Source: Clostridia bacterium (GTDB lineage: Bacteria > Bacillota > Clostridia > Oscillospirales > CAG-272). Taken from it: a DNA stretch of 56,795 nucleotides. The translations under genes and the position numbers were made by a program. Positions 1 to 56,795 of the stretch are shown here, piece after piece (positions within the stretch are counted from its first letter, which is position 1; every line of letters starts with the position of its first letter). Where the stretch lies: positions 1 to 56,795 of the forward strand of contig JAFTJE010000010.1 in assembly GCA_017456545.1 (NCBI GenBank), in the 5' to 3' direction. A model generated the notes under the pieces. That model did not search any database. It saw only the letters and a list, made by a program, of their open reading frames with translations, and was not told the origin of the DNA.

Positions 1-327
1 AATGCAGGAGCTTGTGAGCAATCTTTTTATTCTGCCACAGAGGTTTCTTAATTTTTTAAATGTTATTTCATCAATATCTTCGGTAGAAAAGAGAAGCTTT
101 AACCAACTTTCGGTTTCGGCACATTCCTTTCGTGCTATTTCAAATTTAGAATGCATATCTGCAAGACTTTGAGGGTATTGTGCCTCTGTAATATTAGCAA
201 ATACACTTGAGGATGACTTTTTTATTTGAAAAACTACATTTGAATCAAATTTATTGCCCTTGCAGAGCGTAGCAATACAAACAGCTAATTCCTCACTATA
301 TTCTAAAAGTAGATTTCTTTTAGACAT
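1..327 (-). CDS. four-helix-bundle protein (S23/Avd-like), C-terminus cut by window edge
   Basis: Reading the minus strand from the ATG at 327 gives 109 open codons running off the left edge, starting MSKRNLLLEYSEELAVCIAT. Residues about 33-62 match the conserved core of the 23S rRNA intervening-sequence (IVS) / TIGR02436 four-helix-bundle family: a Ser-rich stretch, 'FANITEAQ', then 'EIARKECAETESWLKLL'. The family is usually about 115-125 aa, so only a few residues should be missing. Related proteins are found inside 23S rRNA IVS elements and as the Avd accessory factor of diversity-generating retroelements, where they bind nucleic acid or RNP. No biochemical role is established for this branch. 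The RBS GGAGG (332-336) is well placed. The hairpin array begins only 14 bp upstream of the start codon, so it lies in the gene's 5' leader or promoter. A retroelement beyond the left edge cannot be excluded. Confidence 0.75.
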   Translation of the reverse strand, partial: MSKRNLLLEYSEELAVCIATLCKGNKFDSNVVFQIKKSSSSVFANITEAQYPQSLADMHSKFEIARKECAETESWLKLLFSTEDIDEITFKKLRNLCGRIKRLLTSSCI

Positions 328-341
328 AACCAACCTCCAAT

Positions 342-537
342 CAATGCAAAGCATTGTATGTAATCACGCATAGCGTGTATGGAATTTGCAACCTGTTGCA
401 GTATGGAATTGACACACAGTGTCGTATGGAATCAAACTGAAGTACATCCTATACAATCTAACGATTGATGCCATACAATCGCATAGCGACTGATTCCATG
501 CACCTAACGGTGATTCCATACCAAACCTTCAGTTTGG
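342..537. repeat. array of eight short hairpins with conserved 8-nt linkers, arranged as an inverted pair
   Basis: Seen directly. Left half: hairpins at 342-356, 365-377, 387-400 and 411-423, each followed by TATGTAAT or (G)TATGGAAT. Right half: hairpins at 454-467, 476-492, 501-512 and 521-537, with the first three followed by ATGCCATA, ATTCCATG and ATTCCATA, the reverse complement of the left linker. Stem sequences differ between units (CAATGC, CACGC, TGCAAC, GACAC, CAATC, TCGC, CACC, CCAAAC) while linkers are kept. A central arm CAAACTGAAG (433-442) can also pair with CTTCAGTTTG (527-536). The block therefore can fold either as separate hairpins or as a long cruciform. It sits between the four-helix-bundle start codon and the tRNA-Glu terminator. 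I do not recognise it as a named element. Confidence 0.85.
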
Positions 538-548
538 ATAAATAAAAA

Positions 549-569
549 AGTCGAACCAAAGTTCGACTT
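549..569 (-). terminator. Rho-independent terminator of the tRNA-Met/tRNA-Glu transcript
   Basis: An 8-bp stem (AGTCGAAC / GTTCGACT) with a 4-nt loop is followed on the minus strand by a T-run (TTTTTTATT). It starts about 10 nt past the CCA end of tRNA-Glu. Confidence 0.85.
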
Positions 570-578
570 ATTTTATTT

Positions 579-653
579 TGGTGACCCGTACGGGAATCGA
601 ACCCATGTTACAGCCGTGAAAGGGCCGTGTCTTAACCGCTTGACCAACGGGCC
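579..653 (-). tRNA. tRNA-Glu (UUC)
   Basis: The minus strand folds as a 75-nt tRNA with an encoded CCA. The acceptor arms are GGCCCGT / ACGGGTC, the T-loop is GGTTCGATTCC-like, and the anticodon loop CTTTCAC gives anticodon TTC. It is transcribed after tRNA-Met with only 5 nt between them. Confidence 0.95.
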
Positions 654-658
654 GTTTA

Positions 659-734
659 TGGTGGCGGAAATGGGATTTGAACCTATGACCTGCCGGGTAT
701 GAACCGGATGCTCTAGCCTCTGAGCTATTCCGCC
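659..734 (-). tRNA. tRNA-Met (CAU), elongator type
   Basis: This is a 76-nt minus-strand tRNA with encoded CCA. The acceptor is GGCGGAA paired with TTCCGCC, and the anticodon loop TTCATAC gives CAT. The normal first pair and the absence of three GC pairs next to the anticodon loop point to elongator Met rather than initiator. A lysidine-modified tRNA-Ile with CAT cannot be ruled out by eye. Confidence 0.9.
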
Positions 735-762
735 ATTTATTACTCACGCTTAATGCTTGACT

Positions 763-791
763 ATTATATCACAAGTTATTTTTGTTGTCAA
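763..791 (-). promoter_or_regulatory. SigA promoter for the tRNA-Met/Glu operon
   Basis: On the minus strand, consensus TTGACA (786-791) is followed by a 17-bp spacer and TATAAT (763-768), ending about 28 bp before the tRNA-Met gene. Confidence 0.85.
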
Positions 792-887
792 TACCTTTTT
801 TTAATTTTTCGGAAATATTTTAAGGTTGTTTTTTAGCTGTTTTTTTGTCAAAAAATAAGGCTCAAAAGAAAACTTGGCTGTATCCTA

Positions 888-916
888 TTGAAAATAGTTT
901 TTCTTTTTGATATAAT
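888..916 (+). promoter_or_regulatory. SigA promoter for thyA-folA
   Basis: TTGAAA (888-893), a 17-bp spacer and TATAAT (911-916) lie 36 bp before the thyA start. The 736-887 stretch otherwise holds only the divergent tRNA promoter. Confidence 0.8.
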
Positions 917-952
917 AAATTAATACTATTTACAAGGTAAAGAGGTGCACAT

Positions 953-1783
953 ATGAGTAAAGCAGATGAATTATTTATAAAAACCTGCCGGGATATAATT
1001 GACAACGGCTATTGGGACACCAAGGAAAATGTACGCCCACACTGGGAGGACGGTACTCCTGCACACACTGTAAAAAAATTCTGCATTGTTAACAGATATA
1101 ACCTTCAGGAGGAATTTCCTATTATTTCTCTCCGTCGTACCGCTTTCAAATCTGCAATAGATGAAATACTCTGGATATGGCAGAAAAAATCCAACAATAT
1201 TAAGGACTTGAATTCCCACATCTGGGACAGTTGGGCTGATGAAAACGGCTCTATCGGTAAGGCTTATGGCTATCAGCTTGGTGTTAAGCATAAGTACAAG
1301 GAGGGTATGATGGACCAGGTTGACAGAGTTCTTTATGACCTTAAGCACAATCCTGCCTCCAGAAGAATTATGACCAACCTCTATGTTCACCAGGACCTTT
1401 CCGAAATGAACCTGTATCCCTGTGCATATTCTATGACCTTTAATGTTTCCGGTGATACTCTGAACGGTATTCTCAATCAACGAAGCAATGATGTGCTTAC
1501 TGCCAACAACTGGAATGTTGTACAGTATGCTATTCTTCTTATGATGTTTGCCCAGGTATCCGGTCTTAAGGTGGGAGAGCTTGTACATGTAATTGCCGAT
1601 GCACATATATATGACAGGCATGTACCGATTGTGGAAAAAATACTTAAAAACCCACAGTACCCTGCACCTAAGGTATGGATAAATCCGGAAATCAAGAATT
1701 TTTATGACTTTACTACAGACGACTTTAAGCTGGAGGGATATGAGTATACCAAGCTTGAAGACAAAATAGAGGTGGCAATATAA
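953..1783 (+). CDS. thyA: thymidylate synthase
   Basis: Converts dUMP and 5,10-methylenetetrahydrofolate to dTMP and dihydrofolate in the cytosol. The 276-aa protein has the classic ThyA signature. The catalytic Cys is in 'LYPCAYSMTFNV' (about residue 157), followed by 'LNQRSNDVLTANNWNVVQYA', which holds the phosphate and folate contacts, and 'HIYDRH' near 218-223. The N-terminal Arg pair 'SLRRTAF' lies near 59-65. The length is close to the family norm (E. coli 264). An AGAGGTG ribosome site precedes the ATG. The stop overlaps the folA start by one base, so dihydrofolate made here is recycled by the co-translated DHFR. Confidence 0.97.
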   Translation: MSKADELFIKTCRDIIDNGYWDTKENVRPHWEDGTPAHTVKKFCIVNRYNLQEEFPIISLRRTAFKSAIDEILWIWQKKSNNIKDLNSHIWDSWADENGSIGKAYGYQLGVKHKYKEGMMDQVDRVLYDLKHNPASRRIMTNLYVHQDLSEMNLYPCAYSMTFNVSGDTLNGILNQRSNDVLTANNWNVVQYAILLMMFAQVSGLKVGELVHVIADAHIYDRHVPIVEKILKNPQYPAPKVWINPEIKNFYDFTTDDFKLEGYEYTKLEDKIEVAI

Positions 1784-2283
1784 TGAAAACAATTGTAGCT
1801 GTTGATAATAAATGGGGTATAGGCAAGAAAAACGATCTTCTTTTCTCTATTCCCGAGGATATGGCATTCTTCAGAAGGACAACCATGGGTAAGGTATGTT
1901 GCATGGGATATAATACTCTCCTTTCCTTCCCCGGCTCCAAGCCTCTGAAGAACAGGACAAACATTGTCCTCGCCCCTGCCGATGTATACCGTGATGACTG
2001 TACTGTTGTTCACACACTTGATGAGCTTTTTGCAGAGCTGAAGAAATACGACTCAAGCGAGATTTATGTAATCGGTGGAGCTATGTTCTACAAAACTATG
2101 CTTCCCTACTGTGATGAATTTCTTATTACCAAGGTTGAGGCTGACGGTGGTGCCGAGGTTTTCTATGAAAATCTTGATAAGCTGGATACTATGAAATGCA
2201 TATACGAAAGTGAGCCCATCGAGTCCAACGGATATACAATCAGATTCACCACATATAAAAACAATAAGGTAGAATCATTCTAA
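1783..2283 (+). CDS. folA: dihydrofolate reductase
   Basis: Reduces dihydrofolate to tetrahydrofolate with NADPH and is the target of trimethoprim. The 166-aa protein shows the DHFR pattern: 'VAVDNKWGIGKKNDLLFSIPEDMAFFRR' (Met20-loop equivalent and the acidic active-site residue), 'CMGYNTLLSFPG' (NADPH binding, a variant of the usual MGRxTxxS), and 'EIYVIGGAMFYKTMLPY' near residues 94-110. It is translationally coupled to thyA (TAATG overlap). The cysteine-rich 'KVCCMGYNT' is slightly unusual. Confidence 0.95.
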   Translation: MKTIVAVDNKWGIGKKNDLLFSIPEDMAFFRRTTMGKVCCMGYNTLLSFPGSKPLKNRTNIVLAPADVYRDDCTVVHTLDELFAELKKYDSSEIYVIGGAMFYKTMLPYCDEFLITKVEADGGAEVFYENLDKLDTMKCIYESEPIESNGYTIRFTTYKNNKVESF

Positions 2284-2292
2284 AAAAATGAA

Positions 2293-2318
2293 AACGGTGC
2301 TGAAAATTCAGCACCGTT
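2293..2318. terminator. bidirectional terminator between folA and the thioesterase gene
   Basis: A strong GC-rich stem (AACGGTGCTGAA / TTCAGCACCGTT) has T-rich flanks on one side and A-rich flanks on the other. It sits between two convergent genes. Confidence 0.8.
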
Positions 2319-2323
2319 CTGTT

Positions 2324-2713
2324 TTATTTGTTCAATTTTGCGTATGTTTTCGCCACAAATTTTTCTGCAAATATTACAAATCTTTCATGGTCTCCCTCGC
2401 CGATAAGTCCACATTCGTCGTATGCCTTTACAGAAAAGACCAGCCTTCTGCCATCGACCTCGGTAAGTGTACTCTCAACCTTTATCTTCATTCCAACGGG
2501 AGTTGCGGCAAGATGCTTTGCTCCCATATATGTACCTACAGTTGAGGAGCCCTCATCAAGTCCTGCTGCCACGCACTTATACGATGCCTCCTCCATAAGA
2601 GCAATCATCTTAGGTGTTGCAAGTACCTCTAATTCTCCACTTCCAAACACCTTGGCAGTATCATTTTCTGTTACCTGTGCTTCTATTACAAATGTTTTTC
2701 CTGCTTCCAACAT
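2324..2713 (-). CDS. hotdog-fold thioesterase (fluoroacetyl-CoA thioesterase-like)
   Basis: The 129-aa protein matches the FlK-like branch of the hotdog thioesterases: 'VLATPKMIALMEEASYKCVAAGLDEGSSTVG' (residues about 30-60, containing the conserved Glu and Thr), then 'HLAATPVGMKIKVES' and 'GLIGEGDHERFVI' with the active-site His. These proteins hydrolyse acyl-CoA. The natural substrate of most gut homologues is unknown, and real fluoroacetyl-CoA activity is not implied. The gene stands alone, with its own promoter at 2739-2767. Confidence 0.85.
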   Translation of the reverse strand: MLEAGKTFVIEAQVTENDTAKVFGSGELEVLATPKMIALMEEASYKCVAAGLDEGSSTVGTYMGAKHLAATPVGMKIKVESTLTEVDGRRLVFSVKAYDECGLIGEGDHERFVIFAEKFVAKTYAKLNK

Positions 2714-2738
2714 ATTATTATACCTCCATTTCCATTAT

Positions 2739-2767
2739 ATTTTATCATTTACTCCATATGATGTCAA
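2739..2767 (-). promoter_or_regulatory. SigA promoter for the thioesterase gene
   Basis: On the minus strand: TTGACA (2762-2767), 17-bp spacer, TAAAAT (2739-2744). Confidence 0.75.
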
Positions 2768-2799
2768 GGGATGCACCTACAAGATTTTTTTATTTTTTA

Positions 2800-2828
2800 T
2801 TGCATAATTCAGTTTACTGTGCTAAAAT
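2800..2828 (+). promoter_or_regulatory. SigA promoter for the VTC/DUF4956 operon
   Basis: TTGCAT (2800-2805), 17-bp spacer, TAAAAT (2823-2828). The gene start follows about 27 bp downstream. Confidence 0.7.
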
Positions 2829-2854
2829 AGAAGGGTAAGGAAGGAGGAGTGACT

Positions 2855-3571
2855 GTGGCTATTGAAACGGTATTTAAGAGATATGAGATAAAATACCTTA
2901 TTACCGAGGAGCAATGTGAAAGGCTAAAAGCCTTATTTCAGCCCTATATGAAGGGTGATGAATACGGAAACAGCACCATAAGAAATGTTTATTTCGACAC
3001 TCCCTCCTATCTTTTGATAAGAAACTCCATAGAAAAGCCTGTATACAAGGAAAAGCTGAGGCTACGGAGCTATGGCTTCACTACATCGGACAGCACGGTT
3101 TTTTTGGAGGTTAAGAAAAAGTATAAGGGCGTTGTTTACAAAAGGCGTATAAGGCTCAAGGAAAAGGAAGCTATCGATTATGTTTCCGGCAGAGCCAAGC
3201 TCCCCGACTCTCAGATTTCCCGGGAAATCGATTATTTTCTCAGCTATTACAGGGAACTTATACCCCGTGTGGTAATTTCCTATGAGAGAGAGGCATTCTA
3301 TTCTCGGACAGATCATACATTCCGTATGACCTTTGATAAAAATGTACTGTATAGACAAGAGGACCTTTCCTTAGAATCAGGGGTGTACGGTAAACAGATC
3401 CTGCCAAGAGGTCTTGTGCTTATGGAGATAAAAACAGCATATTCCATTCCCCTGTGGCTAACATCGTTCCTCAGTGCAAATAAAATATATAAGACATCGT
3501 TTTCAAAATACGGTACAGCATATATGGATATACTGACCGAAAGCAAAAAAGGAGAAAAAGTAAAATGTTAG
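2855..3571 (+). CDS. VTC domain protein (polyphosphate polymerase-like)
   Basis: The 238-aa soluble protein is almost entirely a VTC domain, the triphosphate-tunnel fold of the yeast Vtc4 polyphosphate polymerase. It shows 'FKRYEIKYLI' at the N-terminus, 'RNVYFDTPSYLLIRNS', the basic strand 'KEKLRLRSYG', 'VFLEVKKKYKGVVYKRRI', and the closing acidic strand 'LVLMEIKTAY'. The alternating Arg/Lys and Glu residues line the tunnel in this fold. I place the start at GTG 2855 because the AGGAGG box (2843-2848) abuts the earlier GTG at 2849. It overlaps the DUF4956 membrane gene by 7 bp, a pairing common in gut Clostridia, where the membrane partner could anchor or channel the product. Polyphosphate synthesis here is inferred. 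Confidence 0.85.
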   Translation: MAIETVFKRYEIKYLITEEQCERLKALFQPYMKGDEYGNSTIRNVYFDTPSYLLIRNSIEKPVYKEKLRLRSYGFTTSDSTVFLEVKKKYKGVVYKRRIRLKEKEAIDYVSGRAKLPDSQISREIDYFLSYYRELIPRVVISYEREAFYSRTDHTFRMTFDKNVLYRQEDLSLESGVYGKQILPRGLVLMEIKTAYSIPLWLTSFLSANKIYKTSFSKYGTAYMDILTESKKGEKVKC

Positions 3572-4251
3572 ATAATTTATTCAAGGGTGTATTCAGTCAG
3601 CCGGGAGAAGCAGTAATATTAGTACATATATTTCTGTTATGCATACTCTCTGCTCTGGCTTGCGGTATAATACTTGCACTGGCTTATACATACAAGAGCA
3701 GATATACAAAAAGCTTTTTAATGACCATATGCATTCTTCCCGCTGTTGTATGTACTGTTATTATGATGGTAAACGGTAATATCGGAACGGGTGTTGCTGT
3801 TGCAGGTGCCTTCAGCCTTGTAAGATTCCGTTCTACCCCCGGCTCCGCAAAGGAAATCTGTACAATATTTATTGCTATGGGTGCCGGTCTTATAAGCGGT
3901 ATGGGATATCTTGCATACGCTATACTTTTCTCCATTCTGCTGAGTGTTATAACCGTTGTATTTAAGGCTATTAAGATTGGCAAGGTAAAGGAAAATACAA
4001 AGGTACTCCTTATAACTGTCCCCGAGGACTTAAATTACGACACTGCATTCGACGAAATACTCAAAAATTATACAAAAAGCTATGAGCTCTTCACAGTTAA
4101 AACATCAAATTTAGGCAGTCTTTTCAAGCTTAAATATTTAGTTGATATGAAGAGTGGCGTGTCAGAAAAGGAAATGATTGACGAAATCCGTTGCAGAAAC
4201 GGAAATCTGGAAATACGACTTTCCACCCAGGAGCTTTCAGACGAGCTTTAA
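3565..4251 (+). CDS. DUF4956 membrane protein, partner of the VTC protein
   Basis: The 228-aa protein has four or so hydrophobic segments (about residues 18-42, 48-68, 72-90 and 108-138) and a soluble C-terminal domain of about 85 residues. The conserved centre 'AGAFSLVRFRSTPGSAKEI' (residues about 80-98) is diagnostic for DUF4956. Its function is unknown. It is translationally coupled to the VTC gene, which suggests that the two proteins work together at the membrane. Confidence 0.85.
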   Translation: MLDNLFKGVFSQPGEAVILVHIFLLCILSALACGIILALAYTYKSRYTKSFLMTICILPAVVCTVIMMVNGNIGTGVAVAGAFSLVRFRSTPGSAKEICTIFIAMGAGLISGMGYLAYAILFSILLSVITVVFKAIKIGKVKENTKVLLITVPEDLNYDTAFDEILKNYTKSYELFTVKTSNLGSLFKLKYLVDMKSGVSEKEMIDEIRCRNGNLEIRLSTQELSDEL

Positions 4252-4260
4252 TCAACATAT

Positions 4261-4295
4261 AAAAATGCTGTGAGGCACACCCCACAGCATTTTTA
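4261..4295. terminator. bidirectional terminator
   Basis: A 12-bp stem (AAAAATGCTGTG / CACAGCATTTTT) lies between convergent genes, with a T-rich tail on the plus strand and an AT-rich tail on the minus strand. Confidence 0.8.
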
Positions 4296-4298
4296 TTT

Positions 4299-4886
4299 TT
4301 ATTTGTACTTTTTCAGCTTTATCCAAAGAATAATAACAGCCTGAAGTGGAATACCGAGAAGGAAAACCATCCACATATTGTATTTCAGAATTTGCAAATA
4401 TACGCAAGCCAAAAGCGTCCAGACAAAGGTGGAATCCAGAATTATCTTCATCACATTGTTGATTACGCCACGCCCTGCCAGCTTTAATACCAAGCAGGTA
4501 AGAGGCGTTGCCCATACAAATGCCATCCAAAAATATGTGCCGGGCTCTCTCAGATTTGAATATATACACGCAACGGTAGCAAACATCCACACAAATGATA
4601 CACTAAGCAGCATCACAAGAATTCTGTATGCCATAGAATTCTTATCATACACTCTCTCGGGCTCAGCTACCTCTGCATCCTCGGTAACAAGCAAATCAAG
4701 GGTTATTCCATAGAAATTGCAAAGCTCATACAAGACGCTTATATCGGGCATAGTATCCCCTCTTTCCCAACGGGAAACAGCCTTGTCCGAATAGTTCAAT
4801 TTTTCTGCCAATTCAACCTGTGTAAGCCCTCTGTTCTTTCTGAATTTTGAAAGATTTGAGGCAATTATCGGCTTTATATCCTTCAT
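4299..4886 (-). CDS. XRE-family regulator with C-terminal membrane domain
   Basis: Residues 7-62 form a Cro/CI-type helix-turn-helix ('LSKFRKNRGLTQVELAEKLNYSDKAVSRWERG'). After a short acidic linker, about four hydrophobic segments follow (roughly 85-107, 114-135, 143-165 and 168-189), so the protein is probably a membrane-bound transcription factor of 195 aa. This architecture is common in Clostridia, with unknown signals. The nearest targets would be its own promoter, which carries TGAGA repeats, or the divergent acyltransferase operon. GGGGGAAAA upstream of the ATG serves as RBS. Confidence 0.85.
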   Translation of the reverse strand: MKDIKPIIASNLSKFRKNRGLTQVELAEKLNYSDKAVSRWERGDTMPDISVLYELCNFYGITLDLLVTEDAEVAEPERVYDKNSMAYRILVMLLSVSFVWMFATVACIYSNLREPGTYFWMAFVWATPLTCLVLKLAGRGVINNVMKIILDSTFVWTLLACVYLQILKYNMWMVFLLGIPLQAVIILWIKLKKYK

Positions 4887-4889
4887 TTT

Positions 4890-4980
4890 TCCCCCTGAGA
4901 TTTTCTCTCACTAAATGAGATTTTGTAAAAAATCATTATTTCTACTTTCTCATTATAACCTAAAAAGAATGTAAAATCAA
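4890..4980 (-). promoter_or_regulatory. promoter and putative operator of the membrane XRE regulator
   Basis: On the minus strand, TTGATT (4975-4980), 17-bp spacer and TATAAT (4952-4957). Downstream, in the leader, lies a dyad CTCATTTAGTGAG flanked by further TCTCA repeats (about 4896-4922), a plausible autoregulatory site. The rest of the divergent region up to 5184 shows TGAGA-type half sites near 5018 and 5040 and nothing else I recognise. Confidence 0.6.
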
Positions 4981-5184
4981 GGGATTTCCCCAATAAAATC
5001 AAGGATTCTACAAAAGTGAGAATTAAAAATCTACATTATTGAGAGAACGAAGATGAAAGTTTAGAATAACAATTTCATTCAATAGTCTTTTCATTTTGGA
5101 AATTTCCTGTTATTATATATATTAGAGCGTACGCACATTATAAAAACATATGTACCCGTGAGATAATAACAGAGGGAGGAGCTT

Positions 5185-6003
5185 ATGAAGGAAAAGATAA
5201 TATTCTATGATGACGAAAAGAATAACGAATTTTCGGGAATAACGAAAAATACTATATCCGTAGACAAAAGCTTCAAGTATATTAAAAAAGGCTTTTTCCA
5301 CTCTGCTCTGACCTTTATTGTATATAGGATCATTATGACCCCCATTGCATATTTGTGGTCCAAGCTTAAGTTCGGCTTGAAGGTTAAAAACAAAGGGGTA
5401 CTGTCACAGCACCGTAAGGACGGATACTTTATTTTTTCCAACCATACACTCATGGCAGGGGATGCTTTTATTCCAAATATCTATGCCTTTCCCAAAAAGG
5501 TGTATATGGTAGTTCATCCCGATAATATATCGACTAAGGGTACCAAGGGATTTATAATGATGTGCGGTGCGATACCTACTCCCACATCTATTGACGGATA
5601 CCGTGGCTTTCTTTCTGCCGTTGAGCAAAGAATAAAGGAAGGGGGAGCCGTGTGTGTATATCCCGAGGCACATATCTGGCCCTACTATACTAAAATAAGA
5701 GATTTTTCCGATACCTCCTTTGCCTATCCTGTAAAGCTTGATGCACCTGTATTCTCGGCAACTGTAACCTACACCAAAAGAAGACTGAGAAAAACACCGA
5801 GAGCAACCGTTTATATTGACGGTCCCTTTTATCCCTGCAAGGAGCTTAAGCCGAGGGAGGCACAAAAGGAGCTTAGAAACCGTGTCTACTCCACTATGGT
5901 AGACCGTAGCCAACACAGTACATATGAAAGAATCAAATATGTAAAAAGAGAAACGGAAGCTGACGAAAGGAGCTACCATGATACCGATAATATACGCAGG
6001 TAA
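5185..6003 (+). CDS. lysophospholipid acyltransferase-family protein (PlsC-like)
   Basis: The 272-aa protein has a hydrophobic stretch near residues 35-55 and the acyltransferase block 'FSNHTLMAGDAF' (about residue 87), with His and Asp separated by five residues instead of the four in textbook PlsC. A second block, 'VCVYPEAHIWPYY', stands where PlsC has EGT. This matches a Clostridial subfamily with NHT...GDAF motifs. The family transfers acyl chains to glycerol or glycolipid acceptors at the membrane. The GT8 glycosyltransferase that follows overlaps by 26 bp, and a similar pair lies downstream in mirror order. The acceptor is unknown. RBS GGGAGGAGC precedes the ATG. Confidence 0.8.
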   Translation: MKEKIIFYDDEKNNEFSGITKNTISVDKSFKYIKKGFFHSALTFIVYRIIMTPIAYLWSKLKFGLKVKNKGVLSQHRKDGYFIFSNHTLMAGDAFIPNIYAFPKKVYMVVHPDNISTKGTKGFIMMCGAIPTPTSIDGYRGFLSAVEQRIKEGGAVCVYPEAHIWPYYTKIRDFSDTSFAYPVKLDAPVFSATVTYTKRRLRKTPRATVYIDGPFYPCKELKPREAQKELRNRVYSTMVDRSQHSTYERIKYVKRETEADERSYHDTDNIRR

Positions 6004-6811
6004 CTATGGAATATTTCAGGGAATACTAATATCCCTATTATCAGTTGTGGAAAACACAAGTAAGCCCGTATGTGTTTATCTTTTTACTATGGACCTTACA
6101 GAAAAAAATGAGAAATTCAACCCTCTTACCAAAGAACAGGCTGAATACCTTGACAAAATGTGTAAGGAAAGAAATCCGGAAAGCTCTGTACAGATAGTAG
6201 ATGTGGGAGAATTCTACAAATCTGCTCTTATTGATTCCCCTAATGCTGTTACATCCTACACTCCATATACATTTTTAAGGCTTTTTGCCGACAAAATTGA
6301 CTTCCTACCAAGTAAGGTGATTTATCTTGATGCCGATACTGTGGTAGCTAAAGATATATCCGAGCTTTATGATGTGGATGTTACCGATTATGAATTTGCA
6401 GGCGTGCTTGACTATTACGGTCATGTGTTTATCGGAGCAAGGTATATAAATGCCGGCGTGCTTCTCCTCAATTTGGAAATGATAAAAAAGACAAGTCTTT
6501 TCCAAAAATGTATTGAGCTGCTTAATAAAAAGAGGGTATTTCTTCCCGACCAGACAGCACTCAATAAATTTGCAGAGGCTAAGCTGATTATAGACAGAAA
6601 ATTCAATGAGCAAAAGCATTTTGAGGACGAAACCGTAGTACAGCATTTTGCTAAAACAATCAAATGGCTTCCCTTCTTCCATACTCAGAATATAAAGCCA
6701 TGGCATACCGAGCTTGTAAAGGCAAAGCTTACTCACAAGTACGATAAGCTGCTTGATATGGCAGCAAAGGAAATGGATGCCTATAAGGAGCAGGTGACTC
6801 CTTCCAAATAA
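5978..6811 (+). CDS. glycosyltransferase family 8 protein
   Basis: The 277-aa GT-A fold protein begins 'MIPIIYAGNYGIFQGILISLLSVVEN', the usual nucleotide-sugar binding start of GT8. It has the metal-binding DxD in 'VIYLDADTVV' (about residue 112) and the downstream 'INAGVLLLNLEMIKK' and 'LPDQTALN' blocks. GT8 enzymes are retaining transferases using UDP-glucose or UDP-galactose. There is no signal peptide, so it is cytosolic or membrane associated. The start overlaps the acyltransferase gene and has its own AAGGAG site. Confidence 0.88.
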   Translation: MIPIIYAGNYGIFQGILISLLSVVENTSKPVCVYLFTMDLTEKNEKFNPLTKEQAEYLDKMCKERNPESSVQIVDVGEFYKSALIDSPNAVTSYTPYTFLRLFADKIDFLPSKVIYLDADTVVAKDISELYDVDVTDYEFAGVLDYYGHVFIGARYINAGVLLLNLEMIKKTSLFQKCIELLNKKRVFLPDQTALNKFAEAKLIIDRKFNEQKHFEDETVVQHFAKTIKWLPFFHTQNIKPWHTELVKAKLTHKYDKLLDMAAKEMDAYKEQVTPSK

Positions 6812-7045
6812 ATCCCCCCGACAGGTGTCTGTTATTTTAATAAAAAAGGATTCTACAAGGATAAAAGCACCTCTCTACGGAGAGTAGAATTCCGTTCCAT
6901 TCCCGATAGAGCTACAATATTTATCAATAGAATCGCTTTTTCATAAGTTACTTTTAATTTCTTGCTTATGCTGATATTATTAAGTACAGCAGGTATGCAA
7001 AGGGTAAAGGCATACCGTGAATATTAATGTAAAGGAGTATTTAAC
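6812..7045. other. intergenic stretch with small inverted repeats
   Basis: Holds an imperfect dyad (GGATTCTAC ... GTAGAATTCC, about 6848-6895) and a stem GGTATGC / GCATACC (about 6991-7015) close to the next gene. No strong terminator or promoter stands out, although the second GT8 has a good AAAGGAG site at about 7032-7038. Confidence 0.4.
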
Positions 7046-7984
7046 ATGAGTCCCACCAAGGTGCCGATCTTTTTTTCCTGTGATGATAATTACATTCCCT
7101 TTCTCGGGGTAGCTATAAAATCGCTTATTGAAAATACATCAATGGATAATGAATATTTCATATTTGTTCTTCACTCTAAGATGAGCATAAGGAATATGAA
7201 AATAATCACAGCTATGGAAAAGGAAAATGTAAGCATATGCTTTATTGATGTTTCCGAAAAGCTTATTAAATACGGAGAAAAGCTTAATCTTCGTGACTAC
7301 TATACAGTGTCAATTTACTTCAGAATATTTATTCCAGATATGTTCCCCGAGTTTAAGAAGGCTATTTATCTCGATGCGGATATGGTAATCCTTGAGGATA
7401 TTGCAAAGCTCTATAACATTGAGCTGGGGGGCAACCTCCTTGCAGGTGTACCCGATGCTATAATTGCCTCCCGTCAGGAATTCCGTGATTATGCAGAGCT
7501 CGGCTGCGGAATCTATCCGTATACCAAATATTTCAACTCCGGTATGATGCTTATGAACCTGGATGCTATGCGTGAGTTTGGCTTGGAGGGAAAATTCGAG
7601 CATCTTTTCAATACCTACCGTTTTGAAACAGTATGTCCCGACCAGGATTATCTGAATGTTATATGCAAAGACAGAGTTCTCTACATTGATGAGGGCTGGG
7701 ATAAGATGGCAATAGACGGCTCATACGAAAATCCTATGATAGTCCACTATAATAACTTTGCTAAGCCCTGGCAGCAGGATGGCATTAATTATGCAGACCA
7801 GTTCTGGAAATACGCAAAGGATACTCCCTACTACGAGGAAATTATGAATATACGCCGTAATTTCAATGAAGAAAAGCTGCTTATGCAGGCTAAGGGTGGC
7901 GAGGAGCTTGTAAAAAGCACTATCCGTATCGTGAACAGCGATAAAAACTTCAAAAAAACATTATTTGATACAGGAATATTATGA
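7046..7984 (+). CDS. glycosyltransferase family 8 protein
   Basis: The 312-aa second GT8 enzyme starts 'KVPIFFSCDDNYIPFLGVAIKSLIENT'. DxD lies in 'AIYLDADMVILEDIAKLYNIEL' (about residue 108-112), followed by 'YFNSGMMLMNLDAMRE', 'CPDQDYLNVIC' and 'MIVHYNNFAKPWQ', the normal GT8 order. It probably adds a glucose or galactose residue. Its stop overlaps the second acyltransferase start (ATGA). It is only distantly similar to the upstream GT8, so the two are not a recent duplication. Confidence 0.9.
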   Translation: MSPTKVPIFFSCDDNYIPFLGVAIKSLIENTSMDNEYFIFVLHSKMSIRNMKIITAMEKENVSICFIDVSEKLIKYGEKLNLRDYYTVSIYFRIFIPDMFPEFKKAIYLDADMVILEDIAKLYNIELGGNLLAGVPDAIIASRQEFRDYAELGCGIYPYTKYFNSGMMLMNLDAMREFGLEGKFEHLFNTYRFETVCPDQDYLNVICKDRVLYIDEGWDKMAIDGSYENPMIVHYNNFAKPWQQDGINYADQFWKYAKDTPYYEEIMNIRRNFNEEKLLMQAKGGEELVKSTIRIVNSDKNFKKTLFDTGIL

Positions 7985-8856
7985 TGGAAGAAAAAAAGAT
8001 TCCCCTGGCACAGGACCGTGTAGAGGTTATAGAAAGAATAGCCCGGCTTGAGAAGGCCGGTGGAGAGAGCTTTTTTGAAAATGCTGAAATAGATCCACCC
8101 ACACGCCCTATTCTGCCAGACGAGGTAGACTATCTTAATAAGAAGCTTTCCTCTAAAATAAAGACTTTTTTTGCCTGCATTATAGAATGGATAGGTAAAA
8201 AAATCCTCAAAAAGAAATATGATATTACCGTAGTAGGTGAGGAAAACATCCGTGATATTAAGGGTGGTGCAATAATTACCAGCAACCATTTTGGATTTTT
8301 TGAAAGCCTTAATGTAAAGATAGCCTCTGAAAAGGCTAAGAAAAAGCACAAGCTCTACAAGGTTGTGCGTGAGGGAAATTTCTTTATGACAGGTCTTTTC
8401 GGCTTTCTTTTGAGAAATTGCCGTACTCTACCCTTAAGCTCCAATCTCCATACTATGAAAAAGCTGGATTTATCTATTGCAGAGCTTCTTAAAAAAAATA
8501 ATTTTATTCTTGTATACCCCGAGCAGGCACTGTGGTGGAATTATCCGAAGCCACGCCCCTACCGTATAGGAGCATACCATTACGCTGCAAAAAATAATGT
8601 GCCGGTTATTCCCTGCTTTGTAACACTTTCCAAAAAAGGGACTATCGGTAAGGACGGCTTCCCCGACCTTAAATACACAATCCACATTATGAAGCCTATT
8701 TATCCCGACCCCGACAAAAAGGTAAGGGATAATGCCTCCGAAATGCGTGAGGAAAACTCCCGCCTTTGCTTTGCAAAATACGAGGAGGTCTACGGCATTC
8801 CCGTTACCTACGGCGATTATTCACTTGAATCTGCCATTAACGGAGTTATAAAGTAA
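7981..8856 (+). CDS. lysophospholipid acyltransferase-family protein (PlsC-like)
   Basis: The 291-aa protein has a cytosolic N-terminal extension of about 60 residues, then the acyltransferase domain: 'IITSNHFGFFES' (about residue 100) with Glu where the canonical HX4D has Asp, 'LVYPEQALWWNY', and 'NNVPVIPCFVTLS'. It is translationally coupled to the preceding GT8. With the upstream pair this makes the order acyltransferase-GT8-GT8-acyltransferase, which suggests synthesis of an acylated glycolipid or glycan. Whether the Glu variant is active cannot be judged from sequence. Confidence 0.78.
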   Translation: MMEEKKIPLAQDRVEVIERIARLEKAGGESFFENAEIDPPTRPILPDEVDYLNKKLSSKIKTFFACIIEWIGKKILKKKYDITVVGEENIRDIKGGAIITSNHFGFFESLNVKIASEKAKKKHKLYKVVREGNFFMTGLFGFLLRNCRTLPLSSNLHTMKKLDLSIAELLKKNNFILVYPEQALWWNYPKPRPYRIGAYHYAAKNNVPVIPCFVTLSKKGTIGKDGFPDLKYTIHIMKPIYPDPDKKVRDNASEMREENSRLCFAKYEEVYGIPVTYGDYSLESAINGVIK

Positions 8857-8857
8857 C

Positions 8858-8889
8858 AAAAAAAAGCAGAGAAACTCTCTGCTTTTTTT
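8858..8889. terminator. bidirectional terminator
   Basis: AAAAAAGCAGAGA / TCTCTGCTTTTTT stem with a 3-nt loop between convergent genes. Confidence 0.85.
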
Positions 8890-8892
8890 ATG

Positions 8893-9132
8893 TTAAATTA
8901 ATTCTTCAACACCTATATTGAAAATTTCAGAAAAGGCTTTAAGCTCTATATCAGTAACAAATCGCTTACCACATTCTATTCTTTGTATTGCATTCTTATC
9001 AACATCTATACCTATAAGCTGCATTTTATCCGCAAGCCCTCTCTGTGAAAGCTTGGTTGCGAAGCTCATACGAAGCTCTCGAATCTTCTCTCCACATAGA
9101 TTGTTTCTGCCGTTATTTTTATTCTTAAACAT
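8893..9132 (-). CDS. small XRE-family DNA-binding regulator
   Basis: The 79-aa protein is essentially one helix-turn-helix domain: 'IRELRMSFATKLSQRGLADKMQLIGIDVDKNAIQRIECGKRFVTDIELKAFSEIF'. It lies divergent from an AbrB-like gene across 118 bp carrying two similar dyads, so it probably regulates itself and its neighbour. GGGGGG stands 4 nt before the ATG as RBS. Confidence 0.82.
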   Translation of the reverse strand: MFKNKNNGRNNLCGEKIRELRMSFATKLSQRGLADKMQLIGIDVDKNAIQRIECGKRFVTDIELKAFSEIFNIGVEELI

Positions 9133-9145
9133 AATACCCCCCTAT

Positions 9146-9215
9146 TTGACATTCAGTGATTGACAAATTTATTATATTGTGTTATAATGTCTTTATTGAC
9201 ATTTAGTGAATGTCA
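9146..9215 (+). promoter_or_regulatory. consensus promoter flanked by two copies of an operator
   Basis: TTGACA (9160-9165), 17-bp spacer and TATAAT (9183-9188) drive the AbrB-like gene. A palindrome TGACATT-TAGTG-AATGTCA (9197-9215) lies at the expected transcription start. A related copy, TTGACATTCAGTGATTG (about 9146-9162), overlaps the -35. The arrangement is typical of operators for the divergent XRE protein. Confidence 0.75.
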
Positions 9216-9250
9216 GTAAAGACATTTATCAACTGAAGGGGGTACTTGAT

Positions 9251-9436
9251 ATGAAATCAGATGTAGGAGTAATAAAGGAAATAGATCATCTTGGCAGAAT
9301 AGTAATTCCAAAGGATTATAGGTATCGCTTAGCTCTTGAAAAAGAGGTAGAAATTGTTTTGACAAGCAGTGGCGTTCTTATAAGAAATCCCGAATATAAA
9401 CTTCTTAGAATAACTACTCATAATGAAGATAATTAA
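9251..9436 (+). CDS. AbrB/MazE-type transition-state regulator
   Basis: The 61-aa protein carries a SpoVT-AbrB swapped-hairpin domain: 'GVIKEIDHLGRIVIPKDYRYRLAL' then 'EVEIVLTSSGVLIRNPEY'. Such proteins bind DNA as dimers or tetramers. I use the ATG at 9251, which has GAAGGGGG 9 nt upstream, rather than an earlier in-frame ATG at 9206 that would put the operator inside the coding region. Paired divergently with the XRE gene. No toxin gene follows, so it is more likely a regulator than an antitoxin. Confidence 0.82.
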   Translation: MKSDVGVIKEIDHLGRIVIPKDYRYRLALEKEVEIVLTSSGVLIRNPEYKLLRITTHNEDN

Positions 9437-9462
9437 AAAATCGCACCACGGTGCGATTTTTT
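9435..9462. terminator. bidirectional terminator
   Basis: AAAAAATCGCACC / GGTGCGATTTTTT stem between the AbrB-like gene and the end of the histidine operon. Confidence 0.85.
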
Positions 9463-9470
9463 ATGTGATA

Positions 9471-10274
9471 TTAAAGCTTATTTATTATTTCTTCAAGGGA
9501 TGTTATGTAGCCGTAGCCCAATTTATCAAGCCTTTCTGCCTCGGATTCAAGACCGAAATTTATTGTGGAGGTGGAGTGGGTATCGGAATTTATAACAAGC
9601 TTTTTACCACTGTCTCCTATGATTTTAAGAAGGAAGTGCTCGGGATAGGATTCTGTCCTGTAGCCACGGGAAATGGCTCCCGTATTCACCTCAAATACAG
9701 CAGGAGTTTGAAGAAGTGCTTTGACAGCCTCGGTGGCACATTTTACATATCTTGGGTGGGATGTGGAAAACTGTACTCCACCCTCGTTAAACTTGGTGCA
9801 CAGGTCCACATGACCTATAATATCGCATTTTGTTTTATTATAAATGTCGGCTACCAGCTTATAATAATCCTCGCAGTAGGCGTACATGTCGCCTCCGTAA
9901 TGCTTATCTACAAAGGCGTTGGTCGCATCTCTGCTCAAATCCACGGGGAGATACTCTCCGTTCTTGTAAACATAATGAACGGAGCCGAGAACATAATCGT
10001 AATCGTCTGTATCAAGGCAGGAAAAATAGTCCTGCTCTATACCCATATAAATTTTGATTTTATCCTTATATTTTTCTTTTAATGCTGTAATTTCCTGCTT
10101 ATACCTTTCGGTATTTTCAACCGTCATACACCAGCTACCGTCAAAATCCATATAGGCATGACCCGAAAAGCCTATCTCGGGACAGCCGAGCTCTATTGCC
10201 TTTTGCACCATTTCCTCTGCCGTATTTTTACCGTCGCAATATGTGGTGTGGAGATGATATGTAGACAGCTTCAT
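9471..10274 (-). CDS. hisK: histidinol-phosphatase, PHP family
   Basis: Dephosphorylates L-histidinol phosphate, the step before HisD. The 267-aa PHP-domain protein has metal-binding motifs '[12 protein letters not shown]' (residues about 6-17), 'GIEQDYF', 'IIGHVDLC' and '[12 protein letters not shown]', and the HisK-type '[16 protein letters not shown]'. It is the last gene of the his operon and overlaps hisIE by 4 bp. Firmicutes use this PHP enzyme in place of the HAD phosphatase domain of enteric HisB, consistent with the stand-alone hisB here. Confidence 0.92.
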
Positions 10275-10921
10275 TTTGTCATCTTCTCCTGCTTAACCTT
10301 ATGGTCGATAATATGTCTTGAAGCAAGCTCCCTGTGGATATCCTCTACGGATATGCCCATCTGTACCATAAGCACCATCACATGGTATGCAAGGTCTGCA
10401 ATCTCGTATACCGTTTCCTTTTTGTCATCTGCCTTGCCGGCTATAATAACCTCAGTACATTCCTCGCCAACCTTTTTAAGAATCTTGTCAATTCCCTTTT
10501 CAAAAAGATAAGTTGTATAGGAGCCCTCGGGCTTATCGGTCTTTCTGCCTACCAAAAGGTCATAAAGACCCTGAAGGGTAAACTGATTAAGGCTCTCACT
10601 CTGATATACGGGCTTTGTAAAGCATGAGTCTGTGCCCATATGGCATGCAGGACCGTCCTTCTCCACAACCACGGTAAGAGCATCCTTATCGCAGTCAGCT
10701 GTAATAGAAACTATATGCTGATAATTTCCACTTGTCTCGCCCTTTAACCAAAGCTCGTTTCTTGAACGACTGAAAAAGCAGGTAAGACCCTTTTCCATAG
10801 ATATTTTAAGGCTTTCCTTGTTCATATAAGCAACTGTCAGCACATCCTTGGTTATGCTGTCCACAACTACTGCGGGAATCAAGCCCTTTTCATCAAATTT
10901 AAGTTCATCAATATTTATCAT
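10271..10921 (-). CDS. hisIE: bifunctional phosphoribosyl-AMP cyclohydrolase / phosphoribosyl-ATP pyrophosphatase
   Basis: Steps 2 and 3 of histidine synthesis. The 216-aa fusion has an N-terminal HisI domain ('[19 protein letters not shown]', 'ADCDKDAL', and Cys/His zinc ligands in 'GPACHMG') and a C-terminal HisE MazG-like domain ('[14 protein letters not shown]', '[13 protein letters not shown]'). It begins 2 bp after hisF and is coupled to hisK. Confidence 0.95.
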
Positions 10922-10923
10922 AA

Positions 10924-11682
10924 TTATAACCTCACAGTTATGTCATTTGCCTTAAGCTCTTTTTTAAGGTCCTTAATTTCAATTTCTCCAAAGTGGAATA
11001 CGGATGCGGCAAGGCCTGCATCAATATCGGGTATCGCCTTGAACAAATCAATAAAGTGCTGTACCGAGCCTGCACCTCCGGAGGCTATAACAGGTACATT
11101 AACTGCCTCGCACACGGCTCTTAGCATTTCTATATCAAAGCCACCCTTTACTCCGTCGGTATCAATGGAGTTGACAACCACCTCGCCGGCACCGAGCTCC
11201 ACACATTTCTTTATCCAGGAGATTGCCTCCATGCCCGTGTTCTCCCGTCCTCCTTTTGCAAAGACTCTGAACACGCCATCAACTCTTTTTATGTCAGCGG
11301 AGATTACCACACATTGATTACCGTACTTTTGTGCAGCCTCTCTTATAAGCTCGGGATTTCTGATAGCACCTGAATTTACACTTACCTTATCAGCTCCACA
11401 CTTAAGCACCCTGTCAAAATCCTCTATGGAATTTATGCCTCCGCCTACTGTCAAGGGAATAAAAATTTTACTTGCAACCTCACGGAGGATATCGGTAAAC
11501 AGAGCTCTGCCCTCATAGGAGGCTGTAATATCGTAAAATACAAGCTCGTCTGCCCCACACTCGGAATAATATTCAGCAAGTTTTACAGGGGAGGAAACAT
11601 CGGCAAGTCCGAGGAAATTCACTCCCTTTACTACCCTGCCGTCCTTTACATCAAGGCAGGGAATTATTCTTTTTGTAATCAT
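10924..11682 (-). CDS. hisF: imidazole glycerol phosphate synthase, cyclase subunit
   Basis: Uses ammonia from HisH to form imidazole glycerol phosphate and AICAR. The 252-aa (beta/alpha)8 barrel starts '[21 protein letters not shown]', where Asp11 is the general acid/base. It shows both half-barrel phosphate loops ('TVGGGI' and 'ASGGAG') and the catalytic Asp in '[13 protein letters not shown]'. It overlaps hisA by 4 bp. Confidence 0.97.
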
Positions 11683-12392
11683 TTCGCCACCTCGATTGCC
11701 TCGGCAAGATTTATGGCACCGGTATAATAGGCTTTACCGATGATTGCACCGTAAAGCTCCATACGGCGAAGCTCTCTGACATCGTCAATCGCAGACACTC
11801 CACCCGATGCAACTATATCAAGTGAATACTTTTCGGAAAGCTCCCTGTACATCTGAAGGTTGGTGCCCCTCATAGCTCCGTCCTTGGATATATCGGTGCA
11901 GATAATTGTTTTAACACCTATTTTCTGCATTTTTTCAAAAAAGCTGTCAAGGGTATATGCAGATTTTTCAAGCCAACCCTTAATTGCTATGTATCCGTCC
12001 TTAACATCGGCACCGACAGCTATCTTATCGCCGTATTTACTAACTGCCTTAACAAGAAATTCCTCATCGGTAACGGCAGATGTACCGAGAATAACACGGG
12101 ATACCCCTGCGTCAAGATATCTTTCAACAGTCTCCATAGAACGGATACCCCCTCCTATTTCAACAAAAAGGGATGTGTTTTTTGCAATGTCGGTAACAAT
12201 ATCTATATTTGGTGTTGTACCGTCCTTTGCCCCCTCTAAATCCACCATATGGATATATTTGGCACCCTTCGCCTCAAAGTCTCTTGCCACCTCAATAGGG
12301 TTATCGCTATATACGGTCATCTGTGCATAGTCACCCTTAAAAAGCCTCACAGCTTTTTTATCAAATAAATCTATTGCGGGAAAGATATTCAT
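11679..12392 (-). CDS. hisA: ProFAR isomerase
   Basis: Isomerises ProFAR to PRFAR. The 237-aa barrel shows 'FPAIDLFDKKAVRLFKGDY' with the catalytic Asp near residue 8, 'EIGGGIRSMETV', 'CTDISKDGAMRGTN' and 'VASGGVS'. It overlaps hisH by 4 bp and hisF by 4 bp. Confidence 0.96.
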   Translation of the reverse strand: MNIFPAIDLFDKKAVRLFKGDYAQMTVYSDNPIEVARDFEAKGAKYIHMVDLEGAKDGTTPNIDIVTDIAKNTSLFVEIGGGIRSMETVERYLDAGVSRVILGTSAVTDEEFLVKAVSKYGDKIAVGADVKDGYIAIKGWLEKSAYTLDSFFEKMQKIGVKTIICTDISKDGAMRGTNLQMYRELSEKYSLDIVASGGVSAIDDVRELRRMELYGAIIGKAYYTGAINLAEAIEVAK

Positions 12393-13009
12393 TCTTCATC
12401 CTCCCATTCACAGAATGCCTGTAAGATTTTTAAGCCTACGGTACCGCTTTTTTCGGGATGAAACTGCATTCCCACCACATTATCCTTAACAACCGAGGCT
12501 GTCAGCTCATAGCCGTATTCAGCAGTTGCGAGGAGACTGTCCTCACAGTTTTCTGCATAGTATGAGTGGACAAAGTATACGCAGTCCTCCTCCTTAATGT
12601 ACTTAAAGAGAGGGTGATTTTTTGCAAAATGGAGTGCATTCCAGCCTATATGAGGAATTTTAAGCTCCTTTGGGAGTCTACCCTCCATGGGCACCACATT
12701 GCCCTTAAGGAGAGAAAGTCCTGTATGCTCTCCGTACTCATAGCTTTTTTCAAAAAGAAGCTGCATTCCTAAGCAAATGCCCATAAGCTTCTTGCCCCTT
12801 TTTGCTTCATCTATTACAATTTTGTCAAGCCCTGTGTCGTTTAATTTTTTAATTGCATCGCCAAAGGCTCCCACACCGGGAAGGATTATTTTGTCGGCGT
12901 TCCTTATTTCCTCGGGGTCCGAGGTAACGACAGCATCTGCCCCGATTGCCTTTAATGAGGAGCAAAGGGAGAAAAGATTGCCAACGCCATAGTCTATTAT
13001 TGCTATCAT
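12389..13009 (-). CDS. hisH: imidazole glycerol phosphate synthase, glutaminase subunit
   Basis: A class I glutamine amidotransferase feeding ammonia to HisF. The 206-aa protein has the nucleophile in 'GICLGMQLLFE' (Cys about residue 78), the oxyanion region 'LPGVGAFGDA', and the His/Glu pair in 'GMQFHPEKSG'. It abuts hisB, sharing one base. Confidence 0.96.
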   Translation of the reverse strand: MIAIIDYGVGNLFSLCSSLKAIGADAVVTSDPEEIRNADKIILPGVGAFGDAIKKLNDTGLDKIVIDEAKRGKKLMGICLGMQLLFEKSYEYGEHTGLSLLKGNVVPMEGRLPKELKIPHIGWNALHFAKNHPLFKYIKEEDCVYFVHSYYAENCEDSLLATAEYGYELTASVVKDNVVGMQFHPEKSGTVGLKILQAFCEWEDEE

Positions 13010-13596
13010 CAGATTACACCCTTAGTTGACGGAATTTCACTTGCGTATCTTTCATCGATTTCCGTAGCGTATGAAAGTGCTCTTGCAGCAGCCTTAAAGG
13101 CTCCCTCTATTATGTGATGAGAATTTACACCGGAGAGCTGACGGATGTGAAGAGTAATTTTTGCCTCTCTTACAAATGCCATAAAGAACTCCTGTACAAG
13201 CTCGGTATCAAAATTTCCGACCTTGTATGCAGGGATATCGAGTGCATAGCCGAGGTAGTCTCTGCCGGAAATGTCAACGGCACAGAGGATAAGTGCCTCA
13301 TCCATAGGGATAGTCTTATCTCCGTAGCGTCTTATTCCCTTCTTATCGCCAAGGCAGTCGTAAAACGCCTTACCCAAGCAGATTCCTATATCCTCTGCTG
13401 TGTGGTGGTAGTCAACATATGTATCTCCAACACATTTTACAGAAAGGTCATAATGAGCATGCTTTGCAAAAAGGGTAAGCATATGGTCTAAAAAGCCACA
13501 CCCTGTGTCTATTTTTGCCTCTCCCACGCCGTCTATAACGAGGGACAAGGCTATATCTGTCTCCGCTGTTTTGCGTTTGATTTCAGATGCTCTCAT
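13009..13596 (-). CDS. hisB: imidazoleglycerol-phosphate dehydratase
   Basis: The 195-aa Mn-dependent dehydratase. Paired His motifs 'DYHHTAEDIGICLGKAF' and 'SHHIIEGAFKAAARAL', plus 'GCGFLDHMLTLFAKHAHYDL', form the metal sites. It is monofunctional: the phosphatase domain of enteric HisB is absent, and HisK supplies that activity. Confidence 0.96.
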   Translation of the reverse strand: MRASEIKRKTAETDIALSLVIDGVGEAKIDTGCGFLDHMLTLFAKHAHYDLSVKCVGDTYVDYHHTAEDIGICLGKAFYDCLGDKKGIRRYGDKTIPMDEALILCAVDISGRDYLGYALDIPAYKVGNFDTELVQEFFMAFVREAKITLHIRQLSGVNSHHIIEGAFKAAARALSYATEIDERYASEIPSTKGVI

Positions 13597-13597
13597 T

Positions 13598-14659
13598 TTA
13601 TTTCTCCTTTATAATTTCGGACACCGTATCAAGAAGCTTATCCATCATATCTCTTGTTCCTATGGTTATACGGTTAAAATCCTTGATTATTTCCTTTGAA
13701 AAATGTCTTATCAGTATTCCTCTCTCCTTAAGCCTTACATAAAGCTCCTTGCCGGAGATTTTACTATGTCTTGCAAAGAGGAAGTTGGCAAGGGAGGGCA
13801 AAACCTCAAAGCCCATCTTTTCAAGGGCTGTCCTTGTGTATTCTCTGTTTTCCATAACTGTTCTGCAGTTTGACATATAGTATTCATTATCGTCAAGAGC
13901 TGCACAGCCAACTGCCATAGTCATTCTGTTAATGTTATAGGGATTTGTAGAATACTTTATGGTATTAAGGTCGCAAATAAGAGACTTATTTGCTATGCCG
14001 AAGCCGAGTCGGGCACCGGCAAGAGAACGGGACTTTGAAAAAGTACCTGTTACCAAAAGATTATCATATTTTTCCGTAAGCACAACAGCACTTTCTGCAC
14101 CGAAATCCACATACGCCTCATCAATTATGACCACATTATCGGGATTGGATTTAACTATCTCCTCTATCTGCCAAAGAGGAAGTGCAATGCCAGTGGGGGC
14201 GTTGGGATTTGCGATAACTATATTTTTGTTTATACCTATGTAGTCCTTATAATCTACGGAAAAATCCTCTTTTAAGGGAATCTCCTCATATGGGATTCCG
14301 TTAAGCTCTGCAAATACGGGATAAAATCCATAGGTTATGTTGGGAAATACAATAGGGTGCGTCCCGTCGCAAAATGCCATAAACGCAAAATTCAGTATCT
14401 CGTCGGAGCCGTTTGTCATAAGGATACATTCTCTCGGTGCTCCGAACACCTCCGACGCCTTTTTTACAAGCTCAGTGCATTCGGGGTCTGAATAAAGCTG
14501 TAGTCTTCCTGCCTCTTCCCTTGCTGCCTCCAACGCCCTTTGCGACGGAGGAAAGGGGGATTCATTTGTATTTAATTTGATATACTTCATATCCTTTGGC
14601 TGCTCTCCGGGAACATATGCCTCAAGATTTGAATATTTACTGCTGAAAAATCTGCTCAT
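13598..14659 (-). CDS. hisC: histidinol-phosphate aminotransferase
   Basis: A PLP-dependent class I/II aminotransferase converting imidazole acetol phosphate to histidinol phosphate. From the start I prefer (ATG at 14659, one base after the hisD stop) the protein is 353 aa, the family norm. A longer open frame upstream overlaps hisD and lacks support. Visible motifs are 'IKLNTNESPFPPS', 'NPNAPTGIALP', 'IIDEAYVDFG' and the PLP lysine in 'GTFSKSRSLAGARLGFGIA'. Confidence 0.95.
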   Translation of the reverse strand: MSRFFSSKYSNLEAYVPGEQPKDMKYIKLNTNESPFPPSQRALEAAREEAGRLQLYSDPECTELVKKASEVFGAPRECILMTNGSDEILNFAFMAFCDGTHPIVFPNITYGFYPVFAELNGIPYEEIPLKEDFSVDYKDYIGINKNIVIANPNAPTGIALPLWQIEEIVKSNPDNVVIIDEAYVDFGAESAVVLTEKYDNLLVTGTFSKSRSLAGARLGFGIANKSLICDLNTIKYSTNPYNINRMTMAVGCAALDDNEYYMSNCRTVMENREYTRTALEKMGFEVLPSLANFLFARHSKISGKELYVRLKERGILIRHFSKEIIKDFNRITIGTRDMMDKLLDTVSEIIKEK

Positions 14660-14660
14660 A

Positions 14661-15938
14661 TCAGTCCTCGAAACGAATTGTAGCACTCTTTGCATGGGCA
14701 TCAAGGCCTTCTTTTTTAGCAAAGTATGAAACCTTGTCTGCCACCTTAGAAAGGGCATCCTTGGTATAATATGTAAACTGTGATTTCTTTACAAAATCGT
14801 CAACGGACAGGGGGCTCGAAAACCTGGCTGTTCCACTTGTGGGCAGGGTATGATTCGGACCCGCAAAATAATCGCCCAGTGCCTCGGGACAGTATTTTCC
14901 CATAAATATAGAGCCTGCGTGCTTGATTTTATCAAGGTAGTCAAAGGGATTGTCAACGCAGATTTCAAGATGCTCCGGTGCTATCTCATTTGCTATATCA
15001 ATAGCAAGCATAAGATTGTTTTCTGCTACTATTATCTTACCGTTATTATCAATGGAGTGTCTTGCTATTTCGGCTCTGGGGAGCATTGGAATCTGTCTTT
15101 CAAGCTCGTCACTTACCTTCCTTGCAAACTCATAGCTGTCTGTTACAAGAACTGCACTCGCCATTCTGTCGTGCTCTGCCTGTGAGAGCAAATCTGCCGA
15201 TACATATGTAGGATTACAGGTGGAATCTGCAACAACAAGTATCTCGGAGGGTCCTGCTATCATATCAATATTAACCTTGCCGAACACCTGCTTCTTTGCC
15301 TCTGCCACATAAGCGTTACCGGGTCCTACGATTTTATCAACCTTAGGTATGCTCTCTGTTCCGTAAGCAAGAGCTGCAATTGCCTGTGCTCCTCCCACCT
15401 TGAATATCCTGTCAACTCCGGCAATCTTAGCTGCTGCTAAAATAACGGGATTTACTCTTCCGTCCTTTGTTGGCGGTGTAACCATTACTATCTCACTGCA
15501 GCCTGCAATTTTAGCCGGGATGGAGTCCATAAGGACAGTGGAGGGATACGCTGCTGTACCACCGGGAACATAAAGTCCTACCTTTTCAATAGGCATCACC
15601 TTCTGACCCGTTACGACACCGTCCTTCTCGCTTATTACAAAGCTGTTTCTTACCTGCCTTTTATGGAAATTACGGATATTCTCTGCTGCCTCCTCGATTA
15701 TGGAAACAAATTCGGCATCAACAGAGGCAAACGCCTCGTCAATTTCCTTTTCTGTTACCTCAAGGGCAGAAAGTGTCGCCTTATCGAATTTTTCGCAATA
15801 TTCAAAAAGTGCCTTATCCTTATTTTTTATTACATTGGCAATTATCTCGGAAACAACACTCTCTACATTGGATGCTATGTTTCCACGGAAAAATATCTCG
15901 TCATTTGATACCTCTCCGTATTTGTATATCTTAATCAT
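14661..15938 (-). CDS. hisD: histidinol dehydrogenase
   Basis: Oxidises histidinol to histidine in two NAD-dependent steps. The 425-aa zinc enzyme shows 'LYVPGGTAAYPSTVLM', 'KVGGAQAIAALAYGTESIPKVDKIVGPGN', 'DMIAGPSEILVVAD', 'SQAEHD', and the catalytic Glu/His of 'NEIAPEHLEI'. Its start overlaps the hisG end by 8 bp. Confidence 0.97.
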   Translation of the reverse strand: MIKIYKYGEVSNDEIFFRGNIASNVESVVSEIIANVIKNKDKALFEYCEKFDKATLSALEVTEKEIDEAFASVDAEFVSIIEEAAENIRNFHKRQVRNSFVISEKDGVVTGQKVMPIEKVGLYVPGGTAAYPSTVLMDSIPAKIAGCSEIVMVTPPTKDGRVNPVILAAAKIAGVDRIFKVGGAQAIAALAYGTESIPKVDKIVGPGNAYVAEAKKQVFGKVNIDMIAGPSEILVVADSTCNPTYVSADLLSQAEHDRMASAVLVTDSYEFARKVSDELERQIPMLPRAEIARHSIDNNGKIIVAENNLMLAIDIANEIAPEHLEICVDNPFDYLDKIKHAGSIFMGKYCPEALGDYFAGPNHTLPTSGTARFSSPLSVDDFVKKSQFTYYTKDALSKVADKVSYFAKKEGLDAHAKSATIRFED

Positions 15939-16560
15939 CGGTCCTTACCTGATCCTTCATACACTTAACTATTTTTTCAATTTCCTCTGTTTTGAACTTA
16001 AAGCTTGACTTATTTGAAATAAGTCTTGCACTTATGGGAACTATTGTCTCCATTACGGAAAGATTATTTTCCATAAGAGTTTTTCCCGTTTCCACAATAT
16101 CTACAATAACATCGGAAAGTCCTAAAATGGGTGCGATTTCAATAGAGCCGTTCAGCTTGATTATATCAATATCACGGCATTTTGAAGCATAATGCTTCTT
16201 TGCTATATTTACAAACTTGGTAGCAACCTTAAGAGTACGGGAGCCGTCGTCGTAAAACTCATTCTTTCCTGCTACAGCCATACGGCACTTACCCATATTA
16301 AGGTCAAGAAGCTCATATACATCGGGGGCATATTCAAGTAAAATATCCTTACCGGCAACACCGATGTCTGCCGATCCCCTTTCAACATATATGGAAACAT
16401 CCGAGGGCTTTACCCAGAAGTATCTTATGCCCTTTTCCTTATTTTCAAATATAAGCTTTCTTGTATTTTCCTTAATGGAGGGACACTCATATCCAGCCCT
16501 CTCAAACATATCGTAAACCTTTTCACCGAGTCTGCCCTTCGGGAGTGCAACATTTATCAT
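15931..16560 (-). CDS. hisG: ATP phosphoribosyltransferase, short-form catalytic subunit
   Basis: First committed step: ATP plus PRPP to phosphoribosyl-ATP. At 209 aa it lacks the C-terminal regulatory ACT domain of long HisG and so needs HisZ, encoded directly upstream. Motifs are 'ALPKGRLGEKVYDMFERAGYEC', 'ERGSADIGVAGKD' and 'IVDIVETGKTLMENNL', the PRPP site. Confidence 0.96.
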   Translation of the reverse strand: MINVALPKGRLGEKVYDMFERAGYECPSIKENTRKLIFENKEKGIRYFWVKPSDVSIYVERGSADIGVAGKDILLEYAPDVYELLDLNMGKCRMAVAGKNEFYDDGSRTLKVATKFVNIAKKHYASKCRDIDIIKLNGSIEIAPILGLSDVIVDIVETGKTLMENNLSVMETIVPISARLISNKSSFKFKTEEIEKIVKCMKDQVRTDD

Positions 16561-16561
16561 A

Positions 16562-17665
16562 TTATCTGCCCTCCTTACATAGATTTACTTTTTCCTTATA
16601 CCTGAGCTTTTCCGGTATTGCCTTCTGACAGCTTACCCTTAATCCGTTTTTCGTAAGCTCTGCTACGGTATCTGCAATTTTATCTGCCCCTACGGTATCG
16701 TCGTATATAATAAGGGTATCAACATCGTAAAGACGCTTTTCCGTATTAAGCTCCTCAAGAAGGTCAAGATAGAGGGCAAAGCCGATGGCACCGCTTTTTC
16801 TACCCATTCTCTCAATAAGCTTGTCGTATCTTCCTCCGGACAAAACGCCCTCGGGAATACCCTTTAAGAAGCCCTTGAATACTATTCCGTTGTAGTAGCT
16901 CATATCATTGAGCACGGAAAAATCAATGTGTATGTTATTTTTATACTCAGTTTTGGAAATAAGAGCACAAAGAGACCTGAGGTCGCCAAGCTCCTTTTTG
17001 GCTCTTTCGCTTACACAAAGCTTATCAAGCTCCGGAAGCACAGCATCAACAGTGCCGTACATATTGACAAAGGAGCATATCGCATTTTTGCTCTCCTCAT
17101 CAATTCCGAATTCACGGCAGAGTGCCTCTGTCTCGTGAATATTTCTTTCCGCTATTAATCTGAGTGCCTCTTTCTTGAAGCAAAGGCTGTCGCACGCCTC
17201 ATCAAGAATAGCAGATATAATTCCCATATGGGAAATATCAAGGACAAAATCCGGGGATACGGTATCAAGGCTTTTTGAAGCCAGATACACAGCCTCAAAT
17301 ACATCGTATTCATCAATATCACCAATGCACTCGAGTCCTGTCTGCATTATCTCCTTGAACTGATGGGTCTTCGGTGACACTCTGTAAACATTCTCGTTAT
17401 AGTAAACCTTATCCTTACAGCCTGCCTTATCCGTTGTATTTTTTATAATAGAGAGTGTAACATCGGGCTTTAACGCAAGCAGCTTACCGTTTGTATCGTT
17501 AAAGGTTATCACACTGTCGCTGACAAGGAAATCCTTATTGCGTACATAGATGTCATACTCCTCGAATTTGCTCATCTTAAAGGGTAAATACCCGTATTTA
17601 TTATAAAGGGCACGCAATGTAAATATTGCCCTTTCCTCATTCTTCAGTAGTCTTGTATCAATCAT
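16562..17665 (-). CDS. hisZ: ATP phosphoribosyltransferase regulatory subunit
   Basis: The 367-aa catalytically dead histidyl-tRNA synthetase paralogue that activates short HisG and relays histidine feedback. It keeps class II synthetase-like features ('LKPDVTLSIIKN', 'YYNENVYRVSP', 'FKEIMQTGLECIG', 'GVLSGGRYDKLIERMG') but lacks the tRNA anticodon-binding domain. It overlaps yerC by 4 bp and precedes hisG by 1 bp. Confidence 0.95.
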   Translation of the reverse strand: MIDTRLLKNEERAIFTLRALYNKYGYLPFKMSKFEEYDIYVRNKDFLVSDSVITFNDTNGKLLALKPDVTLSIIKNTTDKAGCKDKVYYNENVYRVSPKTHQFKEIMQTGLECIGDIDEYDVFEAVYLASKSLDTVSPDFVLDISHMGIISAILDEACDSLCFKKEALRLIAERNIHETEALCREFGIDEESKNAICSFVNMYGTVDAVLPELDKLCVSERAKKELGDLRSLCALISKTEYKNNIHIDFSVLNDMSYYNGIVFKGFLKGIPEGVLSGGRYDKLIERMGRKSGAIGFALYLDLLEELNTEKRLYDVDTLIIYDDTVGADKIADTVAELTKNGLRVSCQKAIPEKLRYKEKVNLCKEGR

Positions 17666-17958
17666 TTTTCGTCCTTCTTTTCAAGTCTGTCAAGAACTAA
17701 TTTATATCCACCGTCTCCATATCCCAGGCATTTGTTGACACGGCTGATTGTCGCTGTGCTCATACCTGTCTCACGGCTTACTACTGTATAGTTTTCTCCG
17801 TTTTTCAGCATTCCTGCTGCCTTGAGCCTCTGAGCTATATCCTGTATTTCCTTAACTGTGCAGATATCCTCAAAGAACTTTTTACACTCCTCCACTGTTT
17901 CAAGGGTGAGTATGGCTTCAAAAAGTCTTTCAGTATCCTTTTCGTTCATTCTGTTCAT
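17662..17958 (-). CDS. yerC: YerC/YecD-type TrpR-related repressor, first gene of the his operon
   Basis: The 98-aa protein belongs to the TrpR superfamily (YerC/YecD group). Helices around 'LFEAILTLETVEECKKFFEDI' are followed by the helix-turn-helix 'EIQDIAQRLKAAGMLKNGENYTVVSRETGMSTATISRVNKCL' (residues about 36-77). In several Firmicutes YerC homologues sit at the head of his genes and repress them. Here it is coupled to hisZ and lies 10 bp downstream of four 8-bp repeats at the promoter, which makes autoregulation of the whole operon likely. The ATG at 17958 has GTGAGG 8 nt upstream. Confidence 0.9.
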   Translation of the reverse strand: MNRMNEKDTERLFEAILTLETVEECKKFFEDICTVKEIQDIAQRLKAAGMLKNGENYTVVSRETGMSTATISRVNKCLGYGDGGYKLVLDRLEKKDEK

Positions 17959-17968
17959 CGTAAAACCT

Positions 17969-18029
17969 CACTTTATCACTTTAGCACTTTAACACGCTAA
18001 ATTATAACACCGTTAAAAAAATTTGTCAA
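17969..18029 (-). promoter_or_regulatory. his operon promoter with four 8-bp repeats (putative YerC operator)
   Basis: On the minus strand, TTGACA (18024-18029), exactly 17 bp and TATAAT (18001-18006). Downstream, 17969-18000 holds four tandem 8-bp units: on the plus strand CACTTTAT, CACTTTAG, CACTTTAA and a diverged CACGCTAA. They cover the transcription start. TrpR in enteric bacteria binds operator half-sites with 8-bp periodicity, so these repeats are a natural YerC target. Confidence 0.8.
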
Positions 18030-18084
18030 GGGGTTTTATATATATTTGCAATAAAAGTAATTAAAATATAAACGGTAGCAGATT

Positions 18085-18106
18085 CCGCCCCCGATATAAG
18101 GGGCGG
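18085..18106. terminator. GC-rich hairpin after ridA, weak or atypical terminator
   Basis: Seven-bp stem CCGCCCC / GGGGCGG just past the ridA stop. Neither strand has a proper T-run, so termination efficiency is doubtful. The his promoter starts 56 bp further on. Confidence 0.5.
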
Positions 18107-18116
18107 ATAATATCAA

Positions 18117-18488
18117 TTAAAGCTCTGCTATTACCTCAACCTCGCAAAGCACACCCTTAGGAAGGTCCTTAACTGCCACACAGCTACGGGCAGGCTTGGA
18201 GGAAAAATACTTTCCGTATACCTCGTTAAATGCTGCAAAGTCCTTGATATCTGCAAGGAAGCAGGTAGTCTTTACTGCCTTATCATAGGATGAGCCTGCC
18301 TCGGATAAAACCTCTCCGAGATTTTTCATAACCTGCTCTGTCTGACCTACAATATCAGTTGCTTCTACATTACCGTTTTCGGGATTTATAGCAATCTGTC
18401 CCGATGTGAATACAAAGCCTCCGCTGACAACAGCCTGAGAATAGGGTCCTATTGCCTTAGGTGCCTTATCGGTTGCAATTTTTTTCAT
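18117..18488 (-). CDS. ridA: RidA-family enamine/imine deaminase
   Basis: Hydrolyses reactive 2-aminoacrylate and 2-aminocrotonate released by PLP dehydratases such as IlvA. The protein is 123 aa from ATG 18488, which has an AAGGAG site. Motifs are 'APKAIGPYSQAVVSGGFVFTSGQI', 'QTEQVMKNLGEVL' and 'PARSCVAVKDLPKGVLCEVEVIA', with the conserved Arg and the closing Glu. It lies 10 bp after ilvA, so the scavenger is made with the enzyme that generates its substrate. Confidence 0.95.
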   Translation of the reverse strand: MKKIATDKAPKAIGPYSQAVVSGGFVFTSGQIAINPENGNVEATDIVGQTEQVMKNLGEVLSEAGSSYDKAVKTTCFLADIKDFAAFNEVYGKYFSSKPARSCVAVKDLPKGVLCEVEVIAEL

Positions 18489-18498
18489 TTCTAACTCC

Positions 18499-19692
18499 TT
18501 ATAAAAGCTTGAAGCCAAAATCGCAAAGAGCCTTCTTTATCTGTGCGATATGGTCAAAGTTTCTTGTCTCAAGAATAATTCTTAAGTAGCATCCGTTTAC
18601 ATCGGAGCCCTCATTTGCTCTCTCATGATGAACGGAAATAACATTTCCTCCCAGGTCGGCAATAATACGGGATACATTCTTAAGCTGACCGGGCTTGTCG
18701 GCAAGCTCAATCATAAGCTGTGCAGTTCTGCCCGACATAAGAAGTCCTCTCTTGATAACTCTTGAAAGGATGGTAACATCAATATTACCTCCGGACAAAA
18801 GACATACTGTCTTCTTATTCTCAATATCCACCTTGCCGAACATAGCTGCCGCAACGGCTACTGCACCTGCACCCTCTGTAACAAGCTTATGCTGTTCCAT
18901 AAGTGCAAGGATAGCCGCAGAAATTTCATCATCTGTAACGGTTACAATTTCGTCAACATACTTTTTGCAAAGCTCATAGGTAAGGTCACCGGGCTTCTTT
19001 ACTGCTATACCGTCGGCAATTGTGGAAACGGATTCCAGCTCCTCTATTTCAGAATCACGAACGGAATTAAGCATAGAGGGAGCTCCTGCTGCCTGTACAC
19101 CGTAAACCTTGATTTTGGGATTGAGCATTTTCATAGTATATGCAACACCCGAAATAAGTCCTCCACCACCGATAGGAACTATAATTGCGTCAAGGTCGGG
19201 AATCTGCTCTGCTACCTCGAGAGCTATTGTGCCCTGTCCTGCAATAACATCCTCATCATTGAAGGGGTGAATAAAGGTATAGCCCTTTTCATCACGAAGC
19301 TCAAGAGCCTTCTTGTATGCGTCATCATAAACACCCTCAACAAGGCAAACCTCTGCCCCATAGCTCTTTGTAGCCTCTACCTTTGAAATAGGTGCACCGT
19401 CGGGTAGACAGATAACAGCCTTGATTCCGTTCTTCTGAGCCGAGAGAGCAACGCCCTGGGCGTGGTTACCTGCTGAGCAGGCGATAACACCCCTTGCCTT
19501 CTCCTCCTCTGTAAGATTGGACATTTTGTAGTATGAGCCCCTTACCTTAAAGGAGCCTGTTATCTGCAGATTTTCTGTTTTAAGGTATATCTGAGCCCCC
19601 GGCTTAAGCTTGGGTGCGTAGATTACATCTGTTTTTCTTATTACATTTTTCAGTACATAACTTGCACGGTAAACACTGTCAAGTGTAAGCAT
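18499..19692 (-). CDS. ilvA: threonine ammonia-lyase (threonine dehydratase)
   Basis: PLP enzyme making 2-oxobutanoate from threonine, the entry to isoleucine. At 397 aa it has the catalytic fold ('KTENLQITGSFKVRGSYYKM' with the PLP lysine near residue 49, 'CSAGNHAQGVALSA', 'VPIGGGGLISGVAYT', 'LLSGGNID') and one C-terminal ACT-like domain (about 325-397). This is the short form, shorter than the two-ACT E. coli IlvA. Its position inside the ilv/leu operon supports a biosynthetic role. Confidence 0.92.
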   Translation of the reverse strand: MLTLDSVYRASYVLKNVIRKTDVIYAPKLKPGAQIYLKTENLQITGSFKVRGSYYKMSNLTEEEKARGVIACSAGNHAQGVALSAQKNGIKAVICLPDGAPISKVEATKSYGAEVCLVEGVYDDAYKKALELRDEKGYTFIHPFNDEDVIAGQGTIALEVAEQIPDLDAIIVPIGGGGLISGVAYTMKMLNPKIKVYGVQAAGAPSMLNSVRDSEIEELESVSTIADGIAVKKPGDLTYELCKKYVDEIVTVTDDEISAAILALMEQHKLVTEGAGAVAVAAAMFGKVDIENKKTVCLLSGGNIDVTILSRVIKRGLLMSGRTAQLMIELADKPGQLKNVSRIIADLGGNVISVHHERANEGSDVNGCYLRIILETRNFDHIAQIKKALCDFGFKLL

Positions 19693-19722
19693 AATATTCT
19701 CTTTTCCTCTCTTTAAGATAAA

Positions 19723-20904
19723 TTACAAAAGACTGTTAATAAACTGCTCTGCACATCTGGCACTTCTGTATCCTCTGCGAAGTGCAAATGCCTCAGCATC
19801 AATATCAAGCTTTTCTCTGTCATATTTAATGTTATTTCTGTCGGCAAGCTCATGTACAATTTCAAGATACAATTTCTTGTCGGGCTTAGAAAACAGAACA
19901 GTAAGACCGAAGCGTTCGGAAAGTGAGAGTGTCTCCTGTATGGTATCGTTTCTATGTATATCGCTACCCTCTCTGTCACGGAAGCTCTCCTTGATTATAT
20001 GTCGCCTGTTGCTTGTGGCATAAATTACAGCATTGTCTGCCTTGGCAGAGGCAGAGCCCTCCAGGGCTGCCTTAAGCATACTGAAATTATCGTCGTTCTG
20101 ATTAAATGACAAATCATCAATAAAAATTATGAACTTAAGGGGATTTTCACTTATTTTGCCCATAACATAGGGTAGGTATGAAAGCTGGTCCTTACGAAGC
20201 TCTATAAGTCTTATTCCTCTTCCGAAAAATTCGTTTGCTATTGCCTTTACGGTAGAGGATTTACCTGTGCCTGCATCTCCACACAAAAGAGCATTGGCAG
20301 CAGGTCTACCCTGCAAAAACGCCTCTGTATTATCAATAATTCGCTGTCTTTCGTCCTTGTAGCCTATAAATTTATCAATAGAAATTCTGTCAGCACTGAC
20401 AATAGGCTCTATTTCCTTATTATCATTAAGTCGGAACATTGGAGCAGATGAGAAAATACCGTATCCGTATTTATCAATGTTCTCTATTCTGTTATTGTAA
20501 AGCTCCTTTAAGTCCACAGCCCTTGAATTAAATTCGGGAATGGGAAAATCAACACCCAAATCGCTTATAAAGTCATTGGAAGTAAGGGAGGTAACGGCAG
20601 AGAGTGTATCAAGCTCGTTTGACACAGCCCTCTCCATCTTATCGTCCACTACTATTCTTTTCGCACGGAGCCTTATATAAACATTTTCATCCTCCGAAAC
20701 TGCCCGTCTTACATAGCCGTCAAGGGATAAGCCGCTTTCATAAATCTCTGCCACCATATGGGAATATGCTCTTAATTTTTCCTCTGTACCATCAGCCACT
20801 GCATACTCCTGAAAATACGCAAAAAGTGGCTTTTTCAATACATTACGGAAAACGCTTACTGCCATAAGACGCAAATATAATTTCTTAAGTCTGTTTTCTT
20901 CCAT
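19723..20904 (-). CDS. DUF815-family AAA ATPase
   Basis: The 393-aa protein has an N-terminal region of about 150 residues, then a AAA domain with Walker A 'LLCGDAGTGKSSTVKAIANEF' (about residue 205), Walker B 'KFIIFIDDLSF', sensor 1 'AVIYATSNRRHI' and an Arg-finger region 'LSLSERFGLTV'. DUF815 proteins are widespread and their role is not established. The gene sits tightly in the branched-chain operon, 4 bp after leuB and 30 bp before ilvA, and there is no obvious reason for an ATPase there. Confidence 0.88.
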   Translation of the reverse strand: MEENRLKKLYLRLMAVSVFRNVLKKPLFAYFQEYAVADGTEEKLRAYSHMVAEIYESGLSLDGYVRRAVSEDENVYIRLRAKRIVVDDKMERAVSNELDTLSAVTSLTSNDFISDLGVDFPIPEFNSRAVDLKELYNNRIENIDKYGYGIFSSAPMFRLNDNKEIEPIVSADRISIDKFIGYKDERQRIIDNTEAFLQGRPAANALLCGDAGTGKSSTVKAIANEFFGRGIRLIELRKDQLSYLPYVMGKISENPLKFIIFIDDLSFNQNDDNFSMLKAALEGSASAKADNAVIYATSNRRHIIKESFRDREGSDIHRNDTIQETLSLSERFGLTVLFSKPDKKLYLEIVHELADRNNIKYDREKLDIDAEAFALRRGYRSARCAEQFINSLL

Positions 20905-20908
20905 AATC

Positions 20909-21976
20909 TCAAATATTCTCTATAATCTTATCTGTGATTTCAGTAGTTGAAAGATATGGTGCACCGTGGGAAAGGTCTGCTGTACGGTAGCCTGCCTCCA
21001 GAACCTTATCAACTGCTGTAACTATATTGTTATATTCCTCTGAAAGTCCGAAGGAGTACAGAAGCATCATACCTGCTGAAAGAATTGTAGCAATTGGGTT
21101 AGCCTTATTCTGTCCTGCAATATCGGGGGCAGAGCCGTGGATAGGCTCGTAAAGACCCCTTGTCGTTTCGTTAAGGGATGCTGAGGGGAGCATACCGATG
21201 GAGCCTGTAATCTGGGATGCCTCATCGGAAAGAATATCACCGAACATATTTGAGGTTACAATAACATCAAACTGAGCAGGATTTCTTACAAGCTGCATAG
21301 CTGCATTGTCAACAAGCATATCAGTACACTCAACATCGGGATACTCCGATGCCATCTCGTGCACAATCTTTCTCCAGAGTCTTGATGTATCAAGTACATT
21401 TGCCTTATCTATGCTGACAAGCTTTTTATTACGCTTTCTTGCTGTTTCAAAGGCTACTCTTGCTATTCTTTCTATCTCCATACGGCTGTAGCACTCTGTA
21501 TCGTATGCCTCCTCGCCGTACTTACCCTGCCTCATTCCTCTTTCGCCAAAGTAGATACCACCTGTAAGCTCTCTTACTATCATAATATCAAAGCCCTGAG
21601 CTACAATATCCTCCCTCAAGGGACATTCACCCTTAAGTGCGGGATAAAGCTTTGCAGGTCTTAAATTTGTAAAAAGATTCATAGCGGAACGAATACCGAG
21701 AAGAGCCTTCTCCGGACGCATATTGCCGGGGAGAGTGTCCCATTTCGGTCCACCGACAGCACCGAGAAGCACGCTGTCTGCCTTAAGACATCCGTCTACT
21801 GTTTCCTGTGTGAGGGGTACTCCGTTATTATCAATGGAGATGCCTCCGATATCATAGGGTGTAAAATTAAAGGTATGTCCGTACTTTTTGCCTACAGCCT
21901 CCAGTACTCTTACAGCACTGTCAACTATTTCGGGACCGATACCGTCACCCTTAAGAAGTGCAATATTATAATTCAT
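20909..21976 (-). CDS. leuB: 3-isopropylmalate dehydrogenase
   Basis: NAD-dependent oxidative decarboxylation in leucine synthesis. The 355-aa protein has '[19 protein letters not shown]', '[11 protein letters not shown]', '[14 protein letters not shown]' (leucine-branch specific loop), '[17 protein letters not shown]' and '[21 protein letters not shown]'. It is 9 bp from leuD. Confidence 0.97.
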
Positions 21977-21985
21977 ATAAGCCTC

Positions 21986-22480
21986 TTACTTTATATCTCC
22001 ACGGCGAATTGACTCCACAAGTCCACCGTTTGCGATGATTTTCTGTATAAACTCGGGGAAGGGCTTTGTTTCAAAGGACTTACCCGTTGTTCTGTTATAA
22101 ATAATACCGTTATCAAGGTCTGCCTCTACCTTATCTCCCTCGGAAATACCCTCTACTGCCTCGGGACACTCAAGGATTGCAAGACCTATGTTTATGGAGT
22201 TACGGTAAAAAATTCTTGCAAAGCTCCTTGCAATTACCAGGGAAATTCCACTTTCCTTGATTGCAATAGGTGCATGCTCTCTTGATGAGCCACAGCCAAA
22301 GTTGTTACCGGCTATCATAATATCGCCGTTTTCAACCTTGTTTACAAAATTCTTATCAATATCCTCCATGCAGTGGGAGGCAAGCTCCTTTTTATCGATG
22401 GTGTTAAGATATCTTGCGGGGATGATTACATCTGTATCCACATTATCTCCGTATTTAATAGCTTTTCCGTTAAATACCAT
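21986..22480 (-). CDS. leuD: 3-isopropylmalate dehydratase small subunit
   Basis: Swivel domain partner of LeuC. At 164 aa it is the short archaeal/Clostridial form. Motifs are '[17 protein letters not shown]', '[20 protein letters not shown]' and '[16 protein letters not shown]'. One bp separates it from leuC. Confidence 0.96.
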
Positions 22481-22481
22481 T

Positions 22482-23756
22482 TTACTTGCCCTCCTTCATA
22501 ATTTCCAAGGGGTCTGCTATCTTACCTGCTATGGCACTTGCGGCAGCAACTGCGGGGCTTGCAAGATATACCTCGGAGGTAACATCTCCCATTCTGCCGA
22601 CGAAGTTTCTGTTAGTTGTAGCAACTGCTCTCTCTCCTGCTGCGAGGATACCCATATATCCACCGAGACAGGGACCGCAGGTAGGTGTGGAAACAACGCA
22701 TCCTGCCTCCACAAAGGTCTTTAGCAGTCCGTTTTCCATAGCCTTGAGGTAAATATCCTGTGTAGCCGGAATGATAATAGCTCTTACATTCTTCGCTACC
22801 TTCTTGCCCTTGATAATCTCAGCAGCCTCGTAAAGGTCCTTATAATGACCGTTTGTACAGGAGCCGATAACCACCTGGTCGATTTTTATATCTTCTATTT
22901 CGTCAAAGGTGCGTGTATTTTCGGGAAGGTGGGGAAAAGCAACTGTAGATTTGATTTCGGAAAGGTCTATTTCATAAACCTCATCGTATTCAGCATCTGC
23001 ATCGGCTGTATATACCTTATATTCTCTGTCGCTTCTCTCCTTGATATAAGCCTCTGTCTGCTCATCAACCTCAAAAATACCGTTCTTTGCTCCTGCCTCA
23101 ATCGCCATATTGGAAATTGTGAGACGGTCAAATACTGTAAGCTCCTTAACGCCCTCTCCTGTAAATTCCATGGACTTATAAAGAGCACCGTCAACGCCTA
23201 TCATTCCTATAATGTGGAGAATAACATCCTTACCGGATACATACTTGTTAAGCTTGCCCTTAAGTACAAATTTAATAGCCGAGGGAACCTTGAACCACGC
23301 CTTACCTGTCGCCATTCCACACGCCATATCCGTTGAGCCTACGCCTGTGGAAAAGGCACCGATAGCACCGTATGTACATGTATGGGAGTCGGCACCGATT
23401 ACCACATTTCCCGGAACAACAAGTCCCTTTTCGGGCAGGAGGGCATGCTCAATACCCATTCTTCCCACATCGTAAAAATGTGTAATCTGCTCCTTATCAC
23501 AGAAGTCACGGCACATCTTACACTGAACCGCTGCCTTGATATCCTTATTAGGTGCAAAATGGTCCATTACCATTGTCACCTTATCACGGTCGTAAACTCC
23601 CTTAACTCCGATTTTTTCATATTCACGGATAGCCACGGGAGAGGTTATATCGTTACCGAGAACTCTGTCAACCGAGACAAGAATAAGCTGTCCTGCCTCT
23701 ACCTTATCAAGTCCTGCATGTTCTGCAAGGATCTTTTGAGTCATTGTCATTGACAT
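22482..23756 (-). CDS. leuC: 3-isopropylmalate dehydratase large subunit
   Basis: [4Fe-4S] aconitase-family enzyme of the 424-aa short type that pairs with short LeuD. The cluster Cys residues lie in '[13 protein letters not shown]' and '[13 protein letters not shown]'. '[25 protein letters not shown]' and '[17 protein letters not shown]' are also present. The protein is oxygen sensitive, as expected for an anaerobe. Confidence 0.96.
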
Positions 23757-23780
23757 ACTCTTCTTCCTTTCAATTCTGTC

Positions 23781-25442
23781 TTATCTGTTTATAATTGCAC
23801 CCTTATCAGCAGAGCTTACCATTTTTGCATAACGCTTCAGATAGCCTGTGATATTTTCTTTTTTCTTAATGGGCATTTCAGCCTTACGCTTTTCTATTTC
23901 CTCGCAGGAAACCTTAAGCTCTATTTTATATTCGGGAATGTTGATTGAGATTATATCTCCGTCCTTTACATAAGCAATTATACCACCACTCACAGCCTCG
24001 GGAGATACATGACCGATTGATGCTCCTCTTGTAGCACCTGAGAAGCGTCCGTCTGTAATAAGAGCAACATCCTTATCAAGTCCCATACCTGCAATTGCAG
24101 AGGTGGGGGAAAGCATTTCTCTCATACCGGGGCCTCCTGCAGGTCCCTCATATCTGATAACAACAACATCACCCTTAACTATCTTGCCTGCGTAGATTGC
24201 GGCAATAGCCTCCTCCTCACTCTCATAAACCTTTGCAGGTCCCTCGTGAACGAGCATTTCGGGAGCTACCGCACTTCTCTTAACCACGCATCCGTCGGGA
24301 GCAAGATTACCCTTGAGCACGGCTATACCACCTGTTTTGCTATAGGGATTTTCTATTGTTCTTATGGTGTTTGTGTCTCTGTTATATGCATCTGCGATAT
24401 TTTCTGCCATGGTTTTGCCTGTGCAGGTCATAACGGAGGTATCAAGGAGTCCTATCTTATCAAGCTCCTTAAGCACGGCATATACGCCTCCTGCCTCGTT
24501 AAGGTCCTCCATATAAGTGGGACCTGCGGGAGCAAGATGGCAAAGGTTGGGAGTAACCTCGCTTATTCTGTTTACATCGTCAAGGTCAAAGTCTACTCCA
24601 CACTCGTTTGCAATTGCGGGAAGATGGAGCATACTGTTGGTGGAGCATCCGAGAGCCATATCAGCTGTAATTGCGTTTCTGATAGCCTCCTTGGTCATAA
24701 TGTCTCTTGGACGGATATTTTTTCTCACAAGGTCCATAACCTGCATTCCCGCATGCTTTGCAAGCTCTATTCTTGCAGAATATACAGCAGGGACAGTACC
24801 GTTACCACGGAGTCCCATACCGAGAACCTCTGTAAGACAGTTCATGGAATTGGCTGTATACATACCCGAGCAGGAGCCACAGGTGGGACAAGCCTTGTTT
24901 TCATATTCGCAGAGCTTTCCTTCGTCAATAACACCTGCCTTATAAGAGCCAACTGCCTCGAACATAGCAGAGAGACTTCTCTTCTTGCCGTCAACTCTGC
25001 CGGCAAGCATCGGTCCACCACTTACAAATACTGTCGGGATGTTGAGTCTTGCAGCTGCCATCAGAAGACCGGGTACATTTTTATCGCAGTTGGGAATCAT
25101 TACAAGTCCGTCAAAGCCGTGTGCCATTACCATAGCCTCGGTAGAGTCTGCAATAAGGTCTCTTGTCACAAGAGAATATTTCATACCCACATGTCCCATA
25201 GCAATTCCGTCACAAACTGCAATTGCAGGGAACATAATGGGAGTACCGCCTGCCATAGCTACACCGAGTCTTACAGCCTCTGTAATCTTATCAAGATTCA
25301 TATGACCGGGTACTATCTCATTATATGAGCTTACAATACCGATAAGAGGACGGTCAAGCTCCTCTTTTGTAAGGCCGAGAGCCTTATACAAGGAACGGTG
25401 GGGGGCGTTATGTGCTCCGTCTACTATTTTTTCCTTAATCAT
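23781..25442 (-). CDS. ilvD: dihydroxy-acid dehydratase
   Basis: Fe-S dehydratase for valine and isoleucine synthesis. The 553-aa protein has '[17 protein letters not shown]', '[14 protein letters not shown]', '[20 protein letters not shown]' (cluster cysteines) and '[21 protein letters not shown]'. It lies 90 bp after ilvC, with a hairpin in the gap. Confidence 0.97.
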
Positions 25443-25483
25443 AATCTTGCCTTCTTTTCGTTAAATTCTTGATTAAATGCTTT

Positions 25484-25517
25484 TTCCTCTGCCGATTTTT
25501 TCAGCAGAGGAAAACAC
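25484..25517 (-). terminator. hairpin between ilvC and ilvD, possible partial terminator or mRNA boundary
   Basis: TTTTCCTCTGC / GCAGAGGAAAA stem on the minus strand with only a short A/T tail. It could lower expression of the distal genes or protect the ilvC message. Confidence 0.5.
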
Positions 25518-25532
25518 TATATAATTTACAAA

Positions 25533-26576
<1,044 letters not shown>

Positions 26577-26589
26577 TCAAATTTTTGAT

Positions 26590-27084
26590 TTATTTACCTA
26601 AAAGGGTTGTGTCGCCTCTTTCAAGAGCTACGATACCTGTACGGCACATTTCTATAATGCCGAAGGGAATCATCAGTCTGATAAATGCGTCTACCTTTGA
26701 TGGGTCACCTGTAACCTCGATACACATCTCCTCAGGTGTGTAATCTATAACCTTTGCTCTGTATACATCTGCTGCTGTGATAATGTCTGCTCTTGTATCC
26801 TTTGTATATTTTACCTTGATGAGCATAAGCTCTCTCTTGATACAGTCATCCACAAGCACATCAACCTTTTTTACATTGTGGAGCTTACGGAGCTGATTGA
26901 TAAGCTGCTCTCTTGCATAGCCGTCTCCACTTAAGCAAATTGTAATTCTTGAATATTCGGGGCATTCTGTTTCTCCAACCGTAAGGGCATCAATATTGAA
27001 GCCACGACGGGTAAACATACTTGTTACTCTTGTAAGAACGCCGAATCTGTTATCTACATAAACTGCAATTACAAATTTATTCAT
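26590..27084 (-). CDS. ilvN: acetolactate synthase regulatory subunit
   Basis: The 164-aa ACT-domain protein from ATG 27084 (RBS AAGGAGG). The N-terminal ACT domain is 'AVYVDNRFGVLTRVTSMFTRRGFNIDALTVGETE', and the C-terminal half matches the IlvN extension ('ALERGDTTLLGK' end). It confers valine feedback on IlvB. The upstream in-frame extension overlaps ilvB and is rejected. Confidence 0.95.
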   Translation of the reverse strand: MNKFVIAVYVDNRFGVLTRVTSMFTRRGFNIDALTVGETECPEYSRITICLSGDGYAREQLINQLRKLHNVKKVDVLVDDCIKRELMLIKVKYTKDTRADIITAADVYRAKVIDYTPEEMCIEVTGDPSKVDAFIRLMIPFGIIEMCRTGIVALERGDTTLLGK

Positions 27085-27094
27085 ATTAGCCTCC

Positions 27095-28777
27095 TTACTT
27101 TTCAACATTGGTGATAATATCGTCGATGGAGCCACCGGGAGGAAGCATGGGAAGAACCATCTCATCCTTGTCGATTATTGTATCAATAACCACAGGTCCA
27201 CCACACTTAATAGCCTTTTCAAATGCGGACTTAAATTCCTTCTGTGTTGTGGCACGGAAGGCTGTTGCTCCGAATGCCTCTGCCAGCTTAACAAAATCTG
27301 TCTGTCTGTCAAGGACAGTATTCGAATATCTGCGTCCGAAGAAAAGGGACTGCCACTGACGAACCATACCGAGAACGCCGTTGTTAATAAGAACCACTAT
27401 CACGGGAAGATTATATTTGACAGCAGTTGCAAGCTCATTCAGATTCATACCGAAGGAGCCGTCTCCTGTAATAAGTACTGTAGGGTCCTTTGTAGCTACA
27501 TAGGAGCCGATTGCAGCACCGAGACCGAAGCCCATTGTACCGAGACCACCACTGGAAACAAAGCGTCTGGGTCTGTCGAAGGTGGAATACTGGGCAGCCC
27601 ACATCTGATGCTGACCTACATCAGTAACCGTAATAGTTGCGGGAAGCTTACATTCATTTATCGTATCGAATATCTTTTTTGGAGTAAGAGCCTTTTTGTT
27701 TTTCTTTTCGATTTCTGCCTCAAAGCTCTTTTCCTGAGCCTTAAGCTCCTCTACTCTGGCAAGCCAATCGGGGCTGCTCTTCTCCTCACATGCTGCTGCA
27801 ATACGCTTGAAGGAATCCTCAACATCTGCAACAATTCCACAGTCAACCTTAACATTCTTGTTGATTTCTGCAAAGTCGGGGTCAAGCTGAATAATCTTGC
27901 TCCTCTTTGCGAATTTCTTAACATTGCCTGTTGCTCTGTCGCTGAAGCGTACGCCAACTCCGATAATAAGGTCTGCCTCATTCTGTGCCATGGAGGAGGC
28001 ATAATGTCCGTGCATACCCTGCATACCGAGGAAGCGTTCGCATCCGTCGGGAATAGCTGAAAGTCCCATAAAGGAACAGCCAATGCATGCATCTATCTTC
28101 TTTGCAAGCTCCACAACCTCATCACCGAGTCCGAGGCCTGCAGCACCTCCACCGATATAAATGTATGGGCGTTTAGCCTCGTTTACAAGCTTTACAGCCT
28201 CTGCAATCTGTTCATCCTTCGCCTTGGGCAAGGGAGTTTTTTCCACAATCGGCTGGGGCTCGTATTCATATGTAGCAACCTGAACATCCTTGGGTATATC
28301 CACAAGAACAGGACCGGGACGGCCCGATTTTGCAATCTGGAAAGCCTCTCTTATAGAGTCTGCAAGGTCCTCGATTCTGTTTACAAAATAGTTGTGCTTT
28401 GTAATAGGAAGTGTTACACCTGTAATATCAATCTCCTGGAAGGAGTCCTTACCGATAAGGCTGCAGGGAACATTTCCCGTAATGGCAACCATAGGGATGG
28501 AGTCAAGCATTGCTGTAGCAATACCTGTTACAAGATTGGTAGCACCGGGGCCCGAGGTTGCGATACATACGCCAACCTTACCGGTAGCTCTTGAATAGCC
28601 GTCTGCAGCATGGGATGCACCCTGCTCATGAGCTGTGAGTACATGATTTATTTCGTCCTGATACTTATAGAGGGCATCATATATGCTTATTACCTGTCCA
28701 CCGGGATAACCGAAAACATCGGTAGTGCCCTGCTCTATAAGGGTTCTTATAATAATTTCTGCGCCTGTTAATTTCAT
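27095..28777 (-). CDS. ilvB: acetolactate synthase large subunit
   Basis: ThDP- and FAD-dependent enzyme of 560 aa. The catalytic Glu is in 'TAHEQGASHAADGYSRATG' (about residue 49), the FAD region is 'VGVRFSDRATGN', and the ThDP motif 'ITGDGSFGMNLNELATAVKYNLPVIVVLINN' (about 436-466) is intact. The helix around 'GFPGG'-type residues reads 'DVFGYPGGQVISIYDAL'. It is coupled to ilvN. Confidence 0.97.
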   Translation of the reverse strand: MKLTGAEIIIRTLIEQGTTDVFGYPGGQVISIYDALYKYQDEINHVLTAHEQGASHAADGYSRATGKVGVCIATSGPGATNLVTGIATAMLDSIPMVAITGNVPCSLIGKDSFQEIDITGVTLPITKHNYFVNRIEDLADSIREAFQIAKSGRPGPVLVDIPKDVQVATYEYEPQPIVEKTPLPKAKDEQIAEAVKLVNEAKRPYIYIGGGAAGLGLGDEVVELAKKIDACIGCSFMGLSAIPDGCERFLGMQGMHGHYASSMAQNEADLIIGVGVRFSDRATGNVKKFAKRSKIIQLDPDFAEINKNVKVDCGIVADVEDSFKRIAAACEEKSSPDWLARVEELKAQEKSFEAEIEKKNKKALTPKKIFDTINECKLPATITVTDVGQHQMWAAQYSTFDRPRRFVSSGGLGTMGFGLGAAIGSYVATKDPTVLITGDGSFGMNLNELATAVKYNLPVIVVLINNGVLGMVRQWQSLFFGRRYSNTVLDRQTDFVKLAEAFGATAFRATTQKEFKSAFEKAIKCGGPVVIDTIIDKDEMVLPMLPPGGSIDDIITNVEK

Positions 28778-28787
28778 ATGGCTCTCC

Positions 28788-30458
28788 TTAATTCTGAGTG
28801 TCGTATAAAAGTCTGTTTACTGCACTTACAAGTGCCTTTACAGAGGATACAATAATATCGCTGTCAATACCTGTACCCCAATAGGTTTTGTTATTAAGCT
28901 TGATGCTTACATAGGATGCAGCCTTTGATGTGGTCTTTTCCTCAAGGGCGTGCTGTACATAGGTCTCTAAGCTGTAATCGATTCCCGTTATTTCTCTTAT
29001 AGCCGAGCTTACGCAGTCAAGTCGTCCGTTACCGAAGGAAACGGTATCCTGATATTTGCCGTCATACTTAACTGTAATATTTCCCTTGATACCACCGTCG
29101 TTCAAGTCGGTATAGATTGCCTTGATGATATCAAGTCTGTCTGTAAGGTTAACAAAATCGTTAATAAAGATTTCGTATACCTCCTTGGGGCTAAGCTCCT
29201 TATGGGCATGGTCGGATATGCTCTTTATATGATAGCCGAATGCCTCTCTCATCTTAGCGGGAAGATTGAGCTTGAACTGTGTTTCCATTATGTAACCGAT
29301 ACCACCCTTACCGGACTGGGAGTTAATACGGATAACATCTGCCTCGTAAACTCTGCCTACATCACCCGGGTCAATGGGAAGATACGGAACAGTCCATACA
29401 GAATCCTTACCCTCTCTGCACTTCATACCCTTGGCAATAGCATCCTGGTGGGAGCCACTGAAGGCTGCAAATACGAGCTGACCGCTATACGGCTGTCTTT
29501 CGTAAACATGCATTCTTGTAACCTTCTCATAAACCTTTGTAATTTCGGGAAGATTAGTAAAATCAAGCTCCGGGTCTACACCCTGGGAGTACATATTGAG
29601 TGCAAGCGTAATAATATCCACATTACCTGTTCTTTCTCCGTTGCCGAAGAGAGTACCCTCAATTCTGTCGCCACCTGCCAAAAGTCCCATTTCGCTGTCT
29701 GCAATCGCACAGCCCCTGTCGTTATGGGGATGGAGAGAGATAATAACATTTTCTCTGTCCATAAGGTTCTTATCCATATACTCAACCTGGGATGCATAGA
29801 CATGAGGCATCGAGTGAGAAACGGTAACGGGGAGGTTTATAATTACCTTGTCGTCGGGAGTAGGCTTCCATATAGAGATAACCTCGTTACAGATATCCTT
29901 GGCAAACTCAGGCTCTGTTCCCGTAAAGCTCTCGGGAGAGTATTCAAAGGTAATCTTACCCTTTGCCTTTTTCTTGTACTCGTTACAGAGCTTGGCACCG
30001 AATCTGGCAATCTCAATAATCTCCTCCTTGCTCTTTTTGAACACCTGCTCTCGCTGAGCTACCGATGTGGAATTGTATAGATGAACCACTGCATGCTTTG
30101 CACCGTCAATTGCCTCAAAGGTCTTTGCAATGATATGCTCTCTTGACTGTGTAAGCACCTGAATAGTAACATCATCGGGAATAAGATTCTGCTCTATCAG
30201 TGTACGGCAAAACTCATATTCCGTTTCGGAGGCAGCAGGAAATCCCACCTCTATTTCCTTAAAGCCAACCTGACAAAGAAGCTTAAAAAATTCAAGCTTT
30301 TCCTCAAGGCTCATAGGGATAATAAGGGACTGGTTGCCGTCTCTTAAATCAACGCTGCACCAGATGGGAGCCTTATCAATGCTATCCTTCTTCATCCAGT
30401 CCATCGTAACTCCTGAGGGAGTAAAATATTGTTTAATATATTTTTTTGTACCCTTCAT
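28788..30458 (-). CDS. leuA: 2-isopropylmalate synthase (LEU4/Corynebacterium-type)
   Basis: Condenses acetyl-CoA with 2-oxoisovalerate. The 556-aa protein has a TIM-barrel catalytic domain: 'VDLRDGNQSLIIPMSLEEKL' (metal-binding Asp), 'FKEIEVGFPAASETEYEF', 'SLHPHNDRGCAIADSEM' and 'GTLFGNGERTGNVDI'. A C-terminal regulatory domain (from about residue 425) includes 'YVSIKLNNKTYWGTGIDSDI'. This is the longer LeuA subclass. It is the first gene after the T-box leader. Confidence 0.96.
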   Translation of the reverse strand: MKGTKKYIKQYFTPSGVTMDWMKKDSIDKAPIWCSVDLRDGNQSLIIPMSLEEKLEFFKLLCQVGFKEIEVGFPAASETEYEFCRTLIEQNLIPDDVTIQVLTQSREHIIAKTFEAIDGAKHAVVHLYNSTSVAQREQVFKKSKEEIIEIARFGAKLCNEYKKKAKGKITFEYSPESFTGTEPEFAKDICNEVISIWKPTPDDKVIINLPVTVSHSMPHVYASQVEYMDKNLMDRENVIISLHPHNDRGCAIADSEMGLLAGGDRIEGTLFGNGERTGNVDIITLALNMYSQGVDPELDFTNLPEITKVYEKVTRMHVYERQPYSGQLVFAAFSGSHQDAIAKGMKCREGKDSVWTVPYLPIDPGDVGRVYEADVIRINSQSGKGGIGYIMETQFKLNLPAKMREAFGYHIKSISDHAHKELSPKEVYEIFINDFVNLTDRLDIIKAIYTDLNDGGIKGNITVKYDGKYQDTVSFGNGRLDCVSSAIREITGIDYSLETYVQHALEEKTTSKAASYVSIKLNNKTYWGTGIDSDIIVSSVKALVSAVNRLLYDTQN

Positions 30459-30506
30459 GATTTTTTCCTTTCGTTCTGTTGTATGGCGATATCGGGATTT
30501 TCAAAT

Positions 30507-30757
30507 AAAAAAAGCTCTTTTACGCAACTTCTCCATGCATAAAAGAGACGAAGTATTCTCCGCGGTACCACTCTGTTTGACGCCCATGCGTCCTCTTAAG
30601 CCTCGCCATCCAGCGACGCTTCTCTATATCGGGAGAGCCCGTTCAAGCCTACTTTTACTTCGGTTGAAAACTCAGGGAGGAGTTATGCTCGCTTATCGCA
30701 CGGCTTACACCAACCGCCGCTTCTCTTTGCCGAATACACGAATTTTATTCCCGTCAT
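30507..30757 (-). promoter_or_regulatory. T-box riboswitch (probably leucine) controlling the leu/ilv operon
   Basis: On the minus strand: Stem I with the 'GGTTGGTG..AGCCG' apical motifs, the AGTAGG..GAACGGG linker, the T-box core GTGGTACCGCGG within 30558-30574, and a final terminator (30507-30547, stem CTCTTTTA / TAAAAGAG plus TTTTTTT). The T-box can pair with uncharged tRNA to form the antiterminator. The likely specifier is CUC (30680-30682), just 5' of the closing UCCCUGAG strand of Stem I, which would mean tRNA-Leu. This agrees with leuA following directly, but I did not fold the whole stem. Confidence 0.92.
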
Positions 30758-30776
30758 CGTTTATTATATATGTGTT

Positions 30777-30805
30777 ATTTTATATCATTTTTGTCGCTTT
30801 GTCAA
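30777..30805 (-). promoter_or_regulatory. SigA promoter for the T-box/leuA operon
   Basis: TTGACA (30800-30805), 17-bp spacer, TAAAAT (30777-30782) on the minus strand, about 20 bp before the T-box. Confidence 0.8.
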
Positions 30806-30855
30806 CACAAATTTTTTGCAAGAATTATCTTTCGACTTTTTCCACAATAAAGCTC

Positions 30856-30901
30856 AAAAAAATACGCCTGCATTTGTGTATTATACACATACGCAGGCGT
30901 A
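30856..30901 (-). terminator. terminator after ilvE
   Basis: Stem ACGCCTGC / GCAGGCGT with a longer imperfect loop and a TTTTTTT tail on the minus strand. It separates ilvE from the T-box promoter. Confidence 0.8.
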
Positions 30902-30924
30902 AATCTTATATAAAAATACTCCGA

Positions 30925-31989
30925 TTAGTTAATTTTGTAAACCCAACCGAATTTATCCTCTTCGGTTCCCCACTGGATACCTGTCAGGATATCATAGAGC
31001 TTTTGAGTGGTCTCTCCGATTTTTTCTCCGTTTATAGAGTATTCAACATCCTCATACATAAGGCGTCCGATAGGCGATACCACTGCTGCTGTGCCACAGC
31101 CCCACGCCTCCTCAAGCTTACCGTTCCTTACAGCCTCCATAAGCTCATCAACGGAAAGGAGTCTTTCACTTACCTTATAGCCGAGGCTCTTTAATACCTC
31201 AATGCAGGATTTTCTTGTAATACCCGGAAGGATTGAGCCTGTAAGTGCGGGAGTTACTATCTCACCGTCTATCTTGAACATTACATTCATGGCTCCAACC
31301 TCTTCTATGTACTTTCTTTCAACACCGTCAAGCCACAAAACCTGAGAATAACCCTTCTTATTAGCTCTCTCACCTGCTCTTGTGGATGCGGCATAGTTGC
31401 CACCGCACTTTGCGTAGCCTGTACCGCCTCTTACTGTACGCACATCCTCGGACTCTATCATGATTTTAACAGGGTTAATGCCCTCCTTATAATAGCTTCC
31501 ACTGGGGGAGCCGATAAGCATAAAGGTTGCACGGCTTACCGCATGTACGCCAAGATGCTCATCATTACCGAACATAAACGGACGAAGATAAAAGGATGTA
31601 CCGACGGAGTGGGGTACCCAATCCTTTTCAAGCTCTACAAACCTTGTAAGGATTTCAAGGGCGTCGTTTTCATCAATGACGGGCAAGCACATTCTCTCAG
31701 CAGAGTTGTTCATTCTTCGGATATTCTCCAAGGGTCTGAAAAGCTGAATACCACCGTCTGCTCTGCGATATGCCTTAAGACCCTCAAAAATCTCTGCTCC
31801 GTAGTGTAAAACCGTGGATGCAGGGTGGAGTGATATATTGCCGAAGGGAACTATTCTGGCATCGTGCCATCCCTTCTCCGTGTCATAATCCATAACGAAC
31901 ATATGGTCTGAAAAATATTTACCGAAGCCAAGCTCATTTTCGGGAAGCATTGCTTTCGGGGATGCTGTCTTTGTAATTTTAATTTCCAT
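30925..31989 (-). CDS. ilvE: branched-chain amino acid aminotransferase
   Basis: PLP class IV transaminase (BCAT2-like), the last step for Ile, Leu and Val. The protein is 354 aa from ATG 31989 (GGGAGATAGG upstream). Motifs are 'LHYGAEIFEGLKAYR', 'VRGGTGYAKCGGNYAASTRAGERANKKGYSQVLWLDG' (PLP lysine in the YAKCGGNYA region) and 'YIEEVGAMNVMF', followed by 'GSILPGITRKSCIEVL'. It is transcribed from its own promoter upstream of the operon. Confidence 0.96.
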   Translation of the reverse strand: MEIKITKTASPKAMLPENELGFGKYFSDHMFVMDYDTEKGWHDARIVPFGNISLHPASTVLHYGAEIFEGLKAYRRADGGIQLFRPLENIRRMNNSAERMCLPVIDENDALEILTRFVELEKDWVPHSVGTSFYLRPFMFGNDEHLGVHAVSRATFMLIGSPSGSYYKEGINPVKIMIESEDVRTVRGGTGYAKCGGNYAASTRAGERANKKGYSQVLWLDGVERKYIEEVGAMNVMFKIDGEIVTPALTGSILPGITRKSCIEVLKSLGYKVSERLLSVDELMEAVRNGKLEEAWGCGTAAVVSPIGRLMYEDVEYSINGEKIGETTQKLYDILTGIQWGTEEDKFGWVYKIN

Positions 31990-32034
31990 AATCCTATCTC
32001 CCTGTGCATAGCACACCTAAATAATTATACACAA

Positions 32035-32063
32035 ATCATATCACAACTAATCCTTTAAGTCAA
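32035..32063 (-). promoter_or_regulatory. SigA promoter for ilvE
   Basis: TTGACT (32058-32063), 17-bp spacer, TATGAT (32035-32040) on the minus strand. Confidence 0.7.
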
Positions 32064-32186
32064 GTGGAAATAATGAATTTTTGCTTTTTATTTTTGGTAG
32101 CTGTGCAAGAATCGAATGTGAATAATTTTCGCAAATATTCATAATAAATGTATATTTTTTATCCTCTATTTTATACCCGAAAATTA

Positions 32187-32215
32187 TTGACTAAAGCTCT
32201 TTGATATGGTAAAAT
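32187..32215 (+). promoter_or_regulatory. SigA promoter for the alpha-mannosidase gene
   Basis: TTGACT (32187-32192), 17-bp spacer, TAAAAT (32210-32215), 34 bp before the preferred start. Confidence 0.7.
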
Positions 32216-32248
32216 TTATATATGAAGAATTTTTTTCGGAGGTATACA

Positions 32249-35200
32249 ATGAAGCCCTTATCAGAATCCATAAGAAAGATAAAAACCTTACTATCAGTCC
32301 TTGACCGTGAAAGATATACTCACATTTCTCCTGTAGAAAATATAAAATTCAAAAAATGCGATTACAAGGGTACAGGCCCCTTGCCCGATTACTCTGCCTT
32401 TGATTGCTACACACCGGGTACAGTATGGAGTGATAAGATGGACGAGCATGCGTGGTTCTGCTTTGATGTTGACGCACCCGAGACTGTTGGTGAGGGAGAG
32501 CTTATTGTCAAAATAAGAACAGATGAAACAGATTGGGATGCTGTAAATCCCCAGTTTATCGTTTATGTTGACGGTAAGATTACCCAGGGCCTCGATACCA
32601 ACCATATGATGGTACGCCTGAGTGGTAAAAAGTCCTACAAAATGCATATTTATGCGTACGCAGGTATGCACTATAAAATTAATGTAAGATTTTTCGCCGA
32701 TATTATGGTGGAGCATCCCGATATCACAAAGCTCTATTATGACTTACTTATTCCTTATCAGGTACTCGACTACGCCGATGAAAACTCCAAGGAATATCAC
32801 GAGATTGTCACAAGACTGAATTCTGCCCTTACAAAGGTAAATTTCTTAAAGCCCGGCTCAAGGGAATTTTACGACAGCATCAAGGATGCTCAAAAATATC
32901 TTGATGCAGAGCTTTATGACGGATTATGCAAGGATAACGGAGTTACCATAATTTCAATAGGTCATACCCATATTGATGTTGCCTGGCTCTGGACTCTTGA
33001 GCAGACCCGTGAGAAGGTACAGCGTTCCTTCTCTACCGTTGTAAATCTTATGAAACGCTATCCCGAATACAAATTTATGTCCTCCCAGGCTGTACTTTAC
33101 AAGATGCTGAAGGAGGATTGCCCCGAGCTTTACGCCGAGATTAAGGAATTAATCAAGGCAGGCAGATGGGAGGTTGAGGGAGCTATGTGGGTTGAGGCAG
33201 ACTGTAACCTTTCCTCCGGCGAAAGCCTTGTCCGTCAGGTACAGTACGGCAAGGAATTCTTCAAAAAGGAATTTGATGTGGACAGCCATGTGCTCTGGCT
33301 CCCCGATGTATTCGGCTACTCTGCCGCACTGCCTCAGATTTTGAGAAAAAGCGGAGTTGACTGGTTTGTAACCTCTAAAATAGGCTGGAACGATACAAAC
33401 ACTATGCCCTATGATACATTTATATGGCGTGGAATTGACGGCACGGAAATAAATTCCCACTTTCTTACTGCTCAGCCACAGAAAAAGGGCCTGGGCTTTG
33501 AAAGATATTCCTCCTATGGTCCTATGGCAACAGCCCAGGAGACAAACGGTGCATGGAACAGATATCAGCAGAAGGAGCTTACAAATGAAGCTATTATGAC
33601 CTTCGGCTACGGTGACGGAGGTGGAGGTCCTACCGAGGAAATGCTCGAATCCTTAAGGAGAACCAAAAAGGGTATCCCCGGCTGTGCAAAAACAGAAATT
33701 AAGTTTGCGGGACAGTTCCTTGACAAGATAGCAAAAAATATTAAAAAGCACCCCGAGATGGTTCCCTACTGGCAGGGAGAGCTGTATCTTGAATTCCACA
33801 GAGGTACATATACATCCATTGCGAGAAACAAAAAGAACAACCGTATGTGTGAATTTCTTACCCTTGATGCAGAGGCTAACGGAGTTCTTATGAATAAGCT
33901 GGCAGGTAAGCCCTTCCCGAAAAATGAGCTGCACAGCGTATGGGAAACATTGCTTACCAATCAGTTCCATGATATAATTCCCGGCTCCTCCATACCCGAG
34001 GTTTATGAAAGAAGTGACAGGGACTATGCAGAAATCCGTAATACAACCGAAGGAATTATAGGTGATTCCCACAAGTATGTGGCTACAAAGGTATCGGATG
34101 AGGGATATGTGGTATTCAATCCCCACTCCTTCAAAAACTCCTCCACTGTAAAAATCGACGGAAGAAGTGTATATGTAAAGGATATTCCATCAAAGGGATA
34201 TAAGGTTATAAAGCCTGAATTTACCGACACAGGTGTCAAGATTTCCGGAAGAACAGTATCAACAAGATTCTTTACTGTAAGGCTTGATAAGGATTATAAC
34301 ATTACAAGCATTTACGATAAGAAAAACCACCGTGAGGTAATAAAGAACGGTAAGAAGGCTAATCAGCTTATAGTACTTGAGGACTATAATGACTGCTATC
34401 CCACCTGGGAGCTCCAGCACTCATCCCGTGATAAGGTATATAATATCGACACTGTGTCCGACATTTATGAGATAAATGACGGTGCAAGACAGGGTATTCA
34501 TATTACAAGGCACCATCAGGAGAGTACAATTGATCAGATTATCTGGTTCTATGCCGATATGCCAAAGATAGACTTTGAAACCAAGGTTGATTGGCATCAG
34601 ATAAAACAGCTTCTCAAGGTTTCCTTCCCTGTTGAAATAAACTCCGATAAGGCAAGCTATGAAATACAGTTCGGTACTATTGAACGCCCCACTCACTTCA
34701 ACACCACCTGGGACCAGGCTAAGTTTGAGGTCTGTGGACATAAGTATGCCGACCTTTCCGAGGGCAACTACGGTGTCAGCCTTATAAATGACTGCAAGTA
34801 CGGACACGATATCCACGAGGGAGATATGCGTCTTACCCTTATCAAGTGCGACTGGAACCCCGGCAACACAGGCGTGTACAATGACCAGGGTGAGCATTCA
34901 TTTACCTACTCTGTTTATCCCCACGCAGGCAATCTTGCAAATTGCGATGTTGTTAAGTACGCCTATGACCTTAATATGCCTATGACAGCAATCAAGGCAC
35001 AGGGTGACGGAAGCCTTGCAGACGAATATTCACTTGTTTCCGTTGACAGAGAAAATGTAATAATCGAAACTGTTAAGCAGGCTGAAAATGACGAAAAAAT
35101 CCTTATACGCATGTACGAAACAAAGAACACACGCACAAGGGCAACGGTTAAATTCGGCTTTGATATAACCGAGGCATACCTCTGCGACCTTTCCGAAAAC

Positions 35201-35284
35201 GAGCAGAAAAAGCTTACAGTTAAAAATAATTCCGTATCCATTGATATCAAGCCCTTTGAGATTGTAACAATTATTGTCGGATAG
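32249..35284 (+). CDS. alpha-mannosidase, glycoside hydrolase family 38
   Basis: The 1011-aa protein from ATG 32249 (GGAGG 8 nt upstream; an earlier in-frame ATG at 32222 lacks an RBS). After an N-terminal domain of about 230 residues comes the GH38 barrel: zinc-binding 'ISIGHTHIDVAWLWTLEQTREKV', 'VEGAMWVEADCNLSSGESLVRQ', and the nucleophile Asp in 'HVLWLPDVFGYSAALPQIL'. 'TNQFHDIIPGSSI' closes the catalytic part, and beta-domains follow. No signal peptide, so it acts in the cytosol, probably on imported mannosides. It is monocistronic, with no sugar transporter beside it. Confidence 0.95.
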   Translation: MKPLSESIRKIKTLLSVLDRERYTHISPVENIKFKKCDYKGTGPLPDYSAFDCYTPGTVWSDKMDEHAWFCFDVDAPETVGEGELIVKIRTDETDWDAVNPQFIVYVDGKITQGLDTNHMMVRLSGKKSYKMHIYAYAGMHYKINVRFFADIMVEHPDITKLYYDLLIPYQVLDYADENSKEYHEIVTRLNSALTKVNFLKPGSREFYDSIKDAQKYLDAELYDGLCKDNGVTIISIGHTHIDVAWLWTLEQTREKVQRSFSTVVNLMKRYPEYKFMSSQAVLYKMLKEDCPELYAEIKELIKAGRWEVEGAMWVEADCNLSSGESLVRQVQYGKEFFKKEFDVDSHVLWLPDVFGYSAALPQILRKSGVDWFVTSKIGWNDTNTMPYDTFIWRGIDGTEINSHFLTAQPQKKGLGFERYSSYGPMATAQETNGAWNRYQQKELTNEAIMTFGYGDGGGGPTEEMLESLRRTKKGIPGCAKTEIKFAGQFLDKIAKNIKKHPEMVPYWQGELYLEFHRGTYTSIARNKKNNRMCEFLTLDAEANGVLMNKLAGKPFPKNELHSVWETLLTNQFHDIIPGSSIPEVYERSDRDYAEIRNTTEGIIGDSHKYVATKVSDEGYVVFNPHSFKNSSTVKIDGRSVYVKDIPSKGYKVIKPEFTDTGVKISGRTVSTRFFTVRLDKDYNITSIYDKKNHREVIKNGKKANQLIVLEDYNDCYPTWELQHSSRDKVYNIDTVSDIYEINDGARQGIHITRHHQESTIDQIIWFYADMPKIDFETKVDWHQIKQLLKVSFPVEINSDKASYEIQFGTIERPTHFNTTWDQAKFEVCGHKYADLSEGNYGVSLINDCKYGHDIHEGDMRLTLIKCDWNPGNTGVYNDQGEHSFTYSVYPHAGNLANCDVVKYAYDLNMPMTAIKAQGDGSLADEYSLVSVDRENVIIETVKQAENDEKILIRMYETKNTRTRATVKFGFDITEAYLCDLSENEQKKLTVKNNSVSIDIKPFEIVTIIVG

Positions 35285-35391
35285 AATTAAAAATCATTTA
35301 CTTAAAAAGGACATAGGAGTCAGTTCTATGTCCTTTTTCTACCCATATATGACCATAAACGGTAAATTACGCCACATATATCTCCACAATA

Positions 35392-35462
35392 ATTACAATT
35401 CATCCCTGTCACATTACAATTCGTCCCCAAATTGCCTCAAAGGAAAAAAAGCGTGATATAGT
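35392..35462 (+). promoter_or_regulatory. putative LytTR-type binding site and promoter of the ABC exporter operon
   Basis: Two direct repeats ATTACAATTC(A/G)TCCC start at 35392 and 35413, exactly 21 bp apart, the spacing recognised by LytTR/AgrA regulators. Immediately downstream lie TTGCCT (35432-35437) and TATAGT (35457-35462) with a 19-bp spacer, longer than normal, as in activator-dependent agr promoters. A LytTR regulator gene lies downstream at 39980-40684. Confidence 0.6.
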
Positions 35463-35497
35463 GGAATCAAGAAATAAATATGAAAGGTGTGACTTAC

Positions 35498-37363
35498 TTG
35501 AAAACTAAAAATAAGGAAAAGGAGCCGAAGCAAAAGCCGAAATTCGGTACTCTGTCCTGCGTTCGGTTTATGTGGCGTTTGGCTCTTAAGCACGAGCCAC
35601 TGATTATCTTCGTGGGTATGATTACAATTACCCTGCTCTTCGTTCTTAATAATCTTATAGGCTTGTTTTTATCTCCTATGATAATTTCATCCATTGAGCA
35701 GGCATTGCCTGTTTATAAGGTTATTATCACTATTTTAATCTTTATCGGTGCAGGTATGCTTGTTGACGGCTTAAAGAACTATCTCGGAGGCTTTGAATGG
35801 TACTCCCGTATAACTCTGCGTTCCATTATATCGAGTATGATTAGTGATAAATATGCCCGTGTTTCCTATTCTACATTTATTGACGATAAGAAATTCAAAG
35901 AAGCCGGTAGAATAGCCACCAACGCTACAAGCTCTAATTCAGCGGCTTCGGAAGCTATTTGGGGAACCATACAATCTCTTATGGTTAACCTCATTAATTT
36001 TGCGATATATGTGGTAATGCTTACTGCCATTGAGCCGATTTTACTTGTTATAATTCTCGCTACAACGGTACCCGGATATTTTTACAGTAAATACATTAAC
36101 GCCTGGGGATACAGACACAGGGCTGAAAGCGACGAGATCAACCGAGGTCTTTCCTGCGTTCTTCAGGAGTCTATGCATATTCAATCTGCTAAGGATATCC
36201 GTATGTTCGGTATCCGTCCCTGGTTTGACGATATGTACAAATCGGGTATCAGACTTTTGGACGCCTTCCACAACAGAGGTGCGAGGGTATATATCTGGAA
36301 AAATATACTTGATATTATTTTTACATTTCTACGCAACGGTGCAGCATACATATACCTTATAGCTATGGTTCTTGAAAACGGAATGTCAGCCTCGGAGTTC
36401 CTTCTCTACTTCTCTATGGTTGGGGGATTTTCGGGCTTTGTATCGGGAATACTCGGAGGTATGTCCGACCTTCGTAACAAATGCCTTGATATTTCTGCAA
36501 TCCGTGAGGTGCTTACATATCCCGATGCATTCCCCTTGGATGACGGTAAGGATGTACCCCACACAGGATGCCCGGGTGTAATACGCTTTGAAAATGTATC
36601 CTTCCGTTATCCCGGCAAGGAGGACAACCCCTATGTGCTTAAAAACATTAATTTTACATTATCCTCCGGAGAAAGATTGGCTATAGTAGGCGTAAACGGA
36701 GCAGGTAAAACTACTCTTATTAAGCTGCTTGTAGGCTTCTATGACCCGACTGAGGGAAGGATAACATATAACGGCGTGAATCTTCGCGACCTTAAAAGAC
36801 GGGAATATTACAAGGAGTTTTCCGCTGTATTCCAGGATATCAACATTTTTGCGGGAACAGTAGCAGAAAATGTAGCCGCCTCTATGATAGATGTAGATAA
36901 AGAGAAGGTTAAAAAATGTATCGAATACGCAGATTTAACGAAAAAGATAGAATCTATGCCAAAGGGCTACGATACTCTGCTCAACCGTAATGTGTATGAG
37001 AATGCCCAGGACCTTTCAGGCGGAGAACGCCAACGCTTGGTTTTAGCCCGTGCTCTTTATAAAGAGGCTCCTATTCTGCTCCTTGATGAGCCAACAGCGG
37101 CACTTGACCCCATTGCGGAATCAGAAATTTACAATAAATACAACGATATGACAAACGGTAAGAGTGCGGTATACATATCCCATCGCTTAGCCTCTACCCG
37201 ATTCTGTGATAAAATTCTTCTGCTTGATAACAATATTGTTGCTGAGGAAGGTAGCCACGAGGAGCTTATACGCCTTGGTGGTAAGTATGCAGAGCTGTAC
37301 GAGGTGCAAAGCAGCTATTACCGTGATAATTGCGAAAATGTCGAGGGAGGTGACGGTAAATGA
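35498..37363 (+). CDS. ABC exporter half-transporter (membrane plus ATPase domains)
   Basis: The 621-aa protein from TTG 35498, which has AAAGGTG 8 nt upstream. The in-frame ATG at 35480 would add six residues but lacks an RBS. Six hydrophobic helices (about residues 35-340) are followed by a nucleotide-binding domain: Walker A 'VGVNGAGKTTLIKLL', Q-loop 'FQDINIFAGTV', signature 'LSGGERQRL', Walker B 'ILLLDEPTAALD' and 'YISHRL'. The next gene overlaps by 4 bp and encodes a similar subunit, so they probably form a heterodimer. The Q-loop region and the TCS neighbourhood suggest peptide or drug export. There is no peptidase domain. Confidence 0.92.
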   Translation: MKTKNKEKEPKQKPKFGTLSCVRFMWRLALKHEPLIIFVGMITITLLFVLNNLIGLFLSPMIISSIEQALPVYKVIITILIFIGAGMLVDGLKNYLGGFEWYSRITLRSIISSMISDKYARVSYSTFIDDKKFKEAGRIATNATSSNSAASEAIWGTIQSLMVNLINFAIYVVMLTAIEPILLVIILATTVPGYFYSKYINAWGYRHRAESDEINRGLSCVLQESMHIQSAKDIRMFGIRPWFDDMYKSGIRLLDAFHNRGARVYIWKNILDIIFTFLRNGAAYIYLIAMVLENGMSASEFLLYFSMVGGFSGFVSGILGGMSDLRNKCLDISAIREVLTYPDAFPLDDGKDVPHTGCPGVIRFENVSFRYPGKEDNPYVLKNINFTLSSGERLAIVGVNGAGKTTLIKLLVGFYDPTEGRITYNGVNLRDLKRREYYKEFSAVFQDINIFAGTVAENVAASMIDVDKEKVKKCIEYADLTKKIESMPKGYDTLLNRNVYENAQDLSGGERQRLVLARALYKEAPILLLDEPTAALDPIAESEIYNKYNDMTNGKSAVYISHRLASTRFCDKILLLDNNIVAEEGSHEELIRLGGKYAELYEVQSSYYRDNCENVEGGDGK

Positions 37364-39237
37364 GTAAAAAACAAATCAAAAAAATGTCTAACCGAGAAAT
37401 GCTGAAAATAAACGGAAGAGCCTTCCGTACTCTTTACCGTATGCATCCCCTTGTAATGGTATCGGGACTAATCCGAACACTTTGGGGTGCACTCACTCCT
37501 TACATCGGAATATACCTTTCTGCTCAGCTTATCGGAGAGCTGGCAGGGGGTAGAAATCCCGAAAGGCTGCGTATATTAGTATTATGGACCTTAATTTCCG
37601 CAGCATCAATAGGAATCGTCGGCTCTCTGCTTGGCAGATGGAACGATGCTCAAAGGCGAAAAACATGGTGGGCAAACGACCACTTGATTATTGATAAAGG
37701 CTTGTCTATGGATTTTGTCCGTGTGGATGACAGTGAGACACAAAAAAAGCTCTCCATAATTCAGCAAAATCAGAATGGCGGCGGATGGGGACTGATGAAA
37801 ACAATAGACCAGATAAACGGTGTTATTCATAATATCTTCTCTATTGCAGGCGGTATTGCACTGTCCGTAACTCTATTTACTACTCCCGTACCGGAGTCGG
37901 CAGGCAAATGGACAATACTTGACAGCCCTGTATTTTTACTTGCCATTATTGCCGCAATGTTTATAATCCCCGCCATATCGGCAATTATTTCCAATAAAGC
38001 GAATGCCGTATTTGCAAGAGGCTCTACAGACCACAATCTTGCCAACCGTCTTTTCGGTTACTTCTGCTATATGGGTCAAAATTATCAAATGGCAACGGAC
38101 CTTCGTATGTACGAGGGCTGGGCAAGCACCTCTATGGCACACACCCTGAAGAAGGAGGGCTTATTCGATTCAAAGGGAGAAAGAGCTAAGCAGGCCAAGG
38201 GCAAGATTGGACTTCTCCACACTCTCTCCGGGGCAGTATCCAAGCTGTTTCAGCTTTTGGTTTATCTGTATGTTTGTCTTAAGGCGAGGGCCGGTGCCTT
38301 CGGAGTGGGCGGTATTTCCCAGTATGTTGCCGCTGTTACAGCTGTTGCAACGGGAGCATCGAGATTTATTTCCCTATGGGGTGACCTTAAAAACAACGCT
38401 ATATTTGTTAAGCTGATATTTGAATATTTAGATATCCCAAACGAAATGTATCAGGGCAGCCTCTCAACGGAAAAACGCAGGGATTCAGACTACGAAATCG
38501 AATTCCGTAATGTTTCCTTTAGGTATCCCGGGTCAGACACATATGCTCTTAAGGATGTAAATATGTCCTTCCGTATAGGTGAAAGACTTGCATTGGTGGG
38601 TAGAAACGGCTCAGGTAAAAGCACATTTATAAAGCTTCTCTGCCGATTATATGACCCAACAGAGGGACAAATCCTGTTAAACGGAATTGATATCCGTAAA
38701 TACGATTACGACGATTACCGTGGAATATTTGCCGTAGTTTTCCAGGACTTTAAGCTCTTTGGCTACACCATAGGACAAAATGTAGCCACAGCCGAAAAAT
38801 ACGATGCCGACAAAGCACGAGATTGCCTTGTCAAAGCAGGATTTGAGGAAAGGCTCAATACCCTGCCCGACGGCTTGGAAAGCTACATCGGTAAGGCACG
38901 AAGCGACACGGGCTTTAACTGCTCCGGTGGAGAGGCTCAGAAAATTGCCTTGGCAAGAGCACTTTACAAGGAATCTCATTTTATCATCCTGGATGAGCCG
39001 ACAGCAGCTCTTGACCCAATTGCGGAGGCAGAGGTATACTCCAACTTTAACGCCATTGTTGAGGACAGAACTGCTATATACATCAGCCACCGTCTTTCAA
39101 GCTGCCGTTTCTGTGACGAGATTGCCGTATTTGACGAGGGCACCGTGGTTCAAAAGGGAGCTCACGAGGAGCTTATCTCCGACAAAAGTGGAATATATGC
39201 TTCTTTATGGAATGCACAGGCTCAATACTATGAATAA
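37360..39237 (+). CDS. ABC exporter half-transporter, second subunit
   Basis: The 625-aa partner. The membrane part covers roughly residues 30-345. The NBD has Walker A 'LVGRNGSGKSTFIKLLCRL', 'FQDFKLFGYTIGQNVA', the degenerate signature 'NCSGGEAQKIALARAL' (first Leu replaced by Cys), Walker B 'FIILDEPTAALD' and 'YISHRL'. Degenerate signature motifs are common in one half of heterodimeric exporters. It ends in a strong terminator. Confidence 0.92.
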   Translation: MSKKQIKKMSNREMLKINGRAFRTLYRMHPLVMVSGLIRTLWGALTPYIGIYLSAQLIGELAGGRNPERLRILVLWTLISAASIGIVGSLLGRWNDAQRRKTWWANDHLIIDKGLSMDFVRVDDSETQKKLSIIQQNQNGGGWGLMKTIDQINGVIHNIFSIAGGIALSVTLFTTPVPESAGKWTILDSPVFLLAIIAAMFIIPAISAIISNKANAVFARGSTDHNLANRLFGYFCYMGQNYQMATDLRMYEGWASTSMAHTLKKEGLFDSKGERAKQAKGKIGLLHTLSGAVSKLFQLLVYLYVCLKARAGAFGVGGISQYVAAVTAVATGASRFISLWGDLKNNAIFVKLIFEYLDIPNEMYQGSLSTEKRRDSDYEIEFRNVSFRYPGSDTYALKDVNMSFRIGERLALVGRNGSGKSTFIKLLCRLYDPTEGQILLNGIDIRKYDYDDYRGIFAVVFQDFKLFGYTIGQNVATAEKYDADKARDCLVKAGFEERLNTLPDGLESYIGKARSDTGFNCSGGEAQKIALARALYKESHFIILDEPTAALDPIAEAEVYSNFNAIVEDRTAIYISHRLSSCRFCDEIAVFDEGTVVQKGAHEELISDKSGIYASLWNAQAQYYE

Positions 39238-39260
39238 TTGTTTCTAAGAATTTCGCCAAT

Positions 39261-39310
39261 AAAAATACATCCCCGTGTCACTTTTTATAGACACAGGGAT
39301 GTATTTTTTA
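39261..39310. terminator. bidirectional terminator
   Basis: Long stem AAAAATACATCCC...GTGTC / GACAC..GGGATGTATTTTTT between convergent operons. Confidence 0.88.
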
Positions 39311-39970
39311 TTGTAACGGTAAAAGAATTTCGGTTGTAAAGGCTCCGTCCTCACTGTTCCTGTTGACATAGCCACCGTATTTTTTTACAATGCCGTCAAT
39401 TCTGATAAGTCCGAAGCCGTGACCCTCACCCCTACGGGATAGGAAGCGTCCGTTTATCTTAGTCATTTTTTTACCAATACAAAGATTTGTAACAGAGATA
39501 TATAAATGAGTCTCCTTAATATCCATATAGACACGCACCATTCTTTCACTATCGGGCAGGGGTAAGCTTGCCTCGATTGCATTATCAAGAAGGTTTCCGA
39601 GTATTACGCACAAGTCCAGCTCGGGTATGCTTAACCGCATAGGAATATGTACCGACGCCTTTACGGGTACACCCTTACTCATAGCAAGATTTATTTTACT
39701 GTTAAGAATAGCATCCGCCATTGGATTTCCTGTTTTTATCACTGTATCCACCGTGGAAAGATCGGATTCCAGCATATCAAGATACTCCCCAAGCTCATTA
39801 AGGCTACCCTGCCTGTACAGACTTTTCATTACGCTTATATGATTGCGGTAATCATGACGCCATCCCCGCATTTTTTTATACATAGTGTCTACCTCACGGT
39901 AGTGTATATCGATAAGCTCACGCTGATAGGCAGCAATTTTACGGTTAGCACGCTTAGATAATAATCCCAT
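39308..39970 (-). CDS. soluble GHKL sensor histidine kinase (AgrC/CitA-like core, no membrane domain)
   Basis: The 220-aa protein consists only of the kinase core. H-box 'RGWRHDYRNHISVMKSL' (phosphoacceptor His about residue 39), N-box 'LGNLLDNAIEAS' (about residues 123-134) and the G-box 'GEGHGFGLIRIDGIVKKYGG'. AgrC-type kinases normally have five to seven N-terminal membrane helices; none are present here and the upstream sequence is the regulator gene. It must sense a cytosolic signal or rely on a partner protein. It lies 9 bp after the LytTR regulator. Confidence 0.9.
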   Translation of the reverse strand: MGLLSKRANRKIAAYQRELIDIHYREVDTMYKKMRGWRHDYRNHISVMKSLYRQGSLNELGEYLDMLESDLSTVDTVIKTGNPMADAILNSKINLAMSKGVPVKASVHIPMRLSIPELDLCVILGNLLDNAIEASLPLPDSERMVRVYMDIKETHLYISVTNLCIGKKMTKINGRFLSRRGEGHGFGLIRIDGIVKKYGGYVNRNSEDGAFTTEILLPLQ

Positions 39971-39979
39971 ACATTCTCC

Positions 39980-40684
39980 TTAAAGCTTTCTAATAATGGC
40001 TTGATTCAATGGACCGTAATAGCCTCTCGGAACAGGAAGAACGGACCCATCGGGAAAGGTAATTTCGGTTTTTGAAATTCTGCGAAGCTTAGTTATATTC
40101 ACAAGATAGGAACGGCCTACTCTCATAAATCGGGAATCCACCTCACTCTCAAAGGAGCTTAGCGTTCCTCTTACAGTATAGACCTTGCCATCCTCTGTAA
40201 CTGCGTTTACATAGTTTCTGAAGGACTCAAAGTAATATACATGGCTTAGAGGAATACACACCGTTTCGTTATTGGTTTTCAGTATTACGGTTCTGTCCTC
40301 ACGCTGTCTTCGTGCCAATGCCCGTTCAAGCACACTCTCAAACTTTTCTTCTGATACCGGCTTTACAAGATAATGAAGTGCAGATACATCGTAGCCATCG
40401 GCAATATAATCTGTATATCCTGTAATAAAAACTATGCTTATTCGTTCATCCTTCTTACGAATATGCTTTGCCAGCGTTACCCCATCCATGCCGGGCATTT
40501 CAACATCCAACAGTAAAAGATCGCAGGTATTATCCTCCCCATAGCAGAACAGAAATGACTCTGCCGAGGAATGGGCTTTTACAGAAAAGTCCACTCCGTG
40601 CTTTTTCGCAAAAGCTGTGGCAAGCTCTGAAATGTGCTCGATGTCAGCCGGGCTATCATCCACTATGTGAATTCGGTATGCCAT
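39980..40684 (-). CDS. LytTR-family response regulator
   Basis: The 234-aa protein with a receiver domain ('IHIVDDSPADIEHI', phospho-Asp in 'DLLLLDVEMPGMDGVTLAKH', 'FITGYTDYIADGYDVSALHYLVKPVS') and a LytTR DNA-binding domain (about 135-234: 'VYYFESFRNYVNAV', 'RFMRVGRSYLVNITKL'). LytTR regulators bind two direct repeats about 21 bp apart, and a matching pair lies upstream of the adjacent ABC exporter genes. Confidence 0.94.
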   Translation of the reverse strand: MAYRIHIVDDSPADIEHISELATAFAKKHGVDFSVKAHSSAESFLFCYGEDNTCDLLLLDVEMPGMDGVTLAKHIRKKDERISIVFITGYTDYIADGYDVSALHYLVKPVSEEKFESVLERALARRQREDRTVILKTNNETVCIPLSHVYYFESFRNYVNAVTEDGKVYTVRGTLSSFESEVDSRFMRVGRSYLVNITKLRRISKTEITFPDGSVLPVPRGYYGPLNQAIIRKL

Positions 40685-40738
40685 TTTGTCCTGTCCTCCA
40701 TTTCTGTTTTTAATAGGTTAAGCTTATTGCAATTTGTT

Positions 40739-41404
40739 TCAATCGTTAATTGCACGGAGAATTAAATCAGCTATCTCGTTTGGAGTGCTTACTATATACT
40801 CTGCCCCGTATTTTTGAAATTCCTCCTGTGAGCCGTAGCCATAAAGAACTGCTATACACTCCATGCCGAAATTCTTAGCTCCTTCTATATCGAAGCATCT
40901 GTCCCCTACCATAATTACATCGGAGGGGGAGACTCCACAGGAGTCAAAGGCATACTGCATAATTTGTATTTTGGTGGCTCTGGTTTTTTCATCCATTGTT
41001 GCACCTGCGATAAAATCAAAATACTTGGCTATGCCGAATTTTTCAAGCACTCTTTTAGCGTATTCCTCGGGCTTGGAGGTGGCTACCATTACTCTCTTGC
41101 CTGCCTCCTTGAGTCTTTTAAGACAATCCTCGATTCCCTCATACGCATAGCCCTCAAAAATGCCCTTATCCTTATAGTATTCTCTGTAATAAACGACACC
41201 TAAGTCGGCTTTTTCATCATCAAAGCCATAAAATGTCTTAAAGGAGACTGTAAGTGGAGGACCTATAAAGCAGCTTAATTTCTCCTTGTCCGTAACCTCT
41301 ATATTAAACCTTTTCAATGCGTATTCAACAGAATTGCGAACGCCCTCACCCGAGTCGATAAGAGTGCCGTCAAGGTCAAAAAACACAGTGGTGTAATTTT
41401 TCAT
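40739..41404 (-). CDS. HAD-superfamily hydrolase (phosphoglycolate phosphatase/PpaX-like)
   Basis: The 221-aa protein has motif I 'VFFDLDGTLIDSGEGVRNSV', motif II 'RVMVATSKPEEYAKRVLEKFGI', the motif III lysine around 'KIQIMQYAF', and motif IV 'VIMVGDRCFDIEGAKN'. The C1 cap is helical. The substrate is unknown; candidates are phosphoglycolate, pyrophosphate or sugar phosphates. It lies upstream of the LytTR gene on the same strand with a 54-bp gap, so co-transcription is possible. Confidence 0.88.
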   Translation of the reverse strand: MKNYTTVFFDLDGTLIDSGEGVRNSVEYALKRFNIEVTDKEKLSCFIGPPLTVSFKTFYGFDDEKADLGVVYYREYYKDKGIFEGYAYEGIEDCLKRLKEAGKRVMVATSKPEEYAKRVLEKFGIAKYFDFIAGATMDEKTRATKIQIMQYAFDSCGVSPSDVIMVGDRCFDIEGAKNFGMECIAVLYGYGSQEEFQKYGAEYIVSTPNEIADLILRAIND

Positions 41405-41449
41405 TTTTCTGCTCCTTTACTGTTTTTCTATATTGTATCACACAGGAAT

Positions 41450-41492
41450 AAAAAAATCCACAGCTAACTAAAAATTAACTGTGGATATTTTT
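41450..41492 (-). terminator. terminator after the AGCS symporter gene
   Basis: ATCCACAG / CTGTGGAT stem with T-run on the minus strand. Confidence 0.8.
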
Positions 41493-41506
41493 ATTATGCT
41501 TAGAAT

Positions 41507-42994
41507 TTACTCAGCCTTTTCCTCTGTGCTGACCTTACCCTCTACACATATACCCTTTTTCTTCTGGAATCTACCGTAAACCATAGAACCGAGAGCAAAG
41601 AGTGCAAGTACGTTGGGGATAACCATAAGGTTATTAAACATATCGGAAAGACCCCATACAAGATCGTTTGAACCGATGGAGCCGAGGAATACGCAACCGA
41701 TGGAAAGAACGGAATAAACTATGATTGCCTTCTTACCAAAGAGATAATCAAAATTCACCTTACCAAAGAAGTTCCAGCTGATAATTGTTGAGAATGCGAA
41801 GAAGAACAGGCAAACTGCAACAAAAAGGCTACCGATAATATTACCTGCTGTAGCACCGAAAAGCTTACCAAATGTCATCTGGAATGCTACCTGAACCATA
41901 TTTCCGCTGTTGAGATTCTCTTTGCCTGCCAATGCCTCGAAGGTTTCAGCACCACCTACAACACCGTGCAAGGGACCGTCGCCTGTATAAAGAGTTACAA
42001 ATACAATAAGAGCTGTCATTGTAAGAACTACAAATGTATCGATGAATACACCTACCATAGCACATACGCCCTGGTCATGAGGGTCCTTAACATCTGCCTG
42101 TGCGTGAGCATGAGGTGTTGAACCCATACCTGCCTCGTTGGAGAAAAGACCTCTCTGTGCACCCTTCTGAATAGCCTTAACTATAGCAGAGCCAAAGCCA
42201 CCGCCGAGGATAGCCTGAGGAACGAATGCATACTTAAAGATAATACCGAATGCTGCGGGAACATTCTTGATATTTACACAGAGAACAAGAATACCACCCA
42301 ACAGATACAAAATAGCCATTACGGGAACAAGCTTTTCTGTAACAGATGCAATTCTCTTAACACCACCAAGAACAATAGCAGCAGCAAGACCTGCAAGAAC
42401 AATACCTATAATCCATGTAAATTTTGAAATATCTGCACCAAAGGAATCAAACACTCCGGCTACATTTGATGTAATGGAGTTGGACTGTACCATAGCACCG
42501 ATAAAGCCGAGAGCGATTGTAATAGCCACTGCAAAGAAGCCTGCAAGGAATTTACCTGCTTTTCCTGTAAATGCCTTTTTGATATAGTATACGGGGCCGC
42601 CGTGTACCTCACCGTTTTCATCAACTACCTTTGTTTTCTGTGCCAATACTGCCTCAGCATAGTTTGTAGCCATACCGAGGAATGCAATAATCCACATCCA
42701 GAAAATAGCACCGGGACCACCAACAAGGATAGCACCGCAGGCACCAACGATGTTACCTGTACCTACCTGTGCAGCAACTGCAGTTGCGAGAGCCTGGAAG
42801 GAGGATAATCCCTTCTTTTCTCCCTTATCACCCTTTGAAAATACCTTTTTGAAGCCTTCTCCCAAGCAACGAACCTGTACAAATCTTGTTTTAATTGAGT
42901 AGAAAAGACCTACTGCAACAAGCAGGAACACAAGAATATAGCCTGAAAGATAGTCGTTAACAAAGCCGACTGCTTTTTCAATCCATTCTAACAT
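41507..42994 (-). CDS. AGCS-family sodium:glycine/alanine symporter
   Basis: The 495-aa membrane protein with about ten helices. AGCS signatures include 'FQALATAVAAQVGTGNIVGACGAILVGGPGAIFWMWIIAFLGMATNYAEAVLAQK' in short blocks from about residue 65 to 119, 'GGPVYYIKKAF', 'FSNEAGMGSTPHAHA' and 'AFSTIISWNFFGK'. It imports small amino acids with Na+. Control by a tandem glycine riboswitch in the leader suggests that glycine is a substrate, or that it balances alanine and glycine pools. Confidence 0.94.
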   Translation of the reverse strand: MLEWIEKAVGFVNDYLSGYILVFLLVAVGLFYSIKTRFVQVRCLGEGFKKVFSKGDKGEKKGLSSFQALATAVAAQVGTGNIVGACGAILVGGPGAIFWMWIIAFLGMATNYAEAVLAQKTKVVDENGEVHGGPVYYIKKAFTGKAGKFLAGFFAVAITIALGFIGAMVQSNSITSNVAGVFDSFGADISKFTWIIGIVLAGLAAAIVLGGVKRIASVTEKLVPVMAILYLLGGILVLCVNIKNVPAAFGIIFKYAFVPQAILGGGFGSAIVKAIQKGAQRGLFSNEAGMGSTPHAHAQADVKDPHDQGVCAMVGVFIDTFVVLTMTALIVFVTLYTGDGPLHGVVGGAETFEALAGKENLNSGNMVQVAFQMTFGKLFGATAGNIIGSLFVAVCLFFFAFSTIISWNFFGKVNFDYLFGKKAIIVYSVLSIGCVFLGSIGSNDLVWGLSDMFNNLMVIPNVLALFALGSMVYGRFQKKKGICVEGKVSTEEKAE

Positions 42995-43023
42995 TTCTTT
43001 CTCCCTTTATATTAAATAATTTG

Positions 43024-43063
43024 TAGAAAAAAGCGGAGTGGTACCATAAGATAACACTCCGCA
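43024..43063 (-). terminator. riboswitch expression-platform terminator
   Basis: GCGGAGTG / CACTCCGC stem followed by TTTTTTC on the minus strand, between the glycine aptamers and the symporter gene. Confidence 0.85.
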
Positions 43064-43107
43064 AAGCTCAAATATCCAAATTATACAAGCATAACTTGTA
43101 CGAAAGA

Positions 43108-43282
43108 AAATTATAAACTCTGTCCTTTTGCCTGAGAGATTGGCGGTAACCCGCTTTGCCCCTTCGGCACCCACTCAAGGTGAGATTCTCCGGAGTGCTA
43201 TCAAATTACAGTTCCCGATCATAAGATCACCTGAGAGTTTCGCTCCTTCGGTCGCATTTGCGTCTTCTGCAATTTTCACTTA
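43108..43282 (-). promoter_or_regulatory. tandem glycine riboswitch
   Basis: Two aptamers in tandem on the minus strand. The 5' aptamer shows the consensus pieces CCGAAGGAGCGAA and CTCTCAGGTGA (43215-43278). The 3' aptamer shows GGAGAATC, GCCGAAGGGGCAAA and TCTCTCAGGCAAAAGGAC (about 43110-43198). Binding of glycine would alter the downstream terminator and so the symporter. Confidence 0.95.
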
Positions 43283-43302
43283 GCTTTTTAATAACGCTAA
43301 CA

Positions 43303-43331
43303 ATTTTATCACATAATATTCCTTTTGTCAA
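43303..43331 (-). promoter_or_regulatory. SigA promoter for the glycine riboswitch/symporter transcript
   Basis: TTGACA (43326-43331), 17-bp spacer, TAAAAT (43303-43308) on the minus strand. Confidence 0.8.
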
Positions 43332-43456
43332 TAAGATTTTTTATTTTTACGACTTTATTTTATATTATTTCTTAAATTGTGACATCGGCTTATCCTTTGT
43401 CATATTCTGTAATGAAGACCCCTTAGTCTTCAAATATTATAAAGAAAGGAAAAAAC

Positions 43457-44314
43457 ATGGCTCAATATACAAATCAAGCTCAGCTTTCATATAACGGAAC
43501 GGTAGTTAATTCAAATATTGCCGTCGGTGAAATAGTCGGAACGCTTACAGCTACCAAAACAGCTATAAGGGACACATATTCCCGTGGTGATAGTATAGCA
43601 TATGTCGTAAGTATAGTTAACACAGGCTCAGCCGTAAGCGGTTTGTCGGTAACAGATAATCTCGGTGAGTACACCTTTGGTGAAGGCACCTTGTTCCCAC
43701 TCACCTATACCGAGGGCTCCACCGTTTATTTTGTTAACGGTGTGCTACAGCCTACACCAACCGTCACCTATGACGGCAATGAGCTGATTATAACAGGAAT
43801 ATCCGTTCCTGCAAACGGTAATGCAATTATCGTATACGAGACAGTGGCAAACAGCTTTGCCCCCTTAAATGAAGGCGGTGAAATAACCAATACAATAACT
43901 ATAAACGGAATTGGCGTATCACCCATCACAGCAGAGGAAACAATTTCTGCTGTTGCCGGTCCCCTCCTTACTATTACAAAATCTATCTCTCCGGTTCCCG
44001 TAGAGGAAAACGGACGGGTAACCTATAATTTCCTCATCCAGAATCTTGGCAATGCCGATGCCGTTGCGACGGACAACATTGTTCTTACAGATGTATTTAA
44101 TCCGATTCTTACCGATATAGTAGTAAGCTATAACGGTACTCCATGGACAGAGGGCGTGGAATATACCTATAATGAAGCAACAGGTGTTTTCACAACGACA
44201 CAAAGTGCAATAACCGTTCCCTCTGCGATTTACACTCAGGACCCCACAACCGGTGAATGGCAGTCCACTCCCGGTGCTGTAAACCTTACGGTAACCGGAA
44301 CAATCAGATCATAA
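43457..44314 (+). CDS. DUF11-repeat protein without signal peptide
   Basis: The 285-aa protein is built of two DUF11-like beta-sandwich units (about residues 25-150 and 163-280), recognised by 'VSIVNTGSAVSGLSVTDNLG' and 'FLIQNLGNADAVATDNIVLTDVF'. It starts 'MAQYTNQAQLSYNG' with no signal peptide, membrane helix or sorting signal, unlike most DUF11 adhesins, and is acidic and Thr/Val rich. It may be assembled from the cytosol, for example in the mother cell of a spore former, or be a structural filament. The RBS AAAGAAAGG and a strong terminator frame it. Function unknown. Confidence 0.72.
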   Translation: MAQYTNQAQLSYNGTVVNSNIAVGEIVGTLTATKTAIRDTYSRGDSIAYVVSIVNTGSAVSGLSVTDNLGEYTFGEGTLFPLTYTEGSTVYFVNGVLQPTPTVTYDGNELIITGISVPANGNAIIVYETVANSFAPLNEGGEITNTITINGIGVSPITAEETISAVAGPLLTITKSISPVPVEENGRVTYNFLIQNLGNADAVATDNIVLTDVFNPILTDIVVSYNGTPWTEGVEYTYNEATGVFTTTQSAITVPSAIYTQDPTTGEWQSTPGAVNLTVTGTIRS

Positions 44315-44338
44315 CTGCTCTGCAATAGCTTATGCAGC

Positions 44339-44377
44339 AAGCCCCCCGAGGTACCACGGTACTCCGAGGGGCTTTTG
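44339..44377 (+). terminator. terminator after the DUF11 gene
   Basis: AAGCCCC..GAG / CTCCGAGGGGCTTTTG hairpin 25 bp past the stop codon. Confidence 0.85.
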
Positions 44378-44510
44378 CACATAATATGTTCTGAAGCTGC
44401 ACAAAATTTCTTTTGCACAAAATTAAAAAGGAGAGCTATTTTATTCTTTTTTCTACATATTATTTGTTGTTCATATGTAGATATGTGACTATAAATAGTG
44501 TATTTTGTCC

Positions 44511-45365
44511 TTATATCACGATTTTTGACCCTTTGAAGAATGCCACTGCTATTCCACCGGGACCTATGTGCGTTCCTATAACACTGCCTACCAGGACTGT
44601 GCGTAGCTCGTCTAAATGCTCATCCCATAAAAATGAGCTGTCCTTTATATATTTCTGAAGCAGTGCATCACTGAGTCCCGTATATCCGAGGAGCAAGGGC
44701 TTTGTAAAATCTACTCCTCCCGCCGACTCTATTTCTTTAATCAGCAGGTTGTTTCCGTTTTTAGAGCCTCTTGCCTTACCGAGAATTTCTATTGCTCCGT
44801 TTCTTATACAAATTACGGGCTTAATAGACAAAATTCCTCCGGCAAATGCAGACAGCCTCGATATTCTTCCACCTTTTTTAAGATATTCGAGTGTATCAAG
44901 CATTGCAATAACGCAAATATTTTCTCTTTCCTGAGTAATTCTTTCGGCAATTATCTCGGCACTTTCGCCAGCCTCTGCCATTTTAACTGCCATTTCTACA
45001 AGAATTCCCGTTCCTATAGCAGCAGATCTGCTATCTATCAAGCTCACAGTATCCTCATATCCGTCCATTGCTATTTTCGCACTTTGATAAGTTCCGGAAA
45101 GCTCTGAGGAGAGTGTAATACAAATAATCCTGTCACCCTTCTTCTTCGCGTCCTTAAATACCCTCTCAAAGGATAAGGGCCCCGGCTGACTTGTTGTGGG
45201 AAGCTCTGTACATTCCACAAGCCTCTCGTAAAATTCCTGCTTGCTTATATCAAGTCCGTCCGTAAATTGCTCACCGGAAAAACTGATTATAAGTGGTATA
45301 ACCGTAACCTTTTTTCTTATTTCCTTAGGTAAATCGGTAGTTGAATCTGTAACTATTTTTATCAT
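44511..45365 (-). CDS. DegV family fatty-acid-binding protein
   Basis: The 284-aa protein from ATG 45365 (GGAGAAG upstream; the longer frame to 45410 would run into the operator). EDD-fold signatures are 'IVTDSTTDLPKEI', 'DGLDISKQEFYERL', 'TTSQPGPLSFERVF', 'ITLSSELSGTYQSAKIA', 'LDTLEYLKKGGRIS' and 'SIKPVI', with a C-terminal 'GTHIGPGGIAVAF'. DegV/FakB proteins bind a fatty acid for phosphorylation by FakA. No fakA gene lies nearby. Expression is probably controlled by the two palindromes at its promoter. Confidence 0.93.
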   Translation of the reverse strand: MIKIVTDSTTDLPKEIRKKVTVIPLIISFSGEQFTDGLDISKQEFYERLVECTELPTTSQPGPLSFERVFKDAKKKGDRIICITLSSELSGTYQSAKIAMDGYEDTVSLIDSRSAAIGTGILVEMAVKMAEAGESAEIIAERITQERENICVIAMLDTLEYLKKGGRISRLSAFAGGILSIKPVICIRNGAIEILGKARGSKNGNNLLIKEIESAGGVDFTKPLLLGYTGLSDALLQKYIKDSSFLWDEHLDELRTVLVGSVIGTHIGPGGIAVAFFKGSKIVI

Positions 45366-45393
45366 TTTCTTCTCCAAGTATAAAAATTCACAT

Positions 45394-45446
45394 TGTTGAG
45401 ATGTCAACATTTGTGATTATAGCATATATTTGTTGAGCTGTCAACA
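45394..45446 (-). promoter_or_regulatory. degV promoter with two palindromic operators
   Basis: TTGACA (45439-45444), 17-bp spacer, TATAAT (45416-45421) on the minus strand. Two 16-bp dyads TGTTGA-N4-TCAACA lie at 45394-45409 (start site) and 45431-45446 (covering the -35). Their centres are 37 bp apart. The repressor is not encoded beside the gene. Confidence 0.85.
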
Positions 45447-45486
45447 TCTTTTTGCGTATTTATAAAAATTATTTCTCGGGAAATAG

Positions 45487-45510
45487 AAAAGGAGAGATTA
45501 CTCTCTCCTT
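45487..45510 (-). terminator. terminator after the extended sigma-factor gene
   Basis: AAGGAGAGA / TCTCTCCTT stem followed by TTCTATTT on the minus strand. Confidence 0.75.
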
Positions 45511-45516
45511 ATTTTC

Positions 45517-47127
45517 TTAATATATGTGTAAGGAAACTCCGATTGTAGTTTTTTCGGGCTTTTCGGGTATCGTTATTTCCTTCATTCTAATTAACTCATT
45601 CACAATCAATCCTCTTAAGGAAAAAATTTCATTTGACGCATTGTATTCGAGTTGATTATGAAGAATGGGATTGCTTTCCTTTCTTAATATATCTATTATT
45701 TCACTAAATATCCTTTGACATACCTCTGCAAGCTCCCTGTAATCCTTATGCTCATAAAATATATCACGGATTTTCTTCTCATTTCCGTTAGCTACAACAA
45801 CTATGTCGGGAATAATATTTCCGTCTTCGTCAGCATGAGCAAATCTGTTTTCAATTCTTTTCCAGGTGTTCTTTTCGTCAGGGGAAAGGGTATCTATGCT
45901 TTTGCCCTCAATTGTCGCTTCCTTAAGCAGAATCGCATCCCTGTAGTCGTATGACTCGGGTATTTTATTCCACATATCTCCCATAGGCAACTTGAAATGA
46001 TACAGTCTGATATTTTCAAAGTATACACCGTTCATTCCGACACCGTAACATTCGGGAATTGTCGCTTGCTCATATCCTGTAAAGCCCCAGGTTTCTCTTG
46101 AATCCTCTCGTTTGACAGGAAAATCAAGATTGATTCCCTTCACATTTAATATACAGTGATTTACAAGGAAAAGTACGACCCACCATTTAAGCTCATTATT
46201 GTTCATATTGTTCTTAACAATACCGAGCTTGTGTATTTTGTCAAAGGAGTCCGACACTATATTATTTACACACCTTGCTAATTCTTCCATATGCTTTTTC
46301 ATTGCAAAATACATATCCATCTGACATTCCTTGCTTTGGATAAAAAAGTTGGTAATATACTTATCTCCTTCTTTTTTAAGTAAGGTTGCTCTTTCAAGGA
46401 TATCAGCCTCTTCCTCGATATAAGGAAGTGCGATTCCAAGCTCTACAGAAAGCTCCTCCAATGTTGAAGGGTTATTACTTGCTTCAAGCAAAATGTTTTT
46501 GGGTATTTTTCTCTGTACAGCCTTCCAGGGCAAGCCACTTGGCTGTGAGCCGTTTGCAGCAAACCACACATCCTCGGGCTTATAGCTTCTTTTACCGAAT
46601 TCTCTTGCCATATTCATTCCTTCTTTCAGTTTTTTTCTTGCGTAGAACAGCTTTGATTTAACTGTTCCCTCGGGGAGATTTATGGATGAAGCAATATCCT
46701 TAAGCTTTTTATCATCAATATAGTAGGCTACCACAATATCTCTGTATTCCTTGGATATAAAGGCGAGCTCTCGACGCAAAAAGGAAATGTCTTCATTTAA
46801 TATATACCTTTCCTCAGCGTTCATTTCTCCGTCGTCAATATCAATATCTGTGGCATTCTCATAATCTATACAGTCACGGCTGATATGCTTCTTTTTTACC
46901 CAAAGATAATATCTGTTACGGGCAATTTTCCATACCCAAGCCGACAAGCTCTCGGGGATATGTCCTTTTTTCAGGGAATAAATAACATTAAGCGTAATAT
47001 CCTGCGCAAGATCCTCCGCCTCATATATACTGCCAGTTTTTCTTAAACAGAAATAATACAGCTTTTCCATATAGTTACCGGTAAACTCTGAAATAAGCCT
47101 TTCTGTCATTAGCTGTTGTGAACTCAT
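45517..47127 (-). CDS. ECF-like sigma factor with a long C-terminal extension
   Basis: The 536-aa protein. Residues 1-75 form sigma region 2 ('LYYFCLRKTGSIYEAEDLAQDITLNVIYSLKKG', 'AWVWKIARNRYYLW') and residues about 118-170 form sigma region 4 ('YRDIVVAYYIDDKKLKDIASSINLPEGTVKSKLFYARKKLKEG'). The remaining 365 residues are unusual: a probable winged-helix segment ('NPSTLEELSVELGIALPYIEEEADILERATLLKKEGDKY', about 218-258) and a larger alpha/beta region I do not recognise. ECF sigma factors are normally about 180 aa. The tail may be a cytosolic sensor replacing an anti-sigma factor. It is transcribed alone. Confidence 0.82.
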   Translation of the reverse strand: MSSQQLMTERLISEFTGNYMEKLYYFCLRKTGSIYEAEDLAQDITLNVIYSLKKGHIPESLSAWVWKIARNRYYLWVKKKHISRDCIDYENATDIDIDDGEMNAEERYILNEDISFLRRELAFISKEYRDIVVAYYIDDKKLKDIASSINLPEGTVKSKLFYARKKLKEGMNMAREFGKRSYKPEDVWFAANGSQPSGLPWKAVQRKIPKNILLEASNNPSTLEELSVELGIALPYIEEEADILERATLLKKEGDKYITNFFIQSKECQMDMYFAMKKHMEELARCVNNIVSDSFDKIHKLGIVKNNMNNNELKWWVVLFLVNHCILNVKGINLDFPVKREDSRETWGFTGYEQATIPECYGVGMNGVYFENIRLYHFKLPMGDMWNKIPESYDYRDAILLKEATIEGKSIDTLSPDEKNTWKRIENRFAHADEDGNIIPDIVVVANGNEKKIRDIFYEHKDYRELAEVCQRIFSEIIDILRKESNPILHNQLEYNASNEIFSLRGLIVNELIRMKEITIPEKPEKTTIGVSLHIY

Positions 47128-47202
47128 CTTTTATCCCCCCTTCACCCATATAGTGTACGAATAAAAAATTCGGTTGAAAGAAATTTGTATTTTTATAAGC
47201 TT

Positions 47203-47231
47203 ATTTTATCACATAAGACCGACAATGTAAA
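47203..47231 (-). promoter_or_regulatory. promoter for the extended sigma-factor gene
   Basis: TTTACA (47226-47231), 17-bp spacer, TAAAAT (47203-47208) on the minus strand. Confidence 0.65.
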
Positions 47232-47232
47232 C

Positions 47233-47271
47233 AAAAAAATGCAGGAGGCGTTTTCGCCTCCTGCATTTTTA
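47233..47271 (-). terminator. terminator after the serpin operon
   Basis: Very strong stem AATGCAGGAGGCG / CGCCTCCTGCATT with T-runs on both sides. Confidence 0.9.
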
Positions 47272-47278
47272 TTTTATA

Positions 47279-48868
47279 TTAAACCGGCTGATTAACTACG
47301 CCTATAAACAAGGGAAGTCCGTCAGGGCTTGTAACTACAAATATAAACGGCCTGTCAAGGGTAAAATCTACTATCTCAGGTGGTGGATATCCTCCCCACA
47401 TATCAACCCGAACATAAGCAGCTCCTGAGCAGCTCTTCTCGTCTACCGATACCCTTACACCGTGCTCCATTTTGGTTACATAAGGGCTGTTTTCAGGGAA
47501 AAACTCGGAAAAATTAGCATTTTTGCCGTCAAAGCATTCTGTTATTCCAAGAGCTTTAATATCCGATATAATATCCTTTTTCATTGAAATATCAAATTTT
47601 GGCAATGACAGATTCACTTGGCATGTTGCCACATTTACCCCTGTACCCGGATTATTTATAAAGGCTATCGCCTCATCATTTGATAAAAGCTCAGATATGC
47701 TTATGTTTTCGTCAGGGAGAATAAAATACATCATACCGTCATTACCCAAATGCTTATAAGTAGCTGAAAACATTTCTCCGTAATAATATGTTCCCAAGCC
47801 GTTCTTTTGATTCATAAAATCACACTGAATATCGCCTGTAGGAGAGTGGAAAACACTCTTTTTCGTTAGTTCCTTGTTGAATTCAGCATTCCAGCTTGCC
47901 TGGAAATAAAGAGTCGAAGCAAGCACCATAATGGTATTACTATCAAATTTTTCATCATCTATTACACCGTCAAGAAAGCCCCCTGTTTCCTTTCTCAACC
48001 ATTCGGTATATGCCTTACTGTACTCGTCACTGCCCATGTCACCGTGAAAAACAGAAGCATAATAGTTTTGTGTAAGGGAAGAACAGTCGCCGTACCGTAT
48101 ATTTTCGTTGAGCCAGAGTGAGCTTGCCAATCGGCTTGCGGTTTGACCGTCATCACGGTAGCAGGCATTCCATACCGAATTTGCCTGTATCCGAAGCTCC
48201 TCTATGCTTTCGGCACCGAGGGCATCTAATATTTGCTGTCTCGTTTCGCCTGAGCTGATTTCCGCAAGCATTGCAAGTGTCATATAAACATTTACGGGAG
48301 AATATACTGCATTTTCAGTTGTTGCATCACCTAAAATCGACTGTGTGCTATTATTGAAGAAGCCTGCAAGATTTTTACCTGCTCCATAATATTCCCTCTG
48401 CTTCCAAAGGGCATTTATCCATTCATCATACTCATCGCTGTTATAATCCGAGGTATATTTAGCCATTATGGGATACGAAGGAGATGCCACCGAATAAGTA
48501 AGCAACAGAGCATCGTTTGGAACATAAATATTATTATCGGGTAATGTGGTTGTATCTCCGCCGGGAGCATGGATATCATTGCCGGGTAATGTGGTCGTAT
48601 CTCCGTTGGGAACATAAACATCATTGCCTGATGCTGTGGTCATATCTCCAATCAGACTCGAGCCGGGACTTATAACATTATTAAGTAGTATAACACTGCA
48701 AAGTATTAAGGCTACCACTGCGGCAGAGATGGGGCCTATCCTCTTTAATTTTATTTTTTTCTTATATTTGAAAAACTCTTTTTTGTGCTTTTGGGGTTGC
48801 AAATTTGCATCTTCTATAAGCTCAGTGTCAATAAAGCTCATAGCTTCAAAAATATTTTCGCCCTTCAT
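47279..48868 (-). CDS. membrane-anchored serpin
   Basis: The 529-aa protein. Residues 1-46 are a charged cytosolic tail and 48-66 a single membrane helix. Residues about 75-120 are a linker with three imperfect GD-TTT-LPGND repeats, and about 155-529 are a serpin fold: 'NAVYSPVNVYMTLAMLAEISSGETRQQIL', 'VLASTLYFQASWNAEF', 'LPKFDISMKKDI', and the C-terminal 'FTLDRPFIFVVTSPDGLPLFIGVVNQP'. The reactive-loop hinge reads 'DEKSCSGAAYVRVDMWGG', departing from the usual E-x-G-T-E-A-A. The cytosolic tail and the 4-bp overlap with the ECF sigma gene suggest an anti-sigma role for the tail. The serpin would face outward and could trap host or bacterial proteases. Confidence 0.9.
   Translation of the reverse strand: MKGENIFEAMSFIDTELIEDANLQPQKHKKEFFKYKKKIKLKRIGPISAAVVALILCSVILLNNVISPGSSLIGDMTTASGNDVYVPNGDTTTLPGNDIHAPGGDTTTLPDNNIYVPNDALLLTYSVASPSYPIMAKYTSDYNSDEYDEWINALWKQREYYGAGKNLAGFFNNSTQSILGDATTENAVYSPVNVYMTLAMLAEISSGETRQQILDALGAESIEELRIQANSVWNACYRDDGQTASRLASSLWLNENIRYGDCSSLTQNYYASVFHGDMGSDEYSKAYTEWLRKETGGFLDGVIDDEKFDSNTIMVLASTLYFQASWNAEFNKELTKKSVFHSPTGDIQCDFMNQKNGLGTYYYGEMFSATYKHLGNDGMMYFILPDENISISELLSNDEAIAFINNPGTGVNVATCQVNLSLPKFDISMKKDIISDIKALGITECFDGKNANFSEFFPENSPYVTKMEHGVRVSVDEKSCSGAAYVRVDMWGGYPPPEIVDFTLDRPFIFVVTSPDGLPLFIGVVNQPV
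48536..48648 (-). repeat. short tandem coding repeats in the serpin linker
   Basis: Three imperfect copies of a roughly 51-bp unit encode GD(M/T)TT-x-x-GN/DN-(D/N)-(V/I)-(Y/H)-(V/A)-P. On the plus strand each includes GTAATGTGGT(T/C)GTATCTCC or a diverged version. It is probably a flexible stalk whose length could vary by slippage. Confidence 0.75.
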
Positions 48869-49422
48869 ATTTCAACACCTTCCTTTTCCAAGTATTTTTT
48901 AAGAGAACGACGCAGGCGTAGTAAAATAGCCTTTACTGAATTTTCATTTATCGAATGTCTTTTGGCTATTTCCGACAAAGAATCAACATACCAATACCTT
49001 CTTATAAAGATGCTTCTGTTTCTTTTGTTAAGAGATTTAAGAAAGCTATCAAGTGCTTTACCCAGTAGCATTTTGTCAATTATATCTCCATAATTGGATT
49101 GTGGTATACACTCATATAATTCAGCAATAGCTATATCTGTCCTTGAGCCTGTGCGTTTCAGCGATGTGTTATATCTCAATCTGTCGATAGCCGTGCTTCT
49201 GGCAAGCATCCCAAAAAATCCACACAGTGAACGGGGATTTTCCGGTGGAATAGTATTCCAAGCCTTTAAGAAGGTATCATTTACTATTTCCTTAGCATCG
49301 TCTTCATTCTCGACGATTCTATAGGCTATAGAATAGCAATACTTGCCGTACATTCTATCAGATTCAGAAATCGCCTGCTCATTTCTTTCATTAAACAGCC
49401 TTATAATTTCCTTATCGTCCAT
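48865..49422 (-). CDS. ECF RNA polymerase sigma factor
   Basis: The 185-aa protein from ATG 49422 (GGAG 7 nt upstream; the ATG at 49428 is too close). Region 2: 'YCYSIAYRIVENEDDAKEIVNDTFLKAWNTIP', 'FFGMLARSTAIDRLRY'. Region 4: 'NRSIFIRRYWYVDSLSEIAKRHSINENSVKAILLRLRRSLKKYL'. It is translationally coupled to the membrane-anchored serpin, whose N-terminal tail could hold the sigma factor at the membrane. It probably activates its own operon. Confidence 0.92.
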   Translation of the reverse strand: MDDKEIIRLFNERNEQAISESDRMYGKYCYSIAYRIVENEDDAKEIVNDTFLKAWNTIPPENPRSLCGFFGMLARSTAIDRLRYNTSLKRTGSRTDIAIAELYECIPQSNYGDIIDKMLLGKALDSFLKSLNKRNRSIFIRRYWYVDSLSEIAKRHSINENSVKAILLRLRRSLKKYLEKEGVEI

Positions 49423-49438
49423 TATCATTCTCCTTTCC

Positions 49439-49466
49439 TTTCGTTTATCTACTTATATAAACGAAA
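49439..49466 (-). promoter_or_regulatory. 10-bp-arm palindrome in the leader of the sigma-serpin operon
   Basis: TTTCGTTTAT and ATAAACGAAA flank an 8-nt centre, just upstream of the RBS. It may be an operator or an mRNA hairpin that controls translation. Confidence 0.6.
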
Positions 49467-49503
49467 AAAATTATGAAGGGTTACGGTCAAAATAAAAAAT
49501 TCT

Positions 49504-49533
49504 AAAAAAGAGGAGAATAATTCTCCTCTTTTT
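49504..49533 (-). terminator. terminator after kdgK
   Basis: AAAAAGAGGAGAA / TTCTCCTCTTTTT stem with T-run on the minus strand. Confidence 0.85.
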
Positions 49534-49550
49534 CCTATATTAAGTATAGC

Positions 49551-50573
49551 TTATCTCTGAACTCTGCCTGAGCCATCGCCACCTGCAAGCTTTTCAACCT
49601 CGGAAACGGAAACTCTGTTATAGTCACCCTCCACGCTGTGCTTAAGAGCTGATGCGGCAACTGCAAATTCGATAATTTCCTTAGAGGACTTACCTGACAA
49701 AATAGCATAGATAAGACCACCTCCGAAGGAGTCTCCACCACCTACACGGTCAACAATATGTAAATGATAGCTCTTGGAGAAGTAATAATCCTCACCGTCA
49801 TAGAGCATACCTGCCCAGTCATTATCACTTGCCGAAATGGAAGAACGAAGTGTAATAGCAACCTTTTCAAAGCCGAACTTATCAGCAAGCTGCTTAGCAA
49901 CGGACTTGTAGCCCTCATGGTTAAGCTTGCCACCGTAAATATCGGTGTTTTCAGCCTCTATGCCGAATACATCCTTTGCATCCTCCTCATTGGAAATGCA
50001 TACATCAACATACTGACAAAGGTCTGTCATTGCCTCTCTTGCCTCTGCTCTTGTCCAGAGCTTACCACGGTAGTTAAGGTCGCAGGAAATTTTTACTCCC
50101 TTAGCCTTAGCAGCCTTACAAGCCTCACGGCAGATTTCTACAACATTGGGACCGAGAGCAGGTGTGATACCTGTAAAGTGGAACCAATCAGCACCCTCAA
50201 ATATGCTGTCCCAATCAAAATCGGAAGCAGATGCCTCCTGGATAGCAGAGTGAGCTCTGTCATAAATACATACGGAGCCTCTCTGGGATGCACCCTTTTC
50301 AAGATAATAAATACCTACTCTGTCTCCACCTCTTACGATTTTGGAGGTGTCAACACCGAAGTAACGAAGTGAGTTTACTGCTGCCTGACCGATTGCATGC
50401 TTAGGAAGCTTTGTAACATAAACGCTATCCATACCGTAATTAGCAAGGGATACAGCAACATTCGCCTCACCACCACCGAAGGTAGCCTGCATCTGGTCAT
50501 TCTGGAAGAATCTGTAATATCCGTTAGGTGCGAGTCTTAACATAAGCTCGCCAAATGTAACTATTTTAGCCAT
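49551..50573 (-). CDS. kdgK: 2-keto-3-deoxygluconate kinase (PfkB family)
   Basis: The 340-aa carbohydrate kinase from ATG 50573. 'KIVTFGELMLRLAPNGY' at the start, 'ATFGGGEANVAVSLANYG' (sugar binding), 'CDLNYRGKLW', and the ATP/anion motif 'VDRVGGGDSFGGGLIYAIL' with the catalytic Asp. It phosphorylates 2-keto-3-deoxygluconate to KDPG, the substrate of the Eda aldolase encoded by the overlapping upstream gene. Together they make the lower Entner-Doudoroff/uronate branch. Specificity for KDG rests on the neighbour. Confidence 0.92.
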   Translation of the reverse strand: MAKIVTFGELMLRLAPNGYYRFFQNDQMQATFGGGEANVAVSLANYGMDSVYVTKLPKHAIGQAAVNSLRYFGVDTSKIVRGGDRVGIYYLEKGASQRGSVCIYDRAHSAIQEASASDFDWDSIFEGADWFHFTGITPALGPNVVEICREACKAAKAKGVKISCDLNYRGKLWTRAEAREAMTDLCQYVDVCISNEEDAKDVFGIEAENTDIYGGKLNHEGYKSVAKQLADKFGFEKVAITLRSSISASDNDWAGMLYDGEDYYFSKSYHLHIVDRVGGGDSFGGGLIYAILSGKSSKEIIEFAVAASALKHSVEGDYNRVSVSEVEKLAGGDGSGRVQR

Positions 50574-51210
50574 TGTTTCTTGCCTCCTTAACAATTTCTA
50601 CCGACTGACGGCAGAGAGCTGTAATTTCATCCCATTTACCGTTATCGATAAGGTCTGCTGTTACCATATAGGAGCCTCCGCAAGCACAGATAACGGGGCA
50701 CTTAATATAATCCTTAAGATTTTTGAGTGAAATTCCACCTGTGGGCATAACCTTGAACATAGGGAACGGAGCACTCATAGCCTTAATTTTAGCAAGTCCG
50801 CCCGACTGCTCAGCAGGGAAGAACTTAAGAACCTTAAGACCGAATTTATATGCTGCGTGGTAATCTGTGGGGGTTGTACAGCCGGGATAGATAGCTATAC
50901 CCTTTTCCTGACAGTACGCAACAAGCTCAGGGTCAAATCCGGGAGTTACAATGAACTCAGCTCCTGCAGCGATTGCCTTGTCAATATGCTCTGTGGTCAT
51001 TACAGTACCTGCACCGCAAAGCATCTCGGGGCATGCCTCCTTCATAAGCTTGATAGCAGTATCTGCACCGGCTGCACGGAAGGTAACCTCTGCAATCGGT
51101 ACACCGCCTGCACAAAGAGCCTTAGCAAGAGGAGCTGCATCTCTTTCGGGATTGTTGAGCTTGATAACAGGCACTACGCCAATTTGTTCAACTCTTGTGT
51201 TAATATCCAT
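50566..51210 (-). CDS. eda: KDPG aldolase (bifunctional KHG/KDPG type)
   Basis: Cleaves KDPG to pyruvate and glyceraldehyde 3-phosphate. The 214-aa protein from ATG 51210 (GGAG 9 nt upstream). Barrel motifs are 'VIKLNNPERDAAPLAKALCAGGVPIAEVTFR' with the catalytic Glu, 'CGAGTVMT', 'FIVTPGF', 'LKFFPAEQSGGLAKIKAM' with the Schiff-base Lys (about residue 132), and 'MPTGGIS'. It overlaps kdgK by 8 bp. Confidence 0.95.
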   Translation of the reverse strand: MDINTRVEQIGVVPVIKLNNPERDAAPLAKALCAGGVPIAEVTFRAAGADTAIKLMKEACPEMLCGAGTVMTTEHIDKAIAAGAEFIVTPGFDPELVAYCQEKGIAIYPGCTTPTDYHAAYKFGLKVLKFFPAEQSGGLAKIKAMSAPFPMFKVMPTGGISLKNLKDYIKCPVICACGGSYMVTADLIDNGKWDEITALCRQSVEIVKEARNNG

Positions 51211-51243
51211 AAACAAAATCTCCTTTGTATATTTATCATTTTT

Positions 51244-51272
51244 ATTTTACCACTATTTTACTTTAATTTCAA
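51244..51272 (-). promoter_or_regulatory. SigA promoter for eda-kdgK
   Basis: TTGAAA (51267-51272), 17-bp spacer, TAAAAT (51244-51249) on the minus strand. Confidence 0.75.
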
Positions 51273-51313
51273 TACATTATCTTAATAAATTTAACTACCC
51301 CTTTATATAAATC

Positions 51314-51342
51314 TTGTACAAACTGAAATAATGTGCTATACT
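51314..51342 (+). promoter_or_regulatory. SigA promoter for the PHP gene
   Basis: TTGTAC (51314-51319), 17-bp spacer, TATACT (51337-51342). Confidence 0.7.
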
Positions 51343-51372
51343 TATACCATAAAGGGTATTTAAGGAGACGCT

Positions 51373-52059
51373 ATGGAACAGTATAAATATCAGATGCATG
51401 TACACACTACCCCCTGCTCCCACTGTGGGCTTATGACCCCATATGAGCTGTGCAAGGGACTCCACGATATGGGCTACAAGGGTGCTGTTTTAACTAATCA
51501 TTTTTTTCACGGAAATACAGGAATTGACAGGAGTCTGCCCTGGGAAGAATTTGTAAAAGCCTACGAAAAGGATTATAAGGACTGCCTTGAAGCATCAAAG
51601 GAATTCGACTTGGATATACTCTTCGGTATTGAGGAGGTTGTTGTGCCGGGGCTTGAAATACTTTGCTACGGCTTGACACCAAAAATATTATACAATAATC
51701 CACACCTCCGTGATTGCGATACCGAAGCATGGGTGGAGACAATGAGAAAAAACGGAGTTGTATTAGTACAGGCTCATCCCTTCAGAGAGGCATTTTACAT
51801 ACCCAATCCCGGTCCTCTTCCTCTCCGTCTGATAGACGGTGTTGAAATATATAACCGTGGAAACGGCACGCCTGAAATGAATGAAGCGACACTGCAGCTT
51901 GCCGAAGAAAATCCACTGCTTATAAGACTTTCCGGTGCCGATGCCCACTGCATAGAGCATATACCGTACGGTGGAATTGTAACGAAAAAACGCATACGCA
52001 ACGAAAAAGCTCTTGCAGAGGCACTAAAAAATAAACAGTTTGAACCGATTATACCGTAA
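51373..52059 (+). CDS. PHP-domain phosphoesterase
   Basis: The 228-aa metal-dependent protein has 'QMHVHTTPCSHCGLMTPYEL' (first metal cluster), 'AVLTNHFF', 'LFGIEEVV', 'VLVQAHPFREAF' and 'LSGADAHCIEHI'. PHP proteins of this size hydrolyse small phosphoesters such as 3',5'-nucleoside bisphosphates or sugar phosphates. The substrate here is unknown. The Cys/His-rich 'PCSHCG' is typical of this subgroup. Confidence 0.85.
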   Translation: MEQYKYQMHVHTTPCSHCGLMTPYELCKGLHDMGYKGAVLTNHFFHGNTGIDRSLPWEEFVKAYEKDYKDCLEASKEFDLDILFGIEEVVVPGLEILCYGLTPKILYNNPHLRDCDTEAWVETMRKNGVVLVQAHPFREAFYIPNPGPLPLRLIDGVEIYNRGNGTPEMNEATLQLAEENPLLIRLSGADAHCIEHIPYGGIVTKKRIRNEKALAEALKNKQFEPIIP

Positions 52060-52063
52060 TTGA

Positions 52064-52100
52064 AGGCTGACTCTATATGTAGGGTCAGCTCTTTTTATCT
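52064..52100 (+). terminator. terminator after the PHP gene
   Basis: GCTGAC / GTCAGC-centred hairpin followed by TCTTTTTATC. Confidence 0.75.
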
Positions 52101-52237
52101 GTTCTCGGCTTAACTTATAAAAATTGTAAACACTAATAGCAGATTTAACATAACTCTTACACTTTATAAATCTTTCAAAAACAAGGAGATGATAAAATAC
52201 TGTGAAAATTATAATAAGCGGTAAGGGACGGGACAGC

Positions 52238-52720
52238 ATGGATAAGGAATTTATATCTTATATACGGGAAATTACAAGCTCCAAGGAATTTCAAAGGATG
52301 AAAAAGCATAAGCACCATATCAACGGTACAGTATACGGTCATTCCGTAAAGGTTGCATATCTTTGCTACAGACACCACAAGAGATATGGACTTAAAATGG
52401 ATATTAAGGAGCTGATAATTGGTGCTCTTCTTCACGACTATTATCTGTATAATCTACACGGTGTGGGGGAAAAACACAGATTTCACTGGTTCAAGCATCC
52501 AAAATGTGCCCTTAAAAATGCACTGAAGAAATATCCCGACCTTACCGATATGCAAAGAGATATGATAAAGCACCATATGTTTCCACTAACACCTATTCCT
52601 CCGAAAACAAAAGCCGGCTGGTTAATTTGCTTCTATGACAAGGTGGCAGCAATAAGTGACAGATTTGAAACGAAGAAAAACCGTAAAATCAGCTTTCATA
52701 ATATTCCGTCAAAACAATAA
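52238..52720 (+). CDS. HD-domain phosphohydrolase
   Basis: The 160-aa protein from ATG 52238, which has AAGGGA upstream and gives the N-terminus usual for the family. A GTG at 52202 would add 12 residues. Motifs are 'FQRMKKHKHHINGTVYGHSVKVAYLCYR' (first His), 'LIIGALLHDYYLYNLHG' (HD pair) and 'MIKHHMFPLTPIPPKTKAGWLICFYDKVAAISDRF' with the distal His and Asp. The protein is cytosolic. The substrate is not known. A strong RBS at 52183-52188 is better placed for an 11-codon ORF (52189-52224) that could act as a leader. Confidence 0.85.
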   Translation: MDKEFISYIREITSSKEFQRMKKHKHHINGTVYGHSVKVAYLCYRHHKRYGLKMDIKELIIGALLHDYYLYNLHGVGEKHRFHWFKHPKCALKNALKKYPDLTDMQRDMIKHHMFPLTPIPPKTKAGWLICFYDKVAAISDRFETKKNRKISFHNIPSKQ

Positions 52721-52748
52721 AAATGCGACACTTGGTCGCATTTTTATT
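52717..52748. terminator. bidirectional terminator
   Basis: AATAAAAATGCGAC / GTCGCATTTTTATT stem between the HD gene and the minus-strand small ORF. Confidence 0.85.
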
Positions 52749-52750
52749 GT

Positions 52751-52888
52751 TTATTCAAAATATGGCTTACCTCTGTTCTCGGTATAATACGCAAAATGAT
52801 TCGGCTTTTTTATTATCTCTCTTGCAAATATTAAAGTGCTGGGAATGAGGATGTTAATAAACCAAACGACGGTTAATTTACCTTCCAA
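52751..52888 (-). CDS. possible 45-aa small membrane protein
   Basis: Open from TTG 52888 to the stop at 52751. It encodes a hydrophobic N-terminal half ('KLTVVWFINILIPSTLIFA') and a charged tail ('REIIKKPNHFAYYTENRGKPYFE'), which reads like a real short membrane peptide. It overlaps the end of the XRE regulator gene by 11 bp and stops just before a terminator. The TTG start and weak RBS leave doubt. It could also be the remnant of a longer gene. Confidence 0.4.
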   Translation of the reverse strand: MEGKLTVVWFINILIPSTLIFAREIIKKPNHFAYYTENRGKPYFE

Positions 52889-53666
52889 GCTCTTTATTTA
52901 TTGTATCAAGTATTATCTGAAATTCGCTGTCACTTTCAAAATCAAGTGAACCGCTGTTTTCCTTCATCTGTATGATGCTTAAATACAAATACATTGTCAA
53001 CTCTTTTATATTTTTTCGAATTCTTTTAATAAGCTCGTCTCCCTTAAGAATATTGGCAAGACGCCACCCTACCGTATCGCAGATATCACAACTTCTTGAT
53101 GCTATTTCAAGTGCCTTTTCATATCTTCCACTGTCATTATAAATCATACATAAAATAGATTCTGCACTATTTCTGTACATGGTTTCTGTACACCCCTGCA
53201 TTATTCTGTCACACAGAATTTCCGCTTCCTCGAGGAGCTTTAACTTCTCACTGTTTTCGCAGCTTTTGGATTTCCACCACAAATCAGATGCAAGAACCTG
53301 CATAAGCCAATAATCATTGGGGTATTCCTTAAGCCCATTTCTTATTAGCTCAATTCCCTCATTTATTCCCTTCTGCTTCAAAAGTGTACCGTCGGGCTGC
53401 TTTTCAACTCTTATTTTATAATAGTTATCTGATATTTCTCTTATTCTTTTCTGTTTCTCTATTTCGGAAACGCCGAACAGAGTGTCGATAGTTACGGAAT
53501 AATAGGATGCAATCAACGGTAAGAGAGTTATATCGGGGTGACCATCTCCACACTCCCATTTGCTAACCGACTGAACCGATATATTGAGGAATCTTGCAAG
53601 CTCCTCTTGCGTGTTTCCCTTTTGCTTTCTTAAAGCTCTTAAATTTTCATTAAAATTGACTAACAT
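52878..53666 (-). CDS. XRE-family regulator with helical sensor domain
   Basis: The 262-aa protein from ATG 53666 (AGGAGAAAAT upstream). HTH at residues about 5-60 ('LRALRKQKGNTQEELARFLNISVQSVSKWECGDGHPDITLLP', 'IDTLFG'). The rest is a TPR-like helical domain ('GIELIRNGLKEYPNDYWLMQVLASDLW', 'ILCMIYNDSGRYEKALEIA'). This is a frequent Clostridial layout. The target may be the small membrane ORF that follows or the MATE gene upstream. Confidence 0.88.
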   Translation of the reverse strand: MLVNFNENLRALRKQKGNTQEELARFLNISVQSVSKWECGDGHPDITLLPLIASYYSVTIDTLFGVSEIEKQKRIREISDNYYKIRVEKQPDGTLLKQKGINEGIELIRNGLKEYPNDYWLMQVLASDLWWKSKSCENSEKLKLLEEAEILCDRIMQGCTETMYRNSAESILCMIYNDSGRYEKALEIASRSCDICDTVGWRLANILKGDELIKRIRKNIKELTMYLYLSIIQMKENSGSLDFESDSEFQIILDTINKELGR

Positions 53667-53804
53667 ATTTTCTCCTAAAAACAAATTCAAAGGACCTTTG
53701 TACCTTAATTATATCAATTCCCATTTCATTTTACAATAACCGTAAAATAGATAAGCAGTGGAATTTATCAACGGATAGTGGATATCAAGTTTTGTAAAAA
53801 TATT

Positions 53805-53828
53805 AAGAGCAGACCCAGGTCTGCTCTT
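53805..53828. terminator. terminator after the MATE gene
   Basis: AAGAGCAGACC / GGTCTGCTCTT, an 11-bp perfect stem with a 2-nt centre. The minus-strand tail is AT rich (AATATTTTTAC). Confidence 0.75.
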
Positions 53829-53834
53829 ATTCCA

Positions 53835-55202
53835 CTATATATCCTCTGCCAAAGCCTTTCTCTTTTGCCATTTGCCTGCGAGAAAATATATTATACTTGG
53901 AATTGCGTATCCATAGGGAGCCAGTCCGTAGCCTAGGACAAAGCCGTAGAAGCCCCAGCCGAGGAAAATGCCAAAAAGCCAACTAAGCCCAATACGAAGC
54001 ACTACGCCGTCAAGAATAGCCAATACCATACTTAATTTTGCATTACCTATACCCTGCACAAAGGCTCCGCTTCCCCTCATTATTGTAAAGGCCGGGAACA
54101 TCCATAAAATTGCCTTTATAAATTCCGATGACATTTCATGCACAAGGGGGTCATCCGAGAATATCATAAACAAATACTTGCCGAGTGTAATGTATAAAAC
54201 CATAAAAAATACAGTAAGAGCTATGGAATACATTATTGCATATTTTACTACCTTTTTTGCTCTTTCATTGTTACCCGAGCCTATATTCTGGCTTATCATA
54301 GGTACTGCAGCATACTGTATTCCCTGAGATATTTTATTTACTATATCGTCGATACGCACACCTACGCCAAAGGTAGCCGAGGCTACTACACCAACATTGT
54401 TTATAAGGGAGTTTACCACAAGCATAGACAAATTAATAAAGCCCGACTGAATAGCCATCGGTGTGCCGAGATTTGCTATCATACCAATATATTTTCCCTT
54501 AGGAATAAAGCTTTCTCCCTTAAAATCAAAGCCAAAATCGTGGCGTCTGCGATACAGATAATAAAGAGAGAAAATGAATGATACTGCCTGACCGACAATA
54601 GTAGCCCATGCAGCACCTGCGACTCCCCAACCAAGCAAGCCTGTAAAAATTATATCAAGAACAAGATTGACTACAGATGCAATACCGATAAACATAAACG
54701 GTCTTTTAGCATCTCCCATCCCACGAAGAACGGCTGATACCATATTATATCCTGCAGTAAAGATAAGTCCCACAGCACAAATTACCAGATACTCCCTCGC
54801 CATTTCATAGGATTCCCGAGGTATTTTCATAACGGTTAAAATCTGATTCTGTAAGGCAAGAATAATCACGGTAAATACAAGGGCAACTGCGGAAACGAAT
54901 ATAAAAAGCGTACCTATGATATCGTTCATTTCCTTGCGTTTTCCTGCTCCCATAGCCTGAGCTAAAAGCACCTGTCCCGCATTTGAAAAGCCGAGGCACA
55001 CCATAGTGGCAAAGTTTACAATCTGGCTGCTCTGAGATACAGCTGAAAGTCCTGCTGTGCCCACAAACTTACCTACTATTATCATATCAATGGTGCTGTA
55101 AAAAACAAGAAGTGCATTGGACGCCATAAAGGGCAACGCAAACAGTATAAGCTGTTTTGCAATATTACCGTTGGTAAAATCCTTTGAAATGCTCCTTGCC
55201 AT
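53835..55202 (-). CDS. MATE-family efflux transporter
   Basis: The 455-aa protein from ATG 55202 (AAGGAGGTG upstream; the longer frame to 55241 is unlikely). Twelve hydrophobic helices in two MATE bundles. Blocks include 'IAKQLILFALPFMASNALLVFYSTIDMIIVGKFVG', 'GLSAVSQSSQIVN', 'AQAMGAGKRKEMNDI' and 'MISQNIGSGNNERAKKVVKY'. It exports cationic drugs or metabolites using Na+ or H+. No specific substrate can be named. Its promoter is TTGACA (55255-55260)/17 bp/TATCAT (55232-55237). Confidence 0.93.
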   Translation of the reverse strand: MARSISKDFTNGNIAKQLILFALPFMASNALLVFYSTIDMIIVGKFVGTAGLSAVSQSSQIVNFATMVCLGFSNAGQVLLAQAMGAGKRKEMNDIIGTLFIFVSAVALVFTVIILALQNQILTVMKIPRESYEMAREYLVICAVGLIFTAGYNMVSAVLRGMGDAKRPFMFIGIASVVNLVLDIIFTGLLGWGVAGAAWATIVGQAVSFIFSLYYLYRRRHDFGFDFKGESFIPKGKYIGMIANLGTPMAIQSGFINLSMLVVNSLINNVGVVASATFGVGVRIDDIVNKISQGIQYAAVPMISQNIGSGNNERAKKVVKYAIMYSIALTVFFMVLYITLGKYLFMIFSDDPLVHEMSSEFIKAILWMFPAFTIMRGSGAFVQGIGNAKLSMVLAILDGVVLRIGLSWLFGIFLGWGFYGFVLGYGLAPYGYAIPSIIYFLAGKWQKRKALAEDI

Positions 55203-55231
55203 ACAATCACCTCCTTGATAATCTATGGAAT

Positions 55232-55260
55232 ATGATACCACAAGTTGAAAAAAATGTCAA
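55232..55260 (-). promoter_or_regulatory. SigA promoter for the MATE gene
   Basis: TTGACA (55255-55260), 17-bp spacer, TATCAT (55232-55237) on the minus strand. Confidence 0.75.
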
Positions 55261-55274
55261 TAACTCGCATAATA

Positions 55275-55322
55275 GTCAAGACTTGATTTTTGAAATTCAA
55301 ATTTCAAAAATCAAGTCTTGAC
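55275..55322. repeat. 48-nt near-perfect palindrome
   Basis: Two 23-nt arms starting GTCAAGACTTGATTTTTGAA are exact reverse complements around a 2-nt centre. The right arm ends within the -35 box of the tRNA-Pro leader promoter (TTGACA 55318-55323). It could be a cruciform, an operator, or a bidirectional terminator-like hairpin. Confidence 0.85.
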
Positions 55323-55346
55323 AAAAGAGCTTTTCTCTGTTATAAT
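55318..55346 (+). promoter_or_regulatory. SigA promoter upstream of the duplicated tRNA leader
   Basis: Perfect TTGACA (55318-55323), 17-bp spacer, TATAAT (55341-55346). Confidence 0.85.
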
Positions 55347-55357
55347 ACATAAGCAAC

Positions 55358-55491
55358 TAAGGAGTGGCAGTAACTTGGCGAGTGACTAGCAAATACTTTT
55401 TTGCGACGGCAGAGCCTCAGTTACAACAGGAAGCGCAGCGGACACCTGCTGCTCACTGTTATATATTTTTATCGAGATGTAGCGCAGGTGG
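55358..55491 (+). repeat. leader repeat, copy 1, ending in a truncated tRNA-Pro
   Basis: Matches copy 2 (175 bp downstream) with one visible difference (GCGCAG versus GCGCAA at 55439/55614). It ends with the first 19 nt of tRNA-Pro (55473-55491) and then diverges in the D-loop. Several short stems can form inside it (GTAACT/AGTTAC, GCAAA/TTTGC, GCAGC/GCTGC). Confidence 0.85.
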
Positions 55492-55532
55492 GGACGTTTT
55501 CGAGTGCACCCTGTGGGTGATGAAACGAGAAA
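55492..55532 (+). other. insert between the two leader copies, with a nested hairpin
   Basis: About 41 bp that interrupt the first tRNA copy. CGTTT / AAACG can form an outer stem and CACC-CTGTG-GGTG an inner one. No promoter or gene seen. Confidence 0.5.
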
Positions 55533-55666
55533 TAAGGAGTGGCAGTAACTTGGCGAGTGACTAGCAAATACTTTTTTGCGACGGCAGAGCCTCAGTTACA
55601 ACAGGAAGCGCAACGGACACCTGCTGCTCACTGTTATATATTTTTATCGAGATGTAGCGCAGGTGG
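55533..55666 (+). repeat. leader repeat, copy 2, leading into intact tRNA-Pro
   Basis: Second copy of the 133-bp leader. It continues into the complete tRNA. An AT-rich block (GTTATATATTTTTAT) precedes the tRNA, but no good separate -35 is visible, so the promoter at 55318 may serve the entire stretch. Confidence 0.85.
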
Positions 55667-55723
55667 TAGCGCGCGTGCTTTGGGAGCACGATGCCGCAGG
55701 TTCGAGTCCTGTCATCTCGACCA
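55648..55723 (+). tRNA. tRNA-Pro (UGG)
   Basis: 76 nt with encoded CCA. The acceptor arms CGAGATG / CATCTCG pair fully, the anticodon stem is CGTGC / GCACG with loop TTTGGGA giving TGG, and the T-loop is TTCGAGT. The gene is flanked by partial copies of itself on both sides. Confidence 0.95.
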
Positions 55724-55730
55724 TAAAGAA

Positions 55731-55766
55731 CCCAAATCAAGCTTTTGTTTGATTTGGGGGCTTTTT
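55731..55766 (+). terminator. terminator after tRNA-Pro
   Basis: CCCAAATCAA / TTGATTTGGG stem followed by GGCTTTTTGTTTT. Confidence 0.9.
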
Positions 55767-55771
55767 GTTTT

Positions 55772-55874
55772 GGCAGGACTCGAAGGGGAAACGGTAGTGA
55801 ATGACAGTCCGGTGGACTGTCAGAGCCGTGGAATGCCTTGTCCGCAGACAAGGAGAGTCCTGTCATCTCGACCA
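55772..55874 (+). repeat. 103-bp nested stem-loop element ending in a copy of the tRNA-Pro 3' end
   Basis: The right end (55855-55874) is an exact 20-bp copy of the tRNA 3' end (55704-55723). The left end GGCAGGACTCGA is its inverted partner, so the ends form a stem. Two strong hairpins lie inside: GACAGTCC-GGT-GGACTGTC (about 55803-55821) and CCTTGTC-CGCA-GACAAGG (about 55836-55853). They are preceded by GTGAAT and GTGGAAT linkers. No ORF. It resembles a small non-autonomous mobile or attachment-site element. Confidence 0.75.
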
Positions 55875-55878
55875 CCTA

Positions 55879-55970
55879 TGACTAAGTTGAACACGCGGGA
55901 TTATAAGCCCAAACTTAGTCATACTTTGTATAATACAAGGGATTACTCATTATTGAGTAGCCCCTTTTTT
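55879..55970 (+). terminator. further nested hairpins ending in a T-run
   Basis: ATGACTAAGTT / AACTTAGTCAT (about 55878-55922), TTGTA-TAA-TACAA, and GGG.TTACTCA / TGAGTA.CCCC followed by TTTTTT (about 55939-55970). The last is a good terminator. Confidence 0.7.
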
Positions 55971-55979
55971 GTTTTCAAT

Positions 55980-56102
55980 TTAAGGCGCATTACTTATTGA
56001 TTTTTGATGATAAAAAACGAAAGGATATGTTATATCTTCTTTTGTGGCTTCCTCAGATTTACAAGCAAGGAATATTGGATCGTGCATTAGTTCTTTTATC
56101 AT
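55980..56102 (-). pseudogene. def: truncated peptide deformylase remnant
   Basis: The minus strand from ATG 56102 (GAGGTG upstream) encodes 40 aa. The first 23 residues, including 'MIKELMHDPIFLACKSEEAT', match the start of Clostridial peptide deformylases. After about residue 23 similarity ends ('ITYPFVFYHQKS') and a stop follows. All catalytic motifs (GxGxAAxQ, EGCLS, HExDH) are missing. The break lies next to the tRNA-Pro element, which suggests that the rest was lost in a rearrangement. Confidence 0.55.
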
Positions 56103-56134
56103 AGCTTACACCTCGATAAATTGGAATTTGTCAA

Positions 56135-56497
56135 TTACATCGGTGTTCCGACTTCAATTAAGTTACCATCTAAATCATAGAAGCGGATTACCCGTTGTCC
56201 CCAGCTATGTGTCATAAGACGGTTTACATATTTGATAGAGGGATAAAGCTTTTCTAATTTGTCAATAAATGCTTCGATATCCTGCTCCTCGAAATACAGT
56301 TCGCAAGAGTTACTTTTGGAAACGATATCTCTATCTAAAAACGATTTCCATATCTTCTCATCTTGAAGTACAAGACCTTCTGTTAAAATCATATTTCCGT
56401 CATTGTCAAGCACCATATCTAAGCCGAACAGGTCGTGATAGAACTGTCTTGATTTTTCTATGTCTTTAACAACAATCAAAATATTCTTTAGCTTCAT
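56135..56497 (-). CDS. VOC-family (glyoxalase/bleomycin resistance) protein
   Basis: The 120-aa protein is one VOC domain with paired beta-alpha-beta-beta-beta units: 'MKLKNILIVVKDIEKSRQFYHDLFGL' with a potential metal-contact region, then 'IRFYDLDGNLIEVGTPM' with the conserved closing Glu. The family includes glyoxalase I, dioxygenases and antibiotic-binding proteins. This member cannot be assigned. It has its own promoter at 56536-56564. Confidence 0.88.
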   Translation of the reverse strand: MKLKNILIVVKDIEKSRQFYHDLFGLDMVLDNDGNMILTEGLVLQDEKIWKSFLDRDIVSKSNSCELYFEEQDIEAFIDKLEKLYPSIKYVNRLMTHSWGQRVIRFYDLDGNLIEVGTPM

Positions 56498-56535
56498 ATT
56501 GTATCTCCGTCAAATTCTTATTTATCGATGAGTTT

Positions 56536-56564
56536 ATTATATCATATTTCTATGAACTTTTCAA
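56536..56564 (-). promoter_or_regulatory. SigA promoter for the VOC gene
   Basis: TTGAAA (56559-56564), 17-bp spacer, TATAAT (56536-56541) on the minus strand. Confidence 0.8.
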
Positions 56565-56585
56565 TCGATTCGTAAGTAAAGGTGA

Positions 56586-56614
56586 TTGAACTATTCACAT
56601 TTTTATGATATAAT
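56586..56614 (+). promoter_or_regulatory. SigA promoter for the gene entering the right edge
   Basis: TTGAAC (56586-56591), 17-bp spacer, TATAAT (56609-56614). It is back to back with the VOC promoter. Confidence 0.8.
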
Positions 56615-56645
56615 ATCTTTACAAGCCTCAGCTTGAATATTTTTA

Positions 56646-56740
56646 TTGGAGTGTGCTGTTTGAAAAACACCAACCTTTTGGAGATTGTATTGTAAACGAG
56701 AGGTTTGCAAATACATTCTCGGCAATCCTCTCGTATTTTG
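56646..56740 (+). promoter_or_regulatory. possible attenuator leader: short ORF and hairpin
   Basis: GGAG is followed 8 nt later by TTG opening an 11-codon ORF (LKNTNLLEIVL). Next comes a stem ACGAGAGG / CCTCTCGT (about 56697-56736) with a weak T tail. The layout resembles translation-attenuation leaders but there is no direct evidence of function. Confidence 0.35.
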
Positions 56741-56770
56741 AACGTCAACAATTTATGAAAGGATTTAACA

Positions 56771-56795
56771 ATGAACAATTTGACGATACGTTTAG
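56771..56795 (+). CDS. start of a gene cut by the window edge, possibly a GNAT acetyltransferase
   Basis: ATG 56771 with AAAGGA upstream encodes MNNLTIRL before the sequence ends. This start resembles common Clostridial GNAT N-acetyltransferases, but eight residues are too few for a firm call. Confidence 0.35.

Follow-up and report, generated by a model that had tools for sequence, protein, structure and literature searches.

Between a tRNA operon and the gene of an S23-type four-helix-bundle protein, the window (the whole stretch analysed, 56,795 nucleotides of contig JAFTJE010000010.1 from a Clostridia bacterium) carries an array of eight hairpins whose 8-nt linker inverts half-way, and among related arrays the type of linker is inherited together with the clade of the S23 protein. 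We tentatively read the array as one copy of a REP-like family of tagged palindromes with S23 as the cognate partner that would read the linker, a reading to which we give slightly less than an even chance. Doubt concerns mostly the choice between DNA and RNA and the role of S23. Arrays behind the tRNA genes of gut and rumen Clostridia would represent a little-known partnership of repeat and protein that links S23 proteins with Gut-1, listed in 2010 without a partner, and provides a 6–9-base candidate recognition sequence for every S23 clade. It is a repeat system without a reverse transcriptase (RT) match and often without a Y1 transposase match.

The array occupies positions 342–537, with the minus strand as sense strand, and its hairpins have perfect stems of at least 4–5 bp and loops of 3–5. 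On the plus strand, linkers of the gene-proximal half read TATGTAAT (357–364) and TATGGAAT (378–385, 402–409 and 425–432), and those of the tRNA-proximal half ATCCTATA (446–453), ATGCCATA (468–475), ATTCCATG (493–500) and ATTCCATA (513–520); the linker is TATGGAAT-like in one half and its reverse complement in the other. Along the minus strand the order is promoter-like site, tRNA-Met, tRNA-Glu, terminator, hairpin X, three hairpins, middle arm, four hairpins, GGAGG and S23 gene, with 14 nt between the last hairpin (342–356) and the start codon (327–325). The features, with linkers given in the sense direction, are as follows.

1..327, minus strand: S23/four-helix-bundle gene (profile matches PF05635, TIGR02436), start codon 327–325, cut by the contig end
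334..338, minus strand: GGAGG, resembling a ribosome-binding site and immediately following hairpin h7 (sequence)
342..356, minus strand: hairpin h7 CAATGCTTTGCATTG, nearest the S23 gene (hairpin scan; compensated change visible in the aligned locus L012)
357..364, minus strand: right-half linker R4 ATTACATA (sequence)
365..377, minus strand: hairpin h6 CACGCTATGCGTG (double-sided changes in relatives)
378..385, minus strand: right-half linker R3 ATTCCATA (sequence)
387..400, minus strand: hairpin h5 TGCAACAGGTTGCA (hairpin scan and alignment)
402..409, minus strand: right-half linker R2 ATTCCATA (sequence)
411..423, minus strand: hairpin h4 GACACTGTGTGTC (double-sided changes in relatives)
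425..432, minus strand: right-half linker R1 ATTCCATA (sequence)
433..443, minus strand: middle arm ACTTCAGTTTG, complementary to the 5' arm of the first hairpin X (long-range pairing covaries)
446..453, minus strand: degenerate left linker TATAGGAT (sequence)
454..467, minus strand: hairpin h3 CAATCGTTAGATTG (hairpin scan and alignment)
468..475, minus strand: left-half linker L3 TATGGCAT (sequence)
476..492, minus strand: hairpin h2 CAGTCGCTATGCGATTG, with one G.T pair (hairpin scan)
493..500, minus strand: left-half linker L2 CATGGAAT (sequence)
501..512, minus strand: hairpin h1 CACCGTTAGGTG (hairpin scan)
513..520, minus strand: left-half linker L1 TATGGAAT (sequence)
521..537, minus strand: first hairpin X CCAAACTGAAGGTTTGG, alternative partner 433–443 (hairpin scan and alignment)
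540..578, minus strand: terminator-like stem-loop between tRNA-Glu and array, stem 548–569, matched on both strands (terminator search)
579..653, minus strand: tRNA-Glu (TTC), with the array anchored behind its 3' end (tRNA search)
659..734, minus strand: tRNA-Met (CAT), first gene of the operon (tRNA search)
763..791, minus strand: promoter-like site before the tRNAs, TTGACA-17-TATAAT with TG, 12/12, sigma-70-type (promoter scan)

Hairpin density sets the array apart from the rest of the contig. Eight hairpins fall within 203 bases, against at most four in any of 550 windows of equal length elsewhere and never more than four in 2000 mononucleotide shuffles, which rules out chance or ordinary intergenic hairpins as its origin. 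Positions 1–560 folded as RNA with a z of –3.48 relative to 100 dinucleotide-preserving shuffles. An Rfam search of the window array matched no known RNA family, and Gut-1 was absent even at E up to 1. No family of direct repeats reaching 12 nt was found in the array, and its constant element measures 8 nt and inverts half-way; the earlier statement that it is not a CRISPR is borne out. Neither UUCG nor GNRA tetraloops characterize the hairpins: across 386 of them, spurious ones included, UUCG occurred 0 times and GNRA 18 times, versus 11 for the reverse complement.

S23 proteins occur in 23S rRNA intervening sequences. The window protein matched PF05635 (E 1.9e-17; 63.9 bits versus a curated cut-off of 33.8) and TIGR02436, 'four helix bundle protein' (E 3.8e-18), and is readable for 109 residues before running off the contig at base 1; full-length relatives have about 118. 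An AlphaFold model of one of these (L008) consists of four helices with a mean pLDDT of 95.3. The only PDB sequence match was 2rld (E 5.9e-12), an entry listed with five chains. According to PMC4990558, an S23-family protein of Xanthomonas is a pentamer and S23 proteins are still described as being without known function. PADLOC models gave 0 antiphage defence families for the window protein. A type III toxin-antitoxin system, in which RNA repeats precede a ToxN-like nuclease, was also rejected, as the protein matches S23 profiles and no nuclease profile.

A scan with one genome per species yielded 48 loci with relatives of the window S23 protein, and inspection of the 420–440 bases upstream of each (27 plus 21 loci), aided by the linker pattern, revealed an array or a visible part of one beside 47. 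The single relative without an array (L051) has a protein match that begins at residue 28; among the 47, one (L014) has the left half only, one (L018) is cut by its contig, and two (L045, L048) carry another linker. Between loci the stems differ and the linkers are nearly constant. Double-sided changes that keep pairing occur at 18 of 40 consensus pairs, counted in 12 aligned of 46 arrays of the window (TATG) type. Moreover, the X arm pairs with the middle arm over at least seven contiguous bases in 37 of 40 parsed arrays (6 of the 46 were unparsed), compared with 30% when X is set against the middle of another array and 2.6% with shuffled middles. Hairpin X therefore has two possible partners, its adjoining arm or one about 80 bases on. 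The original prediction of eight hairpins with variable stems and an 8-nt linker inverting between the halves, 14 bp from an S23-type gene, is confirmed by sequence, hairpin counts and both protein profiles, and the stem compensation it had noted is seen as covariation.

About ten linker types were distinguished, some one or two bases apart, with the linker on the left of an array and its reverse complement on the right: TATGGAAT/TATGTAAT, GTGAAAT, GTGATAT, GTGATG, TGATGT, ATGAAG, GTGAAG, GCTAAAT, TGAATT, TATATCATC and further ones such as ATATCGA. Types were identified by eye and by a de novo search for words that recur in the left part of an array and reappear as reverse complement in the right part; since that search accepts this layout only, the layout is partly by construction there, whereas for the TATG type it rests on reading and on a pattern search that sought both orientations independently. 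Mapped on a tree of 108 S23 proteins (2 of 110 were too short; few columns) in 11 groups, ten types plus 'none found', the labels required 16 changes, where the least possible is 10; shuffled labels averaged 52.8, and 0 of 200 shuffles were as low. The 45 TATG rows form one clade (100/100); these rows were gathered by similarity to the window protein, and rows of the other clade by Pfam search rather than by linker. Sixteen labels were set by eye, all rows from L008 to L055 other than L045 and L048 received the TATG label jointly, and two rows (L053, L055) are out of frame with very long branches. If the protein recognised the linker, linker type should follow the S23 clade, as it does, and from this co-inheritance of sequences we infer that S23 may bind its tag.

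In 37 of the 108 rows of the tree no array was recognised, and these include the best Pfam scorers (L193–L208); four-word hits of L193 and L205 in the de novo search are unlike arrays, and some rows of this group, such as L073, L210, L219, L221, L062 and L067, lie inside array-bearing clades and may hold arrays missed by the pattern or cut by a contig end. Of the two observations named earlier as counting against the prediction, a lack of stem covariation did not materialise, and absence of the array beside other family members applies to the wider family and not to the window clade. One genome can hold several S23 genes with different tags. As a separate observation, four S23 genes without palindromic arrays (L001, in C5 of the window's own genome; L002, in C24; L061; L268) have different short repeated words at their flanks, TGCAGAATGCAGAG, GAGAAAAGTGAAGAGTGAAAAG and TGCAAAATTCA.

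The position of the window array behind a tRNA-Met/tRNA-Glu operon with its terminator is a context that the earlier description missed. Between positions 300 and 900, site 763–791 is the sole promoter-like site on the minus strand; none was found between array and S23 gene, so the window array is probably transcribed. In other lineages, a promoter-like site with a score of at least 11 stands between array and S23 gene in 18 of 72 cases, versus 0.3% of shuffles, which suggests that the array need not be part of the S23 message there, while in the window clade it probably is. These intervening sites, along with many arrays that have no adjoining S23 gene, indicate that the array is not simply the leader of that gene, as had been proposed. 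Divergent from the tRNA operon, at 953–2283, lie adjacent open reading frames that resemble by eye thymidylate synthase and dihydrofolate reductase.

Placement behind stable-RNA genes is common. With all linker types taken together, the first linker lies no more than 110 nt from a tRNA or tmRNA 3' end in 55 of 68 parsed S23-linked arrays, a count that leaves out five unlabelled arrays (L005, L018, L050, L070, L076) and keeps near-identical rows (e.g. L024/L025) unmerged. These sites bear 24 labels, 21 tRNA anticodons and three tmRNAs. By comparison, a tRNA lies within 450 nt of 4 of the 37 S23 genes without a recognised array, five of which have short upstream stretches. The distance from tRNA to first linker is near-fixed, mostly 46–70 nt, and a terminator-like hairpin separates the two. 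Among 17 Gut-1 loci taken regardless of their flanks, nine stand immediately after a tRNA, another forms the second member of a tandem pair that follows tRNA-Tyr, and the remainder lie behind other hairpins or a T run; an S23 gene directly follows one of the 17 (L128).

Gut-1 (RF01706), an Rfam orphan, corresponds to one of the linker types, with membership defined by a covariance-model score of at least 50 bits. Like the arrays, it has three hairpins with constant linkers (GUGAAAU), and its model hits both halves of an own-genome paralogue (L003) situated behind tRNA-Trp and before an S23 gene, with 65.3 bits for the left half and, on the opposite strand, 51.5 bits for the right. The window array differs in its linker and is not matched by the model, and Gut-1 covers one half only. 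Gut-1 was listed in 2010 as a noncoding RNA of the human gut only, rated 'Y' as RNA and 'n' as cis-regulatory, and is given no partner protein or tRNA link in the available portion of the main text (PMC2864571). At E 0.001, Gut-1 matches were present in 36 of 196 genomes of the class (23 above the Rfam cut-off), with 12 in the window's own genome and, in others, as many as 22, the maximum number of candidates scored per genome; these figures count matches rather than arrays, and the two halves of a single array can each be hit, on opposite strands. S23 was found in 30 of the 36 Gut-1 genomes versus 34 of the 160 others (Fisher p 3.9e-12, uncorrected for shared ancestry; the two lists were joined by genome handle on the assumption of the same draw of 196 genomes), and in seven genomes Gut-1 and then S23 are, by coordinates, neighbours on the same strand. 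Three genomes (G000, G098, G179) contain S23 with a recognised Gut-1 array. In two Gut-1-rich genomes, G191 and G143, none of the S23 matches examined (7 of 7 and 3 of 4) had one, which weighs against strict dependence on the cognate protein; copies can seemingly persist without one. Among the top-ranked literature matches, a set largely outside subscription papers and preprints, no publication connected S23 proteins to hairpin arrays, or any protein to Gut-1.

Repeated copies were read in G191, where 17 Gut-1-type copies have no adjoining S23 gene. Pairwise identity is 0.57–0.65 at the two inner ends of the block versus 0.28–0.30 outside it (120 pairs), so that these S23-less copies are sharp-ended units of about 180 bp. 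Three terminator sequences recur behind different genes among the 17, and hence the terminator may travel with the element; the copy finder demanded a T run before the array, which is therefore partly by construction there. Copies behind different tRNAs are up to 94% identical over about 200 bases. A triple pattern of TATGNNAT was found in 15 of 38 relatives, including matches that resemble chance hits (G008, G039) or another linker type (G018, G036, part of G043). It occurs 18 times in G006 and 14 times in G012 (overlaps counted), versus 2 and 1 for a reversed control, and in both genomes many of the matches are half arrays next to gene ends with neither a tRNA nor S23, resembling REP clusters. 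Of 30 tRNA-Glu loci fetched from the window's genus, 24 were readable: four have TATG-type arrays (the window included), four ATGAAG-type arrays with their own S23, and 16 neither. Some S23 genes at this site are cut or broken. An exact empty site with both flanks was found at none of tRNA-Glu, tRNA-Lys (G191/G143) or rpsI, where comparisons are one-sided. Transposition as such is thus conjectural, and islands at tRNA ends could also carry such modules.

Several observations concern the units and their ends. S23-less units often tail off in ...TTGCCA or ...TTCCA, followed by another terminator (L125, L123, L124, L256), and one locus (L125, G191 C16) has two whole units in tandem behind tRNA-Tyr, as if joined at CCA. 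At the tRNA-Glu site, a stretch ending ACAAGCACACGCCACAGTG(C/T)CA is conserved behind the S23 terminator (L008, L010, L011, L012, L169, L182, L167, L170), and the sequence beyond it differs between genomes. The locus tail (…GTGCCA) was considered as the element's own 3' end and dropped, being common to two S23 types and standing alone in L170. In L117 (own genome, C35) and L118 (C8), a Gut-1 array lies within a small element with terminal inverted repeats GTAGTGCC.TTAAGGACA / CTGTCCTTTAGAGTACA; L118 has an apparent 9-bp target duplication, CCCCTTATG, and the terminal-repeat end also occurs near the S23 gene of L002.

Dispersed copies of this kind recall REP/REPIN elements and their RAYT proteins, which comprise tagged palindromes in several families per genome, a nearby cognate gene, scattered copies and units in opposite orientation (PMC3116915, PMC3733652). 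The arrays are likewise tagged palindromes with a protein gene nearby and intergenic copies dispersed behind genes. In REP/REPIN, however, the tag sits at one end of a conserved palindrome, whereas here it lies between variable palindromes and the partner is S23, not Y1. The earlier contention that the array is the reverse of REP repeats was too strong, as scattered S23-less copies behave much like REP/REPIN. 23S rRNA intervening sequences share the S23 family, lodgement in a stable-RNA transcription unit and short repeats before the open reading frame, such as the heptamers GACAGAT in Coxiella (PMC4990558); the window locus differs in lying behind tRNA-Glu, in its hairpin array and in having no single long terminal stem around the open reading frame.

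Co-inheritance of protein clade and tag, hairpins kept as shapes and a site behind gene-end hairpins together fit a REP-like system with S23. We envisage that the constant linker would serve as a tag read by the cognate S23 protein, with the variable hairpins holding the tags apart and exposing them. The tag runs in opposite directions in the two halves of a full array, which makes both strands look alike. The element would settle behind gene-end stem-loops, often the terminators of tRNA or tmRNA genes, where little harm is done. Host DNA replication or repair, working on the folded DNA, could copy it to further sites of this kind, either alone or along with the S23 gene. S23 might act as guide or chaperone of this copying; that it helps copies spread is an additional supposition. 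One-sided half arrays count against the reading.

Whether the arrays act as DNA or RNA was approached through pairing statistics. Counting the best hairpin at each place (81 Gut-1-type and 94 window-type hairpins) gave 984 Watson-Crick pairs, 7 G.T, 0 A.C and 2 other. tRNAs of the same loci had 92 G.T and 9 A.C beside 1158, and terminator-like hairpins 32 G.T and 5 A.C beside 1464 (32 of 1514 pairs). With fixed boundaries (sums of a position table) the count was 20 G.T and 21 A.C beside 689, and 4 and 11 beside 352 for pooled Gut-1 units. The rarity of G.T favours folded DNA, or some process by which palindromes are perfected, and so do the counts with fixed boundaries, while the best-hairpin ratio of G.T to A.C, 7:0, leans to the sense strand, as RNA would. 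DNA is our tentatively inferred working form of the array. The array acting instead as RNA, a structured transcript made by read-through from the tRNA promoter, we consider unlikely yet worth serious attention; it would bind S23 as a ribonucleoprotein or control S23 synthesis through a switch between hairpin X and the long-range stem of X with the middle arm. Such a role accords with the consensus fold and its covariation, the z of –3.48, the conserved competing pairings of X, the 7:0 ratio and, in the window clade, the word resembling a ribosome-binding site that comes straight after the last hairpin, and Gut-1 is treated as RNA by Rfam and rated so in PMC2864571. It is at odds with the scarcity of G.T (7 of 991 Watson-Crick plus G.T pairs, versus 92 of 1272 in tRNAs), fixed-boundary counts without G.T bias (20:21 and 4:11), the fact that a single array can match the Gut-1 model on either strand, promoter-like sites that follow the array in several lineages and scattered one-sided half arrays without S23.

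Three other explanations deserve weighing against the REP-like reading. Gyrase or IHF act at BIMEs, and palindromes can extrude under supercoiling; the arrays might accordingly serve the host as insulators or supercoil sinks behind heavily transcribed stable-RNA genes, with S23 as a nucleoid-type coat. The tendency of arrays to lie 3' of tRNA, tmRNA, rpsI and similar genes would suit this, as would conservation within the S23 clade (mean column identity 74%, 17 chosen rows). Against it, relatives differ at one and the same site in whether an array is there and of which type, a genome can have several S23 genes with unlike tags, and 13 of 57 relatives lack an S23 match; we judge a host function improbable. 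We think it less probable still that array and S23 are cargo or remnants of tyrosine-recombinase islands that use tRNA 3' ends as attachment sites. tRNA 3'-end fragments do occur downstream in L012 and L016/L165, downstream sequence varies between relatives, and S23 relatives are found in four virus-labelled records, three of which were inspected and all had arrays; yet arrays keep a near-fixed distance from an intact tRNA (mostly 46–70 nt to the first linker), occur at non-tRNA hairpins too, and have sharp-ended S23-less copies of about 180 bp. In the three inspected records, whose viral status is the record label, S23 accompanies a GTGATAT array behind tRNA-Arg (L264, a phage record) or Gut-1-type linkers (L265, a phage record, and L262 from IMG/VR, with two tandem arrays).

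Avd belongs to the S23-like fold, and the stem-loop targets of group IIC introns are terminators. A non-autonomous retroelement, with S23 acting as Avd and a reverse transcriptase supplied in trans copying the element into hairpin targets, would draw on this relation and on the use of stem-loops by diversity-generating retroelements (DGRs), whose homing needs a hairpin or cruciform with free stem sequence, and by group IIC introns, which target stem-loop motifs (PMC3240598). DGRs thus resemble the system in having a target hairpin of free stem sequence, but the window's genome has no RT match. Indeed, RVT_1 was matched in 0 of 11 array-bearing genomes (assemblies 61–98% complete; in the own genome the search covers the assembled nine tenths), versus 3 of 14 control genomes. 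This largely refutes the retroelement explanation in those genomes, leaving it highly improbable, and the DGR link originally drawn for the window S23 locus fails with it. Five of the 11 carriers (G003, G011, G020, G027, G143) had no Y1_Tnp match, including one that is 98% complete with 21 Gut-1 matches (G143), and the own genome has two adjoining Y1 matches with stops, on another contig. Neither a DGR or group II engine nor a RAYT engine is therefore common to the carriers; a requirement for Y1/RAYT was rejected on this count, the neighbour of the array being S23.

A bolder extension of the REP-like reading, which we regard as speculative and on balance unlikely, is an enzyme-less mobile system. 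S23 rings would read a lineage tag on folded DNA, host replication or repair would lay copies behind the gene-end hairpins of stable RNAs, the landing hairpin would be the target's end copied backwards, and Gut-1 would be one branch of it, as perhaps would the S23 genes found in 23S rRNA intervening sequences.

At non-tRNA sites the hairpin before the array can equal an inverted copy of the 3' end of the upstream gene (L286/L116 in C14 of the own genome, L287, L288, L119, L271, L285); in L285 the arms are 17 bp and perfect. At rpsI (28 loci fetched), an inverted copy was present at 3 of 25 readable orthologous loci, each then followed by an array, two of Gut-1 type in close relatives and one of another linker type by eye. 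Such inverted copies, at rpsI and elsewhere, suggest fold-back copying. Among the 22 other readable rpsI loci, an exact copy of its first 11 bases was found in none.
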